A stretch of 64,000 nucleotides of DNA from the IMG/VR virus record IMGVR_UViG_3300047564_004575, positions 1 through 64,000 of that record. The stretch is one strand, 5' to 3'. Position 1 is the first letter of the stretch; every line of letters begins with the position of its first letter. This DNA comes from a virus. Positions 1-64,000 of this stretch are shown one piece after another. Position numbers and translations under genes: made by a program. Below the pieces are notes generated by a model. That model saw only the letters and a program-made list of their open reading frames with translations, had not been told where the DNA came from and made no database searches.

Positions 1-9
1 GGTTTAGTC

Positions 10-405
10 ATGGCAAGGCAAAAGGTTGATTTAATTGGCGATTTAGCAATTCTCCGGGGGGCAACGTTTGACCTTTGGAAACCGCAACTGTCGGGCGACT
101 GGACTTTGTGGACTCCCAAGGCGGAAATTCGCACCAATTATCTATCGAGTGATGGTGAGCTTAAAGCCGGTTTCGACCATTCTGCTGCTACTTACGATGC
201 TGAGGAAGACTTAACGACGTTTAATCCTTATTTAACCCCCGCCAAAACATTGCTTTTACCGGTCACAAAATATCAGGGAGGTGATTTAGTCCCTAGCGTT
301 AAAAATTGCTTAGTTTGGGATTGGCAGATCGCACTGGGGGGCGTTGTTTATTCCCTTGCCGCTGGATTTGTGCAAGTGCAACCAGAGGTAACAGAAAATG
401 CTTGA
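10..405 (+). CDS. Small Ig-like phage virion-associated protein
   Basis: 131 residues. The pattern is a small beta-rich fold ending in a 'LVWDWQIA...GVVYSLAAGFVQVQPEVTE' style tail. This resembles the short proteins often found beside tail-fibre genes, whose C-terminus reads like YDLEL...G.V..L..G...V..EVT (BppU-like). It probably forms part of the tail tip or baseplate periphery, attaching fibres. It opens a run of eight plus-strand genes with tiny overlaps (the next starts at 398), so it is co-transcribed with the fibre genes. The family match is from memory of the motif; the exact role is inferred. Confidence 0.5.
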   Translation: MARQKVDLIGDLAILRGATFDLWKPQLSGDWTLWTPKAEIRTNYLSSDGELKAGFDHSAATYDAEEDLTTFNPYLTPAKTLLLPVTKYQGGDLVPSVKNCLVWDWQIALGGVVYSLAAGFVQVQPEVTENA

Positions 406-670
406 TTTCCTGACCCCGACCTATACCCGTCTGGCTATTTCCCCAGCTAAAACGGCGATCGCCAATCCTAGTCCTACAGTGAATTTGGTTTTTGATGATT
501 TAAATATCCCCCAATTCCTAACAGACGATTTGGCTATTGACGCACTCGCAGGAAATCAAGCCTATCAATTAATTGTTAGTCGGGTAGTCAAGGTTACGCC
601 TACTGGTTTGACGTCTAATATTTGGGCTAACTTTAGCAAGGCATTTAGTTATATTCGGAGGGCATTCTAA
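398..670 (+). CDS. Hypothetical protein in fibre operon
   Basis: 90 residues; I do not recognise the family. It overlaps the preceding gene by 8 nt and its stop overlaps the next start at 670 by one base (TAATG), which implies translational coupling within the fibre operon. No signal peptide, membrane segment or cysteine motif is visible. It contains a HIP1 core (ggcgatcgcc) near its 5' end. A structural or assembly accessory role is suggested only by position. Confidence 0.55.
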   Translation: MLDFLTPTYTRLAISPAKTAIANPSPTVNLVFDDLNIPQFLTDDLAIDALAGNQAYQLIVSRVVKVTPTGLTSNIWANFSKAFSYIRRAF

Positions 671-1833
671 TGGCTAATTTACAGGCGATCGGGTTTGATG
701 GGGAAACAATAATCCATCTGTTAGCCGATGGGACAGGGACAGACCTTGACCCATTTGTTAGCAAATTTGCGTTAACTGAGGGGACTATAACGGCGATCGC
801 CAATGTAATTCCTGAGTTTGTTTTTGACGGCGATCGGTTAAGGGTTTTGACTGAATTAAGCCAACCCTTAACCCTGACGGAATTAGAGGGAATTACTGTT
901 AACGTCTCCGAACAAAACCCCCTAAGTTTGTCAGGAATCGAGTCCATTCTAACGGAGCTAACATTTCTTGCAGATAGATTAAAGGTTGATGCCAATGTCA
1001 CTTTACCTAATACTTATCCTGTTTCTGGTTCTGTCAATGTTGATAATTTCCCTGCTTCCCAACCCGTAACAGGGAATTTTTATCCTGCTACGCAATCGGT
1101 TAGTTTTGGATCTCTCCCTACGGGTACAAACATTATTGGCGGGATTAGTAACACGTCCTTTGGTGCAAGTCAGTCTGGTAATTGGGCAGTTGGGATTAAC
1201 AACTACAGTGATTTAGCTACGTTGTTAGCTAACACAACTCTTCAAGCGGATGTTTCGGGTAACTTTGAACTTGATAAAACCGGACTTGCGACAGACACAA
1301 ATCAAGCTACGATTAACACGACCCTATTGTCAATTAACAATAATATTCCGACGTTAGAATCGGGTCGAACCCCAGTTGTTTTATCATCAGCTCAGATTAC
1401 AGCGTTAACGCCACCTACGACTGTTACAGCAAATTTGGGCACTATTGCCGGAGTTGCCACCGCAGCTAATCAGTCAACAATTATTGGGCATATTGACGGT
1501 ATTGAATCAGCGTTGGCGGGAACAATTAGAAATAATCCAGTCAATGCCAGTACCCCAACTTTAACTAACGCCGCCAGTAGTGCTACTTCGGTTACGTTAA
1601 TAGCGGCAAATGCTAACAGAAAAACATTGATTATTGTTAATGATTCCACTGCAACGCTTTACTTGAAGTTTGACGCTAGTATCGCCTCAACTACTAGCTA
1701 CTCTCATGTTTTGCCCCCAATAATCAACGGTATCCCCTATGTTTTATCACTTAATGGCAGCGATTACTCAGGGGAAATAAGAGGTATTTGGTCAAGTGCT
1801 AATGGATTTGCACGAATTACGGAGATTGTCTGA
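670..1833 (+). CDS. Tail fibre / virion surface protein with NFPA(T/S)QPV repeats
   Basis: 387 residues. The middle, about residues 110-160, carries the low-complexity 'NVDNFPASQPVTG' type repeat seen in many phage fibre and tail proteins. The C-terminal 70 residues (TLIIVNDSTATLYLKF..., IWSSANGFARITEIV) match a common C-terminal beta-domain of phage surface proteins that ends 'GIW.SANG.ARVTE'. It is likely a structural fibre component. Coupled to the gene before (TAATG) and directly followed by the next start at 1833. Confidence 0.6.
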   Translation: MANLQAIGFDGETIIHLLADGTGTDLDPFVSKFALTEGTITAIANVIPEFVFDGDRLRVLTELSQPLTLTELEGITVNVSEQNPLSLSGIESILTELTFLADRLKVDANVTLPNTYPVSGSVNVDNFPASQPVTGNFYPATQSVSFGSLPTGTNIIGGISNTSFGASQSGNWAVGINNYSDLATLLANTTLQADVSGNFELDKTGLATDTNQATINTTLLSINNNIPTLESGRTPVVLSSAQITALTPPTTVTANLGTIAGVATAANQSTIIGHIDGIESALAGTIRNNPVNASTPTLTNAASSATSVTLIAANANRKTLIIVNDSTATLYLKFDASIASTTSYSHVLPPIINGIPYVLSLNGSDYSGEIRGIWSSANGFARITEIV

Positions 1834-2249
1834 TGACCATTCAAGTTTTTATCCCGCCATCAACTACAAGTGCATCTAGGGATTCAGTAACGCTAGCAAC
1901 TCCCGATTTAGCAGCAAGTCAAACCGTTTTGACGACTGTAACCCTGCCAAAAAGTTGTATTTTGCTGTCCGTATTTTTCACTAAAAAAACATGGCTTAGA
2001 CTTTACAATCGTCAAGACCACGCTATCGCTGATCAGTCACGACTTCGCACCGTAGATCCCAGTTCTGGGAGTGGAGTAATGCTGGAAATTATTAATATAT
2101 TTGATAGCAATTTAATTAGTTTATCTCCCTTAGTTCCTATTAGTAACATGGAAAACACCCCGACTAACACTTATTATCTGAGAGTTACTAATGACAGTAA
2201 CACCACAGGTATTTCTATCACATTTAATTATTTAATAACTGAGGTTTAA
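1833..2249 (+). CDS. Fibre-associated beta-sandwich protein
   Basis: 138 residues, starting in the ATGATG junction of the preceding fibre gene. Motifs such as WLRLYNRQDHAIADQSR, the central glycine-rich stretch and 'TYYLRVTNDS...ISITFNYL' recall a phage surface domain with the pattern RVRLY...ADxxRP...G.LL.....LSPLV...YYL.VTN. It is probably a jelly-roll or carbohydrate-facing module in the fibre complex. It ends one base before the next start. The match is from memory and medium-weak. Confidence 0.5.
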   Translation: MTIQVFIPPSTTSASRDSVTLATPDLAASQTVLTTVTLPKSCILLSVFFTKKTWLRLYNRQDHAIADQSRLRTVDPSSGSGVMLEIINIFDSNLISLSPLVPISNMENTPTNTYYLRVTNDSNTTGISITFNYLITEV

Positions 2250-3137
2250 ATGGTTGCTACAAAAACTCAAGGAAGTTTTAACGGGTCTACGTTAGCCGGG
2301 GCGCAGGCAGGGCTTGCAGAAATGTTCGCCGCCGCTGGTTATCCTACTCCGTTACAAAATTACACCGCAGGAACCCCCTACGAATTAATTTATCAATTTG
2401 ATAACGGCACTGGAACCTACGCAAACTGCTTTCACCGCTTTTCGTTGAGTAGTGCTAATGCGACCACAATTGCTTTTAATAACATTTCAGTTTTAACTAG
2501 TTGGAATACAACCACTAGAACAGGTGCGAACGGATCAACCTTTCCTGCGTGGTCTACTAGCGGAGTTTACACAACTGCCAGCATTTCTTATACAGCTTAT
2601 GCCGACAACAACAATAAGTATGGACTAGTTTTGTTTGTGCCTAATTCAAGCACAAATATTATTTTAGGATTTGGGTTTATAAAAGTAGAATCAAGAATCA
2701 GCGGATTTACTGAAAATATTTGTCCCTCTACGTTTTTACTGTCATTTGTCGGTGGGAATATTGGGGCTGCCATAACTACAGCTTACACCGCTAGTACGGC
2801 ACAATGGACGACGATTGGGTCGGCTGTAAAATTTGGCAATGATGCTAACCCTGTCGATCCTTTTGCTTACAATCCAATTACCTACACGACCCGTAGCCAC
2901 TGGACAGCGGGTACAAAGAGTATTCCGTCTGTGCAATCAACTAATAGCTTGGGTGGGTATAACGTATTTAACCCACTCATTATTAGCAATGCGGGCGCAG
3001 TTATTGGAACTGCGCCAACGGATTTAGTTCAGGGACCGTTAATTGGGACTAACAACCCTGGCGACCGGCTTATTGTGACCCAAGGCGTAGAGGAATATGA
3101 GCATCTAGGAGCCGCGCTATGGGTACGGATGGTGTGA
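2250..3137 (+). CDS. Putative receptor-binding or tail tip protein
   Basis: 295 residues, rich in S, T, N, G and aromatic residues, with no helix-rich region; typical of a virion surface protein. The C-terminal end (GDRLIVTQGVEEYEHLGAALW) resembles the end of phage proteins that form the tail tip or capsid decoration. It starts right after the stop of the preceding gene and ends two bases before the next, so it belongs to the same operon. The function is inferred from composition and context. Confidence 0.5.
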   Translation: MVATKTQGSFNGSTLAGAQAGLAEMFAAAGYPTPLQNYTAGTPYELIYQFDNGTGTYANCFHRFSLSSANATTIAFNNISVLTSWNTTTRTGANGSTFPAWSTSGVYTTASISYTAYADNNNKYGLVLFVPNSSTNIILGFGFIKVESRISGFTENICPSTFLLSFVGGNIGAAITTAYTASTAQWTTIGSAVKFGNDANPVDPFAYNPITYTTRSHWTAGTKSIPSVQSTNSLGGYNVFNPLIISNAGAVIGTAPTDLVQGPLIGTNNPGDRLIVTQGVEEYEHLGAALWVRMV

Positions 3138-3138
3138 T

Positions 3139-3330
3139 ATGGCGAATTTTAATGGTGTTAGTTTAGCGGCAAATATTACCCCCAAAGTTGGCTTTGCTAA
3201 AGCTATGCTTAGCCAAGGGCAAACGCCCTTACTTGCCTTTGTGGCTTCAGTTAAAGTGGGTGATATTTCTGGTGGGTCATCAATTCAATCTCGCCCAACT
3301 TCTGGGCAAATTATACCGAGGAATTTTTGA
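3139..3330 (+). CDS. Small hypothetical protein in fibre operon
   Basis: 63 residues, no recognised family. Starts 2 nt after the preceding gene and overlaps the next start (3327) by 4 nt (ATGA-type junction). The tight packing supports a real gene although the protein is small and has no diagnostic motif. Confidence 0.5.
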   Translation: MANFNGVSLAANITPKVGFAKAMLSQGQTPLLAFVASVKVGDISGGSSIQSRPTSGQIIPRNF

Positions 3331-3896
3331 TGCTAGAAATTGAACTTGATTTTACAGTAGAAGCCTTTTATGGGGAGATTAGCTCTGTTTTTTTAGCGTC
3401 GGAAGTCATCGAAGATCGTTCACCAACTATCAAAAAAATCACGGTAATCACTTCATTTTCTCCCTATGCAGAGGAGGAAATGTTTTTACTTAATGATCCA
3501 GAGGTGACTACTATTGATGCGGTAAAAGCTTATTACGCTAATAGTAGAAACAATGGACTAAGTGAAATTCCTATTATTAGTCTACCAATTATCGAAACGC
3601 CCCCGCCTGATTGGGATGGGCTTTACCAGACGTTGATGGTGTCTAGTGTTTACTATACATTGGTGGGCCTAGGTGAACAAATTGATGCTGTTGATGGTGC
3701 GCTAGATAAAACAATCGACGCAATTCAGTATGGAATATTTAAACCGGATTCTGTTGCTGCCATGCCTGCTTTTCAATCAGCAATTAACTTACTTTTGCTG
3801 AGGCTAACAAATAGCGAACTTGAATTGTCTACTGAACAAATTGCAGAGGTTAGAGGTGTTTTAGACACCAATGGGTTTAATTCTATTCAGTTATAA
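3327..3896 (+). CDS. Hypothetical protein in fibre operon
   Basis: 189 residues, acidic, no recognised family. The N-terminal half is predicted beta (LEIELDFTVEAFYGEI, KKITVITSF), the C-terminal half helical with leucine-rich stretches. Overlaps the small gene before it by 4 nt. It may be a fibre assembly chaperone or a structural accessory; only position supports that. Confidence 0.5.
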   Translation: MMLEIELDFTVEAFYGEISSVFLASEVIEDRSPTIKKITVITSFSPYAEEEMFLLNDPEVTTIDAVKAYYANSRNNGLSEIPIISLPIIETPPPDWDGLYQTLMVSSVYYTLVGLGEQIDAVDGALDKTIDAIQYGIFKPDSVAAMPAFQSAINLLLLRLTNSELELSTEQIAEVRGVLDTNGFNSIQL

Positions 3897-3929
3897 TATA
3901 ACTGTAGGCTTACACGAGGTTTATTTTTT

Positions 3930-4391
3930 ATGACTATTTCCAACGCTGAAAAATTCGGACTTAATCGCATGATTGCCGGTTATATCCAGATGCAAAAACA
4001 ACTCCCCAAATTTGTCGATATTACAGAAGAGATGGCCGCGCTAGGCGCTGAAATCGAAGCATTGAAACCCCTGCTACCCGTTAAAGGTGAAGTTTTGTAC
4101 GCTGAGGGCGATCGTGATGAAATTACCACTCAACAAATCAAGGTGGGGACTTTTGTAAACGCCATTAGTGGCAGCAATATGTTTAAAGTCCCCAATGTCC
4201 CCCGCAACTTTGCTAATGGCATCCGTGAGGTGTTGTCTGGGTCGCTGAAATTTAACGCTTTTGGGGAAGAAGGAGATATCCAACTAACAAAAATTGGTGA
4301 AGCTTTAAAAGCGTTAGCGATGAAATTGATTACTAATTGTGGCGATCAAGAAGTAATTGATTTTTACGTTAACCTGGACGCAAAGCTATAG
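3930..4391 (+). CDS. Hypothetical protein, last gene of fibre operon
   Basis: 153 residues, mixed alpha/beta, no family recognised. An N-terminal helix (AEKFGLNRMIAGYIQMQKQL) is followed by an acidic middle and a charged C-terminus. A 33 nt gap separates it from the preceding gene and it is followed within 30 nt by a strong terminator hairpin, so it closes the operon. It may be virion-associated by context. Confidence 0.5.
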   Translation: MTISNAEKFGLNRMIAGYIQMQKQLPKFVDITEEMAALGAEIEALKPLLPVKGEVLYAEGDRDEITTQQIKVGTFVNAISGSNMFKVPNVPRNFANGIREVLSGSLKFNAFGEEGDIQLTKIGEALKALAMKLITNCGDQEVIDFYVNLDAKL

Positions 4392-4417
4392 ATTATTTTA
4401 GCTCTTAGTCTTTCATT

Positions 4418-4446
4418 AACCGGAGATATTATTCTCCGGTTTTTTG
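4418..4446 (+). terminator. Rho-independent terminator of fibre operon
   Basis: A 9-bp stem AACCGGAGA / TCTCCGGTT with a 6-nt loop, followed by a T run. It lies just after the stop at 4391. On the opposite strand it overlaps the 3' end of a small minus-strand gene. Confidence 0.85.
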
Positions 4447-4602
4447 CGAATCTCTCACCATATAACCTGCGATCGCCCCTACCGCTACTTTAACAACATC
4501 ACCGGCAATAGAGACTGACTCGGCATTTTGCCACGGTTGACTACTCAACCAAATGATTAAAACAGCAACAATTAAAACTATAGGAACATAATCACGAAAC
4601 AT
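4429..4602 (-). CDS. Small membrane protein, possible holin-like
   Basis: 57 residues. Residues about 5-20 (YVPIVLIVAVLIIWL) form one strong membrane segment, followed by a short linker and a second mildly hydrophobic stretch (VVKVAVGAIAGYMV), then a charged tail. This layout fits a small phage membrane protein; a holin role is possible, especially with the NlpC/P60 peptidase nearby, but nothing proves it. No clear Shine-Dalgarno is seen upstream. Divergent from the nuclease gene at 4645. Confidence 0.5.
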   Translation of the reverse strand: MFRDYVPIVLIVAVLIIWLSSQPWQNAESVSIAGDVVKVAVGAIAGYMVRDSQKTGE

Positions 4603-4644
4603 TTTTAAAATACAGTTATTATTTGTATCTTAGGCAAACAAACA

Positions 4645-5277
4645 ATGGTCATTAACTTACAGCGTCGAGATGCCAGTCATAGCTACGTAGAAGGCAAGCG
4701 ATATCACGTTACACCTATCGGGGAATTACCGGGCGTTACAACCATTTTAAGCGTCACCAATGGGCATAGTTTTAAACAATGGCGTGATAATAATCCCGAA
4801 GAATCTCAACGCTGTTTAAATCGTGGTTTAGCATTGCATGATGCGTGTGAGCGTTACTTTGATTATTTGAAAATGCCCGCGTCATCAAAATTATTTAACA
4901 AGCTTTACAAAGATATTTTGAAAGACGTTCAATGTGTCGTAACAGAGCATCAAGTTTATTCCCGTCTAGGCTTTTCAGGTAGTTTAGATTGCTTAGGTTA
5001 TTGGCATAATCAGTTAACTTTATTTGATTGGAAAACATCAACTAAACGCAAAACACCCAGTCAAGTTGTAGATTATCTTTTGCAAGTTTCTGCCTATGCC
5101 TATGCCCTTAATGAATTAGATGGCATTACAGTCAATAAGGCAGCGGTGGTTATAATCTCAGAAGAGTTAGAACGCTGTCAATTGTTTGAATTGAATGGTG
5201 ATTTAATTAATACTTACTTTGCAGAATTTGAGAAACGCTTAAAATGGTTTCAATCACGAACGGCGATCGCATCTTAA
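4645..5277 (+). CDS. PD-(D/E)XK exonuclease (RecB/Cas4/MGME1-like)
   Basis: 210 residues. The RecB-like nuclease motifs appear in order: RGLALHDACE (motif I, histidine and acidic residue, near residue 60), GFSGSLDCLG (motif II, aspartate, near 115), LFDWKTS (motif III, D-x-K, near 130) and QVSAYAYAL (QxxxY, near 150). The protein probably degrades or processes DNA ends in replication or recombination. The upstream gap has a leader ending ...GGCAAACAAACAATG, like other promoters of this phage. The gene overlaps the next start (5244) by 34 nt. Confidence 0.75.
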   Translation: MVINLQRRDASHSYVEGKRYHVTPIGELPGVTTILSVTNGHSFKQWRDNNPEESQRCLNRGLALHDACERYFDYLKMPASSKLFNKLYKDILKDVQCVVTEHQVYSRLGFSGSLDCLGYWHNQLTLFDWKTSTKRKTPSQVVDYLLQVSAYAYALNELDGITVNKAAVVIISEELERCQLFELNGDLINTYFAEFEKRLKWFQSRTAIAS

Positions 5278-5666
5278 CATCCGCTAGACAATGGATAGGT
5301 ACACCATGGCGACATAATCAAAAATGCAAGGGTCACGGTGTCGATTGCGTTCGATTCATTGAAGCTGTGTTTAAAGACGATTTGGGTTATCAATTTGGCA
5401 ATATTGATAAGTATGCTAGAATACCCGAAGATGATGCCTTGCTGATGTTCCTTGAAGATAATGGTTTGCTTAAACAAATCCCCTTAACTGATATTCAGTC
5501 AGGGGATCTTTTGTTATTTAGACTAGGTGAAATCCCTTACCATTTAGGTATTAGCAATGGGACTGGAATGATTCACGCTGATAGTAATCATGGTGTTATT
5601 GAGGTTGACAGTTTAGGACGGATGGAAAAACGATTAATTGCTAGTTTTCAAGTAATCCATAATTAA
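5244..5666 (+). CDS. NlpC/P60-family cell wall peptidase (tail tip type)
   Basis: 140 residues. The fold signature is GVDCVRFIEAVF (catalytic cysteine, near residue 34), followed by a D-x-QSGDLLLF strand and HLGI (catalytic histidine, near 94), then the polar residue region (MIHADSN). This matches the C40 peptidases that siphophages and gene transfer agents carry beside tail-tip genes to open peptidoglycan during entry. Here it sits away from the other tail-tip genes (55.8-61.7 kb). It overlaps the nuclease gene and converges with the zinc-finger gene. Confidence 0.75.
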   Translation: MVSITNGDRILTSARQWIGTPWRHNQKCKGHGVDCVRFIEAVFKDDLGYQFGNIDKYARIPEDDALLMFLEDNGLLKQIPLTDIQSGDLLLFRLGEIPYHLGISNGTGMIHADSNHGVIEVDSLGRMEKRLIASFQVIHN

Positions 5667-6089
5667 TTGATTGACCAGTTTTGATTGGCTAATGCCCTGA
5701 GTTTTAGCCGTTGATTCCAACAACTCAATAGCTTCACCCGTTAGGGTAAAACTTTTATTAGAAGTTAGATTCTCTGGCTTTGTTTGACGATTAAATCGTT
5801 GTCTACAAATGCGACAATTAACTTTTTCAATGTCATCACTAAATAAAGGACTAACGGCACGTTTGGCGGCGGGGCAAAAGTCAGGGGCTAAAGAATAATG
5901 AATAGGATTATCTATTTTTTCGTCATCAACAACCCCATCTAATCCATAGCCCTTACCACAATTGACACATTTTACCCGTTGTCTACCGGCTCTATCAGTG
6001 CCCTTTTTAATGTATTTAGTCTCGCCACAATGGGGACAAGTCATCTCGTATGCCTCCGATATATTATCTATATCATAGGGCAAATTCAC
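5634..6089 (-). CDS. Zinc-finger plus ribbon-helix-helix DNA-binding protein
   Basis: 151 residues. An N-terminal CPHCG...CVNCGK ribbon with the 'G..R.G.QR..C..CG' pattern resembles the InsA-type zinc finger of IS1 transposases. A second Cys pair (CRICRQRF) lies mid-protein. The C-terminal 40 residues (SFTLTGEAIELLES..., SQSKLVNQLIMDYLK) look like a ribbon-helix-helix domain. It is probably a transcription regulator. An internal ATG at MTCPHCG is an alternative start. It is 4-nt coupled to the upstream zinc-finger gene and overlaps the NlpC gene 3' end by 33 nt. Confidence 0.6.
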   Translation of the reverse strand: MNLPYDIDNISEAYEMTCPHCGETKYIKKGTDRAGRQRVKCVNCGKGYGLDGVVDDEKIDNPIHYSLAPDFCPAAKRAVSPLFSDDIEKVNCRICRQRFNRQTKPENLTSNKSFTLTGEAIELLESTAKTQGISQSKLVNQLIMDYLKTSN

Positions 6090-6307
6090 ATACCCATCCC
6101 CTTTTTAAGTTGTCTTGACCGTCTCTTACGCTCTATTGCATCCATAGGGCGATCGCCAATAGGCTTCCTCCCTTTCTTTTGGCGACCTGGAGTAAAGGTC
6201 TTTTTACAGGATTGTGAATGGCAGATATAACGGATATTGCCACTTTTGAGATGCTCATGAATGCCAGTGCTAGACCCGCACGTAGGACATGGTGGGTTAT
6301 TGTTCAT
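6086..6307 (-). CDS. Small zinc-finger protein (InsA-like)
   Basis: 73 residues with CPTCGSS...YICHSQSCKKTFTPGR, a four-cysteine ribbon of the type at the start of IS1-family transposition proteins, and a strongly basic C-terminus. No transposase follows, so this is a free-standing DNA-binding module. It is the first gene of a two-gene minus-strand unit and overlaps the next gene by 4 nt. Its start lies just after the motif AGTTAAGCAAATG, a leader sequence shared with other genes of this phage. Confidence 0.55.
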   Translation of the reverse strand: MNNNPPCPTCGSSTGIHEHLKSGNIRYICHSQSCKKTFTPGRQKKGRKPIGDRPMDAIERKRRSRQLKKGMGM

Positions 6308-6396
6308 TTGCTTAACTTTAATATTTTGACATATTATAGCACTGTATATTGTGCTTGTCTGCTAAGATAATATGAGTTAAGCAATCTTTGAACATT
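6308..6396. promoter_or_regulatory. Divergent promoter region
   Basis: On the minus strand, TATAAT precedes AGTTAAGCAAATG, the start of the zinc-finger gene. On the plus strand, GCTAAGATAATAT then AGTTAAGCAATC leads to the gene at 6397. The shared AGTTAAGCAA just after each -10 also occurs at other phage promoters (12.1 and 63.6 kb). Confidence 0.5.
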
Positions 6397-6594
6397 ATGC
6401 CAAATCACACCACCTACGTTTTGGATGCCGTTGATACGATGACAGAAGCTGCCGATATGGGAGTTAGTCCAGAGTCAAAAGCAATACTTAAGAGCATCCG
6501 TAAAACCTATAAAAGTGATGTCGTTACCGATGCCTACGAACTCCTATCGGAACCTGTAAGAGCGATTCTCCATAAAATCATGGAGAGTAAATAG
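6397..6594 (+). CDS. Small hypothetical protein
   Basis: 65 residues from the ATG at 6397; an in-frame TTG at 6388 is less likely. Mostly helical (VDTMTEAADMGV, SKAILKSIRKTY, VRAILHKIMESK), no recognised family. It begins a plus-strand run with two repeat-HTH genes; its end (GGAGAG) supplies a Shine-Dalgarno for the gene at 6596. Confidence 0.5.
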   Translation: MPNHTTYVLDAVDTMTEAADMGVSPESKAILKSIRKTYKSDVVTDAYELLSEPVRAILHKIMESK

Positions 6595-6595
6595 T

Positions 6596-7264
6596 ATGGG
6601 ATGGAATCATGAAGAAACTGAATTGCTAAAGTCATTGGCGGGAAAAGTCCCTACTGATGATATTGCGAGGCAATTAAATCGAACCTATAGTTCTGTCATC
6701 CATAAAGCATCTTCCTTAAAAGTTAGTTTGTTAATTCCTGTTAGTTGGACTAACGAAGAATTAGATGTCTTAAGAGAGTTAGCCGGTACGTGTACAGCGA
6801 AACAGATTGGTGAACAGATTGGCAAAAATGCCAATGCTGTCAGGGTACAGGCTAGCAAAATAAAGATTAGTTTAAAGCGTCCTTTTTGGACTGATGATGA
6901 ACTAATGCAATTAGAACTATGGGCGGGGGAATTACCGCCTGAAGTAATCGCCCATAGACTTAATAAAAAAGTCCCCACAGTTAGACAGCAAGCCTATCGC
7001 ATGGGGTTATCTTTACGATTGGAGGTCGATTATTTTGACATTAAGACTCTCAGTGAATTAATAGGAGTAGGACGGTTTGTAATCACTAAATGGGTACAAG
7101 ACGGCAAGCTATCAGCCTATCGAACATCTATTAGCAAAAAATCAATCCATCGCATTACCAGACGACAATTTACTAACTTTTATCGTAAATACAAAAACCA
7201 CATCCCAGCATTACAATCCATTGACCCCGAACGATTGGAGTATGTTTTGAATGAGAAAAATTAA
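6596..7264 (+). CDS. Repeat-HTH (Myb/GcrA-like) DNA-binding protein
   Basis: 222 residues. Three tandem 45-residue units, each with a W..EE...L..LAG..P...IA..L.....V...A...  pattern (from about residues 3, 49 and 95), resemble Myb/SANT-like helix-turn-helix repeats. A C-terminal domain follows (FDIKTLSELIGVGRFVITKWV) resembling a MerR/excisionase-type helix-turn-helix. Likely a phage DNA-binding regulator. It overlaps the next gene, which has one such repeat and the same C-terminal module, so the two are probably paralogues. Confidence 0.6.
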   Translation: MGWNHEETELLKSLAGKVPTDDIARQLNRTYSSVIHKASSLKVSLLIPVSWTNEELDVLRELAGTCTAKQIGEQIGKNANAVRVQASKIKISLKRPFWTDDELMQLELWAGELPPEVIAHRLNKKVPTVRQQAYRMGLSLRLEVDYFDIKTLSELIGVGRFVITKWVQDGKLSAYRTSISKKSIHRITRRQFTNFYRKYKNHIPALQSIDPERLEYVLNEKN

Positions 7265-7640
7265 TCGACGGTGGACACAGGAAGAAACTCTATTGTTAGA
7301 ACTTTGGGCTGGGGAAGTACCTACAGAATTAATCGCCAAAAGATTACAGAGAACCAAACAATCTGTCACTGGCAAAGCCGTCTGTATGGGTATTAAACTA
7401 AAGCCCGAAAGTAACAATTTCTCCCTTTGCACATTAGCCAGGTTGATAGGGTGTGATCATGGCGCTTTTAGTTATTGGTTAAAGAAAGGGGAATTAATCG
7501 GACGTAAAACATCTAAAGGTCGTAGCGGGGGTACTTACCGTGTTAAACGTGAAAACTTTAAGCAGTTCTACTTAAGTCACCCCAGGTTAAGCATTTTTAA
7601 AGGCGTTGACCCAGATGTTATCAAATACTTAATTGGCTGA
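7251..7640 (+). CDS. Single-repeat HTH paralogue of the preceding gene
   Basis: 129 residues. One repeat unit (RRWTQEETLLLELWAGEVP..LIAKRL) then a C-terminal excisionase-like domain (FSLCTLARLIGCDHGAFSYWLKKGEL) that ends SIFKGVDPDVIKYLIG, parallel to the end of the neighbour (ALQSIDPERLEYVLN). It has lost, or never gained, two repeats. Overlaps the preceding gene by 14 nt and converges on PhoH with a 12-nt 3' overlap. Confidence 0.6.
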   Translation: MRKINRRWTQEETLLLELWAGEVPTELIAKRLQRTKQSVTGKAVCMGIKLKPESNNFSLCTLARLIGCDHGAFSYWLKKGELIGRKTSKGRSGGTYRVKRENFKQFYLSHPRLSIFKGVDPDVIKYLIG

Positions 7641-8366
7641 TTTTAATTTACTACGAATACCCTCAAACCCCATAATGACATCCTTGTTAGTCTCTGACCG
7701 TAGGATGTCGTTTTTGTTGAGATTAATCACAGCAAAGATATCCTTAAACTCTTTGCACACCAACTCAAACGCATCAAATTCCTTACTAAAAATATCCCGT
7801 TGTCCGGTAAAGTCACCGGCTAAAACTAATCGTGAGCATTCTGTACGACGGGTCATAACAGTTTCTAAGGCAATTAAATCACAGTTCTGAGCTTCATCAC
7901 AAAATAAAAACGTTCTCAATGGCGATCGCCCTCGAATACTTTCAATGTCACTGGCTTCAATCCTGCCACTGTCCAGGTAAAAAGCTAGCTCATACGGGTT
8001 CAAAATCGCCTCTAGGTTGTCTCGGATGGGATTAAGCCACCCTGATAACTTATCGGCTTTCTCCCCCGGTAAAGACCCCAATTGTGGCTCGTTAGGGCGC
8101 TCAATGCGTTGACGGATATATAGGAACTTATCGAACATTCCATGGTCAATCAAAGCTAATCCCGTTTGGAGTGCAAGGAATGTTTTTAGGCTACCGGCTG
8201 GGCCATTGATTATCGTGATGGGATTGTTACGGATAGCACCAATAACCCGGTGGTGATTAGCGGTCAATCGCTTAAATGTCTTGGGGGATTTTGTCCCAAT
8301 CTCTACCACGTTATCGAACTCGTCATGTTGAAACTCGCGTCTTGACCGTTGCCGTTGCCGTCCCAT
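7629..8366 (-). CDS. phoH: PhoH-like ATPase with altered P-loop
   Basis: 245 residues from the ATG at 8366; a GTG 9 nt upstream is possible. PhoH-family features: P-loop region NGPAGSLKTFLALQTGLAL (near residue 55), YIRQRIERP, LPGEKADKLSGWLNPIRDNL, and Walker B FLFCDEAQN followed by RLVLAGDFTGQRD. Phage PhoH proteins are putative RNA-linked ATPases, common in cyanophages, with unsettled function. Odd point: the P-loop reads GPAGSLKT, so the glycine before the lysine is a leucine. The upstream region carries a repeat element, but in plus orientation. Confidence 0.75.
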   Translation of the reverse strand: MGRQRQRSRREFQHDEFDNVVEIGTKSPKTFKRLTANHHRVIGAIRNNPITIINGPAGSLKTFLALQTGLALIDHGMFDKFLYIRQRIERPNEPQLGSLPGEKADKLSGWLNPIRDNLEAILNPYELAFYLDSGRIEASDIESIRGRSPLRTFLFCDEAQNCDLIALETVMTRRTECSRLVLAGDFTGQRDIFSKEFDAFELVCKEFKDIFAVINLNKNDILRSETNKDVIMGFEGIRSKLKSAN

Positions 8367-8410
8367 AAAGATCACCAGTAGAAGGTTAATAACATCCTAA
8401 TTTTGAGTTT

Positions 8411-8480
8411 TTGCAGTCTCCTGAAGTTTCTAAAGTATATGCAACACTTTCTACAACCCTTACGGGGCAAGGATTTCAGG
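8411..8480 (+). repeat. Dispersed regulatory repeat, copy 1
   Basis: Begins TTGCAGTCTCCTGAAGTTTC, continues TAAAGTATATGCAACACTTT and ends in a CCTTACGG...AAGG stem with TTTCAGG. The outer TTGCA / TGCAA is inverted. One of seven copies, all placed upstream of a gene and in its direction; here it precedes the small gene at 8563. Confidence 0.75.
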
Positions 8481-8498
8481 TTATTTTATGGGTAGGGG

Positions 8499-8555
8499 TT
8501 ATATGTCACTTAATAGTGTGTTATGATGTATATCATTGAAGCAAACAGGCACAGG
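8499..8555 (+). promoter_or_regulatory. Phage promoter of shared type
   Basis: GTCACTTAATAGTGTGTTATGATGTATAT followed by GAAGCAAAC matches the core shared with the promoters at 12.05, 49.15 and 63.65 kb (GTCAC..AATAG.GTGCTA, then AAGCAAAC). The -35 hexamer here is less canonical than in the other copies. Confidence 0.5.
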
Positions 8556-8562
8556 TAAAATT

Positions 8563-8709
8563 ATGGAAACGATAACTATTCTCAATGACACAGCCGACTG
8601 CCAGGAAGACGATTACGACATCTATAGCGATGTTCTGAGATTGCAAGGCATGGGACTGCTAGATAAAGATGGGATGCCAACTGATGCCTTTTTTGAATGG
8701 TGCGACTAA
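8563..8709 (+). CDS. Small acidic protein
   Basis: 48 residues, rich in D and E (CQEDDYDIYSDVLRLQG), ending FFEWCD. It has its own repeat plus promoter upstream and a terminator downstream, which supports a real gene. No family recognised. The last codons (EWCD, stop) and about 45 nt beyond are duplicated near 9650, a trace of a tandem duplication. Confidence 0.6.
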   Translation: METITILNDTADCQEDDYDIYSDVLRLQGMGLLDKDGMPTDAFFEWCD

Positions 8710-8735
8710 AGGCTAAATTAAATAAAACATCTTAA

Positions 8736-8763
8736 ACCCTGTCATTTATTTGATGGGGTTTTA
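8736..8763 (+). terminator. Hairpin terminator after the small gene
   Basis: ACCCTGTCA / TGATGGGGT form a 9-bp stem with two G-U pairs on the plus-strand RNA, followed by TTTTATG. The same flanks recur at 9.69 kb with the hairpin inverted. The following ATGATAGGGATAG may be a -10-like start region for the next gene. Confidence 0.6.
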
Positions 8764-8780
8764 TGATAGGGATAGAAGTG

Positions 8781-8828
8781 CCCCCAGCGCAAACTGGAGG
8801 ACTTTAACACTAAGCCTATTAAGGAGGC
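8781..8828 (+). promoter_or_regulatory. Structured leader with hidden Shine-Dalgarno
   Basis: Two hairpins precede the gene at 8832. The first is CCCCCAG...CTGGAGG (8781-8800). The second pairs GCCT (8814) with AGGC (8825), which buries the AGGAGG ribosome site. The same arrangement precedes the regulators on the minus strand at 17470 and 32258, which suggests translational control. Confidence 0.55.
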
Positions 8829-8831
8829 AAA

Positions 8832-9632
8832 ATGTCTAAAGCTATTGTAAGTTGCGATATCCGTTCATTGATTGACCAATGGATGCAAGCTGAGCAGGAC
8901 GGGGAACAGTTCCCAGTGCCATTGCATGATTACTGGATGATTTCCGGTCATAACAAAAAACAAGATGCCATTTTATTGCTGGAATCCATACTAGATAAGG
9001 GTTCTGATTATTTACGGTCAACCGTAAAAAATGGAAAACGAGGTCGTCCCACTTATACTTACTTTGTTACCTGCGATGCCTTGAAGCATTGGGCGTTAGC
9101 AAGTCAAACGGAGGAAGGTCGCTTAATCCGTCAATACTTTATTGAGTCGGAAAAGAAATGGAAGCTAGTTGAAAAGGTCGATCCAGTCTTTGCCCAGCAA
9201 ATTGAGATAATGAAGTTACAAGCTGAAATATCACGAAATAATCGCATTATCAGCGACAATCAGCGATACCTAACGGACAAGCATGACCTGATTCGAGAAT
9301 TACATGGTTCTCAGATGTTAGCACTGATCCAAGGTCGTCCTGATGCGGTTGTAGAGAAAATCGAAAAGGTTACTGAGACTGTTATTTGCCGCGATGGTCG
9401 TAACGTGTCCTTTGTCGGTAAATCAACGGCTGAGCTAGGCAAAGAACTAGGATTCAAGACAGGCAAAGAATTAGAGCGTTGGCTAACCCAACACAAACGC
9501 CAAGACCTAATCTGCGAGGGTTTACGTGCTGTGCAAGCTCCCTATATTCCCTCGGAGCACATCCAAGAAGTTAAGCGGTTATGGTCACAGACTCGCAAGA
9601 CTAACGGAACTCAGTTAATGCTAGGCGAATAA
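8832..9632 (+). CDS. MSV199/KilA-N-type phage regulator (antirepressor-like)
   Basis: 266 residues. The N-terminal half (DIRSLIDQWMQAEQDGEQFPV..., YFVTCDALKHWALASQTEEG, IRQYFIESEKKWKL) matches the MSV199/AntA-like domain of viral and phage regulators. A charged coiled-coil linker (about 120-155) follows. The C-terminal domain (HGSQMLALIQGRPDAVVEK..., YIPSEHI) is shared with the DinD-like protein at 16655-17470. Probably a DNA-binding regulator of phage gene expression. The ribosome site AAGGAGG can be hidden by the leader hairpin. Confidence 0.65.
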   Translation: MSKAIVSCDIRSLIDQWMQAEQDGEQFPVPLHDYWMISGHNKKQDAILLLESILDKGSDYLRSTVKNGKRGRPTYTYFVTCDALKHWALASQTEEGRLIRQYFIESEKKWKLVEKVDPVFAQQIEIMKLQAEISRNNRIISDNQRYLTDKHDLIRELHGSQMLALIQGRPDAVVEKIEKVTETVICRDGRNVSFVGKSTAELGKELGFKTGKELERWLTQHKRQDLICEGLRAVQAPYIPSEHIQEVKRLWSQTRKTNGTQLMLGE

Positions 9633-9686
9633 ATCTATCACCCTGAATGGTGCGATTAAAAGGCTAAATTAAATAAAACATCTTAA

Positions 9687-9714
9687 ACCCCATCAAACGA
9701 ATGACAGGGTTTTA
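9687..9714 (-). terminator. Inverted copy of the 8.74-kb terminator hairpin
   Basis: ACCCCATCA / TGACAGGGT is close to the reverse complement of the 8736 hairpin but lies between the same flanking sequences (GGCTAAATTAAATAAAAC... before, TTTTATGATAGGGATAG after). On the plus strand it has two A/C mismatches; on the minus strand those become G-U pairs. Confidence 0.45.
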
Positions 9715-9734
9715 TGATAGGGATAGCCGGTCGC

Positions 9735-9781
9735 GGATCGCAGTCCCACCGGATGTAACTTTACCCTTGGAGTAAGTCACC
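9735..9781 (+). promoter_or_regulatory. Leader of KilA-N gene
   Basis: Contains an imperfect CCGG-based stem and then ACTTTACCCTTGGAGTAAGT, in which the arms ACTT / AAGT can pair around the GGAG ribosome site. Similar in layout to the leaders at 8.8, 17.5 and 32.3 kb, although the sequence differs. Confidence 0.35.
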
Positions 9782-10555
9782 ATGACTTCTAATTTAATTT
9801 CGTTCAAATACAACGGTCAATCTATCCATAAACGCGAGGATGGATACATCAACTTAACCCAGATGTGCCAAGTCAATGGCAAGCGGTTAGACGTATTCAT
9901 GAAAGCGATTAAAACCAAAGAATATATCGCGGCTTTGGCTAACTCACACCAAACGGTGGTAGTTGACCCGGAGCAAGGTATTAATGGGGGAACGTGGGGG
10001 CATCCCAGCTTAGCTATCAATCTAGCCCGTTGGATTAGTGCAGAGTTTGCGGTGTGGTGTGATGCTCACATTTTCAATCTAATGGAGTCAGGGCAAACTA
10101 GCCTAGACATTGACCCCATGGAAGAGATGCGGCTCAAGATTGAGTTGACCCGATTAGAGAATCAAAAAGTACAGGCTGAATTGTCTTTAATCCAGTTTCG
10201 ACATACGGTGGTCACTATCTGCCCTGAAGCTGTACAGCAAAAAATCTTAGGCTACTCCACAATCAAGGAAATCGAATACCGCGATCGCATCATTAAAGAC
10301 GATGACATTGTGAACGATGGCGGTACAGTGACCAAAGCTGAATTATGCAAGCGTTACGACATTGTTACCCGCAAAGGTAGCCCCGACTATAAACGGCTTA
10401 ATTCTGTCATCGAAGATTCTGGGCTATTAGACAAGCCGGAAGCCTGGCAGATGTCAATGTATATCCAAGAGAATCAACAGCTTAAACGGGATTATGTAGG
10501 GGAGCTAGACCGATACTTTGAACGGATGCCCCGCCCTCGCTACATCGTCGAATAA
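9782..10555 (+). CDS. KilA-N domain phage regulator
   Basis: 257 residues. The first 110 residues (FKYNGQSIHKREDGYINLTQMC..., GTWGHPSLAINLARWISAEFAVWCDAHI) are a clear KilA-N domain, a DNA-binding fold of phage and large-virus regulators. The C-terminal 140 residues (LSLIQFRHTVVTICPEAVQQK, YRDRIIKDDDIVNDGG, PRPRYIVE) are nearly the same as the C-terminus of the MSV199 gene at 31425-32258, so modules have been exchanged. Likely controls phage transcription or replication choice. Confidence 0.75.
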   Translation: MTSNLISFKYNGQSIHKREDGYINLTQMCQVNGKRLDVFMKAIKTKEYIAALANSHQTVVVDPEQGINGGTWGHPSLAINLARWISAEFAVWCDAHIFNLMESGQTSLDIDPMEEMRLKIELTRLENQKVQAELSLIQFRHTVVTICPEAVQQKILGYSTIKEIEYRDRIIKDDDIVNDGGTVTKAELCKRYDIVTRKGSPDYKRLNSVIEDSGLLDKPEAWQMSMYIQENQQLKRDYVGELDRYFERMPRPRYIVE

Positions 10556-10588
10556 ATCATCAAACATCTGTAATCAAATCAATCACCC

Positions 10589-10610
10589 GTCCTCAGTGGC
10601 GGGTTTCAAA
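10589..10610 (+). terminator. Terminator after KilA-N gene
   Basis: ACCCG / CGGGT stem with a ten-base loop and a short T run. It sits between two convergent genes. Moderate because the stem is only 5 bp. Confidence 0.5.
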
Positions 10611-11106
10611 TAACACCACCACAATGGGGACAAACATTATCGTTATCGTCCCCATTTTCTTCTATATCTTCCCCGTCAATACTTTCCAAGTCATCATCAC
10701 CATCACCCACGCCTAACAAACTTTCTAATTCTCCATCATCAAAACCTAAATTCAATAAATCAAAGCCACCGACATCTAAAGCCTCTAATTCTTGGGCTAA
10801 AAGTTCCATATCCCAATCAGTCTCAGCTAGTTTATTGTCAGCGATTCTAGCCGCTTTAACCTGTTGAGGTGTTAAATCATCACGGACAATAACAGGCACT
10901 GTTTTTAAGCCCATTTGCAAAGCTGCCAGTCGTCTACCATGCCCTTTAATAATGACCATGTTTTTATCAACCACAATCGGCTGATCAAAGCCCTCGCTAA
11001 TCTGTTTAACCAATAGGTCAATCTGAGATTGTGGATGGCTTTTGGCGTTACTTTTGTAGGGTTTGATTTCGTCAATTGGTAGCGTTTTAATTTGGTGATA
11101 GTCCAT
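10606..11106 (-). CDS. ParB-like nuclease-domain protein
   Basis: 166 residues. The N-terminal 100 residues hold the ParB/Srx-like signature: DEIKPYKSNAKSHPQSQIDLLVKQI, then QPIVVDKNMVIIKGHGRRLAAL (the GHxR box) and VPVIV. An acidic tail rich in D and E follows, and a single CPHCG at the very end. Phage proteins of this type often accompany DNA methylases; a partition or nuclease role is possible. Its promoter has ATTAAGATAGCA, the -10-like motif of this phage. Confidence 0.7.
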   Translation of the reverse strand: MDYHQIKTLPIDEIKPYKSNAKSHPQSQIDLLVKQISEGFDQPIVVDKNMVIIKGHGRRLAALQMGLKTVPVIVRDDLTPQQVKAARIADNKLAETDWDMELLAQELEALDVGGFDLLNLGFDDGELESLLGVGDGDDDLESIDGEDIEENGDDNDNVCPHCGGVI

Positions 11107-11145
11107 TCCTAAGATATCGATAATGTTGTTATTGCTATCTTAATC
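11107..11145. promoter_or_regulatory. Divergent promoter with inverted TAAGATA
   Basis: TAAGATATCGATAATG reads rightwards and ATTAAGATAGCAATAAC reads leftwards within 39 bp. Each fits the TTAAGATA -10-like motif seen before other genes (23.4, 25.4 and 55.8 kb). Confidence 0.5.
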
Positions 11146-11346
11146 ATGACTAATTCATTACAAAAGTGTCCGGTCTGTGGTGTGTTAATTGAGGACGGTT
11201 CTAAGGTTATTTTCAGTTATGGACCATCAGGTACAAGGGCGCGATTATGGGCAAGGGTTTGTCAGTTTGCAAAGGATAAAGAGAATTGCATTAATCAAGA
11301 CGACTCTAAAATAGGTGATGTAATTGACAGTGATTATTACAACTGA
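11146..11346 (+). CDS. Small zinc-ribbon protein
   Basis: 66 residues with KCPVCGVLI near the N-terminus and a second pair formed by C44 and C51, which could bind one zinc ion. No family recognised. Stop and the next start (ThyX, 11346) overlap by one base, so it is coupled to ThyX. Confidence 0.5.
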
Positions 11347-11957
11347 TGCAAGTTAAATTAATAAATGCCACCCCTAAAGGTGAGCAATTAATCGCCTATT
11401 GTGCCCGTGTTTCTAGCCCTAATCAAGATAATCCTGAATATGAAGGATTACTGCGTTACTGCGTAAAACATGGGCATTGGTCAGTATTTGAAATGGCAGA
11501 TATGACCGTAGAGATTATCACCAGTCGGGCGATCGCCGCTCAGATTCTACGCCATAAATCCTTCTCGTTTCAAGAACTGTCCCAAAGATATTCAGCCGTA
11601 ACAGAATTTGAAACCATTGAAGCCCGTCGCCAAGACACAAAGAACCGACAAAACTCTATCGATGATTTAAGTGAACAGGATAAAGCCTGGTTTTTATCTG
11701 CACAGTCCAGAGTGATTAATGAAGCTAACAACGTCTATCGGGATGCCCTAGACCGTGGCATTGCTAAAGAGTGCGCTCGGATGGTTTTACCACTACTCAC
11801 CCAGACCCGTCTCTATATGAAGGGGTCTGTACGGTCATGGATTCATTATCTAGCTGTACGGGACTCCCCCGATACCCAGCTAGAACATCGTCTAGTCGCC
11901 CAAGCCGCTAAGCAAATATTCTGTGAACAATTCCCCGTTGTAGGCTTACTAATTTAG
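11346..11957 (+). CDS. thyX: FAD-dependent thymidylate synthase ThyX
   Basis: 203 residues. The ThyX signature [14 protein letters not shown] (variant of RHRxxSxxExSxRY) is at about residue 69. Other supporting blocks are [14 protein letters not shown] (substrate loop), [31 protein letters not shown] (C-terminal active region). It converts dUMP to dTMP using FAD, NADPH and methylene-tetrahydrofolate, and is common in cyanophages. With the dCTP deaminase and MazG-like genes it forms a nucleotide-supply set. Followed within 4 nt by a regulatory repeat. Confidence 0.92.
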
Positions 11958-11960
11958 AAA

Positions 11961-12030
11961 TTGCAGTCTCCTGGAGTTTCTAAAGTATATGCAACACTTT
12001 TTGAAAGCCTTATGCCGTAAGGGTTTGAGG
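11961..12030 (+). repeat. Dispersed regulatory repeat, copy 2
   Basis: Same order as copy 1: TTGCAGTCTCCTGGAGTTTC, TAAAGTATATGCAAC, then GCCTTATGCCGTAAGG and GTTTGAGG. The CCTTA/TAAGG stem is followed by a T-rich stretch (CTTTTTTGG), so the right end might also act as a terminator for thyX. Confidence 0.8.
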
Positions 12031-12047
12031 CTTTTTTGGTTTTGGTG

Positions 12048-12095
12048 TTGACAGGTCACGAAATAGAGTGCTAAGCTGTATATTAGTTAAGCAAA
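12048..12095 (+). promoter_or_regulatory. Strong phage promoter
   Basis: TTGACA (12048) and TAAGCT (12072) with an 18-nt spacer that holds GTCACGAAATAGAGTGC. The conserved AGTTAAGCAAACAAGC follows and probably contains the transcript start. Confidence 0.7.
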
Positions 12096-12114
12096 CAAGC
12101 AAGGTTTTTACCCC

Positions 12115-12570
12115 ATGTACAGCAATCACATTCAGGTTACGACTGGCTCTAAAAATTTACTTCTCGCTGATTTCTGGGTACAGTCTGAACTGCCTATGTC
12201 CACTTCCGAACGTGCCCATGTAGTCAATCAGATGGGATGGGACAGCAACACGGTTCATCACAAAACGTTAGAGGTTCTGCTGATTGACGGCGATCGCCCT
12301 GGGCACATGACTTTAATCGAAGCGACTATTCCCTTGCCTTCTTACAAACTGATTCAGTTGGATAACGGTGAAAAGTGTTGGCAAGATGAACGCTGGTATA
12401 ACTGCGGTTTTGTTGATGCCCCATTGACCGAAGCGGAAGCCTATAACAAAGCCGTTGAGTGGGCTTTATTTGATGGGTTTGATGAATCTAGCGTGATTGG
12501 TCAAATCAAAGTCACGGTGCGCTATGTAGAGAAGTTTGCACTTGCTACCCATGCCGATGACCCTTTCTAG
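12115..12570 (+). CDS. Hypothetical protein under the strong promoter
   Basis: 151 residues, acidic, no recognised family. It contains several W and H residues (VEWALFDGFDES, WYNCGF) and predicted mixed alpha/beta structure. It stands alone between a repeat-plus-promoter unit and a terminator, so it is likely expressed at a distinct stage. The promoter resembles those of the genes at 8563, 49096 and 63602. Confidence 0.6.
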   Translation: MYSNHIQVTTGSKNLLLADFWVQSELPMSTSERAHVVNQMGWDSNTVHHKTLEVLLIDGDRPGHMTLIEATIPLPSYKLIQLDNGEKCWQDERWYNCGFVDAPLTEAEAYNKAVEWALFDGFDESSVIGQIKVTVRYVEKFALATHADDPF

Positions 12571-12582
12571 TCAAATGTTTAT

Positions 12583-12612
12583 ATCCCCTGCAAATATCAG
12601 GGGATTAATTTT
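12583..12612 (+). terminator. Terminator
   Basis: ATCCCCTG / CAGGGGAT stem with 7-nt loop, then TAATTTT. Ends the 12115 gene. Confidence 0.75.
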
Positions 12613-12613
12613 A

Positions 12614-12636
12614 TGATAGTGCTGTCAAGACTATCA
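12614..12636 (+). promoter_or_regulatory. Inverted-repeat operator before excisionase-like gene
   Basis: TGATAGT and ACTATCA form a 7-bp inverted repeat with a 9-nt spacer, 13 nt upstream of the start at 12650. The TTTTATGATAG at its left edge resembles the -10-like motif, so a bound protein could block the promoter. Confidence 0.45.
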
Positions 12637-12649
12637 ATTATTTACTTTT

Positions 12650-12856
12650 ATGAAATTTGTATCTACTTCCGATGCTCTAAACTTATTACCCTTTGACATC
12701 ACTCGCCAATACCTTTACCACTTAATTAAGTCAGGAGAATTAAAGAGTGGGCATCATTACATTGACATTAGATCACCGGATAGTAAACGTCCTACTTATC
12801 GATTAAGCGTAGAAAGATTGTTAGAGTATTTCTCTATTGACCCCGCTAAAAGATGA
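12650..12856 (+). CDS. Excisionase-like small HTH protein
   Basis: 68 residues. FVSTSDALNLLPFDITRQYLYHLIKSGEL...HYIDIRSPDSKRPTYRLSVERLLEYF reads as a winged-helix Xis/MerR-type DNA-binding domain. It may act as recombination directionality factor for the integrase 2.6 kb away, or as a small regulator. Overlaps the next gene by 4 nt. Confidence 0.5.
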   Translation: MKFVSTSDALNLLPFDITRQYLYHLIKSGELKSGHHYIDIRSPDSKRPTYRLSVERLLEYFSIDPAKR

Positions 12857-13119
12857 ACAAACTTTACTCTGTTCTAGAGCATAAGACCAACGGTGAACGG
12901 TCTTTAATTTTATGGGACTGTGAGATTATTCGGGATAATACCGCTTTACATTGTGGACTGGTTTGGATTGATAAATCGTCTAACTTTGAACGGGTAACGC
13001 TAGTGCCTCGAATGGAAGAAAGTCCGATTATTGTGATTGAATATCCCAAATCATTGAGAGGATTAGCAACAGGTCAGACTATAGCTGATGTAATTTTTAA
13101 GATAGAATCGATAACTTAA
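12853..13119 (+). CDS. Hypothetical protein
   Basis: 88 residues, no recognised family; predicted mainly beta (RSLILWDCEIIRDN, RVTLVPRMEESPIIVIEY). Coupled to the HTH gene (ATGA overlap) and followed 12 nt later by the chaperone-like gene. It may be a structural tail or head completion protein; position only. Confidence 0.45.
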   Translation: MNKLYSVLEHKTNGERSLILWDCEIIRDNTALHCGLVWIDKSSNFERVTLVPRMEESPIIVIEYPKSLRGLATGQTIADVIFKIESIT

Positions 13120-13131
13120 TTTGGTAAATTT

Positions 13132-13851
13132 ATGGGCGCTTGTGAACTCAAACCAATCGAACAATTGGATAGCACTTTAATCAATTGGTTAAAGACTCGG
13201 TTAGCTAATAAAAAGATCCCTTTTGCATTATTTAACTTTGCAGAATCCCCAGATTGGTCTGATTGTGAAACGGTAACAGTTGCTGGTATTGATATCCCAA
13301 AATTGGGAGAATTGACCACCATTGAACGCATTATTCTGGACAACGTAGCCGACAATCAACTGGAAGCTCAGACTCGTTTACAATTGACTTTACGGCAATT
13401 GGCAAAAGCTTTAGGTGAACGGTGGGAATTAGTTTGCGGGGAATTAGTATTTGATTCCGTAGAAGAAAAATCAGCGGTCAAAACTTTAAAAACATTGAAG
13501 CCGATTCAATTATCTGGTTATATTTTCCCTAGCGATACGGTTGAATACCGATTAGTTGCTGCGACTACTGCCTATCAAGAATTTCAGTCTGACTACCTCG
13601 AGGAAATTAGTCGGGCTTTAAATATTGCCATTGAGATGCAAGATGGTAGCTTTGCTAACTTGATGAAGATTGCTTTTTTCCTTGCTAGTCGATTAGGTTC
13701 CAAATGGTTGAATCCCACTAAATTACAACGGCTAACCGAATCCAAAGCTAAATCACTTTTGGAGTTTGTTTCTCTGGAAAGTAATGGTGGGGAAGAAATG
13801 CCAGAAGTAAAAGCGGCTAAAGGCGAGGAATCTGATACTGAGGGAAACTAA
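13132..13851 (+). CDS. Probable tail assembly chaperone, short form
   Basis: 239 residues. No strong family motif, but the C-terminal part (ALNIAIEMQDGSFANLMKIAFFLASRLGSKWLNP...LLEFVSLE) and an acidic end resemble phage tail assembly chaperones. The decisive point is at the 3' end: codons G GGA AAC just before TAA are a canonical -1 slippery site, and the -1 frame stays open for 129 further codons. That is the G / G-T architecture of long-tailed phages. Unlike usual, it is not next to the tape measure gene (35-46 kb). Confidence 0.6.
   Translation: MGACELKPIEQLDSTLINWLKTRLANKKIPFALFNFAESPDWSDCETVTVAGIDIPKLGELTTIERIILDNVADNQLEAQTRLQLTLRQLAKALGERWELVCGELVFDSVEEKSAVKTLKTLKPIQLSGYIFPSDTVEYRLVAATTAYQEFQSDYLEEISRALNIAIEMQDGSFANLMKIAFFLASRLGSKWLNPTKLQRLTESKAKSLLEFVSLESNGGEEMPEVKAAKGEESDTEGN
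13842..13848 (+). promoter_or_regulatory. Programmed -1 frameshift site GGGAAAC
   Basis: The heptamer is in the X XXY YYZ phase (G GGA AAC) and is followed at once by the zero-frame stop TAA (13849). Slipping to GGG AAA continues as CTA AAC CCT TAC in the -1 frame, open to 14237. Confidence 0.75.
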
Positions 13852-14237
13852 ACCCTTACCGCCAATACTGTGATGAGTTTTGGGAGATTAATCAACTATT
13901 CTCCCATGACCATCGATTTAGTTATCAAAATTACGGACATCAACCTAGATGGTTAATCAGACAGGCTCTGAACTCAGTATGCGATCGCCGTAATCTAGAC
14001 CAACAAAGTACCGTCAGATTAACCTATACCGTTATGGGAATGTTCGGGAAACCATCGATAGAAATACATGAGTTATTCCCTCACCCGTTGCATTGGCAGA
14101 TTAAACATAATCCAAACCGTATGCCAATCAGTAAACGGACTGCTCAAATCGTTCTGGCAACGATGGGCGATTACCCTGAGTGTCGAGCGATGCTCACCCA
14201 AATTATGACTGACATTCACGCTGCAATTATTAGTTAG
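13848..14237 (+). CDS. -1 frame extension of tail assembly chaperone (T-like part)
   Basis: 129 codons in the -1 frame, joined to the 239 zero-frame codons to give a protein of about 368 residues. There is no ATG in this frame before 14034, so most of it has no start of its own and frameshifting is the simplest explanation. The segment is rich in H, R, W and Y (PRWLIRQALNSVCDRRN, RLTYTVMGMFG). A 67-residue start at 14034 in the same frame is possible but less likely. The recoding is inferred, not measured. Confidence 0.6.
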   Translation, partial: LNPYRQYCDEFWEINQLFSHDHRFSYQNYGHQPRWLIRQALNSVCDRRNLDQQSTVRLTYTVMGMFGKPSIEIHELFPHPLHWQIKHNPNRMPISKRTAQIVLATMGDYPECRAMLTQIMTDIHAAIIS

Positions 14238-14246
14238 GAGTTAATT

Positions 14247-14426
14247 ATGCAAACTGACATTACGGTTAAACTTAAAAAAGTAGGTGGCGTAGTCCGTCAT
14301 TCAACGGTCACAATCAACGGTGAAGAAGTTGCCTGTCGTTATGTGTCAACAAATGACAACGATGGAATTTGTTCTATTGATTTAACACTGTATCCATCAT
14401 CGTTAAGTGTTGAAACTATTGAGTAA
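14247..14426 (+). CDS. Small hypothetical protein
   Basis: 59 residues with a good AGGAG ribosome site 6 nt before the ATG. Basic N-terminus (TVKLKKVGGVVRH), beta-rich middle, no recognised family. Starts 9 nt after the frameshift product stop. Confidence 0.55.
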   Translation: MQTDITVKLKKVGGVVRHSTVTINGEEVACRYVSTNDNDGICSIDLTLYPSSLSVETIE

Positions 14427-14461
14427 ATACCAAACCAAATCAAATTACAGGGCATAAGCTA

Positions 14462-14668
14462 ATGGCACACGTTTACTTTAAAGAACCATATTCGACTGTA
14501 ACTGTGGGGAAACTAATAGAACACCTAAAGCAGTTCGACCCATCTAAACAAGTCACAATTGAGGCGTTTGAATCAGGAGAATATGAGGTAAAAGCCATCT
14601 ATGACTATTCCCATGCCCCTGATACAAACGGAGATAACAAAAGAATAGTTATATCGTGTGATTTTTAA
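14462..14668 (+). CDS. Small hypothetical protein
   Basis: 68 residues. The segment TVGKLIEHLKQFDPSKQVTIEAF resembles a widespread small phage protein pattern (T.GELIE.L..FDP...V.I). Function unknown. Its last 4 nt overlap the 3' end of the convergent VRR-NUC gene. Confidence 0.5.
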   Translation: MAHVYFKEPYSTVTVGKLIEHLKQFDPSKQVTIEAFESGEYEVKAIYDYSHAPDTNGDNKRIVISCDF

Positions 14669-15006
14669 TTACTTATCAGCGACTTAACCATGTTAATCGC
14701 CTCATCACCCGAATAACAAACCGCTACTTTATACCCAGCTTTCTCTAGCCTGGGTATTATTTTTTTCTGTTTATCCGACAGAACTCCCCTTGCTGCCTTC
14801 ATTTCGACGTACAGCCTAAGCTCAGGGATAAACAAGTCAGGAACGCCGGCTAAAGCCCCTTCTGCCCTTAATTTATTCCACTGCTTAACCCGTTGTAGTT
14901 GACTCCCTGCTAGGTTAGCTCCGTTGGGTATGGAGTGAATTAACAGGTCAGGATGGTTAACCCTGACCCATGTAACAAATTTTACTTGCTCCTGATGTTC
15001 TGTCAT
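14665..15006 (-). CDS. VRR-NUC domain nuclease
   Basis: 113 residues, the full length of stand-alone phage VRR-NUC proteins. Key residues: TEHQEQVKFVTWV (N-terminal E/Q motif), IPNGANLAG, GALAGVPDLFIP (catalytic D), LYVEMKAARGVLSDKQK (ExK and following Q). Such PD-(D/E)XK enzymes cleave branched DNA or act in phage recombination or packaging. Upstream lies the TTTTAAGCCAATG direct-repeat element. Confidence 0.8.
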   Translation of the reverse strand: MTEHQEQVKFVTWVRVNHPDLLIHSIPNGANLAGSQLQRVKQWNKLRAEGALAGVPDLFIPELRLYVEMKAARGVLSDKQKKIIPRLEKAGYKVAVCYSGDEAINMVKSLISN

Positions 15007-15260
15007 TGCATTAAGCCAATTTTAAGCCAATGCTATTTTAAGAATCACCAAAAGCCTTGCCGCTAGCGGGTTTTATCAATTAACCCATATTCCCAGACAA
15101 AACCTGCCTCATTGTAATCCATAAAATACTCAATCCTTTATACAGTAAGGGCTATGGAAGTTCTATACAAAATATAGGACTTCTCCCATAGCCCTCAAAC
15201 GCCTATTTTTGGTAATGGTTTGATATGGTTAGAATTGATTTTTAAGCCAATTTTAAGCCA
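15007..15260. promoter_or_regulatory. Control region between VRR-NUC and integrase
   Basis: 254 bp without a gene. The doublet TTAAGCCAATTTTAAGCCAA occurs at both ends (about 15012 and 15244), so the same sites border the start of both divergent genes. Between them lie a CCGCTAGCGG palindrome (15062) and a long imperfect hairpin (15149-15194) whose arms start GGGCTATGG and end CCATAGCCC around a CTATACAAAATATAG core. They look like protein-binding sites and a terminator or regulatory hairpin. Confidence 0.5.
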
Positions 15261-16364
15261 ATGCCTAGTGACGTTGATGGTAAGCTAAATCATGCTAACA
15301 GCCTATTAAAAGCGGGTAAGGTAGGCGTTCGGATAGTGGCAAGGGGCGATCGCCTAGCATTGGTAGCAACGTTACCACCTAAGCCAGAATCGACTAAACC
15401 GTATCCCCATCAACAGCGTATCGCGTTAGGCTACCGACTTAATTACGCTGGTATTGATAAAGCCGTGAGGGATGCGAGAGTTTTATCGGCAAAATTAATC
15501 GAGGGTAATTTTAATTGGTCAGATTATATTGAAGGCAAAAAGACCATTGAGACGTTTGATGATGCCATTGATAAATTCAAAGATGACTATATAACTAAGC
15601 GGTTATCATTGGGGCATGATGCGTTGAAAATCAATCAAACTTTAAGCGGTAACTTTCTAAAGTACCTGGACAGACTTGATAAAGATAAGCCATTCAATGT
15701 TGACAAATTAGCTTCTGAGCTGACTAAAATGCCCCATAATGCCACACGTAGAGCGATGGCGTTAGCATACTCAAACTTGGCTGATTGCGTTGGTGTAGAA
15801 CATGATTTAAGGTCATTGAAGGGAGGTTATAGTTACAAGTCAGTTAACCCAAAAGACATCCCAGATGATGACACTATCGCCAAGGTTTACCAAGCAATAA
15901 ACAGTAGAAAACTCAAGACTGTTTATGGCTTGATGGCAGTCTATGGGTTAAGAAACTATGAAGTATTCAGATTAGATTTGTCCGACTTTCCCGTTATATT
16001 TGTCAACAAAGGCAAGACTAAAGAAGAGAGATTGGTCTATCCTTTGTACCCTGAATGGGTTGATTGGTTGACCGATATGGTAATGCCTAATGTTAATTTA
16101 GAGCGTCCCAACGTCAGCTTAGGTAATGACGTAGCCCATTTATTTTATCGAGGCAATATTGCATTTAGTCCTTATTGTTTACGCCATGCTTGGGCTAGAC
16201 GGTCTATGGAGTTTGGATGGGATTTAACGTTGGCAGCAAAGCAAATGGGACATACCGTAAAAGTTCATAGCGACGTTTACCATGCTTGGCTTAGTCAAGA
16301 TGTTTACGACAAAGCCTACCAACAAATCCTAGATAATCCTAATCGACCTAAGCCACCTTTATGA
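15261..16364 (+). CDS. int: Tyrosine integrase
   Basis: 367 residues. The catalytic C-terminal half shows MAVYGLRNYEVFRLDL (first Arg), LRHAWARRSMEF (HxxR box) and MGHTVKVHSDVYHAW (final H and the nucleophile Tyr). The N-terminal part has a SAM-like core-binding region (residues about 90-175). It probably integrates the phage genome into a host site; a tRNA-like element starting 9 nt after the stop is the candidate attachment region. Recent conservation of all catalytic residues suggests an active enzyme. Confidence 0.85.
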   Translation: MPSDVDGKLNHANSLLKAGKVGVRIVARGDRLALVATLPPKPESTKPYPHQQRIALGYRLNYAGIDKAVRDARVLSAKLIEGNFNWSDYIEGKKTIETFDDAIDKFKDDYITKRLSLGHDALKINQTLSGNFLKYLDRLDKDKPFNVDKLASELTKMPHNATRRAMALAYSNLADCVGVEHDLRSLKGGYSYKSVNPKDIPDDDTIAKVYQAINSRKLKTVYGLMAVYGLRNYEVFRLDLSDFPVIFVNKGKTKEERLVYPLYPEWVDWLTDMVMPNVNLERPNVSLGNDVAHLFYRGNIAFSPYCLRHAWARRSMEFGWDLTLAAKQMGHTVKVHSDVYHAWLSQDVYDKAYQQILDNPNRPKPPL

Positions 16365-16372
16365 TAGGAATA

Positions 16373-16513
16373 TCAGCGTTAGTTTAATTGGTCAAAATGT
16401 AGCTATGGTATGCTACTAATCAGTTAAATAGTTTTTGTAAGCTAGCTACAAATAGATTTAATTGGTTAATCTCAACCCGGGATGGAGTATAGGTTCGAAT
16501 CCTATACGCTGAT
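16373..16513 (+). ncRNA. tRNA-like element / candidate attP
   Basis: The ends form a tRNA framework: acceptor TCAGCGT / ACGCTGA (7 bp, perfect), TA, a D-arm GTTT-AATTGGTCA-AAAT, and a T-arm ATAGG-TTCGAAT-CCTAT. In place of an anticodon arm there are about 90 nt with three small hairpins: GTAGC/GCTAC, TTTGTA/TACAAA and AGATT/AATCT. TTTAATTGGT occurs twice. It could be an attP that carries the 3' part of a host tRNA, or a tRNA-like non-coding RNA. No usable anticodon was found, so it is not called a tRNA. Confidence 0.45.
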
Positions 16514-16590
16514 AAAGGGATGCAAACGCCTTGCCTAAAAAGCTAAACGGATAGACTACGGTTGAAATAACCGGGCTGGATTGGTAACCA

Positions 16591-16633
16591 GTAATAAACC
16601 CCACAGATATTACCCTGTGGGGTTTATTACTTT
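16591..16633. terminator. Bidirectional terminator
   Basis: GTAATAAACCCCACAG and CTGTGGGGTTTATTAC form a 16-bp perfect stem with an 8-nt loop. It serves the integrase side and the convergent DinD-like gene. Confidence 0.85.
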
Positions 16634-16654
16634 TCGGTGCAATAGATTGGTCAA

Positions 16655-17470
16655 TTATTCACCTAATAAGCGTTGCCGGTCTTTCCCGTAGACAATGTTA
16701 ATTGCTTCATCTAATTTATCGGGGGCGATATATTCTGAGACAGTAGCGCGACGTACTGGAATCAATAAATCATCTCGCCCTTCCTTGCGTAATGTATCAG
16801 AGAATTGCTTGAGAGATTTTAACTTTTGCCCCGTACGCTCAAATACTGCCCGTTTTAATTGGTCAGCACTCAGAAACTTAGTAGACTTGCCAGTGTCAAC
16901 CTCAATAACTTCAGTGACTACGGTTTCTTTTTCAACGATGATATCCTGACAACCTCGCAGGGCTAAGACAACGCGATCGCCGTGTAATTGAAGCATCGTA
17001 TTGTCTAATTGCTTGCCTAAGTTCTTTTCCCGTTCTAGCTCTAAGCGTAGACGTAACAGTTCATTTTCTTGGCTTAGGGCAGGAATGACCGTCTCAGCTT
17101 CACGTGTCTTAACAGCAAAGTAATGTTTAGCCATCTTGACCGCATCATTGCCACGACTATCGCAGCAAAGTGCAATGTGATAACAGGCTAGTCGGGATAA
17201 ATCGTAATCCAACATATCAACCCCGCCACCTTGAGGGCGTTTAACCATCTTACCCGACGGGGTAATGTGGCTAGATACGCAATCCACAATGGTTTCAAGG
17301 TTTTCTTGGGCAATCTCGATTACACATTTAAACTTCTGCCATTTGGCATAATTCAGGACGAATTGCAAGTCACGGGCAGACCAAAACTCGTTACCCTGTG
17401 CATCCAACTGGCGGATGACATCGAAGGGACTGGCTTGGTATTGCGTTTCTACCGTTGCTAAATTAGTCAT
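16655..17470 (-). CDS. DinD/BRO-like phage regulator
   Basis: 271 residues. The N-terminal part (GNEFWSARDLQFVLNYAKWQKFKCVIEIA, DYDLSRLACYHIALCCDSRG, AKHYFAVKTREAE) follows the DinD/BRO-N pattern of phage and virus DNA-binding regulators. The C-terminal 130 residues (LHGDRVVLALRG..., YIAPDKL) match the C-terminal module of the MSV199 gene at 8832-9632. Probably a regulator of lysogeny or late expression. The leader hides its ribosome site, and a regulatory repeat copy lies further upstream. Confidence 0.65.
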   Translation of the reverse strand: MTNLATVETQYQASPFDVIRQLDAQGNEFWSARDLQFVLNYAKWQKFKCVIEIAQENLETIVDCVSSHITPSGKMVKRPQGGGVDMLDYDLSRLACYHIALCCDSRGNDAVKMAKHYFAVKTREAETVIPALSQENELLRLRLELEREKNLGKQLDNTMLQLHGDRVVLALRGCQDIIVEKETVVTEVIEVDTGKSTKFLSADQLKRAVFERTGQKLKSLKQFSDTLRKEGRDDLLIPVRRATVSEYIAPDKLDEAINIVYGKDRQRLLGE

Positions 17471-17478
17471 AAGACTTT

Positions 17479-17527
17479 GCCTCCTGTTAAGGCGATAGTC
17501 AAAATCCTCCAGTTCACCGCTGGGGGT
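17479..17527 (-). promoter_or_regulatory. Structured leader with hidden Shine-Dalgarno
   Basis: Read on the minus strand: hairpin CCCCCAG...CTGGAGG, then GCCT...AGGC around AGGAGG, then ATG. Same design as the leaders at 8.8 and 32.3 kb. TTAAGATAGTGG (about 17545) is the likely -10 region. Confidence 0.55.
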
Positions 17528-17659
17528 ATTTTATTTACACCACTATCTTAATAAACGTTTGAGTTGTTGACATACATCCTTGGCTGTGTGCTTTTCACCC
17601 TCGTCATTCCCCATCTCAACACAGTATTTTTACCTTTAACCCTGCCCACCCCAGACAAA

Positions 17660-17730
17660 CCTCAAACCCTTACCCCATAAGGCTGACAAGAAGTGTTGCA
17701 TATATCTAAAGAACTCCAGGGGACTGCAAA
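17660..17730 (-). repeat. Dispersed regulatory repeat, copy 3
   Basis: Minus-strand orientation, with CCTCAAACCCTTACCCCATAAGG at the far end and TGTTGCATATATCT... GGACTGCAA at the near end. It lies upstream of the DinD-like gene, as the other copies do relative to their genes. Confidence 0.75.
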
Positions 17731-17747
17731 AACGGGATTTTATGGGA

Positions 17748-17814
17748 TTGTTGCATTTTGTCCGTATGCCTGATAATATAGTGAGATAACCAATCAGCCC
17801 AGAGGAGGGCTATT
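17748..17814 (+). promoter_or_regulatory. SSB promoter and hairpin-covered ribosome site
   Basis: TTGCATTTTGTCC...TGATAATATAG supplies a plausible promoter. AGCCC (17796) pairs with GGGCT (17807) over AGAGGAGG, which is the Shine-Dalgarno of the gene at 17815. Confidence 0.55.
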
Positions 17815-18603
17815 ATGGGACTCATTCCAAAAGAAGCTATTGAAGCTGTAAATGACAACAATGGTTCTAGTTTATTTATTGACCTTAAGCCAGGTGATCA
17901 AAAGTTTCGAGTTTTAAGTCTACGGTTTTATTTCGAGACTCGTACTCCAAGCCATTCTCCTATTCGATCCAAAACCAAGTTAACCAAGATTCCTTTTAAT
18001 GGGCGTTTTGAATGTCACACCAAAAGCGGTAAAGTTTGGCAAGAAAAAATTAAGCAGGTATGGGCGATGCTTGTTTGGTCTTATGCCGATCAAGACATTA
18101 AGGTTTTAAGTCTCGACAAATCAACTGTACAAAAGCAATTAGCTGCGCTAGATGCTGATGAAGATTGGGGTGACCTGTCCACCTTTGATGTGAAAATCGT
18201 CCGTAAAGGCGAAGGGACTGAAACTGAATACACGGTAATGCCATCGAATCAGAAGCCTCTACCAAAAGACATTCAATCTCAAATTGATTCAGCCGCTGTC
18301 AATCTAGATGCAATGCTGTATTGTGTTTATCCCAACGATCCTGACTGGAAGGATAAAGCACTGACAAAACTAATGGATAACCTGCATTTGGCATCCCAAG
18401 AGGCATCTAACCGTGGGATTCAATTTGAAGTTCCGACATCTACTGAAATCGAGATTTTGCAATCTGCATGGGAAAAAGCATTAACTTTAATGCCCTTGCA
18501 CAAGCCATCGTTACCAAAAGTCACTGAGACGGTTTTACCTGAAATGCCAGAAAACTTAACCGATGAACAAGCTGAACTAGAGCTAGCTGCGATTCCCTTC
18601 TAA
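17815..18603 (+). CDS. Single-stranded DNA-binding protein (phage gp32-like)
   Basis: 262 residues. The middle (VWAMLVWSYADQDIKVLSLDKSTVQKQL, DEDWGDLSTFDVKIVRKGEGTETEYTVMP) carries the OB-fold pattern of gp32-like SSBs found in many phages. An acidic C-terminal tail (DEQAELELAAIPF) fits a protein-interaction tail. It binds ssDNA at forks and helps recombination. First gene of a helicase-methyltransferase block; the stop is followed by a hairpin and the helicase. Confidence 0.75.
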   Translation: MGLIPKEAIEAVNDNNGSSLFIDLKPGDQKFRVLSLRFYFETRTPSHSPIRSKTKLTKIPFNGRFECHTKSGKVWQEKIKQVWAMLVWSYADQDIKVLSLDKSTVQKQLAALDADEDWGDLSTFDVKIVRKGEGTETEYTVMPSNQKPLPKDIQSQIDSAAVNLDAMLYCVYPNDPDWKDKALTKLMDNLHLASQEASNRGIQFEVPTSTEIEILQSAWEKALTLMPLHKPSLPKVTETVLPEMPENLTDEQAELELAAIPF

Positions 18604-18630
18604 CGTCAAACATCCGTAAATTTTATAAAC

Positions 18631-18673
18631 GCTTGCAATCATCCCCGAAAGGCTAGTAGCGGTGATTGCAAGC
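18631..18673 (+). promoter_or_regulatory. Hairpin between SSB and helicase genes
   Basis: GCTTGCAATCA / TGATTGCAAGC form an 11-bp perfect stem with a 21-nt loop, right before TACCAAAGGAGC and the helicase start. It could slow transcription or protect mRNA ends. Confidence 0.6.
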
Positions 18674-18688
18674 TACCAAAGGAGCATT

Positions 18689-20230
18689 ATGCTTAAACTC
18701 AGAGATTACCAATTAGACGTAAAGCGTCAAGTTTACCAACACATACGCGAGGGTCAAAATAAAATACTATTATGCGCTGGTACAGGTAGTGGCAAAACGG
18801 AGTGCGCCACTAGCATTGTTGAGGACATCCTTAGCCGCGATCGTTGTGTTGCGTTTCTAGTTCACCGTGACAATTTAGTCCGTCAAACGGTGGCAAGGTT
18901 TGAGAAGTATGGCATTAAAGCCAGTGCCGTTGCTGGTGGTATGGATTGTGACGAGTCTAACCCCTGCCAAGTTGTCAGTATGCAAACTTTAGAGCGTCGT
19001 AAATCAGCGATGGCATTAGTTGACGATGTTGCTATTTATGATGAGGCGCACCTAACTGCATGGCGTAAAAGTGGACAGTCAATGATTCGAGGAAATCATC
19101 ATAAAATCACCATTGGGCTAACTGCTACGCCGTGGCGACTGAGTAAGCGAGAAGAAATGGGGGATTTATTTAACTCCCTAGTTTTAGCTCCTATGCCATC
19201 GCAATTAATGGAAGCCGGTTATTTAGTCCGTCCTCGCTGTTTTGGGCTTAGCGGAGCCGATTTAAACGGGGTCAAGACCGTTGCGGGCGATTTTGCCTTA
19301 GATGATTTGTCAGTCCTTTGTAATGACGATGGCGTAGTCAATAAAGCCGTCAGTGAATGGCAACGATTAGCTAAGGGATTAACCACGATTGTTTTCTGTG
19401 TTGATGTTGCTCACGCTAAACACATGGCAGAAGCGTTTCAAAATGCAGGTGTAGCGGCTAATTATGTTTCGGGTGATATGTGCCCCGTCAAAATTCGTGA
19501 GCCGTTATACGCTGATTTAAAGAGCGGTAAACTAACGGTGTTATGTAGTTGCAACGCATTGTCCGAAGGCTTCGATGTACCTAATATCGAGTGTGTAATC
19601 TTAGCCCGTCCGACTAAATCTAAGGCTATTTTTGTTCAACAGTTAGGGCGCGGTTTACGAATCTCTGAAGGTAAAACAGAGTGCTTAGTTTTAGACCAAG
19701 CCGGTAACATTGAACGTCATGGTTTTATCGAAGATTTAACTCCATCTGACTTTGCTTTAATCCAAGCCAAGCATGGCGAGAAAGGTGATCCACCAGTTAA
19801 AGAATGCCCTGAGTGTGGACACCTTCACCGTACTTTTGATATGACTTGCCCCGAATGTGGCTATGAATATCCTTTGAAGGAAAAAGTCAAGCAAGAAAGT
19901 AACTTAGTTGAGTTACGCAAGATTGAATGTGATTTACCTTTGTCCGGTCAACTATATCGGGAATGGAAAAAAGAAGCATTCAAAAAGAATATTGCTCCAG
20001 GTTATGCTATGGCTAAATTCAAAGAATTACATCCCGACCAATGGCCCAATCATCAATGGAATTTTGGGGCAATTTTTGACGGCGATCGCAGTGAAAAAGT
20101 AATGGTCAAGTATTTAGAATACCTGGAGAATATCGCTATCAAAAAAGATAAAGATGATAACTGGATAGCTAAAGAGTTTAAGTCTGAATTTGGCTGTTAT
20201 CCCTCGCAACAATTATTAGAGGTAATGTAA
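18689..20230 (+). CDS. SF2 DNA helicase
   Basis: 513 residues from the ATG at 18689, chosen because AAGGAGC precedes it; an upstream start at 18662 lacks a ribosome site. Motifs: Q-like LRDYQ, Walker A CAGTGSGKTECA, Ia LVHRDNLV, II YDEAHLT, III GLTATPWR, IV/V FCVDVAHAK and CSCNALSEGFDVPNIEC, VI QQLGRGLRIS. A zinc ribbon (CPECGHLH...CPECGY) follows. A phage DNA helicase for replication or recombination. Its stop overlaps the methyltransferase start (TAATG). Confidence 0.85.
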   Translation: MLKLRDYQLDVKRQVYQHIREGQNKILLCAGTGSGKTECATSIVEDILSRDRCVAFLVHRDNLVRQTVARFEKYGIKASAVAGGMDCDESNPCQVVSMQTLERRKSAMALVDDVAIYDEAHLTAWRKSGQSMIRGNHHKITIGLTATPWRLSKREEMGDLFNSLVLAPMPSQLMEAGYLVRPRCFGLSGADLNGVKTVAGDFALDDLSVLCNDDGVVNKAVSEWQRLAKGLTTIVFCVDVAHAKHMAEAFQNAGVAANYVSGDMCPVKIREPLYADLKSGKLTVLCSCNALSEGFDVPNIECVILARPTKSKAIFVQQLGRGLRISEGKTECLVLDQAGNIERHGFIEDLTPSDFALIQAKHGEKGDPPVKECPECGHLHRTFDMTCPECGYEYPLKEKVKQESNLVELRKIECDLPLSGQLYREWKKEAFKKNIAPGYAMAKFKELHPDQWPNHQWNFGAIFDGDRSEKVMVKYLEYLENIAIKKDKDDNWIAKEFKSEFGCYPSQQLLEVM

Positions 20231-21189
20231 TGAAATTTGCTAGTCTTTTTACAGGCATGGGCGCGGCTGATATGGGTGCAATGCAAGCCGGATTAACACC
20301 TATTTGGGGCGTTGAGATTGACCGACAAATTGCTATGGTCGCCATTGATTTTATCCCAGAAATCTCTAATCTTGATGTTGTAGATGTAAATTATGCGAAA
20401 TTAGAACGACCAGATTGGCTTCATGCTTCCCCGCCATGTATCAACGCATCACGGGCTAAGAATGGCAAGGAAACCCAAGAAGATATTGAACTAGCTAATG
20501 CTATCTGTCGGGCGATTGAAACGCTTAAGCCTGATTATTTTAGCTTGGAAAATGTGATTGGTTATGCCAGTTTTAAGTCGCTTGCCAACATTAAACGTTA
20601 CTTAAAAAACAATGGTTATTATGTTGAGTATGCTTTACTTGACTGCTCTGATTGTGGCGTACCACAATCACGTAAACGATTATTTTTAGTCGCATCAAAG
20701 CATTGGAGGAAAATACAGGGCTTATATGATCTTGAATGCAAAGAACAAAAACCTGTCGGTTGGTATGATGCGATCGCCGATTTGATTCCTACGCTAAAAA
20801 AAACAACATTGACCGACTGGCAAGTAAAAGCAATTCACTCTAAATTTAAGGGGAATGATACGCCTATTGGATACTGGTTGCCAGATATTGTCGTTCAAAG
20901 GTCAGGGGCGAGAAAAAAAGACGGGATACCGAATAACACAATTCGCCTATCTAATGAACCCATGTTCACGGTCAAGGCGATGTCAGGAAAGGTAAGGGTT
21001 AGTCCTAAACAAGCCACAATTGTTATTGACGGTCAATCCTACGAAGCTGATACCCGATGTCTAGCCCGTTGGCAGTCTATTCCTGACTGGTATCAATTCA
21101 GTGGCGATCTGAAACTAGACACCAAGATGATCGGCAATGCAGTACCCCCGCTAATGATGCAAAAAATCATTGAGGCAGTACTGCAATGA
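20230..21189 (+). CDS. C5-cytosine DNA methyltransferase
   Basis: 319 residues. Motif I SLFTGMGAADMGA, motif IV ASPPCINAS (catalytic PC), motif VI LENV, motif VIII VPQSRKRLF, motif X IGNAVPP. All catalytic motifs are present. No restriction enzyme is nearby, so it is a free-standing phage methylase, likely protecting phage DNA from host restriction. Coupled to the helicase (TAATG). Confidence 0.9.
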   Translation: MKFASLFTGMGAADMGAMQAGLTPIWGVEIDRQIAMVAIDFIPEISNLDVVDVNYAKLERPDWLHASPPCINASRAKNGKETQEDIELANAICRAIETLKPDYFSLENVIGYASFKSLANIKRYLKNNGYYVEYALLDCSDCGVPQSRKRLFLVASKHWRKIQGLYDLECKEQKPVGWYDAIADLIPTLKKTTLTDWQVKAIHSKFKGNDTPIGYWLPDIVVQRSGARKKDGIPNNTIRLSNEPMFTVKAMSGKVRVSPKQATIVIDGQSYEADTRCLARWQSIPDWYQFSGDLKLDTKMIGNAVPPLMMQKIIEAVLQ

Positions 21190-21193
21190 AAAA

Positions 21194-21268
21194 AGACCCC
21201 GTAGGGTCTAAAAATAGTTAAGCAAACAAAACAGATCACCCACTATCTTTGCAATGGTGGGTTTTTTA
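21194..21268 (+). terminator. Two tandem terminator hairpins
   Basis: First AGACCC/GGGTCT with a 4-nt loop (21194-21209). Second CCCAC/GTGGG followed by TTTTTT (21239-21267). They separate the methyltransferase from the convergent head genes. Between them AGTTAAGCAAAC recurs. Confidence 0.7.
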
Positions 21269-21278
21269 TTTTAACCTA

Positions 21279-21938
21279 CTATGCCAGCCATCCTGATTGC
21301 ATCTGAATCAAGTCCATTTCTCTCCCGTAGTAGATAGAGCATTTACAAGCCTGGGCGCATTTACAAGACTGTCCAGGCACTGGTAAAACTCCTATCGGTC
21401 TAACGCCCATCCTGGCATATCTGAGACAATCTTCGCAGTGTTTAGCCTGCGCATCTAGTTTCCGTAACGCATGGGTGTTGTAATCGGTGTTGACAGCGTA
21501 GGAACGTCTACCCATTTCATAGCTCACCCGACTAGATTGTACAAACCTAGAAAGGCGATAATCCAGCATTTTGCGAGATAGTTTACCGTCTCTTAAGTCT
21601 TGCACTAAATTACGCAAGGCGGGATATTGATTTTGTCTTAGCTCATTAGCAATATCTAGATAATGAATAGCATAGGTTTTATCTTTCCCCCCTCTCCCAA
21701 AACGCATTAATGCAACATGACTATCCTTTACGTTTTTAGCTGTTTTTTCTTCCCAATCCCTAGCGGTGATTGTGCCATTAACTAACTGATTAGTGTCCTC
21801 AACTACCCGTTTTAAATAGGCAGCTTGATAGGCTTTGATGTAATTATTAACTTTAGATTCAGGCACTAATCTACCAGACGGATAGAGGTAACGTCTTTGC
21901 TTTTCGCTATAGATTAAATCTGGTAGATTGTACGCCAT
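21279..21938 (-). CDS. Phage head morphogenesis protein (SPP1 gp7-like)
   Basis: 219 residues. The C-terminal cluster HCEDCLRYARMGVRPIGVLPVPGQSCKCAQACKC is the signature cysteine region of phage minor head/morphogenesis proteins. It helps capsid assembly or DNA exit at the portal. It is the last gene of a minus-strand block that runs terL to here; the portal gene, by contrast, is on the plus strand. Confidence 0.75.
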   Translation of the reverse strand: MAYNLPDLIYSEKQRRYLYPSGRLVPESKVNNYIKAYQAAYLKRVVEDTNQLVNGTITARDWEEKTAKNVKDSHVALMRFGRGGKDKTYAIHYLDIANELRQNQYPALRNLVQDLRDGKLSRKMLDYRLSRFVQSSRVSYEMGRRSYAVNTDYNTHALRKLDAQAKHCEDCLRYARMGVRPIGVLPVPGQSCKCAQACKCSIYYGREMDLIQMQSGWLA

Positions 21939-22192
21939 TACTTTTTAAAGCTTTTTAGGTTGACTTTTAATTCTTTACCCATAAAATATCTTAGAATATT
22001 GCTTTTTATCATTAGCATTTTAGTCAATGCCATGATGTGAAGCCTTAACTCGTCGGCTGACGATTGACTTAACTTATCGGCAATAATCCGCAATTCTAGG
22101 GATTGCTCTAAGGTTAATTCCTGCACTTCTTTAGGTATCATGGGCTTATCCAAATTTTGACCTTGTAATTGATAGTAACCAGCGACATCCAT
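21938..22192 (-). CDS. Small hypothetical protein
   Basis: 84 residues, helical, basic C-terminus, no recognised family. Its stop and the next start overlap by one base. Linked to nucleotide and packaging genes by position only. Confidence 0.5.
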   Translation of the reverse strand: MDVAGYYQLQGQNLDKPMIPKEVQELTLEQSLELRIIADKLSQSSADELRLHIMALTKMLMIKSNILRYFMGKELKVNLKSFKK

Positions 22193-22392
22193 TATTTATC
22201 ACCCTCGATTACAATTTCAAACCTGCCATCAAAAAACTCTTTTGCTGGACGTACCCAAACCATCTCACTATCTAAGCATCGATGAATAACCATCGTTTGT
22301 GTAGTGCTTTCCAGTAATGCCATTCCCAAAAATTCATAGCGATTACCTGTGTTTAAATGTTCGTAAATCTGCCCTTTTAATTTGTGCATCAA
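22192..22392 (-). CDS. DUF1653-like small protein
   Basis: 66 residues. HKLKGQIYEHLNTGNRYEFLGMALLESTTQTMVIHRCLDSE..VWVRPAKEFFDGRF follows the DUF1653 pattern (K.G..YE.LG.A..SET...LVVYR...... WVRP...F). Function unknown. Overlaps both neighbours. Confidence 0.6.
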   Translation of the reverse strand: MMHKLKGQIYEHLNTGNRYEFLGMALLESTTQTMVIHRCLDSEMVWVRPAKEFFDGRFEIVIEGDK

Positions 22393-22841
22393 TCTTGCTC
22401 CATTAAACTAGCGGCTTTTTCGGTAAACGTCCAGTAGGCGGGTGCATATTCTATCTTGCACAAATAGCCAAAATTATTTAGTAAGGACAATGTATTTTTG
22501 TCTTGCGTTGATGCTGGGTAAATGTAAACAATCGCACCACAACTACTGACAGATAAGTGATTTCTTACCATTAAAAGCAAGGCTTTAATAGTGGCGTTTT
22601 GTTCATCAATTAAAGCCCGGCTATAACAAACAGCATCAAGCAATTCTTGATGCAAGTCCACTGCACTTTTACGACCATTGCCAGATTGTAAGATAGTGCC
22701 ATATTTGTTGTATCCAAAATCCTTGCGGTCTTGGATGTCTTGGATCACTAGGTCATGGATTGACGGGTTATTATTAACCTTTGGCATAGACTCAGGCACT
22801 GAATAATTAGCCCGTCCGTTACTTGATAGTCTGGTCATCAA
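22389..22841 (-). CDS. MazG-like nucleotide pyrophosphohydrolase
   Basis: 150 residues. IQDIQDRKDFGYNKYGTILQ...GRKSAVDLHQELLDAVCYSRAL matches the metal-binding helices (Kxx..E..D) of phage all-alpha NTP pyrophosphohydrolases. It likely hydrolyses nucleoside triphosphates to shape the dNTP pool. Operon with dCTP deaminase (4-nt overlap). Confidence 0.65.
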   Translation of the reverse strand: MMTRLSSNGRANYSVPESMPKVNNNPSIHDLVIQDIQDRKDFGYNKYGTILQSGNGRKSAVDLHQELLDAVCYSRALIDEQNATIKALLLMVRNHLSVSSCGAIVYIYPASTQDKNTLSLLNNFGYLCKIEYAPAYWTFTEKAASLMEQD

Positions 22842-23392
22842 CCTTTACTCTCCTGTACGGTTTTATCGTTATTGTAACGACCTGTTACTGCGTAACTTTT
22901 AGACGGCAATCCCAACAATAAACGGAATTCTAATTGACCAAATCTCATACCAGGATATAACGGCAATGGCTCTAAATCATCATTGGTAATTTCCATTGTT
23001 AACCTTGACCGATTCCAACCCGCGTCAATATAACTGGCTAATTGATGCCCATACCATTCTCGCCCCCGTGAACTTTTCATATAAAAAGTAACAGCGGTAA
23101 ACTCTGGAATTTTGAACGTTTCCAAAGACTCAACTAATAGGCGATCGCCAGGAAACATTTTATAGTCATCGGTCAATTTAATGTCTACATAACCGTGAGT
23201 AGTCCTTAGTTTAGCCTTATGACCAATCCGAATATCAAGGCTATGGGGATTGATGCATTCAGGCGTAATCGGTGACACCATTGGTTCGATAAACTTGTCA
23301 ATCTTTTTGCCAGTAAGCCGATAGAATAACCGAATATACCAAGGCACAACGCCACAGCATAAAGCCTTTATCTGATGATCAACTAAAACCAT
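22838..23392 (-). CDS. dcd: dCTP deaminase (dUTPase superfamily)
   Basis: 184 residues. Characteristic blocks: NPHSLDIRIG, PGDRLLVESLE, KSSRGREWYGHQLASYIDAGWN (active region), LTMEITN, LYPGMRFGQLEF, and C-terminal AVTGRYNNDKTVQESKG. Makes dUTP from dCTP, feeding dUMP to ThyX. The promoter ATTAAGATAG and a stem with AGGGGC in front of the ATG may set its expression. 4-nt overlap with the MazG-like gene. Confidence 0.85.
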   Translation of the reverse strand: MVLVDHQIKALCCGVVPWYIRLFYRLTGKKIDKFIEPMVSPITPECINPHSLDIRIGHKAKLRTTHGYVDIKLTDDYKMFPGDRLLVESLETFKIPEFTAVTFYMKSSRGREWYGHQLASYIDAGWNRSRLTMEITNDDLEPLPLYPGMRFGQLEFRLLLGLPSKSYAVTGRYNNDKTVQESKG

Positions 23393-23419
23393 AAAGCCCC
23401 TAAATTTAATAGGGCTATC

Positions 23420-25000
23420 TTAATTACTCCACCAAGCTAATCCCCTCGGCTTAACAAAGGCGTAAACCAACGCATCCGCTGTGTCTGGACTACGATTAAG
23501 TTCGTTCTTTGATTGCAGTAAAATCTTGCCTGCACTGTTATATTTGATGGTCAATTTAGATAACTCAATTATCAAACTAGGGTCATTGGGTAGGCTGATT
23601 AATTCGTCTTCAGGGTATTCATTAATACCCTCAGTCATCTCATAAGTTTTGCGGATTCGTTCCCTTAAAATCCCCCAAGCTTCCGCCCGTCTGTTAGCAA
23701 ACTTTTGTTTACTGGTTTTATTCTCCCCTTGCCAAACAGTGAAATCATCCGGTGAACTTGCCCCATTAAACGGCGTAACAATATAGGGCTTATCTGCAAT
23801 ACTTTTCAGAGTCCCCCCAACACCTGCCCCCACACCATCAGCATCAAAGCAGAGATATTCTACACCTAATTTTCGCAATAAATCATCTACAACAAAGCTA
23901 ACCTGAGTAGTATCAAGGTTATCCCATTTATAGATTTTGGGGGAGACTAAGCCTTGCTGACGGATGGTTAAGACTGATTGATTAGCACCCCCAGCGGCAA
24001 CGTCTAAACCTGCACAGATAGGCTGTTCACTATCAATTAAGTCAGGAAATCTGAGATGGGCATTAATGCAAGATTGAACCCATCGTGACGGGATATAAAT
24101 GCCCTCAACAGATGCCGAATAATCTAGGTCTAATTCCTGAGCAATAATAACAGGATCGCCAATCTCTTTGCTTTTCTGTTCATACCAAGGATAGATAGCA
24201 TTTTTCGGAGCATCCCAACCTTGCCCCGTTTCACCATCAGGCGTTGTCCAGTGATTTTTCCTAGGGTCATCTTTCCAGTGAATGCGAAACTTAGGTATTT
24301 TCCCTTCGCTAACATAGCGGTAAAAAGCATTATCTAATCCGTTAGGCGTTGATACTTGAATTAAGCAATTAGTGTTAGCAGATAGTGCAGACATTACTTT
24401 TTGAGAACGCTCAATAAATGCACTTTCATCCAAGAAATATAGCCCAGATCTCCCGCCACGGCCCAGACTGTCGCCCGCTTCCCCCGTTATAGTAGCCCCG
24501 TTCTGAGGGTTTGCAACTAAGCCAGTTTTTGAGATACTTTCCCACCCTTGGGGTATCAACCATTCAGGCAAGTTTTTAATAAACAATCTGATTTTTTCAA
24601 AGATACAATCAGGGTCACCAACTCTATCAACCAAGTGAGCTTTTCGGCTTCCTACTGCCCCTTTAAAGTTAGGAGTAAAAAGCCAATGCTTGACCATAAC
24701 AGCCGATAAAATCCAAGTTGCCCCAACGTCCCTAGACTTTTCTAGTATTGCCCAATTGCCATCATAGTAATTAGTTTCGAAAAACCTTACTAGATCTTCT
24801 TGGATTGGGAACAAAAGGAATGGCTTTAATGGGTTTCTAGCATCGCGTGGATCGACAGTGTAACCGTAGTTATTGATAAACCAAACGGTATTGTTTTTCA
24901 TTTCTTTTAACTGTTCTTTTCTGGCAGCTAAGACATTTTGCCCATGCCACCTAATTCGTTTCCTATCTTCCATTCTTTCTTCTGTAGACTTTATAACCAT
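23420..25000 (-). CDS. terL: Terminase large subunit
   Basis: 526 residues. ATPase: Walker A-like EKSRDVGATW (near residue 87), Walker B LYFLDE (near 190), coupling motif QVSTPNG. Nuclease (RNase H fold): GLDVAAGG, FDADGVGAG and the final ADALVYAF. Cuts and pumps DNA into the capsid. Overlaps the likely small subunit by 10 nt. Located 0.4 kb from, and opposite in strand to, the portal gene. Confidence 0.9.
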   Translation of the reverse strand: MVIKSTEERMEDRKRIRWHGQNVLAARKEQLKEMKNNTVWFINNYGYTVDPRDARNPLKPFLLFPIQEDLVRFFETNYYDGNWAILEKSRDVGATWILSAVMVKHWLFTPNFKGAVGSRKAHLVDRVGDPDCIFEKIRLFIKNLPEWLIPQGWESISKTGLVANPQNGATITGEAGDSLGRGGRSGLYFLDESAFIERSQKVMSALSANTNCLIQVSTPNGLDNAFYRYVSEGKIPKFRIHWKDDPRKNHWTTPDGETGQGWDAPKNAIYPWYEQKSKEIGDPVIIAQELDLDYSASVEGIYIPSRWVQSCINAHLRFPDLIDSEQPICAGLDVAAGGANQSVLTIRQQGLVSPKIYKWDNLDTTQVSFVVDDLLRKLGVEYLCFDADGVGAGVGGTLKSIADKPYIVTPFNGASSPDDFTVWQGENKTSKQKFANRRAEAWGILRERIRKTYEMTEGINEYPEDELISLPNDPSLIIELSKLTIKYNSAGKILLQSKNELNRSPDTADALVYAFVKPRGLAWWSN

Positions 25001-25344
25001 TGATCTTTTTGCTCCTGAGTCAAGTCTTCATAGCTCATAGCTCCACCTAATGCAATGATTTTTTCCGCTTCATTTTGTTGCACTATTGTTAACTTTTCGT
25101 GGAAGTTGGAAGCCCAGATTGACAAGTTTCTAATTGTATCGGCTACTTGCTTAGCCTCTGCCACAGTCAACTCAGATGCGGCGTGTTTATCTACCTGTTT
25201 ATAAAGCTTTCCTACAATCGACGATTGAATCCTGTAATGTTTGCGAGTGATTTCAGCGAGGTTAAAATCAAGCTCAGTTTGACCCGTTGGCACTAGTTCC
25301 AACTGGATATTTTTATTATCATCATTAGTAGGGCGCTTTGGCAT
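24991..25344 (-). CDS. Putative terminase small subunit
   Basis: 117 residues, helical, with a polar N-terminus and coiled-coil segments (AEITRKHYRIQSSIVGKLYKQV, TVAEAKQVADTIRNL). It does not match a named family by eye, but lies directly before terL with an overlap, the usual place for TerS. Function by context. Confidence 0.5.
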   Translation of the reverse strand: MPKRPTNDDNKNIQLELVPTGQTELDFNLAEITRKHYRIQSSIVGKLYKQVDKHAASELTVAEAKQVADTIRNLSIWASNFHEKLTIVQQNEAEKIIALGGAMSYEDLTQEQKDQWL

Positions 25345-25378
25345 TTTAAAATAATACTATTAAGATTATATTAATATT
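25345..25378. promoter_or_regulatory. Divergent promoter of terminase and portal
   Basis: ATTAAGATTATATTAATATT lies immediately before the portal start, and AT-rich complement serves the terminase side. It carries the TTAAGATA-like motif. Confidence 0.45.
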
Positions 25379-26881
25379 ATGTCTGATACATTCCATGTTA
25401 GCTGGTTAAATGATGCCAATAACACATTACAAAGGGCGATTAGTTCAGTCGGTAATCTATCTAGCCGGGTGGGGACTTTTCATGACTCTACTAATCAAAT
25501 TGCTGTAAATTATCAACCTAGATTAACACTAGAAGAACTCTATGAGTTATTCAGTAACCCGTTAATCAATACCGCCTGCACTGCTTACCCTGTTGATAGT
25601 TTACGCCATTGTCCCCACTGGAATTTTGAAGACGATAGCGATATGGGTAACGAAGTCAAGGAAGCCATTGGTGAGATTATATTTTACGACATTGCAGGGT
25701 TTCAATATAAAGGTTTAGACGGCATCAAAGAGGCATTGATCGTTGCCAATATTGAGGGCAATTGTCACATCGTTTTAGATATTGATGATGGGAGAGAGTT
25801 AAATGAACCTGTTGATTTGGAGAATGTACAAGGCATTAAAAGCGGGGCTATTTTTGGTAGGGATAGGATTAGCTATAGTCGCGGTTACTTTGGTAAAGAA
25901 CCTCATTACACCGCCATGATGGATAATCAAAAGCCTGGTTATGCTTCCTATATTCCAGAGATTCACCCCGATAGAGTAATGCGTTTTTGGGGCGTTAAAA
26001 TGACCGGTGAAATGTTATATCGAAACGATTTTAAAAACCGTTCAATCATTGAAATGGTTATGGACAGTTTTAGTGATATGACTTTGACCAGCAAAGCCGC
26101 TTCAAACTATCTACAATCAGCATCAGGCTTTTGGTACAAGATGGATGGGCTAGCTGATATGGTTCTCCAGGGTAAAGGAGGTGACATTCAGAAACGACTA
26201 GAACTATTCAGGATGGGCTTATCTTCTATCGGCATGATGGTCATGGACTCAAACCGTGAGGACGCAGGCTTTATTAATCGGTCATTTAGTGGCGTTGATG
26301 CCCTGGTTAACCTAGTAGTCGATAATTTTGTTAGCTGTACCCGCATCGCCCGGTCACGCTTGCTAGGCTCAACAAAACAAGGGTCTATGAGTGAGTCGGG
26401 TAAAAGCGATCATGAACAGTGGGCAGAAATGGTCAGCAACTATCAAGCTGATGTCATCGCTCCCTATATTTGTCGGTTGACTGATTTGGTGATGGCTAGC
26501 GGTGGCGATCGCCCTGAATACGAGATTACATTTCCCTCTATCCTTGTCCGTTCTGAGCTTGACAAAGCACAAACCTATAAAACCTATGCCGAAGCGGACG
26601 AAAAGTACAACGCCATCGGCTTACCCGGTAACGTTATCCTAGAGTCACGATTCAAAGGCAATGATTTTAATACCACAATTACCCTAGATGAGGATGAACT
26701 AATGAGTATAGAACAGAGTGAGAATGATAATCAAAATCAAGAACAAAACGAGTCCCCCGCTATGTTGGAAGACTCAGATAAATTAGTTGGTATCGGTAGC
26801 AGTATCGATTTGCCTCTCAGTGATACCGAGTATGAATCGATTTTGAAGCTGTTAGAAATGGGAGAGGATTTGGAAGAGTGA
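25379..26881 (+). CDS. Portal protein (DUF1073-like)
   Basis: 500 residues. The middle (SRLLGSTKQGSMSESGKSDHEQWAEMVSNYQADVIAPYICRLTDLV) fits the DUF1073 portal pattern (LLG.s..G..sG.sD...w...v...Q...l.P.l..L.d). The ring it forms is the DNA gate of the head and the site where terminase docks. The acidic tail (about 440-500) is unusual in length. It overlaps the next gene by 4 nt. Confidence 0.75.
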   Translation: MSDTFHVSWLNDANNTLQRAISSVGNLSSRVGTFHDSTNQIAVNYQPRLTLEELYELFSNPLINTACTAYPVDSLRHCPHWNFEDDSDMGNEVKEAIGEIIFYDIAGFQYKGLDGIKEALIVANIEGNCHIVLDIDDGRELNEPVDLENVQGIKSGAIFGRDRISYSRGYFGKEPHYTAMMDNQKPGYASYIPEIHPDRVMRFWGVKMTGEMLYRNDFKNRSIIEMVMDSFSDMTLTSKAASNYLQSASGFWYKMDGLADMVLQGKGGDIQKRLELFRMGLSSIGMMVMDSNREDAGFINRSFSGVDALVNLVVDNFVSCTRIARSRLLGSTKQGSMSESGKSDHEQWAEMVSNYQADVIAPYICRLTDLVMASGGDRPEYEITFPSILVRSELDKAQTYKTYAEADEKYNAIGLPGNVILESRFKGNDFNTTITLDEDELMSIEQSENDNQNQEQNESPAMLEDSDKLVGIGSSIDLPLSDTEYESILKLLEMGEDLEE

Positions 26882-27258
26882 AACGCATTAAACACCATCA
26901 ACAGTTAAGGGAACGGATTGTAAAGGGCATGGACTCTGTCAGTGATGCCTATCAATCCGCCATGCTACAAACTATCTCCGAACCCTATCAATGGCCCGAT
27001 GGGTTTGGCGTTACTCACCGTCGCAATGGGGAAGTAGTCGTCGGCTCTAACCGTAATATCGTGGACTTGGGTAATCTTAAAAACTCCCAAACTATGTTTC
27101 GCCAGGGATTAAAAACTACCTATGAATGGTCTGGCATGGGTGAAACACCGCCAGTTATTGTCCACGAGGGAGCTACACTAGCTAACGGAACTCAAATACC
27201 ACCCCGACGCTGGACTGAGGTGGCAGTTGATAAAGTAGATTGGCAGGGATTGTTTTAG
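26878..27258 (+). CDS. Head-tail connector / tail completion protein (gp10-like)
   Basis: 126 residues. The end NIVDLGNLKNSQTMFRQGL...YEWSGMGETPPVIVHEGATLANGTQIPPRRWTEVAVD matches the HK97-gp10/virion-morphogenesis pattern (RDIVDTG.L..S......W....YA..VHEG.....G....R.W). It helps join head and tail. Coupled to the portal. Confidence 0.65.
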   Translation: MKRIKHHQQLRERIVKGMDSVSDAYQSAMLQTISEPYQWPDGFGVTHRRNGEVVVGSNRNIVDLGNLKNSQTMFRQGLKTTYEWSGMGETPPVIVHEGATLANGTQIPPRRWTEVAVDKVDWQGLF

Positions 27259-27716
27259 CCTTGAATTTTAACGATCGCCGATTTACCAAAGTTTGGTTTG
27301 ATAATTTCTCGTTTTTCTCCAGCAAGTTGTTTCCGAACCGTAGAGACTGCAGCGACTTCCGCCCCTACTATATTCAGTTCTGAAATAAATCGCTTTTGAC
27401 CATCTTGTGACAAATTAGAACAGTCAATAGATGTCTGTAATCGTCGTAATTGCTTACGTTTTTTACGGTTAGCCGCTAGGTTTTGTTTCCGAACGTAAAA
27501 TACAGCTTCCTCATCGGTCAAGATAGAAATACCGCCACTATTGGTCTTACAAACTACTTCTAATCTTGATTCGATTTGACTAACCAATTGCATCACAGCA
27601 AACGAATATTCCTGAGAGTCTACTTTATGCCCTGTAATCTTTTCGAGGTAGTCAGGGTTTATATAATCACCTTTTTGTAAGGCATCAAAATCAAAGGGAA
27701 ACTTTTCAACGTTCAT
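27255..27716 (-). CDS. Basic hypothetical protein downstream of the pentamer array
   Basis: 153 residues with a basic segment near residues 75-90 (RKQNLAANRKKRKQLRRLQ) and a basic C-terminus (KREIIKPNFGKSAIVKIQG). No recognised domain; the composition could suit RNA or DNA binding. It is the last gene of the operon that holds the GTYNN array: its start (with GGAG 8 nt upstream) comes 31 nt after the last hairpin. It overlaps the connector gene at the 3' end by 4 nt. Confidence 0.5.
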   Translation of the reverse strand: MNVEKFPFDFDALQKGDYINPDYLEKITGHKVDSQEYSFAVMQLVSQIESRLEVVCKTNSGGISILTDEEAVFYVRKQNLAANRKKRKQLRRLQTSIDCSNLSQDGQKRFISELNIVGAEVAAVSTVRKQLAGEKREIIKPNFGKSAIVKIQG

Positions 27717-27747
27717 TACGAAACTCCAAAATAAATAAAAAGGGAGA

Positions 27748-27764
27748 GGGGCAATTAAGCCCCC
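27748..27764 (-). promoter_or_regulatory. Hairpin at 3' end of array
   Basis: GGGGC / GCCCC arms around AATTA, followed (minus strand) by TCTCCCTTTTT. It can act as a weak terminator or processing signal before the basic protein gene. Confidence 0.55.
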
Positions 27765-27766
27765 AT

Positions 27767-27836
27767 TAGACTAGACTTGGCGCGACCCAACGTGACTCGA
27801 CGCGACAGGACTTGACTCGACGGAACTGAACTTGAC
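27767..27836 (-). repeat. GTYNN pentamer tract A (14 units)
   Basis: 70 nt read on the minus strand as fourteen consecutive pentamers GTCAA GTTCA GTTCC GTCGA..., with G-T-Y fixed and the last two bases variable (one unit has GCC). Exact 5-nt register over the whole tract. It follows RNA unit 1. Confidence 0.85.
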
Positions 27837-27845
27837 ATGGGTTTT

Positions 27846-27888
27846 GCCGTCTTCAAGAATTGCACTTGATTAAACCACTAGGGACAGC
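27846..27888 (-). ncRNA. tRNA-like minihelix RNA, unit 1
   Basis: 43 nt. Stem 1 GCTGTC/GACGGC (6 bp), 5' bulge CCTAGTGGTTTAA, stem 2 TCAAG/CTTGA, loop TGCAATT, one unpaired A. The bulge resembles a tRNA D-loop (GTGG) and the arm a T-arm whose loop is TGCAATT instead of TTCRANN. No anticodon arm. Confidence 0.6.
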
Positions 27889-27892
27889 ATGA

Positions 27893-27910
27893 CTAGGGAG
27901 TTACCCCTAG
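27893..27910 (-). promoter_or_regulatory. Hairpin before unit 1
   Basis: CTAGGG / CCCTAG-type stem around a short AT-rich loop, followed by GTC. The same element stands before the tRNA-Cys and before unit 3, which suggests a processing or spacing role. Confidence 0.55.
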
Positions 27911-27914
27911 TAAT

Positions 27915-27984
27915 TAGACTAGACTTGACAAAACTTGACTTGACATGACATGACCGAACTCGACATGACCCAACTTGACCAAAC
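27915..27984 (-). repeat. GTYNN pentamer tract B (14 units)
   Basis: 70 nt of GTTTG GTCAA GTTGG GTCAT..., ending GTCTA GTCTA before the hairpin. Same rule as the other tracts. Confidence 0.85.
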
Positions 27985-27995
27985 ATGATTGTTTT

Positions 27996-28037
27996 GCCCT
28001 CCGATGGAATTGCACCACCGTTAACACTAGAGAAAGC
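27996..28037 (-). ncRNA. tRNA-like minihelix RNA, unit 2
   Basis: 42 nt. Stem 1 GCTTTC/GAGGGC, bulge TCTAGTGTTAAC, stem 2 GGTGG/CCATC, loop TGCAATT. Both stems differ in sequence from unit 1 but pair again, so the structure and not the sequence is conserved. Confidence 0.6.
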
Positions 28038-28043
28038 ATGGGA

Positions 28044-28057
28044 GGGGCATAAGCCCC
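28044..28057 (-). promoter_or_regulatory. Hairpin before unit 2
   Basis: GGGGC / GCCCC with a 4-nt loop, a variant of the CTAGGG hairpin at the same position relative to the RNA unit. Confidence 0.5.
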
Positions 28058-28124
28058 AAGACCTAACTAAGCTTGACTAAGCGTGACCAGTCTAAACATG
28101 GCGAACCCCGTCGAGACTCGTGAC
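28058..28124 (-). repeat. Degenerate pentamer tract C2
   Basis: 67 nt with a looser version of the pattern (GTCAC, GACGG, GCCAT, GCTTA, GTCAA...). About 13 units, one with two extra bases. Probably decaying or diverged. Confidence 0.6.
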
Positions 28125-28125
28125 G

Positions 28126-28135
28126 CTATCTTAAT
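28126..28135 (-). promoter_or_regulatory. Internal promoter motif in the array
   Basis: ATTAAGATAG on the minus strand, identical to the -10-like motif before dcd and the ParB-like gene. It could start a transcript with units 2 and 1 and the basic protein. Confidence 0.4.
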
Positions 28136-28148
28136 TAGGAGAAAAACA

Positions 28149-28204
28149 TAGACTAGACCCGACTAAACGTGGCTTGACTTGGCTGGACTGAACAAAAACG
28201 CGAC
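28149..28204 (-). repeat. GTYNN pentamer tract C1 (11 units)
   Basis: 56 nt; one unit has an extra T, the others follow GTYNN (two have GCC). It follows the tRNA-Cys. Confidence 0.75.
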
Positions 28205-28213
28205 TAGAAAGTT

Positions 28214-28287
28214 TGGAAGCGATACTGGGAATCGAACCCAGGATAGAGATTTTGCAGATCCCTGCCTTACCACTTGGCTATATCGCT
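28214..28287 (-). tRNA. tRNA-Cys (GCA), CCA encoded
   Basis: Acceptor AGCGATA/TATCGCT, D-arm GCC..GGC with AAGTGGTAA, anticodon arm GGGAT-CTGCAAA-ATCTC (anticodon GCA), T-arm CTGGG-TTCGATT-CCCAG, discriminator U and encoded CCA. U73 is a known identity element of tRNA-Cys. Length 74 nt with CCA. It sits inside the pentamer array. Confidence 0.95.
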
Positions 28288-28294
28288 TTGGAGA

Positions 28295-28312
28295 CTAGGG
28301 AATTACCCCTAG
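28295..28312 (-). promoter_or_regulatory. Hairpin before tRNA-Cys
   Basis: CTAGGGG / CCCTAG-type stem, 7 nt from the tRNA start, matching those before units 1 and 3. Confidence 0.55.
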
Positions 28313-28316
28313 TAAT

Positions 28317-28416
28317 TAGACTAGACATGACCAGACGCGACTTGACGAGACGCAACCAAACAAAACGCAACCGAACATAACCGAACGCGACAAGACGCGA
28401 CTAAACCTAACACAAC
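28317..28416 (-). repeat. GTYNN pentamer tract D (20 units)
   Basis: 100 nt with twenty uninterrupted GTY-NN units, the longest and cleanest tract. It joins RNA unit 3 to the tRNA-Cys leader hairpin. Confidence 0.9.
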
Positions 28417-28428
28417 TCGATTGTTTTT

Positions 28429-28471
28429 GCCCCTTGCCAGAATTGCACTGGCTTAAACCACTAGGAGAGGC
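28429..28471 (-). ncRNA. tRNA-like minihelix RNA, unit 3
   Basis: 43 nt. Stem 1 GCCTCT/AGGGGC, bulge CCTAGTGGTTTAA (same as unit 1), stem 2 GCCAG/CTGGC, loop TGCAATT, one unpaired A. Third member with compensatory changes in both stems. Confidence 0.6.
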
Positions 28472-28475
28472 GTGA

Positions 28476-28495
28476 CTAGGGGAATTAACCCCTAG
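28476..28495 (-). promoter_or_regulatory. Hairpin before unit 3
   Basis: CTAGGGG / CCCCTAG perfect stem around TTAATT, 5 nt from unit 3. Confidence 0.6.
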
Positions 28496-28499
28496 TAAT

Positions 28500-28559
28500 T
28501 AGACTTGACGCGACGCGACCTGGCAAAACATAACCCGACACGGCGGAACCAAACAAAAC
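28500..28559 (-). repeat. GTYNN pentamer tract E (12 units)
   Basis: 60 nt directly after the stop region of the 28577 gene; twelve units, two of them GCC-type. It is the 5' start of the array in transcription order. Confidence 0.85.
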
Positions 28560-28576
28560 TCAGCAAGAAAATCTGT

Positions 28577-29197
28577 TTAGAGTTCGACTTTAAAGCGACC
28601 AAACTCAGGACGGCGATCGCATAGTCCGATGATTTTGCCGCTTAGATGCAAGATATCAGCAATGTCAGCTTGGTTTACAACATCTGGCATATAGTCAACA
28701 ACGATTTCCGCTTCCCATGACCGGAAAATAGGACGGGTACGCATAATAGCATTCTTCATCACACGCTCAGCCCGAACGTCAACATAGTTGGCATCCGCCC
28801 ATAACTCGTTAGTTCCTTTGTTAGTCCCAATGTCAAGACGGGCATCTTCACTAATCACAATCCCAGCTTTAAACGTCGTCCCAAGCTTCTTCTTTTTAGC
28901 ACCTGACAAAAGCATCCCTTTAATAACCGTAGCAGGTAAGCATGGCTTGCTATTGTCGGTAAAAGCAATGTCTGCCCCGTCAACGTCTAGATTGTGTTGA
29001 CCTTCCAGATAAAGACCGGCATACCATTCTAATTTGCTGATAACGTCGAGGTCATCTTCAACCTTTTTGCGCTTGCCGGTGTATTGCTTAATCAGTTGCG
29101 TGATGCCATTGCGAGGATTGACCAGAATATTGGCATTGTGCATTAACAGGGGAGTGTGTCCTATTAACTTTGCTTGCAGTGTTTTAAAACCGTCCAT
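28577..29197 (-). CDS. Phage protein with weak RAMP-like features, first gene of array operon
   Basis: 206 residues. Starts LQAKLIGHTPLLMHNANI..., a start pattern I associate with a phage family, and ends GLCDRRPEFGRFKVEL, a glycine/arginine-rich end that recalls the RAMP superfamily to which Cas7 belongs. This link is weak. If true it would be an RNA- or DNA-binding ferredoxin-like protein. It has a strong promoter (TTGACA, 17 nt, TAATAT) and a repeat copy upstream, and the pentamer array starts 18 nt after its stop. Confidence 0.5.
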   Translation of the reverse strand: MDGFKTLQAKLIGHTPLLMHNANILVNPRNGITQLIKQYTGKRKKVEDDLDVISKLEWYAGLYLEGQHNLDVDGADIAFTDNSKPCLPATVIKGMLLSGAKKKKLGTTFKAGIVISEDARLDIGTNKGTNELWADANYVDVRAERVMKNAIMRTRPIFRSWEAEIVVDYMPDVVNQADIADILHLSGKIIGLCDRRPEFGRFKVEL

Positions 29198-29226
29198 ACT
29201 TGCCTCGATGAATTTCTATATAAATC

Positions 29227-29255
29227 ATATTACCTGGCACACTGTTATTTGTCAA
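29227..29255 (-). promoter_or_regulatory. Promoter of array operon
   Basis: TTGACA and TAATAT with a 17-nt spacer on the minus strand, about 30 nt from the start codon at 29197. Contains GTGTGCCAGG, a partial match to the shared promoter core. Confidence 0.7.
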
Positions 29256-29290
29256 CCAAAAAAGAATATGTAATGGACTTAATTTGTTTT

Positions 29291-29330
29291 GCCATCAAAT
29301 ATATGTGACCAAGTGGCGATCGCCACCCAC
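29291..29330 (-). repeat. Short shared element near HIP1
   Basis: CATCAAATATATGTGACCAAG followed by TGGCGATCGCC recurs almost unchanged at 30330-30362, upstream of the next minus-strand gene. It extends the similarity of these two control regions. Confidence 0.55.
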
Positions 29331-29340
29331 CCCCATATAA

Positions 29341-29412
29341 ACCCAAAACCCATACACCGTAAGGCTTTCAAAAAGTGTTGCATATACTTTAGAAACTCCA
29401 GGGGACTGCAAA
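29341..29412 (-). repeat. Dispersed regulatory repeat, copy 4
   Basis: CCTTACGGTGTATGGG stem end and TGTTGCATATACTTTAGAAAC...GGACTGCAA. Upstream of the array operon and in its direction. Confidence 0.8.
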
Positions 29413-29427
29413 AACTCCCCAACGGCA

Positions 29428-29453
29428 ATAAAAAACCCGCCTAGATGACGGGA
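29428..29453 (-). terminator. Terminator of the 29477 gene
   Basis: CCCG/CGGG stem and TTTTTT on the minus strand. Stem is short. Confidence 0.5.
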
Positions 29454-29476
29454 TGATTGATTAGACTTCAGATGTT

Positions 29477-30217
29477 TTATTGCTGCCCCATAATCGCGTT
29501 TAGGGCTATCTTGGCTTGGCTACCAGCTTTCTTACAGACATTGACTGCTTGCCATGCGTTGCCGGTCTGTGTGTTGTTTAGTTTCATCTTTTCGGCTAGC
29601 TGTAGGAATGTCAGTTCATCCCGTTGGTGTTCTGTCATATAGTCACGGCTACCAGTCCGAACGCCAGCCAATTGATTATTGTGTTTGTTAACCGTGGCAT
29701 GATGGACACCTTCGGCTCCTCGCAATTTCAATTCATCGTGTAAGCCGTGATATTCCTTTAGGTATTTGCCGTGTTGATTTAAATGCTCTGAGACTGAATT
29801 GACTTGATCTTGGGTTGTGGTGCGACTAATGGCAATCTTAGCCAGTTCCTCAGGGGCGATCGCTAGCATTCCGCCTAATTCATTCCCCAGCGTTGCCAGT
29901 AGCTTTAATCGTTCCTTAGCTTTAGCCTTTGTTTCTGGCTTAGTCCGTTTACCGTCAATCAGAGCGTCAAGGATGGCTACCACTTCAGTCGAAGTAAACA
30001 AGGTAACACCTTGTAACCCTCCAGCAGTAAGGGCTTCAGCCTCTTTACCTGCGTTTAACGCCTCACCTTTTTGCTTGATTGTTTTGGCAGAAGCACCAGT
30101 CCATCGAGACAATGCGTTAATGCTGGAATAAAGAATTTTATCTTGATGGTCAAAATACAAATCGAATCCATCATAGGATTCTTTAATCTGCTTATCCGAA
30201 ACCTTTACGATAGACAT
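29477..30217 (-). CDS. Phage DNA-binding regulator with antirepressor-like layout
   Basis: 246 residues. Alpha-helical with an N-terminal part (YDGFDLYFDHQDKILYSSINALSRWTG) and a C-terminal segment (EGVHHATVNKHNNQLAG) typical of phage proteins linked to KilA/ANT regulators. The leader TTTTAGGATAGTGATGTAAATAAAAGTGCC resembles that of the DinD-like gene. Likely a regulator; family assignment is uncertain. Confidence 0.5.
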   Translation of the reverse strand: MSIVKVSDKQIKESYDGFDLYFDHQDKILYSSINALSRWTGASAKTIKQKGEALNAGKEAEALTAGGLQGVTLFTSTEVVAILDALIDGKRTKPETKAKAKERLKLLATLGNELGGMLAIAPEELAKIAISRTTTQDQVNSVSEHLNQHGKYLKEYHGLHDELKLRGAEGVHHATVNKHNNQLAGVRTGSRDYMTEHQRDELTFLQLAEKMKLNNTQTGNAWQAVNVCKKAGSQAKIALNAIMGQQ

Positions 30218-30300
30218 TAGTGAACGCTCCTTTTTAGCGGTTACTCATTGCTCCGGCTGCTCTTACAGCGCGGGGCACTTTTATTTACATCACTATCCTA
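30218..30300 (-). promoter_or_regulatory. Structured leader of the 29477 gene
   Basis: GATAGTGATGTAAATAAAA and a GC-rich stem GCTG..CAGC lie before AAGGAGCG. GATAGTG(G/A)TGTAAATAAAA is shared with the DinD-like leader at 17.5 kb. Confidence 0.45.
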
Positions 30301-30396
30301 AAACACAAATTGCTAAACATTCCAAAGCCCATCAAATATATGTAACCAAGTGGCGATCGCCGCCCCCTTTTAGCCTGACATAGCCAACAAACTGAA

Positions 30397-30478
30397 CTAT
30401 TCCCGAAACCCTTACTGTATATAGCTTTAAGCCACTGTTGCACATATCTAAGGATACCCAGGGTACTACAACATTCGG
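30397..30478 (-). repeat. Dispersed regulatory repeat, copy 5
   Basis: Nearly identical (few changes in about 80 nt) to copy 7 at the right end. Inner arms TGTTGCA.../...TACAACA. Upstream of the 29477 gene. Confidence 0.8.
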
Positions 30479-30490
30479 ATAATACCCAAT

Positions 30491-30515
30491 AAAAAAGCCC
30501 CCACTAGGGAGGGCT
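30491..30515 (-). terminator. Terminator after RlpA-like gene
   Basis: GCCCTCC/GGGGGC stem with TTTTTT on the minus strand. Confidence 0.65.
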
Positions 30516-30583
30516 GTAACTATCATCTAGGCTTGTGTCAGTTAATGTAACGGTGTACGAGGTCTATATTAATTAAGCACAAT

Positions 30584-30913
30584 CTAAAGGCGGACAACTT
30601 TGACTGATACCCGACCTTGGGACTTTTTGGCGATGCGACTAAAGGCGGCTGACGATAGGTCAATTGAGCAATTACCACAACGGTCTGTGATGCGGACAAT
30701 AACTGACTTGCCGGTTTTACGATTAGTCACTTTGACCCGTTGACCCAATCGGTAGTTATTACTGGCAGCAGTCATAGCATTAGGGTTATATCGCGCCCCA
30801 TTAGCCATTTTGCGACCCGCTAGACTGTGATGGTAGTAAGTAGCGGTTTGTGCCTCTACAGTGGCGGGAATGACCGTTAAAACGAGAGATAGGATGACTG
30901 TGGATAGTTTCAT
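30584..30913 (-). CDS. Secreted RlpA-like double-psi barrel protein
   Basis: 109 residues from ATG 30913; a TTG start 27 nt upstream is less likely. Signal peptide MKLSTVILSLVLTVIPATVEA with an AQT cleavage region. Domain: TATYYHHSLAGRKMANGARYNPNAMTAASNN, RVKVTNRKTGKSVIVRITDRCGN, IDLSSAAFSRIA, matching the RlpA barrel (YYG...G..T..GE.Y......A....L..G..V.V.....G.....V.D.G). RlpA cleaves or binds peptidoglycan strands, so a role in lysis or superinfection is possible. Confidence 0.75.
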   Translation of the reverse strand: MKLSTVILSLVLTVIPATVEAQTATYYHHSLAGRKMANGARYNPNAMTAASNNYRLGQRVKVTNRKTGKSVIVRITDRCGNCSIDLSSAAFSRIAKKSQGRVSVKVVRL

Positions 30914-31006
30914 GGTGTTTCTAATTTGCTTAACTAGCAAATATCTTACATCACATCAAATGTATAGCAAGGGACGATTGTTAAACTGTCACAGTGGGAT
31001 GGCTTT

Positions 31007-31327
31007 TTATTGACCGCATCCAGTTTGTTTAAACGCTTTCCAAGAAAAAAATTCAAAGATTTCGCGGTAAGGATTATTTTCATTCGCGTTTAATATCCCT
31101 GATACCAAAAACCCTTCATCTTCGGTTAATCGGGCATTAACGTATAGTGCCACTTTTTCGTTATCGTCAGCGTACAGTTTAAAAGCCTCGCATAAGTATA
31201 TACCAGTATCGTTGCCTAGCTGGGCGTAAGCACCACGGATTCTATTTTCAGTCTCTGAATATTGCTGGGCGATCGCCGAAGTAGCAGATAGAGACAATGC
31301 AATTGACAAACTCAAAGCTTTTAGCAT
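31007..31327 (-). CDS. Small secreted protein
   Basis: 106 residues with signal peptide MLKALSLSIALSLSATSAIA-QQ, then an acidic helical domain with two cysteines (LCEAFKL; TGCGQ) that could form a disulfide. No family recognised. It is in the same direction as the RlpA-like gene 67 nt away, so both may act in the periplasm. Confidence 0.6.
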   Translation of the reverse strand: MLKALSLSIALSLSATSAIAQQYSETENRIRGAYAQLGNDTGIYLCEAFKLYADDNEKVALYVNARLTEDEGFLVSGILNANENNPYREIFEFFSWKAFKQTGCGQ

Positions 31328-31375
31328 AATGACACCTTGATATTTCTTCTATTCTAGTGTGCCCAACTTGCCCAA

Positions 31376-31403
31376 GAAAAAACCCATCTTTAGCGGATGG
31401 GTT
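31376..31403 (-). terminator. Terminator after MSV199 gene
   Basis: AACCCATC/GATGGGTT stem with T run on the minus strand. Confidence 0.75.
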
Positions 31404-31424
31404 AGTGAGTTATGGGGTAATGGG

Positions 31425-32258
31425 TTATTCGACTAGATAACGAGGGCGATAGTGTGATCGTCGGTAATAGTCGTCTAATTGACCGATATATTCCCGTTTA
31501 AGCTGTTCATTCTCTTGGATATAGGCTGACATCTGCCACGCATCAGGATTGTCCTTTAAGCCAGAATCATCGATGTAATGGTTTAGTGTCTTGTAATCCG
31601 GTTTCCCGTGACGCATCAAGCCCAGTCGCTTACACAATTCAGATTTGGTAACGGTACTGCCATTATTGACAATGTCGTCATCCTTGATAATCCGATCCCG
31701 GTACTCAACCTTCGTTACTTCCGAATAGCCTAAGACTTTTTGCTGTACGACATCATCGCATAGGGTGACTACGGTGTGACGGAACTGGACTAAGGACAAA
31801 TCAGCTTGCTTGGCTTGGGCGATCGCCGTTTCTTTTTGAGCTTCCAGCCGCAATCCTTCATTTTTCAAGTGTTGAAGTTCAATCTCTTGAGCCATTAATG
31901 GGTTAGTTGTTTGGAGTAACTTCCATTTCTTCTCTGTCTCAATGAAGTATTGACGAACCTGATGCCCTTCCTCAGTTTCAGACATCATGCAAAGATGCTT
32001 CATTGAGTCACAGGTGAGATGGAATACTTCAGACTTTGCCCCGCCACCTTGAGGACGTTTCACCATCTCCACATCTCGGTGGAAATCGATACCCTCAGTG
32101 AGTTTTATCAATTTACGCTTAGCTGAATCCTTGCGAGAATACCCAGCAATCTTCCAAGCAATATCAAAATCGACTGGGAACTGTTCACCATTGCGTTCTG
32201 CTTCCATCCACTGATCAATCAGGGTTTTGGCATCGTAACTTAAAATCATATTAGACAT
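31425..32258 (-). CDS. MSV199-type regulator with KilA-gene C-terminus
   Basis: 277 residues. N-terminal MSV199 domain (DAKTLIDQWMEAERNGEQFPV, SDSAKRKLIKL type, HLTCDSMKHLCMMSETEEGHQVRQYFIETEKKWKL) parallels the 8832 gene; C-terminal part (LSLVQFRHTVVTLCDDVVQQK, EYRDRIIKDDDIVNNG, RPRYLVE) parallels the KilA-N gene at 9782. So it is a recombined hybrid of the two. Probable phage regulator; leader hairpins control its ribosome site. Confidence 0.7.
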   Translation of the reverse strand: MSNMILSYDAKTLIDQWMEAERNGEQFPVDFDIAWKIAGYSRKDSAKRKLIKLTEGIDFHRDVEMVKRPQGGGAKSEVFHLTCDSMKHLCMMSETEEGHQVRQYFIETEKKWKLLQTTNPLMAQEIELQHLKNEGLRLEAQKETAIAQAKQADLSLVQFRHTVVTLCDDVVQQKVLGYSEVTKVEYRDRIIKDDDIVNNGSTVTKSELCKRLGLMRHGKPDYKTLNHYIDDSGLKDNPDAWQMSAYIQENEQLKREYIGQLDDYYRRSHYRPRYLVE

Positions 32259-32262
32259 TTAT

Positions 32263-32310
32263 GCCTCCTCATTAGGCTAAGTGTTAAAGTCCTCCAGTTA
32301 ACGCTGGAGG
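32263..32310 (-). promoter_or_regulatory. Structured leader with hidden Shine-Dalgarno
   Basis: On the minus strand CCTCCAG-CGTTAA-CTGGAGG (7-bp perfect), ACTTTAACACT, then GCCT...AGGC enclosing AGGAGG. Near-identical in layout and sequence to 8781-8828. Confidence 0.6.
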
Positions 32311-32346
32311 CACTTTCTCTCTCTATCTTAAAACATTCGCAAAAAC

Positions 32347-32360
32347 ATCAAACATTTGAT
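32347..32360. promoter_or_regulatory. Palindrome ATCAAACATTTGAT
   Basis: Fourteen-base palindrome between the MSV199 gene and the XRE repressor. The same palindrome recurs at 33938-33951, and related half sites occur near 10557, 30950, 50530 and 62690. Candidate operator for the XRE protein. Confidence 0.45.
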
Positions 32361-32402
32361 AGTGGTAGGCACATCAAAACGCCACTGACCAGCGATCGCC
32401 AA

Positions 32403-32639
32403 TCAATCAAACTCAACGCCAAAGTCAACTCCTAAAACTTGCTCCATTTTTCTTAACGTCTCTAACGGTATCGACTGCCTTCCAGACTCAATCCGATACC
32501 AATTAGCAGTGGTCATCCCTGCCAAGCCACAAATCTGCGTGATGGTTCGATCATCGTTTAGCCTGGCTTGCTTGATTTTGTCGTTTAATGCCGGGACTTG
32601 CACCCGTACCGTCTTAACTACTTCCATTGTCACTGGCAT
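32403..32639 (-). CDS. XRE/Cro-family repressor
   Basis: 78 residues from ATG 32639, chosen because GAGGTG lies 7 nt before it; an upstream ATG at 32678 would begin inside the promoter. HTH: LNDKIKQARLNDDRTITQICGLAGMTTANWYRIESGRQSIPLETLRKMEQVLG. Fits a lambda-repressor-type DNA-binding domain. Divergent from the gene at 32880 and next to palindromes, so a lysis-lysogeny switch is plausible. Confidence 0.75.
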   Translation of the reverse strand: MPVTMEVVKTVRVQVPALNDKIKQARLNDDRTITQICGLAGMTTANWYRIESGRQSIPLETLRKMEQVLGVDFGVEFD

Positions 32640-32719
32640 GATGGAACACCTCAATCTTACTAAACATATCACCTCCATTATAACCCACTGCGTTTAAAAG
32701 AAAACTTATAAAGTTGCGC

Positions 32720-32748
32720 TTGACAATCTGAGATTATGGGTGTTTAAT
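32720..32748 (+). promoter_or_regulatory. Promoter towards the 32880 gene
   Basis: TTGACA, 17-nt spacer, TTTAAT. Divergent TATAAT for the repressor lies 40 nt to the left. Confidence 0.6.
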
Positions 32749-32879
32749 AAAAGTATGGAAACGGACAGCACGCCGCAAGCCAATAGTTAACCAAAGTGCA
32801 GATACGACAAAGCGACCGCCCACCCTGAGAAAGTTAGCGATCGCCCTGTTTAACCCCTTCGTTTAAAAGGATTACTCCT

Positions 32880-33128
32880 ATGTTATCTCAAATTGATTTT
32901 TATCAACCCACCGAAATGACCGTAGAAGAAGCTTATGAGCTTTTAGCGGACTACGAACATGAACAACGGGTAAATGGTGAGTGGGAAGCCATCACCGCTG
33001 TATATGGCGACATTGCCAACAAATCACCTGAATGGTGGGAAGGATTTTTATCTGCCTTAGCCCGTCGTAACGGGGTAAATGTTGCGGTATTTCAACAGCA
33101 TGGGCCAGTTAACTTTGACGAATTCTAA
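32880..33128 (+). CDS. Small hypothetical protein
   Basis: 82 residues, acidic helical start (TEMTVEEAYELLADYEHEQR), W-rich middle (EWWEGFLSAL). AAGGA lies 8 nt before the start. No family recognised. Divergent partner of the XRE repressor, the usual place for an early gene. Confidence 0.55.
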   Translation: MLSQIDFYQPTEMTVEEAYELLADYEHEQRVNGEWEAITAVYGDIANKSPEWWEGFLSALARRNGVNVAVFQQHGPVNFDEF

Positions 33129-33170
33129 ACTTGCAAACCATTACCGGGGGCGTAATGCCCCTTAATTATC

Positions 33171-33884
33171 ATGTTGACTATCGATGAACAGAAACAAGTT
33201 AAAGACTGGCTACAGGACGAATTAGACGGCGTAGCTTTCCCCGTAGACTTTGACATTGCATGGGTTATGGCGGGTTATGCTCGCAAAGACCACGCAAAGC
33301 GTCGGTTAACCAATCAGTCATCCTACCTAGTAAAAGATGAAGATTACAAAATCGATCACGGTGATGTACTTCTCCCCCAATCGGGGGAATCGACGATTTT
33401 AGGTCGTTCTAGCGACCGTATAGTAATGACCTGTGACGCTTTTAAACATTTCTGTTTGATGGCACAAACTAGCAAAGGTCGTGAGATTCGTCAGTATTTT
33501 ATCAATGTTGAGAAAAACTGGAATCATGACCTAATGCAAGATGAAATCGATGCACTCTATGAGTGTCTTGATGACCTAGAAAGTGAAACAAAGCAGTGTG
33601 AATCCCCCAAAAAGTTCCGAGTCAACCATCAGAACGTCTCAAATACATCGGTCTATACCCTTGTTTGTGTCGTAGGTGATGGTCAGTTTGTCGAATTAAT
33701 GAGCTACACTTTGCCCCCAGAGATTTACAACGAGCCCGAGTTTGAAAGGTACTCTCTACTCAAGGGCGCGGCAATGGCTAACTTTTATGCCTTTGTTCAC
33801 CTGTTGAATGAGATGTCAAAAGACTTTACTCCCTGTCTTGATGGCGTAATCTACCGTTATGCAAGCTTAGGACGGTCAAAGTAA
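33171..33884 (+). CDS. MSV199-type regulator with distinct C-terminus
   Basis: 237 residues. N-terminal part (LDGVAFPVDFDIAWVMAGYARKDHAKRRLTN..., VMTCDAFKHFCLMAQTSKGREIRQYFI) matches the MSV199 domain of the 31425 and 8832 genes. The C-terminal half (VYTLVCVVGDGQFVELMSYT...) is unlike theirs. Third member of the modular regulator family. Confidence 0.65.
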   Translation: MLTIDEQKQVKDWLQDELDGVAFPVDFDIAWVMAGYARKDHAKRRLTNQSSYLVKDEDYKIDHGDVLLPQSGESTILGRSSDRIVMTCDAFKHFCLMAQTSKGREIRQYFINVEKNWNHDLMQDEIDALYECLDDLESETKQCESPKKFRVNHQNVSNTSVYTLVCVVGDGQFVELMSYTLPPEIYNEPEFERYSLLKGAAMANFYAFVHLLNEMSKDFTPCLDGVIYRYASLGRSK

Positions 33885-33898
33885 ATCATTAAGTTACC

Positions 33899-33926
33899 AA
33901 GGGGAGAATTGAACTCCCCTTTTTTA
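33899..33926 (+). terminator. Terminator
   Basis: AAGGGGAG/CTCCCCTT stem plus TTTTT after the 33171 gene. Confidence 0.8.
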
Positions 33927-34052
33927 ATTCAACTCTTATCAAATGTTTGATAGACGGGCAAGCAAATTAAAATAGAATGGTAATGAGAATCCCTTCGCGG
34001 CTAACCACAGCCCAAGGGAAGTAAACCGTTCACTTTAACCAATAGGTTCACC

Positions 34053-34763
34053 ATGTCAGATATTGTAAATCAGTCCGCAATTGAAGTAGTCACCAAAGGC
34101 GATCGCCTAGTAGTCGATTCTCGACTAATTGCATTAGACCTTGACATTCAACACAAGAATTTTGCCGAAACTATCCGAAAACATAAAACTGTTACAGAGC
34201 AACGCTTTGGGACGCTAACGTTTGAAACGGCATCGTCAAAAATGCCTGATGGTCGTATCAATCCGAACCCCGAAAAGTTCTATTGGCTAACAGAAGCTCA
34301 AGCTTCATTCCTAATGACCCTTAGCCGAAATACTGATCGGGTTATCGAGTGCAAAGCGAACTTAGTTCAGGCTTTTATGGAGGCTCAATCTAAGCTTGTT
34401 AGCCAGTCAGTCCCACGGTCTTATGCTCAGGCATTGCTAGAAGCCGGTCGGTTAGCATTAGAACTAGAAAAAGCAGAAGCAGAAAAATTACTGCTAGAAG
34501 AACAAAATGAACAACTATCCGAAGCGGTAGATGAACTGTTTGATTATTCCAGCATTATCCGTATCGCCAAGTTTAACAACGTCTGTGAGACTCGCTTTAA
34601 GTGGCAAACTCTAAAGGGCATGAGTCGCAAAATGGGATGCGAGGTCAAACGTGTTCCTTGTCCACGATTTGAATGGAAAAATCTGTATAGTCATGATGTT
34701 TGGCGGATTTGTTATCCGGATATGCAACTACCCGAAACCACTACATTAGTTATTAAACATTAA
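34053..34763 (+). CDS. Rha-family phage regulatory protein
   Basis: 236 residues. VDSRLIALDLDIQHKNFAETIRKH...EKFYWLTEAQASFLMTLSRNT..VIECKANLVQAFMEAQ is the pRha pattern (V.SR.VAE.F...H..V...I......FYLTE..F.LL.M...G..A...K..F..AFN.M). A coiled-coil and C-terminal HTH-like region follow. The palindrome at 33938 lies upstream. Phage regulatory function. Confidence 0.7.
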   Translation: MSDIVNQSAIEVVTKGDRLVVDSRLIALDLDIQHKNFAETIRKHKTVTEQRFGTLTFETASSKMPDGRINPNPEKFYWLTEAQASFLMTLSRNTDRVIECKANLVQAFMEAQSKLVSQSVPRSYAQALLEAGRLALELEKAEAEKLLLEEQNEQLSEAVDELFDYSSIIRIAKFNNVCETRFKWQTLKGMSRKMGCEVKRVPCPRFEWKNLYSHDVWRICYPDMQLPETTTLVIKH

Positions 34764-34786
34764 TCTCAAATATTAGTAATCCACCA

Positions 34787-34809
34787 AGCACCTTACTAAG
34801 GTGCTTTTT
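34787..34809 (+). terminator. Terminator
   Basis: AGCACCTT/AAGGTGCT with a 3-nt loop and TTTTT after the Rha gene. Confidence 0.8.
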
Positions 34810-34818
34810 AAACCCACC

Positions 34819-35031
34819 ATGACATTCACTGAATTACAAAAGGAATCTAGGAAACGTAATTTTACCGATGTACATTTTATCTTTACCAATCAAATCGGCA
34901 CGATATTACATGGAGAGTGGATTGATTCATCTAGTTTCACGGTCTACGAATATCCCGGTACAATCAGTGTCAATCAATGGAAGAAACTAGGAGGGAATAA
35001 GCTCGTTTACCTGATAATCCCACGGTATTAG
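34819..35031 (+). CDS. Small hypothetical protein
   Basis: 70 residues from the ATG at 34819; a GTG at 34801 lies inside the terminator. Beta-rich, with W residues (LHGEWIDSS, NQWKKLGG). No family recognised. Converges with the tape measure gene. Confidence 0.5.
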   Translation: MTFTELQKESRKRNFTDVHFIFTNQIGTILHGEWIDSSSFTVYEYPGTISVNQWKKLGGNKLVYLIIPRY

Positions 35032-35040
35032 AGCTTTAAA

Positions 35041-38000
35041 TTAACGCATCTTACGTCGATAGGTTCTTGCACCCTCGTCCTGTATTTGGGATTGGGATTT
35101 GCGGAAACTATCGGCGTTTGGTGTATTAATCACATAGGTCTGATTAAACTTATTGACCGTATTAGTGCGTGAATTATTGACCGATTGAGAAGTGTTAGCG
35201 CCGCCAGCATTGACTAGGTTTTCCCAATTGCCTTGATAGTTGCGAGATTGAGTAAATAGGCGATCGCTACCGTTAGCAAAGTTGGGGATTTTATCCCAAT
35301 TACCAGACCGTTTCAGAGCTTGGAATTTTTGAGCATCACCATTGAGAGTCGATAGAATAGCCTCACCGTCGTTCACTACTGCCAACATAGGCTTGCGACC
35401 TGTCATAGCTGATTCTTTAGCCATCACTTGGTCTAGACCATTAGCAAACTGAGGGATAAAAGAAGCACCTAGATTAACAAGGGAACCAAAGAAACCGGGT
35501 GAAGATTCAGAACCTTGTAATTGCGGAATAGCTTGCTGACCATAACCGAATAGATTAGATGCTTGCTCGGCTAAAAAGTTAGTGAATGGCATCATAACCA
35601 ATCGGTCAAATAATGTTGACGCAACAACGTCTAAAGTTTTAGTGAGAGCCTCAGTAAAGTTATTGGTTTGGAATACAGCTTCTTTCAAGTTTGCTCCTAG
35701 TTCCTTAACAAAAGGCACAGCCTCACTAAAGGATTGTTTTAAGTTGATATCAGCAATTTCTTGAGCCATTGCAACATATTGTGCCCGTTGATCACCTTCC
35801 AAACTTAATTCGTCAGCTTGAATATTTGCCCGTTTACTAGCAGTTGCCGCCATCAAACGAGCTTGGAGAATAGCGCCATCGTTTACCAACGTTCCGCCTA
35901 GATTATATTTAGCCGTGGACAGTTCCGCCATCTTGCCTACATATCCATCAACCAAAGCTAATTGCTCTTGTAAATAAGCGCGGTTTTGGGCATTAGATTG
36001 GGCAATTCCTTTAGTCGTTTCTAGTTGTTTTTTTGATGCCTCTAGTAGTTCAATTTGTTGGTCATATTGAGCGTAAGTTGTCTCTAGTCTGTCCAACTCA
36101 GCTTGTTTTTGTTCTTCACTGTAACCGGCAGCTTTAGCAATAACTTCTAAGTTGGCGATCGCCATTTCTTTGCCGTCAGTTAATCGAGTCATATCCCGAA
36201 TGGAATCAGAGATAGAACGTATTTGATTTTCATATTGGGAGGCAACATCTTGACCGGCTTGATTAACTTTTTGGGTAATCGTCAACCATCCTTTAGATGA
36301 CTCCGTTAACTGTTTAACGCTTAGGTTAGCATCATGAACACTGCGATTAGTGGACTCCAAACCGTCTTTTGTTGCGTTGACAAATTGCTGATAAGAGTCA
36401 ATTAATTGAGCGACATTTAATCGAGCTTGGGCATCAACTCCCGCCTGTTTTAGTGCATTTAACTTGTCGCCTAGTTTGTCAATATGTGCGACTTGAGCCA
36501 ACAAAGGATTAATGTCTTGGGGCTGATAAGCCTCCATCATATAGCCACCGACAGACGTATTTTGAGCAGATTCGTAAGAGCCAATCGGGTCAAAACCTTG
36601 GGGCAATGGTGGCGATTCTTGATAGGTAAATTGAGTAGGATAATTAACGTATTCAGGTTGTTGATAAAACTGCTCAGGAATTACATTACCAGCATTATTG
36701 ATAGGCGCATTAGACCCCATCGTAATAGTCGCCTGAGCTTTAATCATAGGCGGGGTTTGTTTCTGGAAATTATTATTTAACAGTTTCCGGTAACTTGCTT
36801 CCGATTGCCATTTCCAGTCATCACCAGCCCAGTAAACTTCTTTGCCATTACGGATTGCTTGCGATCCTAATGGGCGTTGACTGGCTTGTTGTTCTGATTG
36901 AATTTGAGTGCGTGCATTGGCAACCTGACGCTGTTGTTTAGCTTTTTGGAAATTAGCAATATCAACCATTCTTTCGTCAGGCGTTCTACCTACATATCGT
37001 TCAAATTGTCGCTGTAACTGAGCATCTATTGAGCGGTATTCAGCCAATTGTTTAATCAATACCTGTAAGTCTTTTTTGCTAATAGTAGACCCCAAAGCAT
37101 CGACATACATATTCATAAAGTTGCGAGCCAAGTTTAACCGTTGGGCCATTGGCGTTGTGGTATTAGCAGGATTGACTAACTCTTCTTTTTTAATAACCCT
37201 TGGCTTAGGCGCTGGTTTAGGGCTAGGTGATGGTTGGGCATTAGCCGGGGGGATTAGGCTGGGATTAGGGAAAGCATAGGGATTATCTTTTTTGATTTGT
37301 TGAACGGCACTTTTACCTGTCTCGCGTTTAGGTGTCACGAACGGTACTCGCAACGCATCATAACCAAAGTTTGCTACACCGTTTAAAAAGTTCTGAATAG
37401 GCTTAACAATAATCTCTTTTAACTGAGCATTCGATTCAAATTTAATCTCACCAGGATTAACGCCAAAGTTAAGGGATTGCATTTGATTGGTAGGCTGTTG
37501 TAACTGTCGTTGCATATTCAAAACCGAGTTAGCATACCCAGTCCCTTTACCTGTTCCAAGATTACCAAGCCCTGCATTGTAAGCAGCTAATGCTTTACGC
37601 CAATCCCCTGTTTTCTCATAAAGTAACCGCACATACTTCATGGCAATCTCGATGTTTTTCTGTACATCAAAACGGTCATTAGGATTATATCCAACATCTT
37701 TTGCTGCACCCCAACCTACCTGCATAGTGCCAACAAACGGGCCATATTTATCTTGGCTAGGAGACTTCATAATCTGCCCATCACTACGAGTATGACGATA
37801 GGTTCCTACGATAGGATTACCATTTTTGTCACGGGTTCCCGTTTCTTGGCTAGCCATCGCCAAGGCGATTTCAGCCGGTACATTAAATCGATTAGCGATG
37901 TTAACAATCACCGGCGTTAACGGATTATTGGCGACTCGCTGATTGTTCCAAATAGAAGATTGTACCCGTGTCTGTACTGGTAGTGTGGTCTGTTGTTGTA

Positions 38001-41000
38001 TCGGCTTAGGCTGTGAAATCTCACTAGGACTACCAGCAAAACCACCATACTGATTAGCAAAGTCTTTTAACCCTTGAATGTCTCCACGACTATAGGTACG
38101 GGTTGATTGAGTGGGTTGACTAACCCGATTATTCTTATCGCTCGGTACGGGGTCAATAGGACGATTTAAAGGAGTTGCGATCGCCCGACCATTCATAGCC
38201 TGTTGTGGTGGCGCTACCCGTTGAGCAAGGGGTAAAATCATCGCAGGATTGTAGCTAGGAACGCCCTGTAATTGACGGGTTAAATCTTGACCTTTAGCAC
38301 TAGATTTATCGGCACGATTCATTGCAATAGTCATGTCTTGAATTGACCGAATAAATCCCCTTGCCGCTTGTTTCATATTACGATCAAGGTCAAAGAATGA
38401 CCGATTCAATGTAATGACTTGACGGTTAAAATCACGGGTGGCATCTCGCTGTTTTTCTTCAAATTCCCTGATTTGACGTAACCGTCCGATGCGTTCTTTT
38501 TCCAAATTCAAAACATCAATTTTGATTTGTCGCTCATTAGTGTTGTTACTAAATACCGATTCGGTATAACGAAGCATAATGTCATTCAGTTGCCGCGCAA
38601 TACTGCCAGAATTACCAGGGGTGATAGATAGGTTATTAATCCGTAATTGAGTCAGTTCTAGCTGGTCTTGAGCATCATTAATTGCCTTACCAACGGATTC
38701 GACTTGAACATTAAAATCAAATGCCATGTCTTGGTAAGATTCGGCTAAAGCTCGATTACTACGCCGCAAACTAACACTGGCATCTGCTAACTGGAAACCT
38801 AAATCTTGTAGTGAACGTTGGTCTTGGATTTGTTGTGATTCAATTTGTAGCTTCAAATCCGCTACTTGACGGGCTGTATTGCGATAGTAATCTTCAAAAC
38901 CAAAGTCCTGGGTTAAATCATATTTTGCCTTAGCAATAGAGCTGCCTGCATTAGCTAGTTCGACTGACTGTTCCCTTACTCGACCACGTAATTCTTCAAT
39001 CTTAGATCGTTTCTCGGAGCTATCGCCAACATTAGAAATAGATAAAGCCTCTGCTAAAGCCTGCTCATTTTCCCGTAAGGTTTTAGCTAAAATAGCGTAG
39101 TCTTTTTTAGCCCCCTCAAGTGTTGTTTCTTGCACTTTCCGGTTAACAATCAAGCTACCTCCGCCCTGATTGTAGATATCTTCAGTGGACTTACTCAAGG
39201 CAATGGCGTTAACCGCCTTGACTCGATTCAAGGCTGATTCAACGTCTTGGATTTTATTGACAACCCGATCCCAAACATCCTCTAATGGTTTAGCAATCTG
39301 GGTTATTCCTTGACCGGCAAAATAATTCTTAATTTCTTCCGATAGTTGTTTTAACGGTTCTAGACGCTGTTCCGCTGCACGTTTAGCCGAGTCTTGCCAT
39401 CCAGAGTTATTGATTGCATCAGTCTGGGATTTAACAAAAGATTCTAAATCTTTAGAAAAAGAATCAAGTTCAATAAATGGCTTAGCCAGTTCTTTGCGGG
39501 TTTTAAGTAAATCATTTAATTCTTGGTCTAGCTTGCGAACTTCTGCCCGTGATTGTGCGGTATTCTCTAGCCCTAACGTCATGCGAAGGTCTTGCTTCGC
39601 TTTCATTTTTGCATCAATATCCTTGACTTCATTTAAAGCATTTAAAGCATTAGAACTTAGTGGTTTAGTTAAGTCGTTAACATCAAAGGTCGTATTACCT
39701 TTTGACAGTTGATTGATTGCGTTTTTATATTCTTGGTCAAACCCAATAACAGAATCAAGAAATTGATCTTTTGCTAGCGTTGGAATCTCATTAGCATTCT
39801 TAATGTAATAGTCTGACACGCCTAGTCGCTTAGCTTCTGCAATCCGTTTTTCTGACATCGACGTATCAGGAATTAAAGCATTAACAAAAGCAGATACCGG
39901 CGATTCTGTGACAAACGGGATTCGAGGGAGTTTCGGTAGCTTGTTAATTGCGTTAGATAGGGATAACACAACATCTCGCATCTTGCCCATTGCGCCAGTA
40001 GATGAGTTAATTTTATTAATCAAGTCATCAGACTTAAATGATTTCTCAGAACGTCCCATGAATATAGCTTCAAGATTAAGCTCTAGTCCCTTAGACGGTA
40101 ATTTGATAGAGCTAATCGTTTTACCCGTTTTTGCACCCTGTTCCTCTAATGTTTTTAATGCTACTTTCATCGCATCTACTGAACCGATAAATGCTTTTCG
40201 CGCTTTGTTAGATTCGGATTCGACAGTGTTAGAAAAGTCGCTGCGAGCAAAAGCCATCATGGCGACTGCTAAGCCTGCTTCAGCAGCTAACATAGCACCA
40301 CCCATCAGAATCTTTTTAGCCGCCATCTGCTTCATGCGACGATTTAGTAATTCGTCACGTTGGGACTCATAACGGACTAGAGAATCATTCTCAGGGGATG
40401 ACCCCAGATCTTTTTGATATAACCGCTTAAGTTCCCTTAATTCTTGTTGTTTTGCCTTGATAGCGTCTTGACGAGTGATAATGTTGCCACTATTGTTTTG
40501 TTCTTGATCACGAAATCCTTCGATTATATTGTTCCGGTCTTGTTTATATTGATTTAACCTTTGATTGCGTTTTTGTTCTGTCGCTAATTTGCGTTGGACA
40601 TTATATTGTTCTTTTATTTGTCGCAATTCAACTTCATTCATCGCAATAGCATCTTTGCGACTAATCTTATTGTTTTCCATCGATTCATTAATTAGTGCCT
40701 CTCTTCGTTCTTTATAGTCTTTTAAATCATTCGAAACGGTATCAATTCTTAGTTGTTTAAACTCATTACTATACTGCTTAAAAACATCGGCTGGTTTAAC
40801 ACCACCTACTGCGATTAACGTACCCCCCATTAAATCACCCATAGTACGCTTCATTGTTCGCATATTGACAACGGCATCGCTTATCGCTTTGCCCCATCCT
40901 ATTACTGCCAATGACAAGTTTTTAAAAGTAGGAACCAAGAAAAGGTTAGCTAGTACCCTTACTTGCTCAAACATAAAGACGAGGGATAGCATCTCAATCA

Positions 41001-44000
41001 CCCCGCCTGGTATCGCTTTTTTGATACTTTCAATCCCTTTTACAACCGGCTCAAAAATATTCTTAGACTCCTTAAATGGATCGAACATTGCTCCCATGTC
41101 GGCATCGCGCATATAGCGGTCAGCTACTGTAAAACCAGCGACAAACATATTGCCGACACCACGACTCATGTTTTCCATGACATTGTTTTGGGTTCCAAAA
41201 AGATCGTCTACAATGTCTGCTACGGTGCCAATGATGAACGGGGTTAATGTTCCTAGTGAATTTTTGAAGGCTGACAATAACAGATTACTTCCCCCTTTAG
41301 CCATATTGGCGATCGCAGGGGTTTTCATGATGAAAGATAAACCAATACCAATTGATGCCCATACTGCAATCAACCCGGATACTGCCAAGGCGTTTAAGAT
41401 TTTAAAGTTGTCCGCCATGAAGTTCAGGATGTTACCCCACGTATTTTTTACGAAGGTAAATAATCCGCCATACGTATCAGCAAAGTTTTTATTGATTTTG
41501 AAGTTAATGTTTTCTAACCGACTACTTGCCGCGGCGTAATTATCACCCATCGATAAAGCGACAGACCCGAAGTCATCTTTTAATACTTTGGTGACACCTG
41601 TTACCCATTTCTCAGTACCGATAGCACCACGGCTAACCATGTCATCTAATCCCGCCGTAGTGGTATCTAATGCCTTAGCAAAAACACTCATTGCAGGGGG
41701 AAATCGCTCACCTAATTGTTGACGCAATTCCTCCATGCTAATCCTGCCCTTTGCCAACATTTGAGTGTAAGCCATAAAGATTAGGTCAGCATCTTGGGTA
41801 CTTAACCCCAACGCTCGGATTGAAGCAGAAATACCCTCAAACAAATCCATCATCTCCTGTCCTGTGAGGTTGGTATTTTGAGCGGCGATCGCCATCTGAG
41901 AAAAGTTTTGTACAGCCGGTTCGACGGGTATAGAATACTTGTTAGCAATATCAGTGATTTTTTGTTGTTTTTCTTCCCCTAACTCTGAAGTTCCCTCAAG
42001 TGTTATAAATCGTTGCTTGATAGGCTCCTGTTGTAATAATGCTTGGTCTATTCGCTGTACAACCGGAGCAACTAAGCTACCGACTGCCAATGTTGCCATA
42101 GCAGGGGGGACTAAAGGCATAAATAGAGGAGCTGCGGCGATCGCGGGCATTAATTGAGGTGTAAATGTAGATGCCCCAGCCATTGCAAAGGTGACAATTT
42201 GACTCATTAAGTTACCGTCTAGTCCGGTTTTTTCACCTAAAGAAGTCCGAATTTTGCGCATAAAATTGTCATAATACTCGACAGTCCCTTCTCCCAAATT
42301 CTTCTCAGCGGTATCGCGTATTTTGTCAATTAACTTTGATTCATCAGCTCGTTTATAGATAGATTCCCCACCTTGTTTTGCAGCAAAAAACAGAGAAGAC
42401 AATCCAACGGATTTTAGTAATCCTTTAATGCCACCTACCACCGGATTATCACCTAGTTGATTGTCGGCAATGTTATCTAATAAACGACTTGCAATAGAAG
42501 CTCGTCGATCCGTCCCAATCGTCTCTTTAATTGCGTTTTGTACTTCTTGGGTTACATTACCAGTGCCTATCTGATTACCTTGCTGATTAACGCCAAATCC
42601 TTGGGTAGCTCGTTTTTCCTGTTCATCATTATTCCTGCTACCAAAGAATCTTTTAACACGACTACTAAGTTTAGAGATAATGCCTTCATTGATGCTGACA
42701 ACATCTTCAAATACCTGGTCGGCAACAGTTGTCATCACCTTATCTTTTTTGGCTTTTACGCTATCTCTGAATTGACGTTCTTTTAAAGCGATCGCATCTA
42801 TAGACTTCTGATAACGTTCAAACTCCCGTAAACGCTGTTCCTTGACTTTAATTAGTTCATCTTGGGCACTACGATTTTGTGCAATAGCAATTTGCTCTTT
42901 CCTTGCAATATCACGCTGTTCTTTGGCTTCTTTTTGATTAACATTAGCCAGCAACCCATTGTAGCGAGTTTCAATAGCGGGGGATAAATCCTGGTATTGA
43001 TTTAATTCAGTTTGACGATTTTGTTTAGCCGCATTACGACGACGATTAAACTGTTCACGGATGCGTTTTTGTGATTCCTGACTACGACCATCTAATGATC
43101 GCAACATGGCAACTTGTAATCCATTGTCAAGTTCATCATATTTTTTATTGATTTCATCACGGGCGATTTTATTGTTAGCATCAATCTCCCTCGATTCTGC
43201 TAACTCTTTATTCATTCGTTGGGTGATTTTAGCTCTTACAGCATTATATTTGGAGCTTACGTCATTACGTTGTGACCCGATATCACTAAGGCTAGATTCT
43301 AGCTGATCAGCCAACAATTGATTACTTTTATCAAAATCTTGCTGAACTTTATTGACAGCATCTTTTAATCCAACGCCATACCGTTCAAAAAACTTTTTAT
43401 CAACTTTTGACTTAGCAGTTCTCAAAAACGCAATGTAATTATTGACATCGTTAGAGACTAAATCTAATCCGCCAATGGTCGTAATTTTATCCATCTTAGA
43501 TAAAATCTGACCGCCATCATTTAGGCTTGTTTTTGGTATTTTGTTGCCATTGCCAGTAGGGACAGGAATATTATTTAATGTTGTAGGATTGTAGATCTTT
43601 GCAAATTGGTCTTCGGCAAATCCAATTCGCCCCGCTTCGTTTTTACCTAGAGCAAAAAGCTTAACTGAATTAGCAGTAATGGAGTCAATTTTTTGATTAA
43701 CAAATTTAGCAGTCTTATCCCAATTCTTACGAATCCAGTCAGTGGGGCCAGGTGAACCTTCAGACATATTTTTTTGTAACGGATAGGCTTGTTTTTTAGC
43801 CGTTTCCGTCATCTCCCACATATCATCTTGTACAGCTTTCTTGGTTTTCTCCCAATTTTCTTCTATTTTTTTATTCTCATTTTTTGATGCCTTTATTTTA
43901 GTAATATCAGGCATTTCAACAGCGTCAGCATCAAGGGTTACGCCTTTAAATGCCGACTCATCCATTTTGTATTTTTTGACATCAAAACCAAATCCTTTAC

Positions 44001-46251
44001 CTTGCTCTTCTAGTCGCTTAACTTGAGCTTTAAAAGCACTAGATAAAGAAGCAATATCACCCTTCATTCTGTCCAACGGGTCAATAGTTCCCCGCATTTT
44101 AGCTAAGAATTCAAACGTTACTTTTTGAGCTGCTTTATATTGTGATTCCCAGTCACTTTGAACAGTGGACTGAATGATAGGATCTAACTGTTTAAATTCA
44201 GCCGGCTTGAGTTGTTTTAAGCCTGGCAATGCTACCGATTGAGGCATAAAATCGCCTTGATTAGCCCGTTCAATTCCCGCAGCCTTTGGTAAATACTCTC
44301 CAATTAACTTACGTTGATTTGCAGGCAAGGTCGGCAAGTAAGCATCAAGATTCTGAGCTTTTTCAATCAACTTAGATACTTTACTAGATGCAACCTTACC
44401 TACACTCTCAATCTGTCTATAAAGTTTAGGCTGTTCTGTAGATGGGGCGATCGCCTCAGTGATTTTGTTTTGAGCTTTCTTAGCCCCCGCCTCACCCAAT
44501 ACCCGTAAACTTTGACCACCCAAGACAGCCGCACCGATTTCAGCCCCTCCACCCGTAACAAAACCGACTGCGGTTTGAATAGCAGACTGGAGATTACCAA
44601 TGATGGCATTGGCTAATGGATTGCCCATAGCACTAGGTAGAACGCCGGTAATTTCTCGAACCAATCCGCTAATCGTTTGAACAAACCCCGCCTCTAACGG
44701 ATTAACCCCACTGGCGATCGCATCCTTCACTAGATGGGTAATCAACTGTGCGATTTGATGTCCCCCTGGTAACTGAGAGATACCGGCAAAAGCCGCAGTC
44801 GGGATAGCAATTTTAGCAGTGGTTTGAATAGCACCTTTCGCTTTGTTGGGCATCCCCATCGGGTCTAGAGAAAACACACCTTGCTCGATTGCTTTCGCAC
44901 CCTTGTACCCAGCTTGACCAATTCCTATTGCTCCCCTTACCCCTGCCTTGGCTGATTCGACTAATGTGGAGATAGCTTCTCCCTTTAAATCCCCAGCCGC
45001 CAACTTTCCCTTCTCCGCCATCAAACTAACGGATTGTTTCGGCTTAGTCAGGTAATCCATGACCGTTGGATTATCCGTAGTCCGTACAATGACATCACTA
45101 TCAACTTTTGCCCCTTTTTGATATTCAATTAATCGGTCACGATACCCCTTCATTACAGGGTCATCACCGACATCACCGATTGTTTTTAGTTGGCTAGAAA
45201 TATCGTTCTTGATTTGTCGAACTTGTTTATAGTCATTACTATTTACCGCTAAATCTAAACGACTAGACAGTTCACCGATTAACTTTTCAGCATCACGATA
45301 CTGTTTTAACTTGGCTGATACTTGTCCAGAAACAGCATTTAAAGTAGCAGACAATTTGGCGATCGCATCAATCTGTAAATTGACTTGCTGCCCCATCGCA
45401 ATTACTTCTGCATTGGATGGGATACCTTTAGCCCCAATCGTTTTATTTGATTCTCTTAAATTTTCCTTGATTGTTTTTGACTGTTGTTTTAAATCATCAA
45501 TAACAGCCTTTTCTTTGTCTAAACCTTTTGACTTCGATACTGACTTGGAAACACTACCAAGTAAGTCATCAACATCATCCATCTGGGATTGATACTGTTT
45601 AATCCTTTCAGCTTCTTTTTTCTTAGCTTGTACATTCGGGAAAGCGTAACTGATCGTAGAGTCAGCCGCTTTTTTACCCATATCTTTTAAGTCAACATTT
45701 AAGTCTTGACTTAAAATAGACATAAAGCCTTCAGACAATTCTTTCGATATAGTCTGACCAAACCCTTCAAAAAAGCCCCTACCAATACCGGCTAATGGCG
45801 CAGTAGCAATATCTCCAAATTTATTAACTACTTTCTTTATTTCCCCGGTAAGCTTTTGTTCAACCTCATTAAATAAAGTCCCTGAACCGTAACCCTTGTC
45901 TTGACCCTGCCCCCCAGTACTACGATTAGACTGAGCACTATGATTATTTTTTTCACGCTCTTCTCTTAGCTCTTTTAATGATTCCTTGACTTCATCTACT
46001 TCAGATGTATCTACGCCAATAACAATAGGATTCTTTTTATAAAACTCTACGGTTTCCGATAAGTGATCCTGCTTAACATCCAAAAGCTTGTTTAAATCAT
46101 GCAAAGCTTTGGCGTTTACTTTAGGATTAATTGCGCCTGCCCGTTCAATCCGAGACAATTTAGCCATTGCTTTATTGACGGCACTATCAATATCACGGCT
46201 CAATTGAGAGTCATCAGCAACTAATTCTAAAACCAAAGTCTCAAGATTCAT
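35041..46251 (-). CDS. Giant tail tape measure protein with embedded transglycosylase
   Basis: 3,736 residues. N-terminal 1,100 residues are coiled coil and charged. Around residues 1460-1640 is the tape-measure domain (YSIPVEPAVQNFSQMAIAAQ..., MAKGRISMEELRQQLGERFPPAM..., LGLSTQDADLIFMAY), followed by hydrophobic segments such as VSGLIAVWASIGIGLSFIM. Near residues 2770-2890 is an SLT-like lysozyme domain (VPAEIALAMASQETG with catalytic Glu; YGPFVGTMQVGWGAA; WRKALAAYNAGLGN). At roughly 0.15 nm per residue the tail would be about 560 nm. It is scaffold and ruler of a very long tail and cuts the wall on entry. Confidence 0.9.
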   Translation of the reverse strand: MNLETLVLELVADDSQLSRDIDSAVNKAMAKLSRIERAGAINPKVNAKALHDLNKLLDVKQDHLSETVEFYKKNPIVIGVDTSEVDEVKESLKELREEREKNNHSAQSNRSTGGQGQDKGYGSGTLFNEVEQKLTGEIKKVVNKFGDIATAPLAGIGRGFFEGFGQTISKELSEGFMSILSQDLNVDLKDMGKKAADSTISYAFPNVQAKKKEAERIKQYQSQMDDVDDLLGSVSKSVSKSKGLDKEKAVIDDLKQQSKTIKENLRESNKTIGAKGIPSNAEVIAMGQQVNLQIDAIAKLSATLNAVSGQVSAKLKQYRDAEKLIGELSSRLDLAVNSNDYKQVRQIKNDISSQLKTIGDVGDDPVMKGYRDRLIEYQKGAKVDSDVIVRTTDNPTVMDYLTKPKQSVSLMAEKGKLAAGDLKGEAISTLVESAKAGVRGAIGIGQAGYKGAKAIEQGVFSLDPMGMPNKAKGAIQTTAKIAIPTAAFAGISQLPGGHQIAQLITHLVKDAIASGVNPLEAGFVQTISGLVREITGVLPSAMGNPLANAIIGNLQSAIQTAVGFVTGGGAEIGAAVLGGQSLRVLGEAGAKKAQNKITEAIAPSTEQPKLYRQIESVGKVASSKVSKLIEKAQNLDAYLPTLPANQRKLIGEYLPKAAGIERANQGDFMPQSVALPGLKQLKPAEFKQLDPIIQSTVQSDWESQYKAAQKVTFEFLAKMRGTIDPLDRMKGDIASLSSAFKAQVKRLEEQGKGFGFDVKKYKMDESAFKGVTLDADAVEMPDITKIKASKNENKKIEENWEKTKKAVQDDMWEMTETAKKQAYPLQKNMSEGSPGPTDWIRKNWDKTAKFVNQKIDSITANSVKLFALGKNEAGRIGFAEDQFAKIYNPTTLNNIPVPTGNGNKIPKTSLNDGGQILSKMDKITTIGGLDLVSNDVNNYIAFLRTAKSKVDKKFFERYGVGLKDAVNKVQQDFDKSNQLLADQLESSLSDIGSQRNDVSSKYNAVRAKITQRMNKELAESREIDANNKIARDEINKKYDELDNGLQVAMLRSLDGRSQESQKRIREQFNRRRNAAKQNRQTELNQYQDLSPAIETRYNGLLANVNQKEAKEQRDIARKEQIAIAQNRSAQDELIKVKEQRLREFERYQKSIDAIALKERQFRDSVKAKKDKVMTTVADQVFEDVVSINEGIISKLSSRVKRFFGSRNNDEQEKRATQGFGVNQQGNQIGTGNVTQEVQNAIKETIGTDRRASIASRLLDNIADNQLGDNPVVGGIKGLLKSVGLSSLFFAAKQGGESIYKRADESKLIDKIRDTAEKNLGEGTVEYYDNFMRKIRTSLGEKTGLDGNLMSQIVTFAMAGASTFTPQLMPAIAAAPLFMPLVPPAMATLAVGSLVAPVVQRIDQALLQQEPIKQRFITLEGTSELGEEKQQKITDIANKYSIPVEPAVQNFSQMAIAAQNTNLTGQEMMDLFEGISASIRALGLSTQDADLIFMAYTQMLAKGRISMEELRQQLGERFPPAMSVFAKALDTTTAGLDDMVSRGAIGTEKWVTGVTKVLKDDFGSVALSMGDNYAAASSRLENINFKINKNFADTYGGLFTFVKNTWGNILNFMADNFKILNALAVSGLIAVWASIGIGLSFIMKTPAIANMAKGGSNLLLSAFKNSLGTLTPFIIGTVADIVDDLFGTQNNVMENMSRGVGNMFVAGFTVADRYMRDADMGAMFDPFKESKNIFEPVVKGIESIKKAIPGGVIEMLSLVFMFEQVRVLANLFLVPTFKNLSLAVIGWGKAISDAVVNMRTMKRTMGDLMGGTLIAVGGVKPADVFKQYSNEFKQLRIDTVSNDLKDYKERREALINESMENNKISRKDAIAMNEVELRQIKEQYNVQRKLATEQKRNQRLNQYKQDRNNIIEGFRDQEQNNSGNIITRQDAIKAKQQELRELKRLYQKDLGSSPENDSLVRYESQRDELLNRRMKQMAAKKILMGGAMLAAEAGLAVAMMAFARSDFSNTVESESNKARKAFIGSVDAMKVALKTLEEQGAKTGKTISSIKLPSKGLELNLEAIFMGRSEKSFKSDDLINKINSSTGAMGKMRDVVLSLSNAINKLPKLPRIPFVTESPVSAFVNALIPDTSMSEKRIAEAKRLGVSDYYIKNANEIPTLAKDQFLDSVIGFDQEYKNAINQLSKGNTTFDVNDLTKPLSSNALNALNEVKDIDAKMKAKQDLRMTLGLENTAQSRAEVRKLDQELNDLLKTRKELAKPFIELDSFSKDLESFVKSQTDAINNSGWQDSAKRAAEQRLEPLKQLSEEIKNYFAGQGITQIAKPLEDVWDRVVNKIQDVESALNRVKAVNAIALSKSTEDIYNQGGGSLIVNRKVQETTLEGAKKDYAILAKTLRENEQALAEALSISNVGDSSEKRSKIEELRGRVREQSVELANAGSSIAKAKYDLTQDFGFEDYYRNTARQVADLKLQIESQQIQDQRSLQDLGFQLADASVSLRRSNRALAESYQDMAFDFNVQVESVGKAINDAQDQLELTQLRINNLSITPGNSGSIARQLNDIMLRYTESVFSNNTNERQIKIDVLNLEKERIGRLRQIREFEEKQRDATRDFNRQVITLNRSFFDLDRNMKQAARGFIRSIQDMTIAMNRADKSSAKGQDLTRQLQGVPSYNPAMILPLAQRVAPPQQAMNGRAIATPLNRPIDPVPSDKNNRVSQPTQSTRTYSRGDIQGLKDFANQYGGFAGSPSEISQPKPIQQQTTLPVQTRVQSSIWNNQRVANNPLTPVIVNIANRFNVPAEIALAMASQETGTRDKNGNPIVGTYRHTRSDGQIMKSPSQDKYGPFVGTMQVGWGAAKDVGYNPNDRFDVQKNIEIAMKYVRLLYEKTGDWRKALAAYNAGLGNLGTGKGTGYANSVLNMQRQLQQPTNQMQSLNFGVNPGEIKFESNAQLKEIIVKPIQNFLNGVANFGYDALRVPFVTPKRETGKSAVQQIKKDNPYAFPNPSLIPPANAQPSPSPKPAPKPRVIKKEELVNPANTTTPMAQRLNLARNFMNMYVDALGSTISKKDLQVLIKQLAEYRSIDAQLQRQFERYVGRTPDERMVDIANFQKAKQQRQVANARTQIQSEQQASQRPLGSQAIRNGKEVYWAGDDWKWQSEASYRKLLNNNFQKQTPPMIKAQATITMGSNAPINNAGNVIPEQFYQQPEYVNYPTQFTYQESPPLPQGFDPIGSYESAQNTSVGGYMMEAYQPQDINPLLAQVAHIDKLGDKLNALKQAGVDAQARLNVAQLIDSYQQFVNATKDGLESTNRSVHDANLSVKQLTESSKGWLTITQKVNQAGQDVASQYENQIRSISDSIRDMTRLTDGKEMAIANLEVIAKAAGYSEEQKQAELDRLETTYAQYDQQIELLEASKKQLETTKGIAQSNAQNRAYLQEQLALVDGYVGKMAELSTAKYNLGGTLVNDGAILQARLMAATASKRANIQADELSLEGDQRAQYVAMAQEIADINLKQSFSEAVPFVKELGANLKEAVFQTNNFTEALTKTLDVVASTLFDRLVMMPFTNFLAEQASNLFGYGQQAIPQLQGSESSPGFFGSLVNLGASFIPQFANGLDQVMAKESAMTGRKPMLAVVNDGEAILSTLNGDAQKFQALKRSGNWDKIPNFANGSDRLFTQSRNYQGNWENLVNAGGANTSQSVNNSRTNTVNKFNQTYVINTPNADSFRKSQSQIQDEGARTYRRKMR

Positions 46252-46262
46252 ATCTCACCTAA

Positions 46263-46553
46263 TTAGCCTTCATTATTTATATTAAGACATTGATCCAAGT
46301 GCATCTGCTTATCCAAAAACATCACTGTTAATCCTTCCATTTCTATTTCTAATGGGCAGTCCCTTTCATAACAATCCACTGCTTGATCGACTAAATCACC
46401 AAAGTCATCTAATAAACATTTAACATACTTTGGATTGGTCTTTTCATCGCTCACGTTATTGCCGGAGTTATAACTTAAACCAATAGACCCCCCCAGTAAA
46501 AATCCTAAAATAAAGATAGTAGTGCCAACAAATAAACCCAACAAAAACGCCAT
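46263..46553 (-). CDS. Small single-pass membrane protein
   Basis: 96 residues. Residues 2-28 (AFLLGLFVGTTIFILGFLLGGSIGLSY) are a membrane helix, then an acidic, cysteine-containing tail (KCLLDDFGDLVDQAVDCYERDC). Lies 11 nt upstream of the tape measure start and may be co-transcribed. Unknown; possibly spanin- or tail-associated. Confidence 0.5.
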   Translation of the reverse strand: MAFLLGLFVGTTIFILGFLLGGSIGLSYNSGNNVSDEKTNPKYVKCLLDDFGDLVDQAVDCYERDCPLEIEMEGLTVMFLDKQMHLDQCLNINNEG

Positions 46554-46582
46554 TTTAACCTCTAATTGTTAATAATATTCTA

Positions 46583-46951
46583 ATGATCGGACTCCCTAAC
46601 GCTACTATCACAATCCCAGTTGTCCCCACTGAACCGATTGGTTTTGACCCATACACTAGTGAACCTTTATTCGGTACGTTAACAAACAAAACTGTCGCAG
46701 TATCTTTGGAAGAAAAAAACGCCCCTAGGGAATTAAATTTACCTGGGGTCGACACGGCGATCGCCTATCTAGAGGGACGCATTTCCGGCACCGCCCCCAG
46801 TGAGTTAACAGCTAATAATTTTTACGACATCAACATTACGTTACAAAATCAAATATTAGTCGCTAGATTTTATGTAGTAGCAACGCCATCAAGCCGCTTG
46901 GGACTTGATTCTGTATTTGGAAAGGCGATCAGCGGCTGGTTGGTCAAATAG
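46583..46951 (+). CDS. Hypothetical structural-type protein
   Basis: 122 residues, mostly beta with a run of P, T and G (ATITIPVVPTEPIGFDP, TSEPLFGTL). Small virion proteins such as connector or decoration proteins look similar. No family identified. Confidence 0.45.
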   Translation: MIGLPNATITIPVVPTEPIGFDPYTSEPLFGTLTNKTVAVSLEEKNAPRELNLPGVDTAIAYLEGRISGTAPSELTANNFYDINITLQNQILVARFYVVATPSSRLGLDSVFGKAISGWLVK

Positions 46952-46974
46952 ACACTTGCTAATTTATAACATGT

Positions 46975-47718
46975 ATGCCTATGATAGGTTATCATCTATC
47001 GCCTAGTGTTATGAAAAAAATAGATTTTAGCCCAAGGGATAACCGGATTATCGCCCTAGCCAAAAAAATTACTGAAATCTACAGTGTATCCGAGCTCGAA
47101 AAGTTAGCCCCCATTAGTCCTCAAACGATTATCCGATGGGCAGAGAGTGAACATCGCCCTAGTAAATCAGCGTCAAGTTCTCTCCCTATAATCATCGCCG
47201 TCAGTGACCAAGATTTTAATGATTATCTTGAAGGGAATATATCCCTAGAAGAATTGTGGGACAGGAAAGGAAGTGCTAAACGGATTCAGACTAAAACAGA
47301 AATTACCTTACAGACTGTTTTGAATGATGCCAAGATGTTGAGCACTATGGAGTTATTAAAATTAATCTCCAATTTGTTTTTGATTATTTCCCCTGGGGAA
47401 TTAATTTATCCTACACAACCACCAATAAAATGTGTAGAGTTATCTGCCCAGGCTAAGTTACGGCTCAAAACACTATTAAACGTGTCCAACGCCTATAAAA
47501 ATCAAACCATTCAATCCATAATTGAATCGGGAGCAGACAAAGCCTTAATCGAAGATATGGTCAAGGATTTTGAAAATGACTTCATTGAACCTGTTTATCA
47601 GACCTTATTGCCATTCCTTTGCTACGTAGAAAAATGGGTTGAGAATAATCCAATCCCAAACCCATCTAAGACTTTTACTTCTGTCACCGAATTAACCAAT
47701 ATCTTAAACGCTAGCTAA
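46975..47718 (+). CDS. Hypothetical protein with possible HTH
   Basis: 247 residues. The N-terminus (IIALAKKITEIYSVSELEKLAPISPQTIIRWAESEHRPS) looks like a helix-turn-helix; the rest is helical. May be a DNA-binding or assembly protein. Overlaps the sigma-like gene 3' end by 15 nt. Confidence 0.5.
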   Translation: MPMIGYHLSPSVMKKIDFSPRDNRIIALAKKITEIYSVSELEKLAPISPQTIIRWAESEHRPSKSASSSLPIIIAVSDQDFNDYLEGNISLEELWDRKGSAKRIQTKTEITLQTVLNDAKMLSTMELLKLISNLFLIISPGELIYPTQPPIKCVELSAQAKLRLKTLLNVSNAYKNQTIQSIIESGADKALIEDMVKDFENDFIEPVYQTLLPFLCYVEKWVENNPIPNPSKTFTSVTELTNILNAS

Positions 47719-48414
47719 TATTTTTTGTTTAGCTTTTTTGCGTATCTCATACAACTCCTCCCAACTAACTCCTAATTCAATCATAGCCATTAGGTCGTCT
47801 TCGCTTAATGCTTTATATTCAACGTCCGTTAACACTTTGGAACATTTAGCCGATAGGAGTTCTCCCTCGGCTTCATTGTCAAACATATCGAAAACGTCTA
47901 CAGAATCTCCTTCCACACTATGCACAGCAGTTACAAACCTGTAACTATATTTACGAATATTTGACGGGGGTTTAATCGTCTTATCCCCTTGTATCTCTTC
48001 CTGTATCAAAGCTTTAATCCATCGGTAGGCATAGGAACTAAATTTGATTTCTTTGCCATCTACCACGGGTTCATACAGATAAAGCGCATAAATTAAACCG
48101 ATATGACCTGCCTGGACTAAATCGTCTGGGCAGGAATGTTTATTGTACCGATGCTTCCGGTGAGCTTCACTGATAACCATTGCAGTGTTATGGTCAATCA
48201 ACTTACCCATAGCCCGTTCTGCCCTGCGTATTTCCTTAGTAGTGGGGATGGTGTCACGGATAGCCTTAAGGTTTAATTTCTTCCATCCACCACGAAAACC
48301 ATTTAAACCATTTTTTAGCTGAGAAGCCAGTGCCAACTTGAGGGGCATAAAGTCTTGCCAGAGTTGCAACTGTTCCGACTTGGTGAGACTCCGTAGATTG
48401 ATTTTCTTAGCCAT
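47704..48414 (-). CDS. RNA polymerase sigma-70-like factor
   Basis: 236 residues from ATG 48414, with GGGGATT upstream as ribosome site. Region 2 shows DDLVQAGHIGLIYALYLYEP...GKEIKFSSYAYRWIKALIQEEIQ, the core-binding and -10 recognition signature of sigma-70. A C-terminal helix pair (LTDVEYKALSEDDLMAMIELGVSWEELYEIRKKAKQKI) could be region 4. It likely redirects host RNA polymerase to phage promoters, which here share recurrent motifs. Confidence 0.7.
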   Translation of the reverse strand: MAKKINLRSLTKSEQLQLWQDFMPLKLALASQLKNGLNGFRGGWKKLNLKAIRDTIPTTKEIRRAERAMGKLIDHNTAMVISEAHRKHRYNKHSCPDDLVQAGHIGLIYALYLYEPVVDGKEIKFSSYAYRWIKALIQEEIQGDKTIKPPSNIRKYSYRFVTAVHSVEGDSVDVFDMFDNEAEGELLSAKCSKVLTDVEYKALSEDDLMAMIELGVSWEELYEIRKKAKQKILASV

Positions 48415-48530
48415 AATCCCCGTCGCCCGTAATGTTTTAAACATAACACAGTTTGATAGATGACCCCTATATTATGCCTGCAATCAGACATTATTTCAAT
48501 CATTTTAATTAATGGTAATCATTTGTTTAC

Positions 48531-48552
48531 AAAAAAAGACCCAGTAGGGTCT
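48531..48552 (-). terminator. Terminator
   Basis: AGACCC/GGGTCT stem and seven T on the minus strand. Ends the operon of the 48728 gene. Confidence 0.85.
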
Positions 48553-48575
48553 TGAGTTGGTTTGTGGATACTTGA

Positions 48576-48728
48576 TTAAGGCTTTGACTTTTCAATTTGA
48601 CGATGAACTGCCGCGATCGCTTTGCGGATTATTTCAGGCTGGGAACCGTCCGATTTTGCTGTAGCTTTGATATTGCAATCACAGTCAAGCCAAAGTTTAA
48701 ATCGCCGCCATTGTTGAGGACTAGTCAT
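48576..48728 (-). CDS. Small basic protein
   Basis: 50 residues (MTSPQQWRRFKLWLDCD...), coupled to the gene before it by a TAATG overlap. Unknown. Confidence 0.55.
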   Translation of the reverse strand: MTSPQQWRRFKLWLDCDCNIKATAKSDGSQPEIIRKAIAAVHRQIEKSKP

Positions 48729-49096
48729 TAGCGACTCCCTTCAATGATGTCCCAATCGTCAGCCATTACCCATTCCCCCGTGCTAGTTTGCATCATGCCA
48801 GCGTGAGGATTGCGTGCGGCTTTTAATTTTTCACAGTAAGCGATCATTTTGTCAGATTCTACAGATACTTTTTTCAGTATTGTTTCACCCCATTTGTTTG
48901 TTTCTGATTCAACAATCTCGCCACCGGCATCCAAGGCTATTTGGCAATGTTGATAATCAAAAAAGTTTCCGAGCATTTCAGACACAATGTAAAGATTTTT
49001 GTTAGCTTCGCTCAGTTCGCTGTAATAAAATTTGTTGCCGTCAACAATAACGTCTGCGCCGTAGCCCTTACCTGCAATGAATGTTAACTGAGTCAT
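48728..49096 (-). CDS. Hypothetical protein under strong promoter
   Basis: 122 residues from ATG 49096 with GAGGT upstream. Acidic, no recognised family. It has repeat copy 6 and a strong shared promoter, so it probably belongs to an early or phage-specific set with the genes at 8563, 12115 and 63602. Confidence 0.6.
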   Translation of the reverse strand: MTQLTFIAGKGYGADVIVDGNKFYYSELSEANKNLYIVSEMLGNFFDYQHCQIALDAGGEIVESETNKWGETILKKVSVESDKMIAYCEKLKAARNPHAGMMQTSTGEWVMADDWDIIEGSR

Positions 49097-49130
49097 TTTA
49101 ATTACCTCGTTTGTTTGCTTCAATAACATA

Positions 49131-49160
49131 GTTATAGCACGCTATTGTGTGACAGGTCAA
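49131..49160 (-). promoter_or_regulatory. Strong phage promoter
   Basis: TTGACC and TATAAC with an 18-nt spacer containing GTCACACAATAGCGTGC, then GAAGCAAAC. Confidence 0.7.
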
Positions 49161-49178
49161 GCCCATCCGCAAAATTAA

Positions 49179-49250
49179 CCTCAAACCTATACACCGTAAG
49201 GATTCTAAAAAGTGTTGCATATACCTTAGAAACTTCAGGTATATGCAACA
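49179..49250 (-). repeat. Dispersed regulatory repeat, copy 6
   Basis: Contains the best inverted repeat of the family: TGTTGCATATACCT and AGGTATATGCAACA, 14-nt arms with a 10-nt spacer. Upstream of the 49096 gene. Confidence 0.85.
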
Positions 49251-49265
49251 GTCGGTAAAAGCCCA

Positions 49266-49289
49266 CAAAAAAGCCCTCAATAGGAGGGC
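49266..49289 (-). terminator. Terminator
   Basis: GCCCTC/GAGGGC stem, TTTTTT on the minus strand; ends dnaN operon. Confidence 0.75.
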
Positions 49290-49295
49290 ATGGGA

Positions 49296-49433
49296 TTAGA
49301 ACTTCTTGGGTCTTTTGGGGACTTCCCTGATTCGCTTGTCTCTCTCTAAAGTCTCTTTGCGTTCCTTGTTGGCTGTATTGCGGTGGGCTTGCATAATGCG
49401 TTTATAGTCTGGGTCGTTCGGAGTGATAGGCAT
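49296..49433 (-). CDS. Small very basic protein
   Basis: 45 residues, rich in K and R (NKERKETLERDKRIREVPKRPKK), 5 nt after the dnaN stop. Could bind nucleic acid. No clear ribosome site; coupling with dnaN assumed. Confidence 0.5.
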   Translation of the reverse strand: MPITPNDPDYKRIMQAHRNTANKERKETLERDKRIREVPKRPKKF

Positions 49434-49438
49434 AGTGG

Positions 49439-50527
49439 TCAACGAATAATTTGTACAGGCATAGCAAGGAATAAAGCGTTACTGTCAGGACAGGTAATGA
49501 TAACCGGCTGATTAGGTTGATTAATGTTGATTTTGAGTTGAGATGCGCTCAGGGCATTAATGCCAGCGTTAAGGTATTTTAAATTCAGTCCAATCTCAAC
49601 CGGCTCCCCCGTTAGCTCACTAGGTAAACTCTCTACGCCTTGACCAATATCGAGAGTGTCACTGGCAACGGTTAGGCGATTAGCGTTAAAAGATAGCTTG
49701 ACTAGATTGTTTTTTTGGTCACTGAAAGTGGCAACGCGAGATACAGCTTCTTTCAATTTGCCACTGTCCACGATGGCGACACGCTCAAACTGAACCGGAA
49801 TTAATTGATCAACAGCAGGATAAGCTCCGTCTAAAATCCGACCGATAACGGTCAAATCGCCAGACCAAAACTTGACCTGACCATCGCCAATCAGCAGACT
49901 GATATCGCCTAAAAGATGTTTAGAGACGGTTGTGAGGACGTAGGCGGGAATTGTGACGTTTAGTTCATCTACACATCCATCAGACCAGTAACGACTTAAT
50001 ACGTGCCCATTGGTGGCGTTGAAATATAACCGTTCATTTTTGGTCTGTAAGTTAATGCCAGTCAATACTTGTTTGGTATCGTCGTCACTGGCAGAACTAC
50101 TGACGGTATTGATTGCCGTCCGTAGGGTATCCCCTGACAGATTAATTACTTCCCCTGTCACTTCCGGCAAATCAGGATAATCATCAGCGCTCAAGGTATT
50201 AATCTTGTATTGACCCGTTTCGCTTTTAATTAGGAGCATTGACTCTTCTATTTCTAGAGTCAAATCCCCCGTCAACTTAGCGGCGATCGCCGTTAGCAGG
50301 GCATAGGGGATGCAGATAGAGCTATTGTCGTCTACGTTGTCAATATCGATGCGGTGAGTGATTGCCATCGACAGGTTGAATCCCGTCAACACAGCGTCAT
50401 TATCTAGGGTAGTAAGTTTTACAGTGCCAAGAATAGGCTGGGTCGGCTTGCCACTGATAGCGCGCCCAACAATGGAGAGAGCATTACTGATGGTTTTGGC
50501 GTTAACAAAAAATTTCATAGTGTCCAT
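49439..50527 (-). CDS. dnaN: DNA polymerase III beta-type sliding clamp
   Basis: 362 residues, normal for DnaN. Domain features: LSIVGRAISGKPTQPILGTVKL, VSSSASDDDTKQVLTGINLQ, LTVIGRILDGAYPAVDQLIP, and C-terminus PVIITCPDSNALFLAMPVQI. It holds the replicative polymerase on DNA. A phage-borne clamp suggests it can tether its own or the host polymerase; no polymerase gene is seen in this window. Confidence 0.85.
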   Translation of the reverse strand: MDTMKFFVNAKTISNALSIVGRAISGKPTQPILGTVKLTTLDNDAVLTGFNLSMAITHRIDIDNVDDNSSICIPYALLTAIAAKLTGDLTLEIEESMLLIKSETGQYKINTLSADDYPDLPEVTGEVINLSGDTLRTAINTVSSSASDDDTKQVLTGINLQTKNERLYFNATNGHVLSRYWSDGCVDELNVTIPAYVLTTVSKHLLGDISLLIGDGQVKFWSGDLTVIGRILDGAYPAVDQLIPVQFERVAIVDSGKLKEAVSRVATFSDQKNNLVKLSFNANRLTVASDTLDIGQGVESLPSELTGEPVEIGLNLKYLNAGINALSASQLKININQPNQPVIITCPDSNALFLAMPVQIIR

Positions 50528-50579
50528 AATGTTTGATTGCGTCTATCATAATAGTCAGCAAACAAATAAATAGGCAATC

Positions 50580-51242
50580 ATGAAAGAGCGACCAATCTTA
50601 TTTAGTAGCGAGATGGTTCGAGCCATCCTTGACGGGCGAAAAACCCAAACGCGACGGGTGGTTAATCCACAACCTGATATGGTAACCCGCAAAGGTGAGC
50701 CAGTTGCATTTAAGTCAATTGAACGGATCAATCCAGAAACAAGGGAGTTTGAAATACTAACCCATGTTCCAGGTGAACCAAACAAAAAGTATTGCCGACA
50801 AATTAAATGCCCTTTTGGTCAAGTCGGCGATCGCCTCTGGGTACGAGAAACGTGGGCAGATACCACATACTTTGACCCTAACGATGGGGGCTTTGTCTAT
50901 AAGGCTACAGACCCAAATTGGGCAGATATGGAGGGATGGAAATGGAAACCATCAATCCATATGCCCCGTGAGGCATCCCGCTTAACCCTAGAGATCACTG
51001 GGGTACGGGTTGAACGGTTAAATAATATTTCTGAGGGAGATGCGATTGCCGAGGGGATTGAATCTATAGGGCGTGGTTGTTGGAAAGATTATCGACACCA
51101 AAACAACGCTCCGTGGTGTACATCCGTTTACTCTTTTAAGTCGCTATGGGACAGCATCAATAGCAAAAAACATCCTTGGGCGAACAATGACTGGGTTTGG
51201 GTAATTGAATTTAAAAAGTCAACAGTTGCGCATAATAGTTAA
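50580..51242 (+). CDS. ASCH-domain-like phage protein
   Basis: 220 residues. KERPILFSSEMVRAILDGRKTQTRRVV and GDRLWVRETW with EASRLTLEITGVRVERLNNISEGDAIAEGI match the ASCH-like phage protein family. Such domains bind RNA or modified nucleosides; the phage role is unclear. Divergent from dnaN, with shared leader CAGCAAACAAA before the start. Confidence 0.75.
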   Translation: MKERPILFSSEMVRAILDGRKTQTRRVVNPQPDMVTRKGEPVAFKSIERINPETREFEILTHVPGEPNKKYCRQIKCPFGQVGDRLWVRETWADTTYFDPNDGGFVYKATDPNWADMEGWKWKPSIHMPREASRLTLEITGVRVERLNNISEGDAIAEGIESIGRGCWKDYRHQNNAPWCTSVYSFKSLWDSINSKKHPWANNDWVWVIEFKKSTVAHNS

Positions 51243-51276
51243 CCGTGTTAACATTTAAGCAATCCATACGAGTCCC

Positions 51277-51314
51277 ACTCCCCGCTCGTGGCTAAAAAAA
51301 GGGGAGTTTTTTTT
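51277..51314 (+). terminator. Terminator
   Basis: ACTCCCC/GGGGAGT stem with a 17-nt loop and eight T. Confidence 0.75.
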
Positions 51315-51359
51315 GTGCATTTTTGGGGTCTAGCTTATAATGTTAAATAGCCCTTTCAA

Positions 51360-51554
51360 ATGATGGATGATATGAAAACTTGCAAATTAGCACAAAATTG
51401 CCGTTTTTGTGGCAATGACAGAGGTTTAATCGTAGAAAGCAACAATATGCACCCAGCAAGAGTTAACTGTTCCGAATGCGGCAATTTTCACAAGTGGCTA
51501 AACAAAGCCCAAGTAGCCCAGGCGATTGAACTTGGTTTGTTTACAAACAAATGA
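51360..51554 (+). CDS. Small zinc-ribbon protein
   Basis: 64 residues with CRFCGN...CSECGN, a CxxC/CxxC ribbon; starts at 51372 also possible. Followed by the primase-helicase gene. Confidence 0.55.
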   Translation: MMDDMKTCKLAQNCRFCGNDRGLIVESNNMHPARVNCSECGNFHKWLNKAQVAQAIELGLFTNK

Positions 51555-51594
51555 TGCTCGTTATAATATTTGATAGCCAGATAGGAGATTATCG

Positions 51595-54500
51595 ATGGAT
51601 TCACAGTTAACGCAACGGTCAGTAAGTCGCCAAGCTCAGATATTGGGCTACAAGGATGGAGACGTTATCAACGTCAGGGCGATCGCCGGTAAAGGTTTTG
51701 ATGTAAAGGCAGATGGGTTATATCCCTTTGATGGGTATTTGACGGTAGGGACTTGGGAGTTTACCCGACTTAAGCCACAGTCTAAGGGTGGCGGGGTTAG
51801 CTTCGTTTCCAAGAATGGGATTGACTGTCTACTGAGAGAGAACTTGAAGGGTTATGGCATTTACCTAATCCCTAACAAAGGGGGACGTAAGGATGACCAA
51901 ATAACCGAGGTTACATCGCTGTTTTATGAATGTGATGACATTGACAAGCTAGAGCAGTTTGACCGTACAAAGCGGTTGGCGTTGAACCCTTCGATGATTG
52001 TCGAGACTCGAAATAGTTTGCACGTTTATTACACTTTGGCTGATGGCGATCGCCAAGTTGAAGGATGGCGGAAAAATCAACAGCGATTGATTCAGTTGAT
52101 GGAGTCTGACCGCTCAGTCCATAACGAATCACGGCTAATGCGGCTAGCTGGATTCTTTCACCAGAAAAAGGGTGAAATGCCTTTGCTGGTTGACATTGTG
52201 CAGGATAACAGCAATCGTTATACACTGGCTGATTTTGACCGTTTATTGCCTTCGTGGGATGAAAAGCAATGGTCTGACAGTAAAGGTCATGACATTGATT
52301 GGCAAGAACAGGTAGAGGCGTTTAAAGCCAAGAAACGGGTGTTAGTACCTAATGATGAAGCTTTCCCTTTGGAGATTTGTTTACCCCATAAAGACCGTGA
52401 GTTGATCAAGTCTGGGGCGGCAGTAGGAGAGGGAAATACATTGGGATTCAAACTGGCTTGCAATCTGATTGCAACAGAAGACTTTTTGAGAAGTGCAGGA
52501 TATCAATTCATAGGGGATGCGGAAACTTTATTCCGTGAATTTGCTTATAATTCAGAGTCCTACAAAACAGAGCAAGGGATACAAAGACCGTGGAATAGTG
52601 CGCTTAAAAGACGTCCTACTCCTACGTTAACGCCTCAAATGATTGAGAATTGTATAAACGCATGGCGGGTAAAAACAGGTAAGCATGACTGGTTTGAATC
52701 TAGCGTAGATAAGGTTGTCAAATCAGCTAAGGGGGTTAAAGATAATGGTCACGAAGCATTCTTAAACCTAACAACTAAAATCTTTGGTGGTAAAACAGGC
52801 TTAGCCCGTCACGCTAAACGGATAGCCGCTGGTTTAATAAAGTCCACGGTTAATCACTTTTATGAGCCAGGATTTGGGGCAAAGATGTATGAAGAATTAG
52901 CCCGTCAAGGTCACAAATGGATATTAGATATAAGTGGTACGGGATGCGGTAAAACCTTTACAGTGTCATTGCTTAATAAAGCCGCGATGTTCTTACAACC
53001 CGATGAAGGTGATGAAGTATTGACCCGTTTATTCTATATGCCACCGTCCTATCGGAACCCTACTAATGCCAAGATTGAAGAGGAATGGCATGAGACAGCG
53101 GCAAGAAACAATGGATTGTATTTAAACTATTCAAAACAAACTGAGTTAGGTAATCCCTATCGGGAAAGTTTGAAGGATTTGGGTGAAGTTGATGACCACG
53201 AAAGAACCCAGTCGAACTGCCATAAAGCAGAGATATTCCACAAGCATTATGCGGCGGGGCGATCTACTGAGGGACTTTGTAAAACCTGTGATGTACGGGA
53301 AAAATGTGCAGTTAAAAAAGGTGATGGATTTGGGTATATTTCTGAGGTCAAAAAGTGGGTTACTCAAGATAAAATCCGAACTTCTTACCAATGGTTAGAC
53401 AAAGAAAAAGTTTCGATTTGTTCTACCGGCTTACTTTTTGACGAGGCGGGGCAAGTGGGATGGTCACATCAGATTACAGTGGAGCTTGGCTACATTGACA
53501 AGTTAATGAACAAAATACGCCGGGTAGATTCCAAACTACACCGTCGATTAATCGATTTGCAGTATGCGATCGCCGACTTAGTGGACTCTGAAGAATACCC
53601 CCGCCATGGCTATAACAAACATCAAGTCATGAAGGCTCTCAATGTCGATAAATCGTTAGAGTCTGATTTGGAGAAGATTTTAGAGATTGAGTTAGACGGG
53701 CGGGATAATGAGAGTGAAGATGTTGACCCAATCTTTCTCTATGACCTATTGCGGGTAGCTTTAGGGTTAATCCCAGGGTCGTTAAGCTTAAGTAAAAACA
53801 CCTTGACAATTCAGATTAAAAACGACCGTTTAATCCAAGCTTGTCATGCGGCTAAATTTGTTATCTGCCAGGATGCCACATGGTCAGCTTCCATGATGGC
53901 GATGGCTTTAGGGATTAAAGAAAGTGACATTGTTGTCATTGCACAGCGTCAGGAAATCCCTACCAATTTAGTGATTGAACACTGGAAAGGGGCGGGTTTA
54001 TTGGGGAATACTCGCAGTGAATCGATGCAAAAATTAACTCGTGCTATCCGTGAACAGTTGATGATGATGTATCCCGAAATAGGGTTTATCGACTGGAAAC
54101 AACACGGGATGTCTAGTGACCTAATCCACTTTGGGGATAGCCGGGGTAGTAATGCCTACAAAGAAAAAAGCGTCGTTGCCAGTATCGGTCTGTGTCGCCC
54201 TAACATGACAGCAGTTTTGCTTGAGTATGAGGTTATGTCAGGTCGCACCATTGAAAACTTTGAAGACGAGGGATTCAGAGAATACTATGGTCATGCGATC
54301 GCAGCTAACTTGATTCAGGAAATAGGACGGTTACGGGCTAATCGCCGCCCCGGGGAAGAGCTTAAATTTATTCTTATTGGTGATGGCGACATTCAATTTC
54401 TAGAGGATTTGGGTTTTGACCTAGTGGAGTGCGACGCCGCTACCAAATTAGAAGGGGTAGAATTAGGGGCAGTAGGGGCTAAAGCTCGTTATCTAAACTT

Positions 54501-54927
54501 TGGGATGCGTATTTGTCGCCTAATCCCTAAAGGGGAATGGCGAAAAATGTCGCTACGCAAAGCCGCTGAGTTTTTAGACCGTGCAGGGTCATCCGTTAGC
54601 CGTTGGGTGAGGCGCTGGTTTGGTGTTGAGGGGGATGGCAATGGTATTGCCTTCCAACGGTTTAAAGAATTGGTCTACGCCGCCATCTATGGCGGGAAGA
54701 CTGACGGATTTAGTGAGGCGGAAGAAACCAACATCGCCTGCCTAGGGGAAATGCTGAAAAAAGCTAAGTTCTGTGGACAGGAACTTGGGAACGAACTAAA
54801 TCTTTTAATTGAATCATGCACATGGCGTGTCTTTTTGGAATCCGTACGAAGACTAGGTGATGATTACGGCATCAAACTACTTGCCCGTATATTTGACGTG
54901 GCTATTAATGCTCAAGGTCATTTCTAA
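51595..54927 (+). CDS. Primase-helicase replication protein (CyRepA-like layout)
   Basis: 1,110 residues. N-terminal archaeo-eukaryotic primase-type domain: FYECDDI (acidic pair, near residue 110), SMIVETRNSLHVYYTL (S-x-H box, near 145), SRLMRLAGF. Central ATPase: LDISGTGCGKTFTVSLLN (Walker A, near 450), GLLFDEAGQVGW (Walker B, near 617). A cysteine cluster (CKTCDVREKC) lies between. The layout recalls cyanobacterial plasmid replication proteins of the CyRepA type, which would suggest an autonomous plasmid-like replication mode. This is inferred. Confidence 0.7.
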   Translation: MDSQLTQRSVSRQAQILGYKDGDVINVRAIAGKGFDVKADGLYPFDGYLTVGTWEFTRLKPQSKGGGVSFVSKNGIDCLLRENLKGYGIYLIPNKGGRKDDQITEVTSLFYECDDIDKLEQFDRTKRLALNPSMIVETRNSLHVYYTLADGDRQVEGWRKNQQRLIQLMESDRSVHNESRLMRLAGFFHQKKGEMPLLVDIVQDNSNRYTLADFDRLLPSWDEKQWSDSKGHDIDWQEQVEAFKAKKRVLVPNDEAFPLEICLPHKDRELIKSGAAVGEGNTLGFKLACNLIATEDFLRSAGYQFIGDAETLFREFAYNSESYKTEQGIQRPWNSALKRRPTPTLTPQMIENCINAWRVKTGKHDWFESSVDKVVKSAKGVKDNGHEAFLNLTTKIFGGKTGLARHAKRIAAGLIKSTVNHFYEPGFGAKMYEELARQGHKWILDISGTGCGKTFTVSLLNKAAMFLQPDEGDEVLTRLFYMPPSYRNPTNAKIEEEWHETAARNNGLYLNYSKQTELGNPYRESLKDLGEVDDHERTQSNCHKAEIFHKHYAAGRSTEGLCKTCDVREKCAVKKGDGFGYISEVKKWVTQDKIRTSYQWLDKEKVSICSTGLLFDEAGQVGWSHQITVELGYIDKLMNKIRRVDSKLHRRLIDLQYAIADLVDSEEYPRHGYNKHQVMKALNVDKSLESDLEKILEIELDGRDNESEDVDPIFLYDLLRVALGLIPGSLSLSKNTLTIQIKNDRLIQACHAAKFVICQDATWSASMMAMALGIKESDIVVIAQRQEIPTNLVIEHWKGAGLLGNTRSESMQKLTRAIREQLMMMYPEIGFIDWKQHGMSSDLIHFGDSRGSNAYKEKSVVASIGLCRPNMTAVLLEYEVMSGRTIENFEDEGFREYYGHAIAANLIQEIGRLRANRRPGEELKFILIGDGDIQFLEDLGFDLVECDAATKLEGVELGAVGAKARYLNFGMRICRLIPKGEWRKMSLRKAAEFLDRAGSSVSRWVRRWFGVEGDGNGIAFQRFKELVYAAIYGGKTDGFSEAEETNIACLGEMLKKAKFCGQELGNELNLLIESCTWRVFLESVRRLGDDYGIKLLARIFDVAINAQGHF

Positions 54928-54960
54928 TATAGAAACAGTAAACTATTTGAAAAGCACTTT

Positions 54961-55377
54961 ATGGACTATTTTTTGGGCTTTACCTCGTTTTATGAGATGC
55001 GCGATGATGGTAACTGGTATGGATACGCCTGTAGCAAAAACGCCAAACTAGCAGAGCAAAAGTCTAATACCTTGTTATTGTTGTGCAATAAAATTAAGTA
55101 TAAAATCATTTGTCACCATTGTCAGTCTGATATGGGGGCAAGTTATGTAATTAATCAACGGGGCATAATTACTTTTTCCAACTTAGCCTGTGAGAACTTT
55201 TTAGATGTAATCAACGCCGCAACTATTGATTATGAAACTTCCAGTGCTTTGTTTTTTGACGGGGAGTTTGACGACAAAAAAGCACAGTATCGCATTAATG
55301 TAAAATGGTTTGGAGAGTATGCTTTATGCAAAATTATTGGCGTTTACGTGGAACCGAACTTGCTGGTCATAAGCTAA
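54961..55377 (+). CDS. Hypothetical protein
   Basis: 138 residues with a Cys pair CHHCQSD near the middle and an aromatic N-terminus (FLGFTSFYEMRDDGNWYGYAC). No recognised family. Overlaps the following convergent gene by 11 nt. Confidence 0.5.
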   Translation: MDYFLGFTSFYEMRDDGNWYGYACSKNAKLAEQKSNTLLLLCNKIKYKIICHHCQSDMGASYVINQRGIITFSNLACENFLDVINAATIDYETSSALFFDGEFDDKKAQYRINVKWFGEYALCKIIGVYVEPNLLVIS

Positions 55378-55795
55378 ACTTTTTGCAAACCTGTTCATAG
55401 ATTAAATCGCCATGTTCAGGGTTTTGCTCAAAACAATAATCTAATATTTTAGAATGCCAACGGATATAAGTCTTCACTTCATCGGTATCCACACTGCCCA
55501 CAATTGATTTAGCTGTAACCGTTGGTTTTGATTGAGAGGCGGGGAATTTTTCGACTTTAACAAATTCCCCATCCTCATTCATAAGAGAAGTGATGTTATA
55601 GAAGTTTCCATTCTTAGTCACCATCACCATTTGCCCCCCGTTCAAGGGTGACAAAAGAGGGTCATTTTCGCTACCATAAACGACAATCTCACTGTTATCT
55701 TCTAACACCAAAGTCATTCTAAGCCCTGGTAGATTGTCTTTTTTGCGGGTATAAACTTGTGCAGGTTCTTTGACGGTAGCGAGTTTTTCTGACAT
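55367..55795 (-). CDS. Hypothetical protein
   Basis: 142 residues. Beta-rich N-terminal half (GLRMTLVLEDNSEIVVYGSEND, GGQMVMVTKNGNFYNIT) fits an OB-like fold; helical C-terminus (VKTYIRWHSKILDYCFEQ). Could bind nucleic acid. Divergent from the tail gene at 55834. Confidence 0.5.
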   Translation of the reverse strand: MSEKLATVKEPAQVYTRKKDNLPGLRMTLVLEDNSEIVVYGSENDPLLSPLNGGQMVMVTKNGNFYNITSLMNEDGEFVKVEKFPASQSKPTVTAKSIVGSVDTDEVKTYIRWHSKILDYCFEQNPEHGDLIYEQVCKKFSL

Positions 55796-55833
55796 GACTA
55801 AATTAAGATAACAATAAAGCTATATTAAAATCT
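55796..55833. promoter_or_regulatory. Divergent promoter
   Basis: TTAAGATAACAATAAAGCTATATTAAAA before the tail gene; carries the TTAAGATA motif. Confidence 0.5.
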
Positions 55834-57234
55834 ATGTCTGAACTTAAAATATATCAAAATCGTCCTTATCCCACCGAACCGATGCTTAATGTATCGGTAG
55901 AATGGGTGACACAAATTACGGAGAATCGAAGTGGAAAAGAGAATAGAATCCCTAAAATAACCGAGCCACAATATACCATTGAAGGGTCTGATTTTGCTTT
56001 AAGAGATGATGATTATGATGTATTTGTTGACGCATTTATTAACGCTGAGGGTAAAAATAATGCTTTTCCTTTTAAGTGTCCTTTAGACTATTATTGTGCC
56101 AAGGATATAGAAAGCTATGATGATGGCAGTTTTCAGCGAGGTATTCTTTTTCAGATTGATAGCCTAAACTATCAAATTGTTAAACAGTATTCAGTCGGTG
56201 GCGTTAATACCTATAAAACCATTACATTGCCTGTTGATGGCACAATTCATGTTTACCAAGATGACGTTGAAGTATTCCCCACAGTCAATCTTTCTACTGG
56301 TGTAGTCGCCTTTGCGAGTATCCCTACAGGTAGCCTAAAAGTGGAATGTGAGTTTAGATTGCCAATGCGATTTGATGTGGATGATAACCAGTTAAACCAA
56401 ATTAAAAGAGCCGTCAATTCTATTTATTCTGCCAACGATACCAGCATCTATTTAGCCGTTAACTTTCGATTAGTTGAAGATATGAATTACATTCGTATCT
56501 CCCCTATTTTTTCTCCTTTTAATTCAAAAGACTGGAAAGGGAACGTTAATTATATTTTTGATGGTAATCCCTTAAGTGATGTTGCCTATTCGGAGAGATC
56601 ACTAACCCGTATTCAATCGTCAGATAATAAGCGGGAATTGCGAGATGGCTTAGGGGTTATTCGTAGCAAAATGGCGATCGCCAATAATAATATGAACTGG
56701 AATGCTACTCAAAAGTATTTTAATTTATTTATGGCTTGCAAAGGTCGTTTGTTGCCGTTTACGTTTGAAGATAAATTAGTTCGGTTAGATAGTGATATTT
56801 TTAACGTTTCAATGGTTGGTTATAGTAATGTAAAATTACTTCCCTCTACCACACTCACATGGACTCTTACTCTACGATACAAAGACAACGCATCTGACCC
56901 ATTCACAAATTTACTTTTAACCTTTAATGCTTTATCGGTTGAATCTATTTTGTTAGGAGAACTGAATAACTTATCTAACGGTATAGGTACTTCTGGCTTT
57001 CCCTCAATAAATTACGTCGCACAAACCACAGGGGGAGAAACACTTTATGTTCAAGTTTCAATTATAGATGCTAATAATAATATTCGGTATTTAAGTAGTA
57101 GCAATTTGATCGAACCCACCGATATAGAGTCAGGCAGCAATCCTAAAAGTGGATGGGTGACTGTAGGAAATCCATCTGGCGGGGGTGGTGGTAACTTGCG
57201 ACTGTTTGAGTTTGTAAGTCTGGTTCAGAATTAA
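55834..57234 (+). CDS. Distal tail protein, DUF2460-like
   Basis: 466 residues. The segment LNYQIVKQYSVGGVNTYKTITLPVDGTIHVYQDD...LSTGVVAFASIPTGSLKVECEFRLPMRFDVDDNQL is the DUF2460 pattern (.L.KRY..G......I..P..GTV.V.......VD..TGIVTF......G....FEFDVPVRFD.D.L) of GTA/siphophage tail proteins. A partly repeated unit and a long variable C-terminus follow. It sits at the tail tip between tape measure and hub. Confidence 0.7.
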   Translation: MSELKIYQNRPYPTEPMLNVSVEWVTQITENRSGKENRIPKITEPQYTIEGSDFALRDDDYDVFVDAFINAEGKNNAFPFKCPLDYYCAKDIESYDDGSFQRGILFQIDSLNYQIVKQYSVGGVNTYKTITLPVDGTIHVYQDDVEVFPTVNLSTGVVAFASIPTGSLKVECEFRLPMRFDVDDNQLNQIKRAVNSIYSANDTSIYLAVNFRLVEDMNYIRISPIFSPFNSKDWKGNVNYIFDGNPLSDVAYSERSLTRIQSSDNKRELRDGLGVIRSKMAIANNNMNWNATQKYFNLFMACKGRLLPFTFEDKLVRLDSDIFNVSMVGYSNVKLLPSTTLTWTLTLRYKDNASDPFTNLLLTFNALSVESILLGELNNLSNGIGTSGFPSINYVAQTTGGETLYVQVSIIDANNNIRYLSSSNLIEPTDIESGSNPKSGWVTVGNPSGGGGGNLRLFEFVSLVQN

Positions 57235-58187
57235 GCAACTGAAGAATAACACCGCATCAATAATACTTTTCCTGCAAAGTTTCCTACTGGCAAATACCAA
57301 GGACTGCCATTGTCAGGGAATACAGATCCTTGAATTTTAACTGGCTTAAGATAAGTGTAAGTGCCAACACCTAACAACATATTGGGTACACGTCCTATAA
57401 CTGGAAAACCTAAAGTAGAGTTATTGTCATAAACCCACATATCAGTTGCCCATTGACTGCCTGGGGTTTGTCCATCCGAGCATGATATAGTATAAGCTGC
57501 CCTACCTGTTTGCAATATTGCTTTTGCTGCCGAGGCTATGTAATGTTGGGACGACAATGTCAGACTTGCATTGCCTACATAACTCGTTGACAACAAAAAT
57601 GATCTTGTTATCGGCTCGCTATTGTAATAACTAAAGTTTGTATTGACGTTCAACAGTATTCCCGCGTAATTAAAATGCCACCAAATATTGCTTGTCCCTT
57701 TTTCTGCTTGAAAAAATATAATACCTAACGAGTTGTTAGTGCTAACACACGAAAATTCACACTCATATCTAGTGGCTGTAAAATTATTTACAGGATTATT
57801 AACGGTATTTGTAACAATCGCATTTGTTGAGCTGTCTGAATTTGTTCCTATGTACCCGCCATTGTTGTAAAGTCTACTGCCAGTTCCGGTGTTACCGGGA
57901 TTGGCAGCATTAAGCCCAAAATATCTAAAGATATAACGATCGTCAATTGTATCGCCTGTATTTGCCCCAAAAGTGAAGGCAAAATTATCAGAGGAATTCC
58001 ATAAGCTACCGGGAGGATTTCTATACCTAAGTCCAGAGTCAATAAGGTACTGGTTAAATTCGGAAGACATCGTAGATCTAGTTACACTAGATTTTAGGAA
58101 ATTGGTAGTTGGGTAATTGATGTCATGATTAGCCCAGATACAATCGCCAAGGTACTTGTTTCCTGCTTCATCTGTAATTGTTGGCAT
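57231..58187 (-). CDS. Putative receptor-binding protein
   Basis: 318 residues rich in N, T, S and Y, with many aromatic residues, no helix-rich region. The ending (LPVGNFAGKVLLMRCYSSVA) is typical of tail tip surface proteins. Last gene of the minus-strand tail-tip block and the most likely host-range determinant by place and composition. Overlaps the 3' end of the distal tail gene by 4 nt. Confidence 0.45.
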   Translation of the reverse strand: MPTITDEAGNKYLGDCIWANHDINYPTTNFLKSSVTRSTMSSEFNQYLIDSGLRYRNPPGSLWNSSDNFAFTFGANTGDTIDDRYIFRYFGLNAANPGNTGTGSRLYNNGGYIGTNSDSSTNAIVTNTVNNPVNNFTATRYECEFSCVSTNNSLGIIFFQAEKGTSNIWWHFNYAGILLNVNTNFSYYNSEPITRSFLLSTSYVGNASLTLSSQHYIASAAKAILQTGRAAYTISCSDGQTPGSQWATDMWVYDNNSTLGFPVIGRVPNMLLGVGTYTYLKPVKIQGSVFPDNGSPWYLPVGNFAGKVLLMRCYSSVA

Positions 58188-58191
58188 ATAA

Positions 58192-58422
58192 TTAAGGTGG
58201 TGTTAAAAAACTGTAATCGGGAGTAGTTTGGGGACAGTAATTAGTAACAGTAAAAGATGGTGTGATTGTGAAAGTAATAGACTGATTTGGAGTAGCTTGA
58301 GGGCAGTAATTAGTAGCAGTAAAAGATGGTGTGATTGTGTAGTTAATTGTATAGTCTGGTATTGTTTGCGGACAATAGAATAGACCGGGGGGAATATCGT
58401 CATTAATAAAAAATAAAAACAT
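58192..58422 (-). CDS. Small tandem-repeat protein of fibre block
   Basis: 76 residues made of about three 24-residue repeats (CPQTTPDY..., TITPSFTVTNY) encoded by 72-bp DNA repeats, seen at 58200-58400. Starts in a TAATG overlap with the hub gene stop. Perhaps a variable fibre extension or a short receptor-facing protein. Confidence 0.55.
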   Translation of the reverse strand: MFLFFINDDIPPGLFYCPQTIPDYTINYTITPSFTATNYCPQATPNQSITFTITPSFTVTNYCPQTTPDYSFLTPP

Positions 58423-61400
58423 TAGGTTAACGGCAAAGTCGCCCCCAGTGTAAATTGTAATTTGTTGGGAGTAGACACCGCGCTAATAACCAACGTCACA
58501 TCTTGCCCCACCGATGCAACACTAGCCCCTGATGCCGTTGGATTTTGAGGGGTTGAATTAACATTTAGGTTTGTTAATCCTGTCACGTTTACGCCGTTAA
58601 TTTGGATGGATAGAGTGCAAGTGCCTGACGTTGTTTTTAACCCCCTTAATTCGTTGATTGTGGTGGTAGTTGTTGCGGTGAAAAGATAAATTGTGCTAAC
58701 CGTTGGAGTTGTTGAATTGTAAGATCCAAAAGTTTTAACGGTGGTGGGCTGTGTTGGTATGGTGGGGAATGTTTGTAAACTCCCATCCCCCCGCAAATAC
58801 TGGCTAGTTGTGCCTGTGGGGTTATTAAATTTACTATTTAATGCCGTTTGCAAATCAGTTTGATCAGCCAACGTCCCCCCAATATCTCCCCAGTCAACCG
58901 CTGAAGTGATAATCACAAAATCAGTTAACGATTGCCCTGTGCCGGTGGGGTTGGTAACGGTGACTTTTCCTGTTGTAGTTCCACTACCAATCGCCCCATT
59001 GATAACCCCATCAGAAACGACAGTAAAACTATCGACAGAAATGCCGTTAATTGCTGCGGTGGTAGCTGACGTAAAACCTGAACCATAAATCGTAATTTCA
59101 CGACCTATTCCCCCTTGTGTTGGGCTAAACCCCAACACAGTAGGAACGGGATTGCTAAGTATAGGAGATAAAACATCAGTAAAAACATAGCCCCGCCCAT
59201 ACTCCGTTGATAATTGGTATAAGTCGATATTAAGAGTTGACTGAGTAACACCAAAATCTATTACCTGTTCACTAGCTAAGTACTTAACTGTCGCCTCACT
59301 ACTAGACAATGTTCTAACAATATCAACGCCATCATAAATATCAATATCAAATGATTGGGGTGTTAACGATCCCGCCCCGGTATTATTAGCAGTCCAGTTA
59401 ATGGTTATATTGCCCGCGCTATCTTTGGTTGACGTTACATTGCTAACGGTATAGGGCTTAAAGTAAATGCCCTCTACAACATGAGAAACTACTGTAGTCA
59501 CCGACGCTAAATCAAGATTAGATGGCACTACTTTTAAATCAATAGTCTGTCCTACCGTATCGGCATTGATGGGCAATAACAATAATTCTCCAATCCCACC
59601 GTTAGCTAAATAAACTGATTCGCCATCGCTATGACTAACGGGAATTGTACCATTAACGCCCCTTTGTAAATAACTTAATTCGTAAGTATTGCCACTGACT
59701 AAATTGACATCTCTGGCGACTATTTGTTCCGAACCAATCAACAGGATAATTTCTTTATTGTCAAACTCATTCTGGGTTAATTGGTCTAGTGTCCCCTTGC
59801 TCAATACCACAGTGGCAGTATTAGTTATATCTAGTCCCGTAGCTAACGGTAAAGTACCCGATAAACTACCCTGAGTAGTGGGATTGATAACGGACACTAC
59901 AGGCTCATAATTCCCGCCATTAATACGAGCATAAATTACATTCTGTCCGAACCTATCGCCATCGCCACTAATAGCCGCATAAATGCAAGAAACATCGCCT
60001 ACACTAATCCGATTAGTCTCTACAACTTCAATGGTGACATTGCCATAATTAGGCTGTTCTGATTCGGGGTTATAGGTGTTGACGGTATAGTCAGGCTCTG
60101 CCAAGTAAATAATAGTTAAATCATCGCCTGTAGTGATGCTAGAACCACCGATAATCGTTATCTGTCCTGTTGATAGGTTAACGGTATAATCAACGCCTTG
60201 CACGTAGGTTGTAGCCCCGTCTGCACTTGTTACCGTGGGGGGGTTGATGATGTTAGGGGTTAACTGAATAACCCCGCCATTGTAGGCAACATTGGTCTGG
60301 CTGCTTACCCCTAATTGAGCAGTAAATACTTGTCCGTTAAACTCATAAACCTCAACCTCAGCGACTAGATTGCTGCCTACAACAATCGACGCGATTTGAA
60401 AGGGTATCGCACTTGTTCCCTCACTAAGAGGAAAACTATATCTAAAAGCTTCTGTTAATGTGACCGCATCTTCTGGCAATAAATTAATCGTGAATCGTCT
60501 AGCCTGTGCCCATGCAAATTCTAAATATTTCCACACCCACCATTTAGCTTCATCTGGCATTAAAAACAATGCTGAGCTAATACTCTTAGGATTGTAATGT
60601 TTTGCTAACGGATAAATTTTAGTCTCGTTATCACTGTTGAAATCATCACTCAGGTTAGTAAATGACAATGTAACTGACGATGGTAGTTCAGACTCATCAG
60701 GCATGATTTCAGAGTAAGGATCGCCCGGTTCACTCCCATATTCAACAGCTCCTAAATCGCCCCAACTGCCAGCGGTGACAGTTTGCACTTCACCTGGCCC
60801 ATTGAAAACAATTGCCCCGTCATCGTCTAAATAAGTCAGCAAGAAATGACGTTGAACTAACTCATTGATAAAGTCTGCTGCTGTTCCCCCATCCTGTTTA
60901 AAGATGGCATTTATCCGAGGGTACTGGTCTACGATATTGTCACATTTAATATCAACCCCACGGACTAATCCAACAGTTTCAGCGACTTCATAAATGACCT
61001 GATCAATCCGGTTACAGATGCCACTTTCCCGCTTAACAATAACGTCAATATTTGATGGTAATTCCCCGCCAAATTCGTCTAAGGGAAGGTCGGTTACAAC
61101 GGCATAAACGAGATGTCTAAAGTTGCGATCGCCGTTTTGATTGCCTTCGTAATTTTGAATAGTCGGGTCTATATTTTGGTTACTTGCTCCGGTATAGATT
61201 TTGATGTAATTCTCTAATTTGTAATCATTATCAGCGATGGTTCCATCTAACTGACCATCACGATTAAACCAAATCTTATCGTTAAACTTAATCTGTCTAA
61301 CATCTATTTCCGCCGCCCCATCACAGATAGCAAAGGCAAAAGTCCCAAAATATTTATAGGTTGTTGTTTGATTGGTGGTTGTTGAACTTTTAGCCCCAAT

Positions 61401-61676
61401 CCCAAATATCCCGCCTGTTCTAGTCGTTTGTGTATCTACACTAATCGTTACCTCTTCTCTACGTTGGGGAGCCCAAAAGATGGGACAACCTTGTATTTGT
61501 ACCCTGCCATAAACTTTAGAGAGAGTCCACCCCGCCCCCGTTTTACGTGTCGATACGTTTTCAAGTTTACCGACTACCTGTTCATTAAAAGTATTCTTTG
61601 TTGGGGTTAACGCCCCCGACAAAGCCGATGTGCCAATACTTACCGCCGCCCCAATTGCCGCTGTTGCCATAAACAA
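58422..61676 (-). CDS. Tail tip hub / host attachment protein with TIG domain
   Basis: 1,084 residues. The first 400 residues (TAAIGAAVSIGTSALSGAL, VYGRVQIQGCPIFWAP, IKCDNIVDQYPRINAIF, ADFINELVQRHFLLTYLDDDG) follow the GTA/J-like tail hub pattern (phage-tail 3). Near residues 830-920 is an IPT/TIG-type domain (PTVLGFSPTQGGIGREITIYGSGF). The end has GTTSQYLRGDGSLQ, a widespread fibre-end motif. Forms the tail tip and carries fibre parts. Divergent from the methyltransferase at 61715. Confidence 0.75.
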   Translation of the reverse strand: MFMATAAIGAAVSIGTSALSGALTPTKNTFNEQVVGKLENVSTRKTGAGWTLSKVYGRVQIQGCPIFWAPQRREEVTISVDTQTTRTGGIFGIGAKSSTTTNQTTTYKYFGTFAFAICDGAAEIDVRQIKFNDKIWFNRDGQLDGTIADNDYKLENYIKIYTGASNQNIDPTIQNYEGNQNGDRNFRHLVYAVVTDLPLDEFGGELPSNIDVIVKRESGICNRIDQVIYEVAETVGLVRGVDIKCDNIVDQYPRINAIFKQDGGTAADFINELVQRHFLLTYLDDDGAIVFNGPGEVQTVTAGSWGDLGAVEYGSEPGDPYSEIMPDESELPSSVTLSFTNLSDDFNSDNETKIYPLAKHYNPKSISSALFLMPDEAKWWVWKYLEFAWAQARRFTINLLPEDAVTLTEAFRYSFPLSEGTSAIPFQIASIVVGSNLVAEVEVYEFNGQVFTAQLGVSSQTNVAYNGGVIQLTPNIINPPTVTSADGATTYVQGVDYTVNLSTGQITIIGGSSITTGDDLTIIYLAEPDYTVNTYNPESEQPNYGNVTIEVVETNRISVGDVSCIYAAISGDGDRFGQNVIYARINGGNYEPVVSVINPTTQGSLSGTLPLATGLDITNTATVVLSKGTLDQLTQNEFDNKEIILLIGSEQIVARDVNLVSGNTYELSYLQRGVNGTIPVSHSDGESVYLANGGIGELLLLPINADTVGQTIDLKVVPSNLDLASVTTVVSHVVEGIYFKPYTVSNVTSTKDSAGNITINWTANNTGAGSLTPQSFDIDIYDGVDIVRTLSSSEATVKYLASEQVIDFGVTQSTLNIDLYQLSTEYGRGYVFTDVLSPILSNPVPTVLGFSPTQGGIGREITIYGSGFTSATTAAINGISVDSFTVVSDGVINGAIGSGTTTGKVTVTNPTGTGQSLTDFVIITSAVDWGDIGGTLADQTDLQTALNSKFNNPTGTTSQYLRGDGSLQTFPTIPTQPTTVKTFGSYNSTTPTVSTIYLFTATTTTTINELRGLKTTSGTCTLSIQINGVNVTGLTNLNVNSTPQNPTASGASVASVGQDVTLVISAVSTPNKLQFTLGATLPLT

Positions 61677-61714
61677 AAACCCTCTTAAAATATATTTTAA
61701 ATTTGGTGATATTT

Positions 61715-62353
61715 ATGATTGATTTTCAACTAAAAGACTGCATTGAAGGAATGTCTGAATATCCAGAAAATTACTTTAATTTAGCGATAGTTGATCCGCC
61801 ATACGGACTAGATAAAAAGCTAAAAGGGGGCAATACTGGATTTAGCGGGACTAGCTTAAATAATCTAGTAGAAAAGAAATGGGATGTCTTGCCAGATAAA
61901 AAATTCTTCGATGAACTTTTCAGGGTAAGCAAAAATCAAATTATATGGGGAGCCAATTATTTTATTGAATATCTTAGGAATACTCAGTGTGTTATTTATT
62001 GGGATAAAATGAATGGAACTAATTCATTGTCTGATTTTGAATTAGCATGGACTTCTTTTAATAGAGGCTCTAAAAGATTTTGTATGCACCATTTCTCTAA
62101 GGGATATGATAAAAAAATTCATCCCACTCAAAAGCCAGTCAATCTTTATAAATGGCTATTGTCTAATTTTGCAAAAAAAGGCGATTTAATATTAGATACT
62201 CACGTTGGAAGTGCTAGTAGTTTAATAGCCTGTAAAGACATGGGATTTGATTGTGTTGGTTTTGAAATAGACGAAGAATATTTTAGTATCGCAAATCAAA
62301 GACTAAAAGATTTTGAATCACAATTAAACTTATTTGATTTAATGGACAAGTAA
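61715..62353 (+). CDS. N6-adenine (or N4-cytosine) DNA methyltransferase
   Basis: 212 residues from ATG 61715; an upstream TTG at 61703 is weaker. Catalytic IVDPPYGL (motif IV) comes early, and HPTQKPVNLYKWLLS plus LILDTHVGSASSLIACKDMGFDCVGFEID (SAM pocket) come late, the beta-class order. Second methylase in the window; no restriction enzyme next to it. Likely anti-restriction or regulatory. Confidence 0.85.
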   Translation: MIDFQLKDCIEGMSEYPENYFNLAIVDPPYGLDKKLKGGNTGFSGTSLNNLVEKKWDVLPDKKFFDELFRVSKNQIIWGANYFIEYLRNTQCVIYWDKMNGTNSLSDFELAWTSFNRGSKRFCMHHFSKGYDKKIHPTQKPVNLYKWLLSNFAKKGDLILDTHVGSASSLIACKDMGFDCVGFEIDEEYFSIANQRLKDFESQLNLFDLMDK

Positions 62354-62387
62354 TTCCCGCCAATTGCAGACGGGATGATTGTTTTGA

Positions 62388-62645
62388 TTAATCTTGGTAA
62401 GCACCCAGGATAAGCTGATCTACTGCTGATTTAATAGCCGATGATTCGTCTTCTATTGCTTGCCAAATGCCTTTTTTCTTTAGCTTGTCAATATGCTTTT
62501 TAATTTTAGAAAAAAGTAGTTGACTGGTTTTGCGGCTGTCGGCATACAAAGGAATTTGTATGGTTAAGATTACGCTACCTAAGTCAATTTTGAAATCGTA
62601 ATCGTCTATTGACGTGGACAATGAAAAGTCAAAAACTGTATTCAT
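62388..62645 (-). CDS. Hypothetical protein
   Basis: 85 residues from ATG 62645; a TTG start at 62693 overlaps a small ACCCGC/GCGGGT hairpin and is less likely. No recognised family; basic middle (KIKKHIDKLKKKGIW). Confidence 0.45.
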   Translation of the reverse strand: MNTVFDFSLSTSIDDYDFKIDLGSVILTIQIPLYADSRKTSQLLFSKIKKHIDKLKKKGIWQAIEDESSAIKSAVDQLILGAYQD

Positions 62646-62706
62646 GGTTGATTGTGTTACCCGCCCAATATAGAGCGGGTGATAGGTTTGCAAATGTTTG
62701 ATTTAA

Positions 62707-63030
62707 CTAGCTAATACTTTTAAAATCAAATAAGTAATTGCCGTTAGGGTCTGTCAGCTTAGTAAATTCAACACCGCAATAAGCCTCTAGAACTTTGACA
62801 GGATTAAATGACGCATAGAACCAGTTACCAGCACCATCTTTGTGCATTTCAGAGCCTTTCAGTAAGATTCCTTTTTCAACCATTGAGGCAATTGTTTTAT
62901 CGGAAATCTTAAAGTCAATGTCACCGTCTTGATCCATCTCTAATTCATCGCCAGTGTTCCATTCAGACTTCCATTCTTGAATGATCCAATCAATCACGTT
63001 TTGTTCTGCCTTTGTCAGTTTAAGTTTCAT
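62707..63030 (-). CDS. Hypothetical protein
   Basis: 107 residues; helical N-terminus with lysines (KLKLTKAEQNVIDWIIQEWK). No family recognised. Part of a small-gene operon under promoter 63639-63668. Confidence 0.5.
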   Translation of the reverse strand: MKLKLTKAEQNVIDWIIQEWKSEWNTGDELEMDQDGDIDFKISDKTIASMVEKGILLKGSEMHKDGAGNWFYASFNPVKVLEAYCGVEFTKLTDPNGNYLFDFKSIS

Positions 63031-63065
63031 AATTCCCTCAATAGTGATAATGATTTACAAGCAAC

Positions 63066-63602
63066 CTATGCGATGTAATAACTGTAGCTATCATAAACGC
63101 CATCACCACTCCAAAGTAAAGCCTGAATCATTTGGGATTTATTCATTGTTCCTTTTCTATAACCTGTTTTGTAGAACGGTAGGTTACTTTCTTTAAATAC
63201 CAGTTTCCGCCATTTGTTGTTTTGCATAAGTCCATCGATATTTCCTCTTACAAATTGCCATTTTTTACAAACTTGCCAATATTTTTCATCGCTTTCCCAT
63301 TTTGCATTTTCTATTTCTCGATTCATCATCTCCAATATTTCTGTCTTATTTAAAGGTACTTGGGAAACTTGCTGTTTGACCAGCGAAATATTTTCATATT
63401 TACAAAGTTGTGCTAAGCGTGAACGCTTCATCCGAGACAAGTTGAACTCAAGAATAGTGTATTGAGTTTGGTAGATAGCAGTAACCAAGTCACCGTGGAA
63501 TATAACATCGACGACGATATATCCCTTGGCGACGTTGTGAGCTTCTTTATTCCATTGCTCTTTAGTGACGGTAACTGCTTTAAAGTTGGCGTGAAATTTC
63601 AT
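63066..63602 (-). CDS. Hypothetical protein
   Basis: 178 residues, basic, many aromatic residues (KWQFVRGNIDGLMQNNKWRKLVF). No recognised family. First gene after a strong shared promoter and repeat copy 7. Confidence 0.55.
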   Translation of the reverse strand: MKFHANFKAVTVTKEQWNKEAHNVAKGYIVVDVIFHGDLVTAIYQTQYTILEFNLSRMKRSRLAQLCKYENISLVKQQVSQVPLNKTEILEMMNREIENAKWESDEKYWQVCKKWQFVRGNIDGLMQNNKWRKLVFKESNLPFYKTGYRKGTMNKSQMIQALLWSGDGVYDSYSYYIA

Positions 63603-63638
63603 GACTGTTACCTCTGCTTGTTTGCTTAACTGATATAC

Positions 63639-63668
63639 AGTTTAGCACGCTATTTAGTGACCTGTCAA
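63639..63668 (-). promoter_or_regulatory. Strong phage promoter
   Basis: TTGACA, 18-nt spacer with GTCACTAAATAGCGTGC, TAAACT, then AGTTAAGCAAACAAGC. Close to the 12.05-kb promoter base for base. Confidence 0.75.
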
Positions 63669-63680
63669 CATAAAAAGTGA

Positions 63681-63768
63681 ACTATTCCCGAAACCCTTAC
63701 TGTATATAGCTTTAAGCCACTGTTGCATATATCTAAGGATATCCAGGGTACTACAACATTCGGGAAAT
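63681..63768 (-). repeat. Dispersed regulatory repeat, copy 7
   Basis: Almost identical to copy 5 (30.4 kb), including the GAACTATTCCCGAAACCC edge. Confidence 0.85.
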
Positions 63769-63774
63769 GCTCAA

Positions 63775-63796
63775 TAAAAAAGCCCCCGTAGGGGCG
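63775..63796 (-). terminator. Terminator of the right-edge gene
   Basis: GCCCC/GGGGC stem with a 3-nt loop and TTTTTT on the minus strand. Confidence 0.75.
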
Positions 63797-63836
63797 TAGC
63801 GTGAATAGCAAGACAAAACAATGGCGTAAGAATATC

Positions 63837-64000
63837 TTAAGCAGGGATGGGTAGACCAGCGAGTTTACAGCTAGCGGCGATCGCCAATTTGACACTGGCA
63901 GATTCTGCACTGTAGATAGTGGTTTTGAGATAGGGGGCTTGAAATTCGAGCGTTACAGACGGACGACGGATTTCATTGATAGGATTAGCATCGGCAGTTA
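63837..64000 (-). CDS. Partial hypothetical protein cut by the window edge
   Basis: Last 53 residues visible: ...RRPSVTLEFQAPYLKTTIYSAESASVKLAIAASCKLAGLPIPA, stop at 63837. It contains a HIP1 core. The start lies beyond 64000. No family recognised from this end. Confidence 0.55.
   Translation of the reverse strand, partial: TADANPINEIRRPSVTLEFQAPYLKTTIYSAESASVKLAIAASCKLAGLPIPA

What the first reader, a model, noticed from the sequence alone, without database searches (positions are those of the whole stretch)
27747..28560. Non-coding array of GTYNN pentamers between RNA units
Read on the minus strand, about 84 pentamers follow G-T-Y-N-N. Four tracts (14, 14, 20 and 12 units) keep exact 5-nt register over 60-100 nt; two more are looser. 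G, T and the pyrimidine are kept while the last two bases vary. The tracts fill every space between four small RNAs. A 5-nt period is not a codon period and frames are broken by stops, so a coding role is unlikely. Possible roles: RNA bound by a ring or filament protein with one subunit per 5 nt (compare TRAP, which binds NAG triplets spaced by about 5 nt), a DNA site with half-turn periodicity (packaging or partition), or a spacer kept unstructured. I know of no description of such an array.
Basis: seen in the sequence. Interest (0 to 1): 0.93.

Follow-up and report, generated by a model that had tools for sequence, protein, structure and literature searches.

The report
Phage VIPR guide-RNA array, tRNA-like separators
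The odd five-letter repeat is a set of guide RNAs of a VIPR system, a recently described viral relative of CRISPR that phages use against rival phages; this probable cyanophage copy uses GTY instead of GGY as its fixed letters and separates its guides with shrunken tRNA-like RNAs, which as far as could be checked has not been described.

Summary
In detail: 84 GTY triplets, 56 pairs exactly 5 nt apart (shuffles 4.8 +/- 2.2, maximum 15 in 2000), longest run 20 (shuffles at most 4). But the system is known. The gene just upstream (28577-29197, -) is homologous to the solved SUSP1 Vipr protein (PDB 36pp; profile E 9e-56) and its model has the Cas7/Csm3 RAMP fold; the gene downstream (27255-27716, -) is the conserved accessory gene (vap). 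The tracts are vrRNAs of a VIPR system (PMC13142463, bioRxiv 2026): the fixed triplet is scaffold, the variable NN pairs read DNA with a one-base skip. Among IMG/VR loci found by the DNA pattern alone, 31 of 38 with diverse arrays encode Vipr or Vap, against 0 of 60 with low-diversity runs. New here: a GTY scaffold inside a Vipr clade that mostly uses GGY; and three 42-43-nt tRNA-like elements (acceptor stem, D-loop-like linker, T arm; no anticodon arm) plus a tRNA-Cys between the vrRNAs. The same element separates arrays in a mycobacteriophage, a Gordonia phage, a related phage and a metagenomic phage, and was found in no other sequence tested. RNase P/RNase Z processing is inferred. No target was found.

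The parts
29227..29255 (-). promoter-like site upstream of vipr (TTGACA-17-TAATAT, 10 of 12)
   Evidence: consensus scan only; the number found in the region is that expected by chance
28577..29197 (-). vipr gene, 206 aa, RAMP-fold protein (phrog_4652)
   Evidence: searches (phrog_4652, 5.7e-39; PDB 36pp SUSP1 Vipr, 5.3e-16), model, Csm3/Cas7 fold
28500..28564 (-). vrRNA 1 repeats (13 G-T/C-Y-NN units, first one in the leader)
28472..28499 (-). vrRNA 1 tail: ATTA + hairpin CTAGGGG-TTAATT-CCCCTAG
   Evidence: fold
28425..28471 (-). tRNA-like element 1
28317..28416 (-). vrRNA 2 repeats (20 exact GTYNN units)
28290..28316 (-). vrRNA 2 tail hairpin
   Evidence: fold
28214..28287 (-). tRNA-Cys (GCA), with encoded CCA
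   Evidence: ARAGORN; Rfam 65 bits; sequence
28149..28193 (-). vrRNA 3 repeats (9 units, irregular 5' part)
28058..28117 (-). vrRNA 4 repeats (10 of 12 units, irregular)
27992..28037 (-). tRNA-like element 2
27915..27984 (-). vrRNA 5 repeats (14 exact units)
27889..27914 (-). vrRNA 5 tail hairpin
   Evidence: fold
27842..27888 (-). tRNA-like element 3
27767..27836 (-). vrRNA 6 repeats (14 units, 11 exact in a row)
27747..27764 (-). vrRNA 6 tail hairpin followed by a T run (terminator-like)
   Evidence: fold
27255..27716 (-). vap gene, 153 aa, winged-helix-like N-terminal part plus helical hairpin
   Evidence: (family B, profile E 8.8e-32), model; no confident PDB match

Best explanation
This is a VIPR (Viral Interference Programmable Repeat) locus of a probable cyanophage. 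The pentamer tracts are six guide RNAs (vrRNAs). In each unit the fixed G-T/C-Y triplet is scaffold held by a subunit of the RAMP-fold Vipr protein, and the free NN dinucleotide is guide sequence; by the published rule successive NNs pair with DNA as NNx-NNx-NNx, the skipped base tending to fall on codon wobble positions. The complex would bind and silence genes of rival phages or other mobile elements, helped by the Vap protein. Between the guides lie three miniature tRNA-like elements (acceptor stem, D-loop-like linker, T arm) and one real tRNA-Cys; I infer that host RNase P (5') and RNase Z or exonucleases (3') recognise them and cut the transcript into single vrRNAs, each ending in a hairpin tail. 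Shown here: anatomy, homology, fold, association, covariation. Taken from the paper: RNA binding, skip rule, silencing. Inferred: that GTY works like GGY, the processing route (about 0.6), and the anti-phage role in this phage.
For: Vipr homology to PDB 36pp and RAMP fold. Association of the array with Vipr/Vap found from DNA pattern alone: 31 of 38 diverse-array loci, 0 of 60 low-diversity loci, 0 of 17 controls. GGY arrays beside the same gene in eight other phage regions, clear in most. Scaffold kept while NN turns over between near-identical phages. NN composition over 1953 units fits codon positions 1-2 (+49.7 nats) and not 2-3 or 3-1 (-114.9, -217.9). tRNA-like elements: covariation; 14 copies in five VIPR loci, none in 937 kb of other sequence or in shuffles. 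RNase P cleaves acceptor/T-stem minihelices in vitro (PMC11221534). System described in PMC13142463.
Against: No target found, though cyanobacterial genomes could not be searched. The window's own 64 units do not by themselves show the codon signature. Published proof is for GGY, not GTY. vr3 and vr4 are irregular. Most VIPR loci examined lack tRNA-like elements, so they are not essential to VIPR in general. In L016 the elements lie on the strand opposite to the GTT reading of the arrays. The elements encode no CCA.
Confidence: 0.92

Rival explanations
1. The pentamers are bound by a protein ring or filament as a decoy, sponge or packaging RNA (TRAP-like or pRNA-like), and the NN letters carry no information.
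For: The 5-nt register and free NN fit any one-subunit-per-5-nt binder; in the window and in L030 the locus lies near terminase genes.
Against: The neighbour is Vipr, whose relatives use NN as guide (PMC13142463). NN composition carries a codon-position signature. Other phages have the locus far from packaging genes.
Confidence: 0.04
2. A DNA site with half-turn periodicity for packaging, partition or replication.
For: Direct repeats of 5 bp could phase protein contacts at half-turns of DNA.
Against: Tracts end in RNA-type hairpins and alternate with a tRNA and covarying tRNA-like RNAs on the same strand; SUSP1 vrRNAs are transcribed and co-purify with Vipr (PMC13142463).
Confidence: 0.02
3. 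A neutral or slippage-born degenerate tandem repeat.
For: Whole units are gained and lost between close relatives.
Against: Random decay would hit all five positions alike; here G, T and Y hold 0.97-1.91 bits and NN 0.07-0.10; low-diversity runs, the expected slippage products, are never next to Vipr (0 of 60).
Confidence: 0.01
4. A genuine VIPR locus, but the tRNA-like elements are not processing sites: they are decayed tRNA genes carried along, or structural caps of the vrRNA tails.
For: A real tRNA-Cys sits in one gap; the elements lack CCA; most VIPR arrays do without them.
Against: Paired positions covary, so structure is kept; the same armless form, with exact T loops, recurs in array gaps of several distant phages and nowhere else tested, which decay does not predict; hammerhead-interspersed arrays (PMC13142463) show that cutters between vrRNAs are an established solution.
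Confidence: 0.35
5. A VIPR locus in decay, no longer active in this phage.
For: Two irregular tracts, some GCY units, no target found.
Against: vipr and vap are intact, three tracts are perfect over 55-100 nt, and the relative L138 keeps a different set of tracts.
Confidence: 0.08

Closest known systems
VIPR type II systems of Escherichia phage SUSP1 and a Pseudomonas fulva prophage (PMC13142463; PDB 36pp)
   Same: Homologous Vipr protein, accessory gene, phage location, pentamer guides with a fixed triplet and free NN, 3' tail with hairpin, several guides around the genes
   Different: GTY (partly GCY) instead of GGY; tracts of up to 20 units; tRNA-Cys and tRNA-like elements between the guides; probable cyanobacterial host
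Hammerhead-interspersed VIPR arrays (PMC13142463, fig. S19 as cited in its text)
   Same: An RNA element between successive vrRNAs that could free them
   Different: Here the element is tRNA-like and would need host enzymes instead of cutting itself
Class 1 CRISPR-Cas, Cas7/Csm3 backbone proteins
   Same: RAMP fold (VIA Z 10-12); guide RNA coated by repeated subunits
   Different: No Cas operon, no repeat-spacer array; guide letters are spread over pentamers
tRNA (Rfam RF00005) and RNase P minihelix substrates such as pATSer (PMC11221534)
   Same: Stacked acceptor-like and T stems, 7-nt T-type loop, G-C closing pair
   Different: No anticodon arm, D stem or CCA; natural and repeated in an array
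TRAP-binding RNA
   Same: Triplets repeated about every 5 nt and bound by repeated subunits
   Different: Unrelated protein and triplet; TRAP spacers are not guides

Membership tests
VIPR | Vipr protein: RAMP homologue with glycine-rich loop | tested here: met
   PDB 36pp at 5.3e-16 alone and 8.8e-56 by profile; Csm3/Cas7 fold; C-terminal G-x-x-x-G-x-x-x-x-R-x-x-x-G invariant
VIPR | vap accessory gene beside vipr | tested here: met
   Family B beside vipr in the window, in the SUSP1-like phage wV8 and in about 20 further loci; L138
VIPR | vrRNA of tandem pentamers, GGY/NN or a related consensus, 9-16 repeats | tested here: met
   GTY/NN, about 8-20 units; counted as a related consensus, not GGY itself
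VIPR | Structured invariable 3' tail after the repeats (pseudoknot in the SUSP1 clade) | tested here: inconclusive
   Constant GTCTA(GTCTA) and hairpin tails are present in most tracts; a pseudoknot was not tested
VIPR | vrRNAs expressed and bound by Vipr | not testable with these tools
   Needs RNA sequencing and pull-down
VIPR | 1-nt skip recognition of double-stranded DNA | tested here: inconclusive
   Pooled NN fit codon positions 1-2 over 1953 units; no direct target; window alone uninformative
VIPR | Targets in competing mobile elements | tested here: inconclusive
VIPR type II clade | Vipr groups with the SUSP1-like protein | tested here: met
   Clade with support 95 that contains wV8; SUSP1 itself was not in the tree
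CRISPR-Cas class 1 | Identical repeats alternating with spacers, cas operon | tested here: not met
   Only a pentamer scaffold; ORFs around the locus show no cas operon, and no PADLOC match to the Vipr family beyond one weak unrelated hit
tRNA | Acceptor and T arms with T loop | tested here: met
   6-7 of 7 and 5 of 5 pairs, 7-nt T-type loop
tRNA | D stem and anticodon arm | tested here: not met
   Only a 11-13-nt linker in their place; ARAGORN and Rfam do not call the elements
TRAP-bound RNA | TRAP protein and (G/U)AG triplets | tested here: not met
   Triplet is GTY; the protein beside the array has the RAMP fold

The most novel reading that the evidence does not exclude
A family of natural armless mini-tRNAs serves as maturation signals in phage guide-RNA arrays: host RNase P and RNase Z cut at them and so release VIPR guides, as hammerhead ribozymes may do in other VIPR arrays; and the scaffold letter has moved between GGY and GTY several times, with a residue in the Vipr glycine-rich loop (W/Y in GGY users, R/S/L in GTY users of the same clade) as the candidate specificity switch.
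Probability: 0.5. Interest if true: 0.7.

Novelty: new variant of a known kind. Interest (0 to 1): 0.56.

Why it matters
VIPR was described in 2026, with experiments on GGY systems of SUSP1 and a Pseudomonas prophage. This locus extends it to a probable cyanophage, shows that the fixed letters of the code differ within one Vipr clade, and points to a maturation route through host tRNA enzymes. If right, GGY and GTY systems offer separate guide scaffolds, and multi-guide transcripts could be matured by host enzymes. The fast NN turnover between near-identical phages is a readable record of conflict between phages.

Tried and rejected
DNA searches of phages and plasmids with the whole array region matched only a stretch at the tRNA-Cys. 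A protein scan of IMG/VR with the window Vipr alone found no relative; relatives came from the array pattern, from INPHARED and from a terminase scan. The vrRNA tail pattern found nothing in viral or genome collections. Target searches: exact 10-unit patterns for vr2, vr5 and vr6 in IMG/VR gave 0; an 8-unit vr2 pattern gave 17 hits, at chance level in the remaining units; the window and all held loci gave only background. Rfam on 28 loci gave no hammerhead or tRNA at gathering scores. The Vap model had no confident PDB match. A second leader-like TTTCTTGCTG at 60837-60846 has no array beside it and looks like chance. A covariance model joining the window and L016 elements was given up because the alignment misplaced the acceptor; the free-form scan replaced it. 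The VIPR paper's supplement could not be opened, so figures S16-S20 were not checked for tRNA-like separators or GTY types.

Full report
OBSERVATION. Read on the minus strand, 27747-28560 holds 84 GTY triplets. Fifty-six pairs lie exactly 5 nt apart and 54 lie 10 nt apart; other lags from 3 to 12 give 0-4. In 2000 dinucleotide-preserving shuffles lag 5 gave 4.8 +/- 2.2 (maximum 15) and the longest run was at most 4, against 20 observed. Six tracts are present: exact runs of 20, 14 and 11 units, and three that become regular if GCY units are allowed. Information per phase is 1.91, 1.19, 0.97, 0.10 and 0.07 bits.

WHAT IS AROUND IT. In the direction of reading the locus runs: vipr (28577-29197), six pentamer tracts, vap (27255-27716), all on the minus strand. 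Four of the six tracts end in two constant GTCTA units (vr1 in one), and most are followed by a hairpin such as CTAGGGG-TTAATT-CCCCTAG. The tracts are separated by a tRNA-Cys and by three copies of a 42-43-nt element. The window belongs to a 72,660-bp virus record with a portal gene and a gene whose relatives are annotated as terminase large subunit. The motif GCGATCGC occurs 46 times in 64 kb; this is HIP1, known to be over-represented in many cyanobacteria, so the host is probably a cyanobacterium (own knowledge, not tested further).

WHICH PROTEIN GOES WITH IT. An IMG/VR scan with nine GTYNN units, a DNA pattern that knows nothing of genes, returned 119 loci. Of 60 loci whose runs have at most 5 distinct units, none encodes the protein found next to the window array; of 38 loci with 8 or more distinct units, 31 encode it or its partner; 17 control loci encode neither. 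Two of the other seven carry it elsewhere on the same contig. This protein is phrog_4652, of unknown function in PHROGs. It occurs in 128 phage records, among them Felixounavirus, Pseudomonas, Mycobacterium and Gordonia phages. The eight such regions examined carry 5-nt degenerate arrays beside it with GGY as the main fixed triplet; the signal is clear in most and weak in Medea1 and prophiBWHA-1.

IDENTITY. The profile of the family matches PDB 36pp, 'SUSP1 Vipr protein', at 8.8e-56, and the window protein alone does so at 5.3e-16. The AlphaFold2 model of the window protein (pLDDT 90.6, pTM 0.86) has Csm3/Cas7 proteins as its best solved matches (Foldseek E 1.4e-5; VIA Z 10-12 over about 120-165 residues). 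A literature search found the description: VIPR, PMC13142463 (bioRxiv, April 2026). There, Vipr binds vrRNAs of GGY/NN pentamers 'or a related consensus'; each NN pairs with DNA and one target base is skipped per unit; the complex represses genes, and natural targets lie in satellites and prophages. The window has the genetic parts of such a system. In a tree of 44 Vipr proteins the window protein and its 78%-identical relative in L138 fall into a supported clade (95) with wV8 (Felixounavirus, the SUSP1-like branch), LittleE, Trine and LESphi2, which use GGY; GTY occurs in three separate lineages of that clade.

HOW THE ARRAY EVOLVES. Two phages of about 95% identity (L030, L095) keep the ends and almost every GTT of their arrays, while many NN letters differ and whole units are gained or lost; L036 and L049 behave alike. 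That is expected if NN is guide sequence under fast selection and the triplet is scaffold. Pooled over 1953 units, NN doublets fit codon positions 1-2 of genes in the same records (+49.7 nats against a phase-free background; +57.5 for the mean of both strands) and not positions 2-3 (-114.9) or 3-1 (-217.9). This supports, for mostly GTY arrays and without experiments, a target step of 3 nt with the wobble base skipped. The window's own 64 units are too few to show it (-0.8).

THE SEPARATORS. The three window elements and one in L138 share a 7-position acceptor-like stem (6 or 7 pairs), a 5-bp stem closed by an invariant G-C, a 7-nt T-type loop (TGCAATT or TGTAATT) and a linker such as CTAGTGGTTTAA that resembles a D loop; anticodon arm and D stem are missing. 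Seven of 12 pairs show changes on both sides, 95.8% of cells are paired, and slid controls give 35-54%. A free-form scan for this architecture found 14 copies, all in VIPR loci: window 3, L138 1, mycobacteriophage LittleE 3, Gordonia phage MakoManhole 3, metagenomic phage L016 4; none in 937 kb of other held sequence and none in shuffles. LittleE, MakoManhole and L016 have the loops TTCGATT, TTCGAGT or TTCGACT, canonical for tRNA. The elements lie in or beside the gaps of the arrays. The records of two phages with closely related terminase but without vipr (L136, L139) lack the element, and the one with vipr (L138) has it. The main text of the VIPR paper mentions hammerhead-interspersed and staggered arrays and does not contain the word tRNA; its supplement could not be opened. 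RNase P recognises stacked acceptor and T stems and cleaves such minihelices in vitro (PMC11221534). I therefore propose that host RNase P and RNase Z cut the vrRNA precursor at these elements and at the tRNA-Cys. A supporting detail: in L138 three tracts that do not follow an element start with the leader TTTCTTGCTG, as does vr1 in the window, whereas tracts after an element lack it. The processing step is inferred.

WHAT IS NOT SHOWN. No target was found in IMG/VR for three guides tested as exact 10-unit patterns, none with an 8-unit vr2 pattern, none in the window or held loci. Cyanobacterial genomes could not be searched. Transcription, binding and silencing are untested here. vr3 and vr4 are irregular. 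That GTY works like GGY is inferred from homology.

VERDICT. The array is a VIPR guide-RNA array: a new variant (GTY scaffold, tRNA-like separators, probable cyanophage) of a kind published in 2026.

Noticed in passing
window 16373-16513 (+): Rfam tRNA match (40.1 bits) spread over 141 nt with about 70 extra nt around the anticodon region; ARAGORN does not call it. Possibly a tRNA with an insertion or two fused remnants.
   Followed up: partly
L016 1093-1778 (-): The tRNA-like elements lie on the strand on which the array reads AACNN, opposite to the GTT reading. In several loci of the same Vipr clade (L040, L065, L017, L011) the GTC reading is also antisense to vipr, so the RNA strand there may carry RAC-NN.
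   Followed up: partly
window Vipr residue 195 (codon within 28577-29197): Within the type II clade the residue before the RP of the glycine-rich loop is W or Y in seven GGY users and R, S or L in five GTY users; a few other columns separate them as well. Few independent lineages.
   Followed up: partly
L012, L043, L069, L047, L092: Diverse GTYNN arrays on records with no detectable Vipr: orphan arrays, incomplete records or unrecognised Vipr types.
   Followed up: partly
L030 and L095, L036 and L049: Near-identical phages whose arrays keep GTY but have largely replaced NN and gained or lost whole units: very fast guide turnover.
   Followed up: partly
L089 9984-10218 (+): HEARO RNA (RF02033, 108.6 bits) on the same contig as a VIPR locus.
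   Followed up: no
L132 (phage wV8) 3768-3825 and 5161-5218: The record annotates direct repeats DR_4 in the intergenic regions flanking its vipr and vap genes; they overlap the vrRNA regions and were never explained in the annotation.
   Followed up: no
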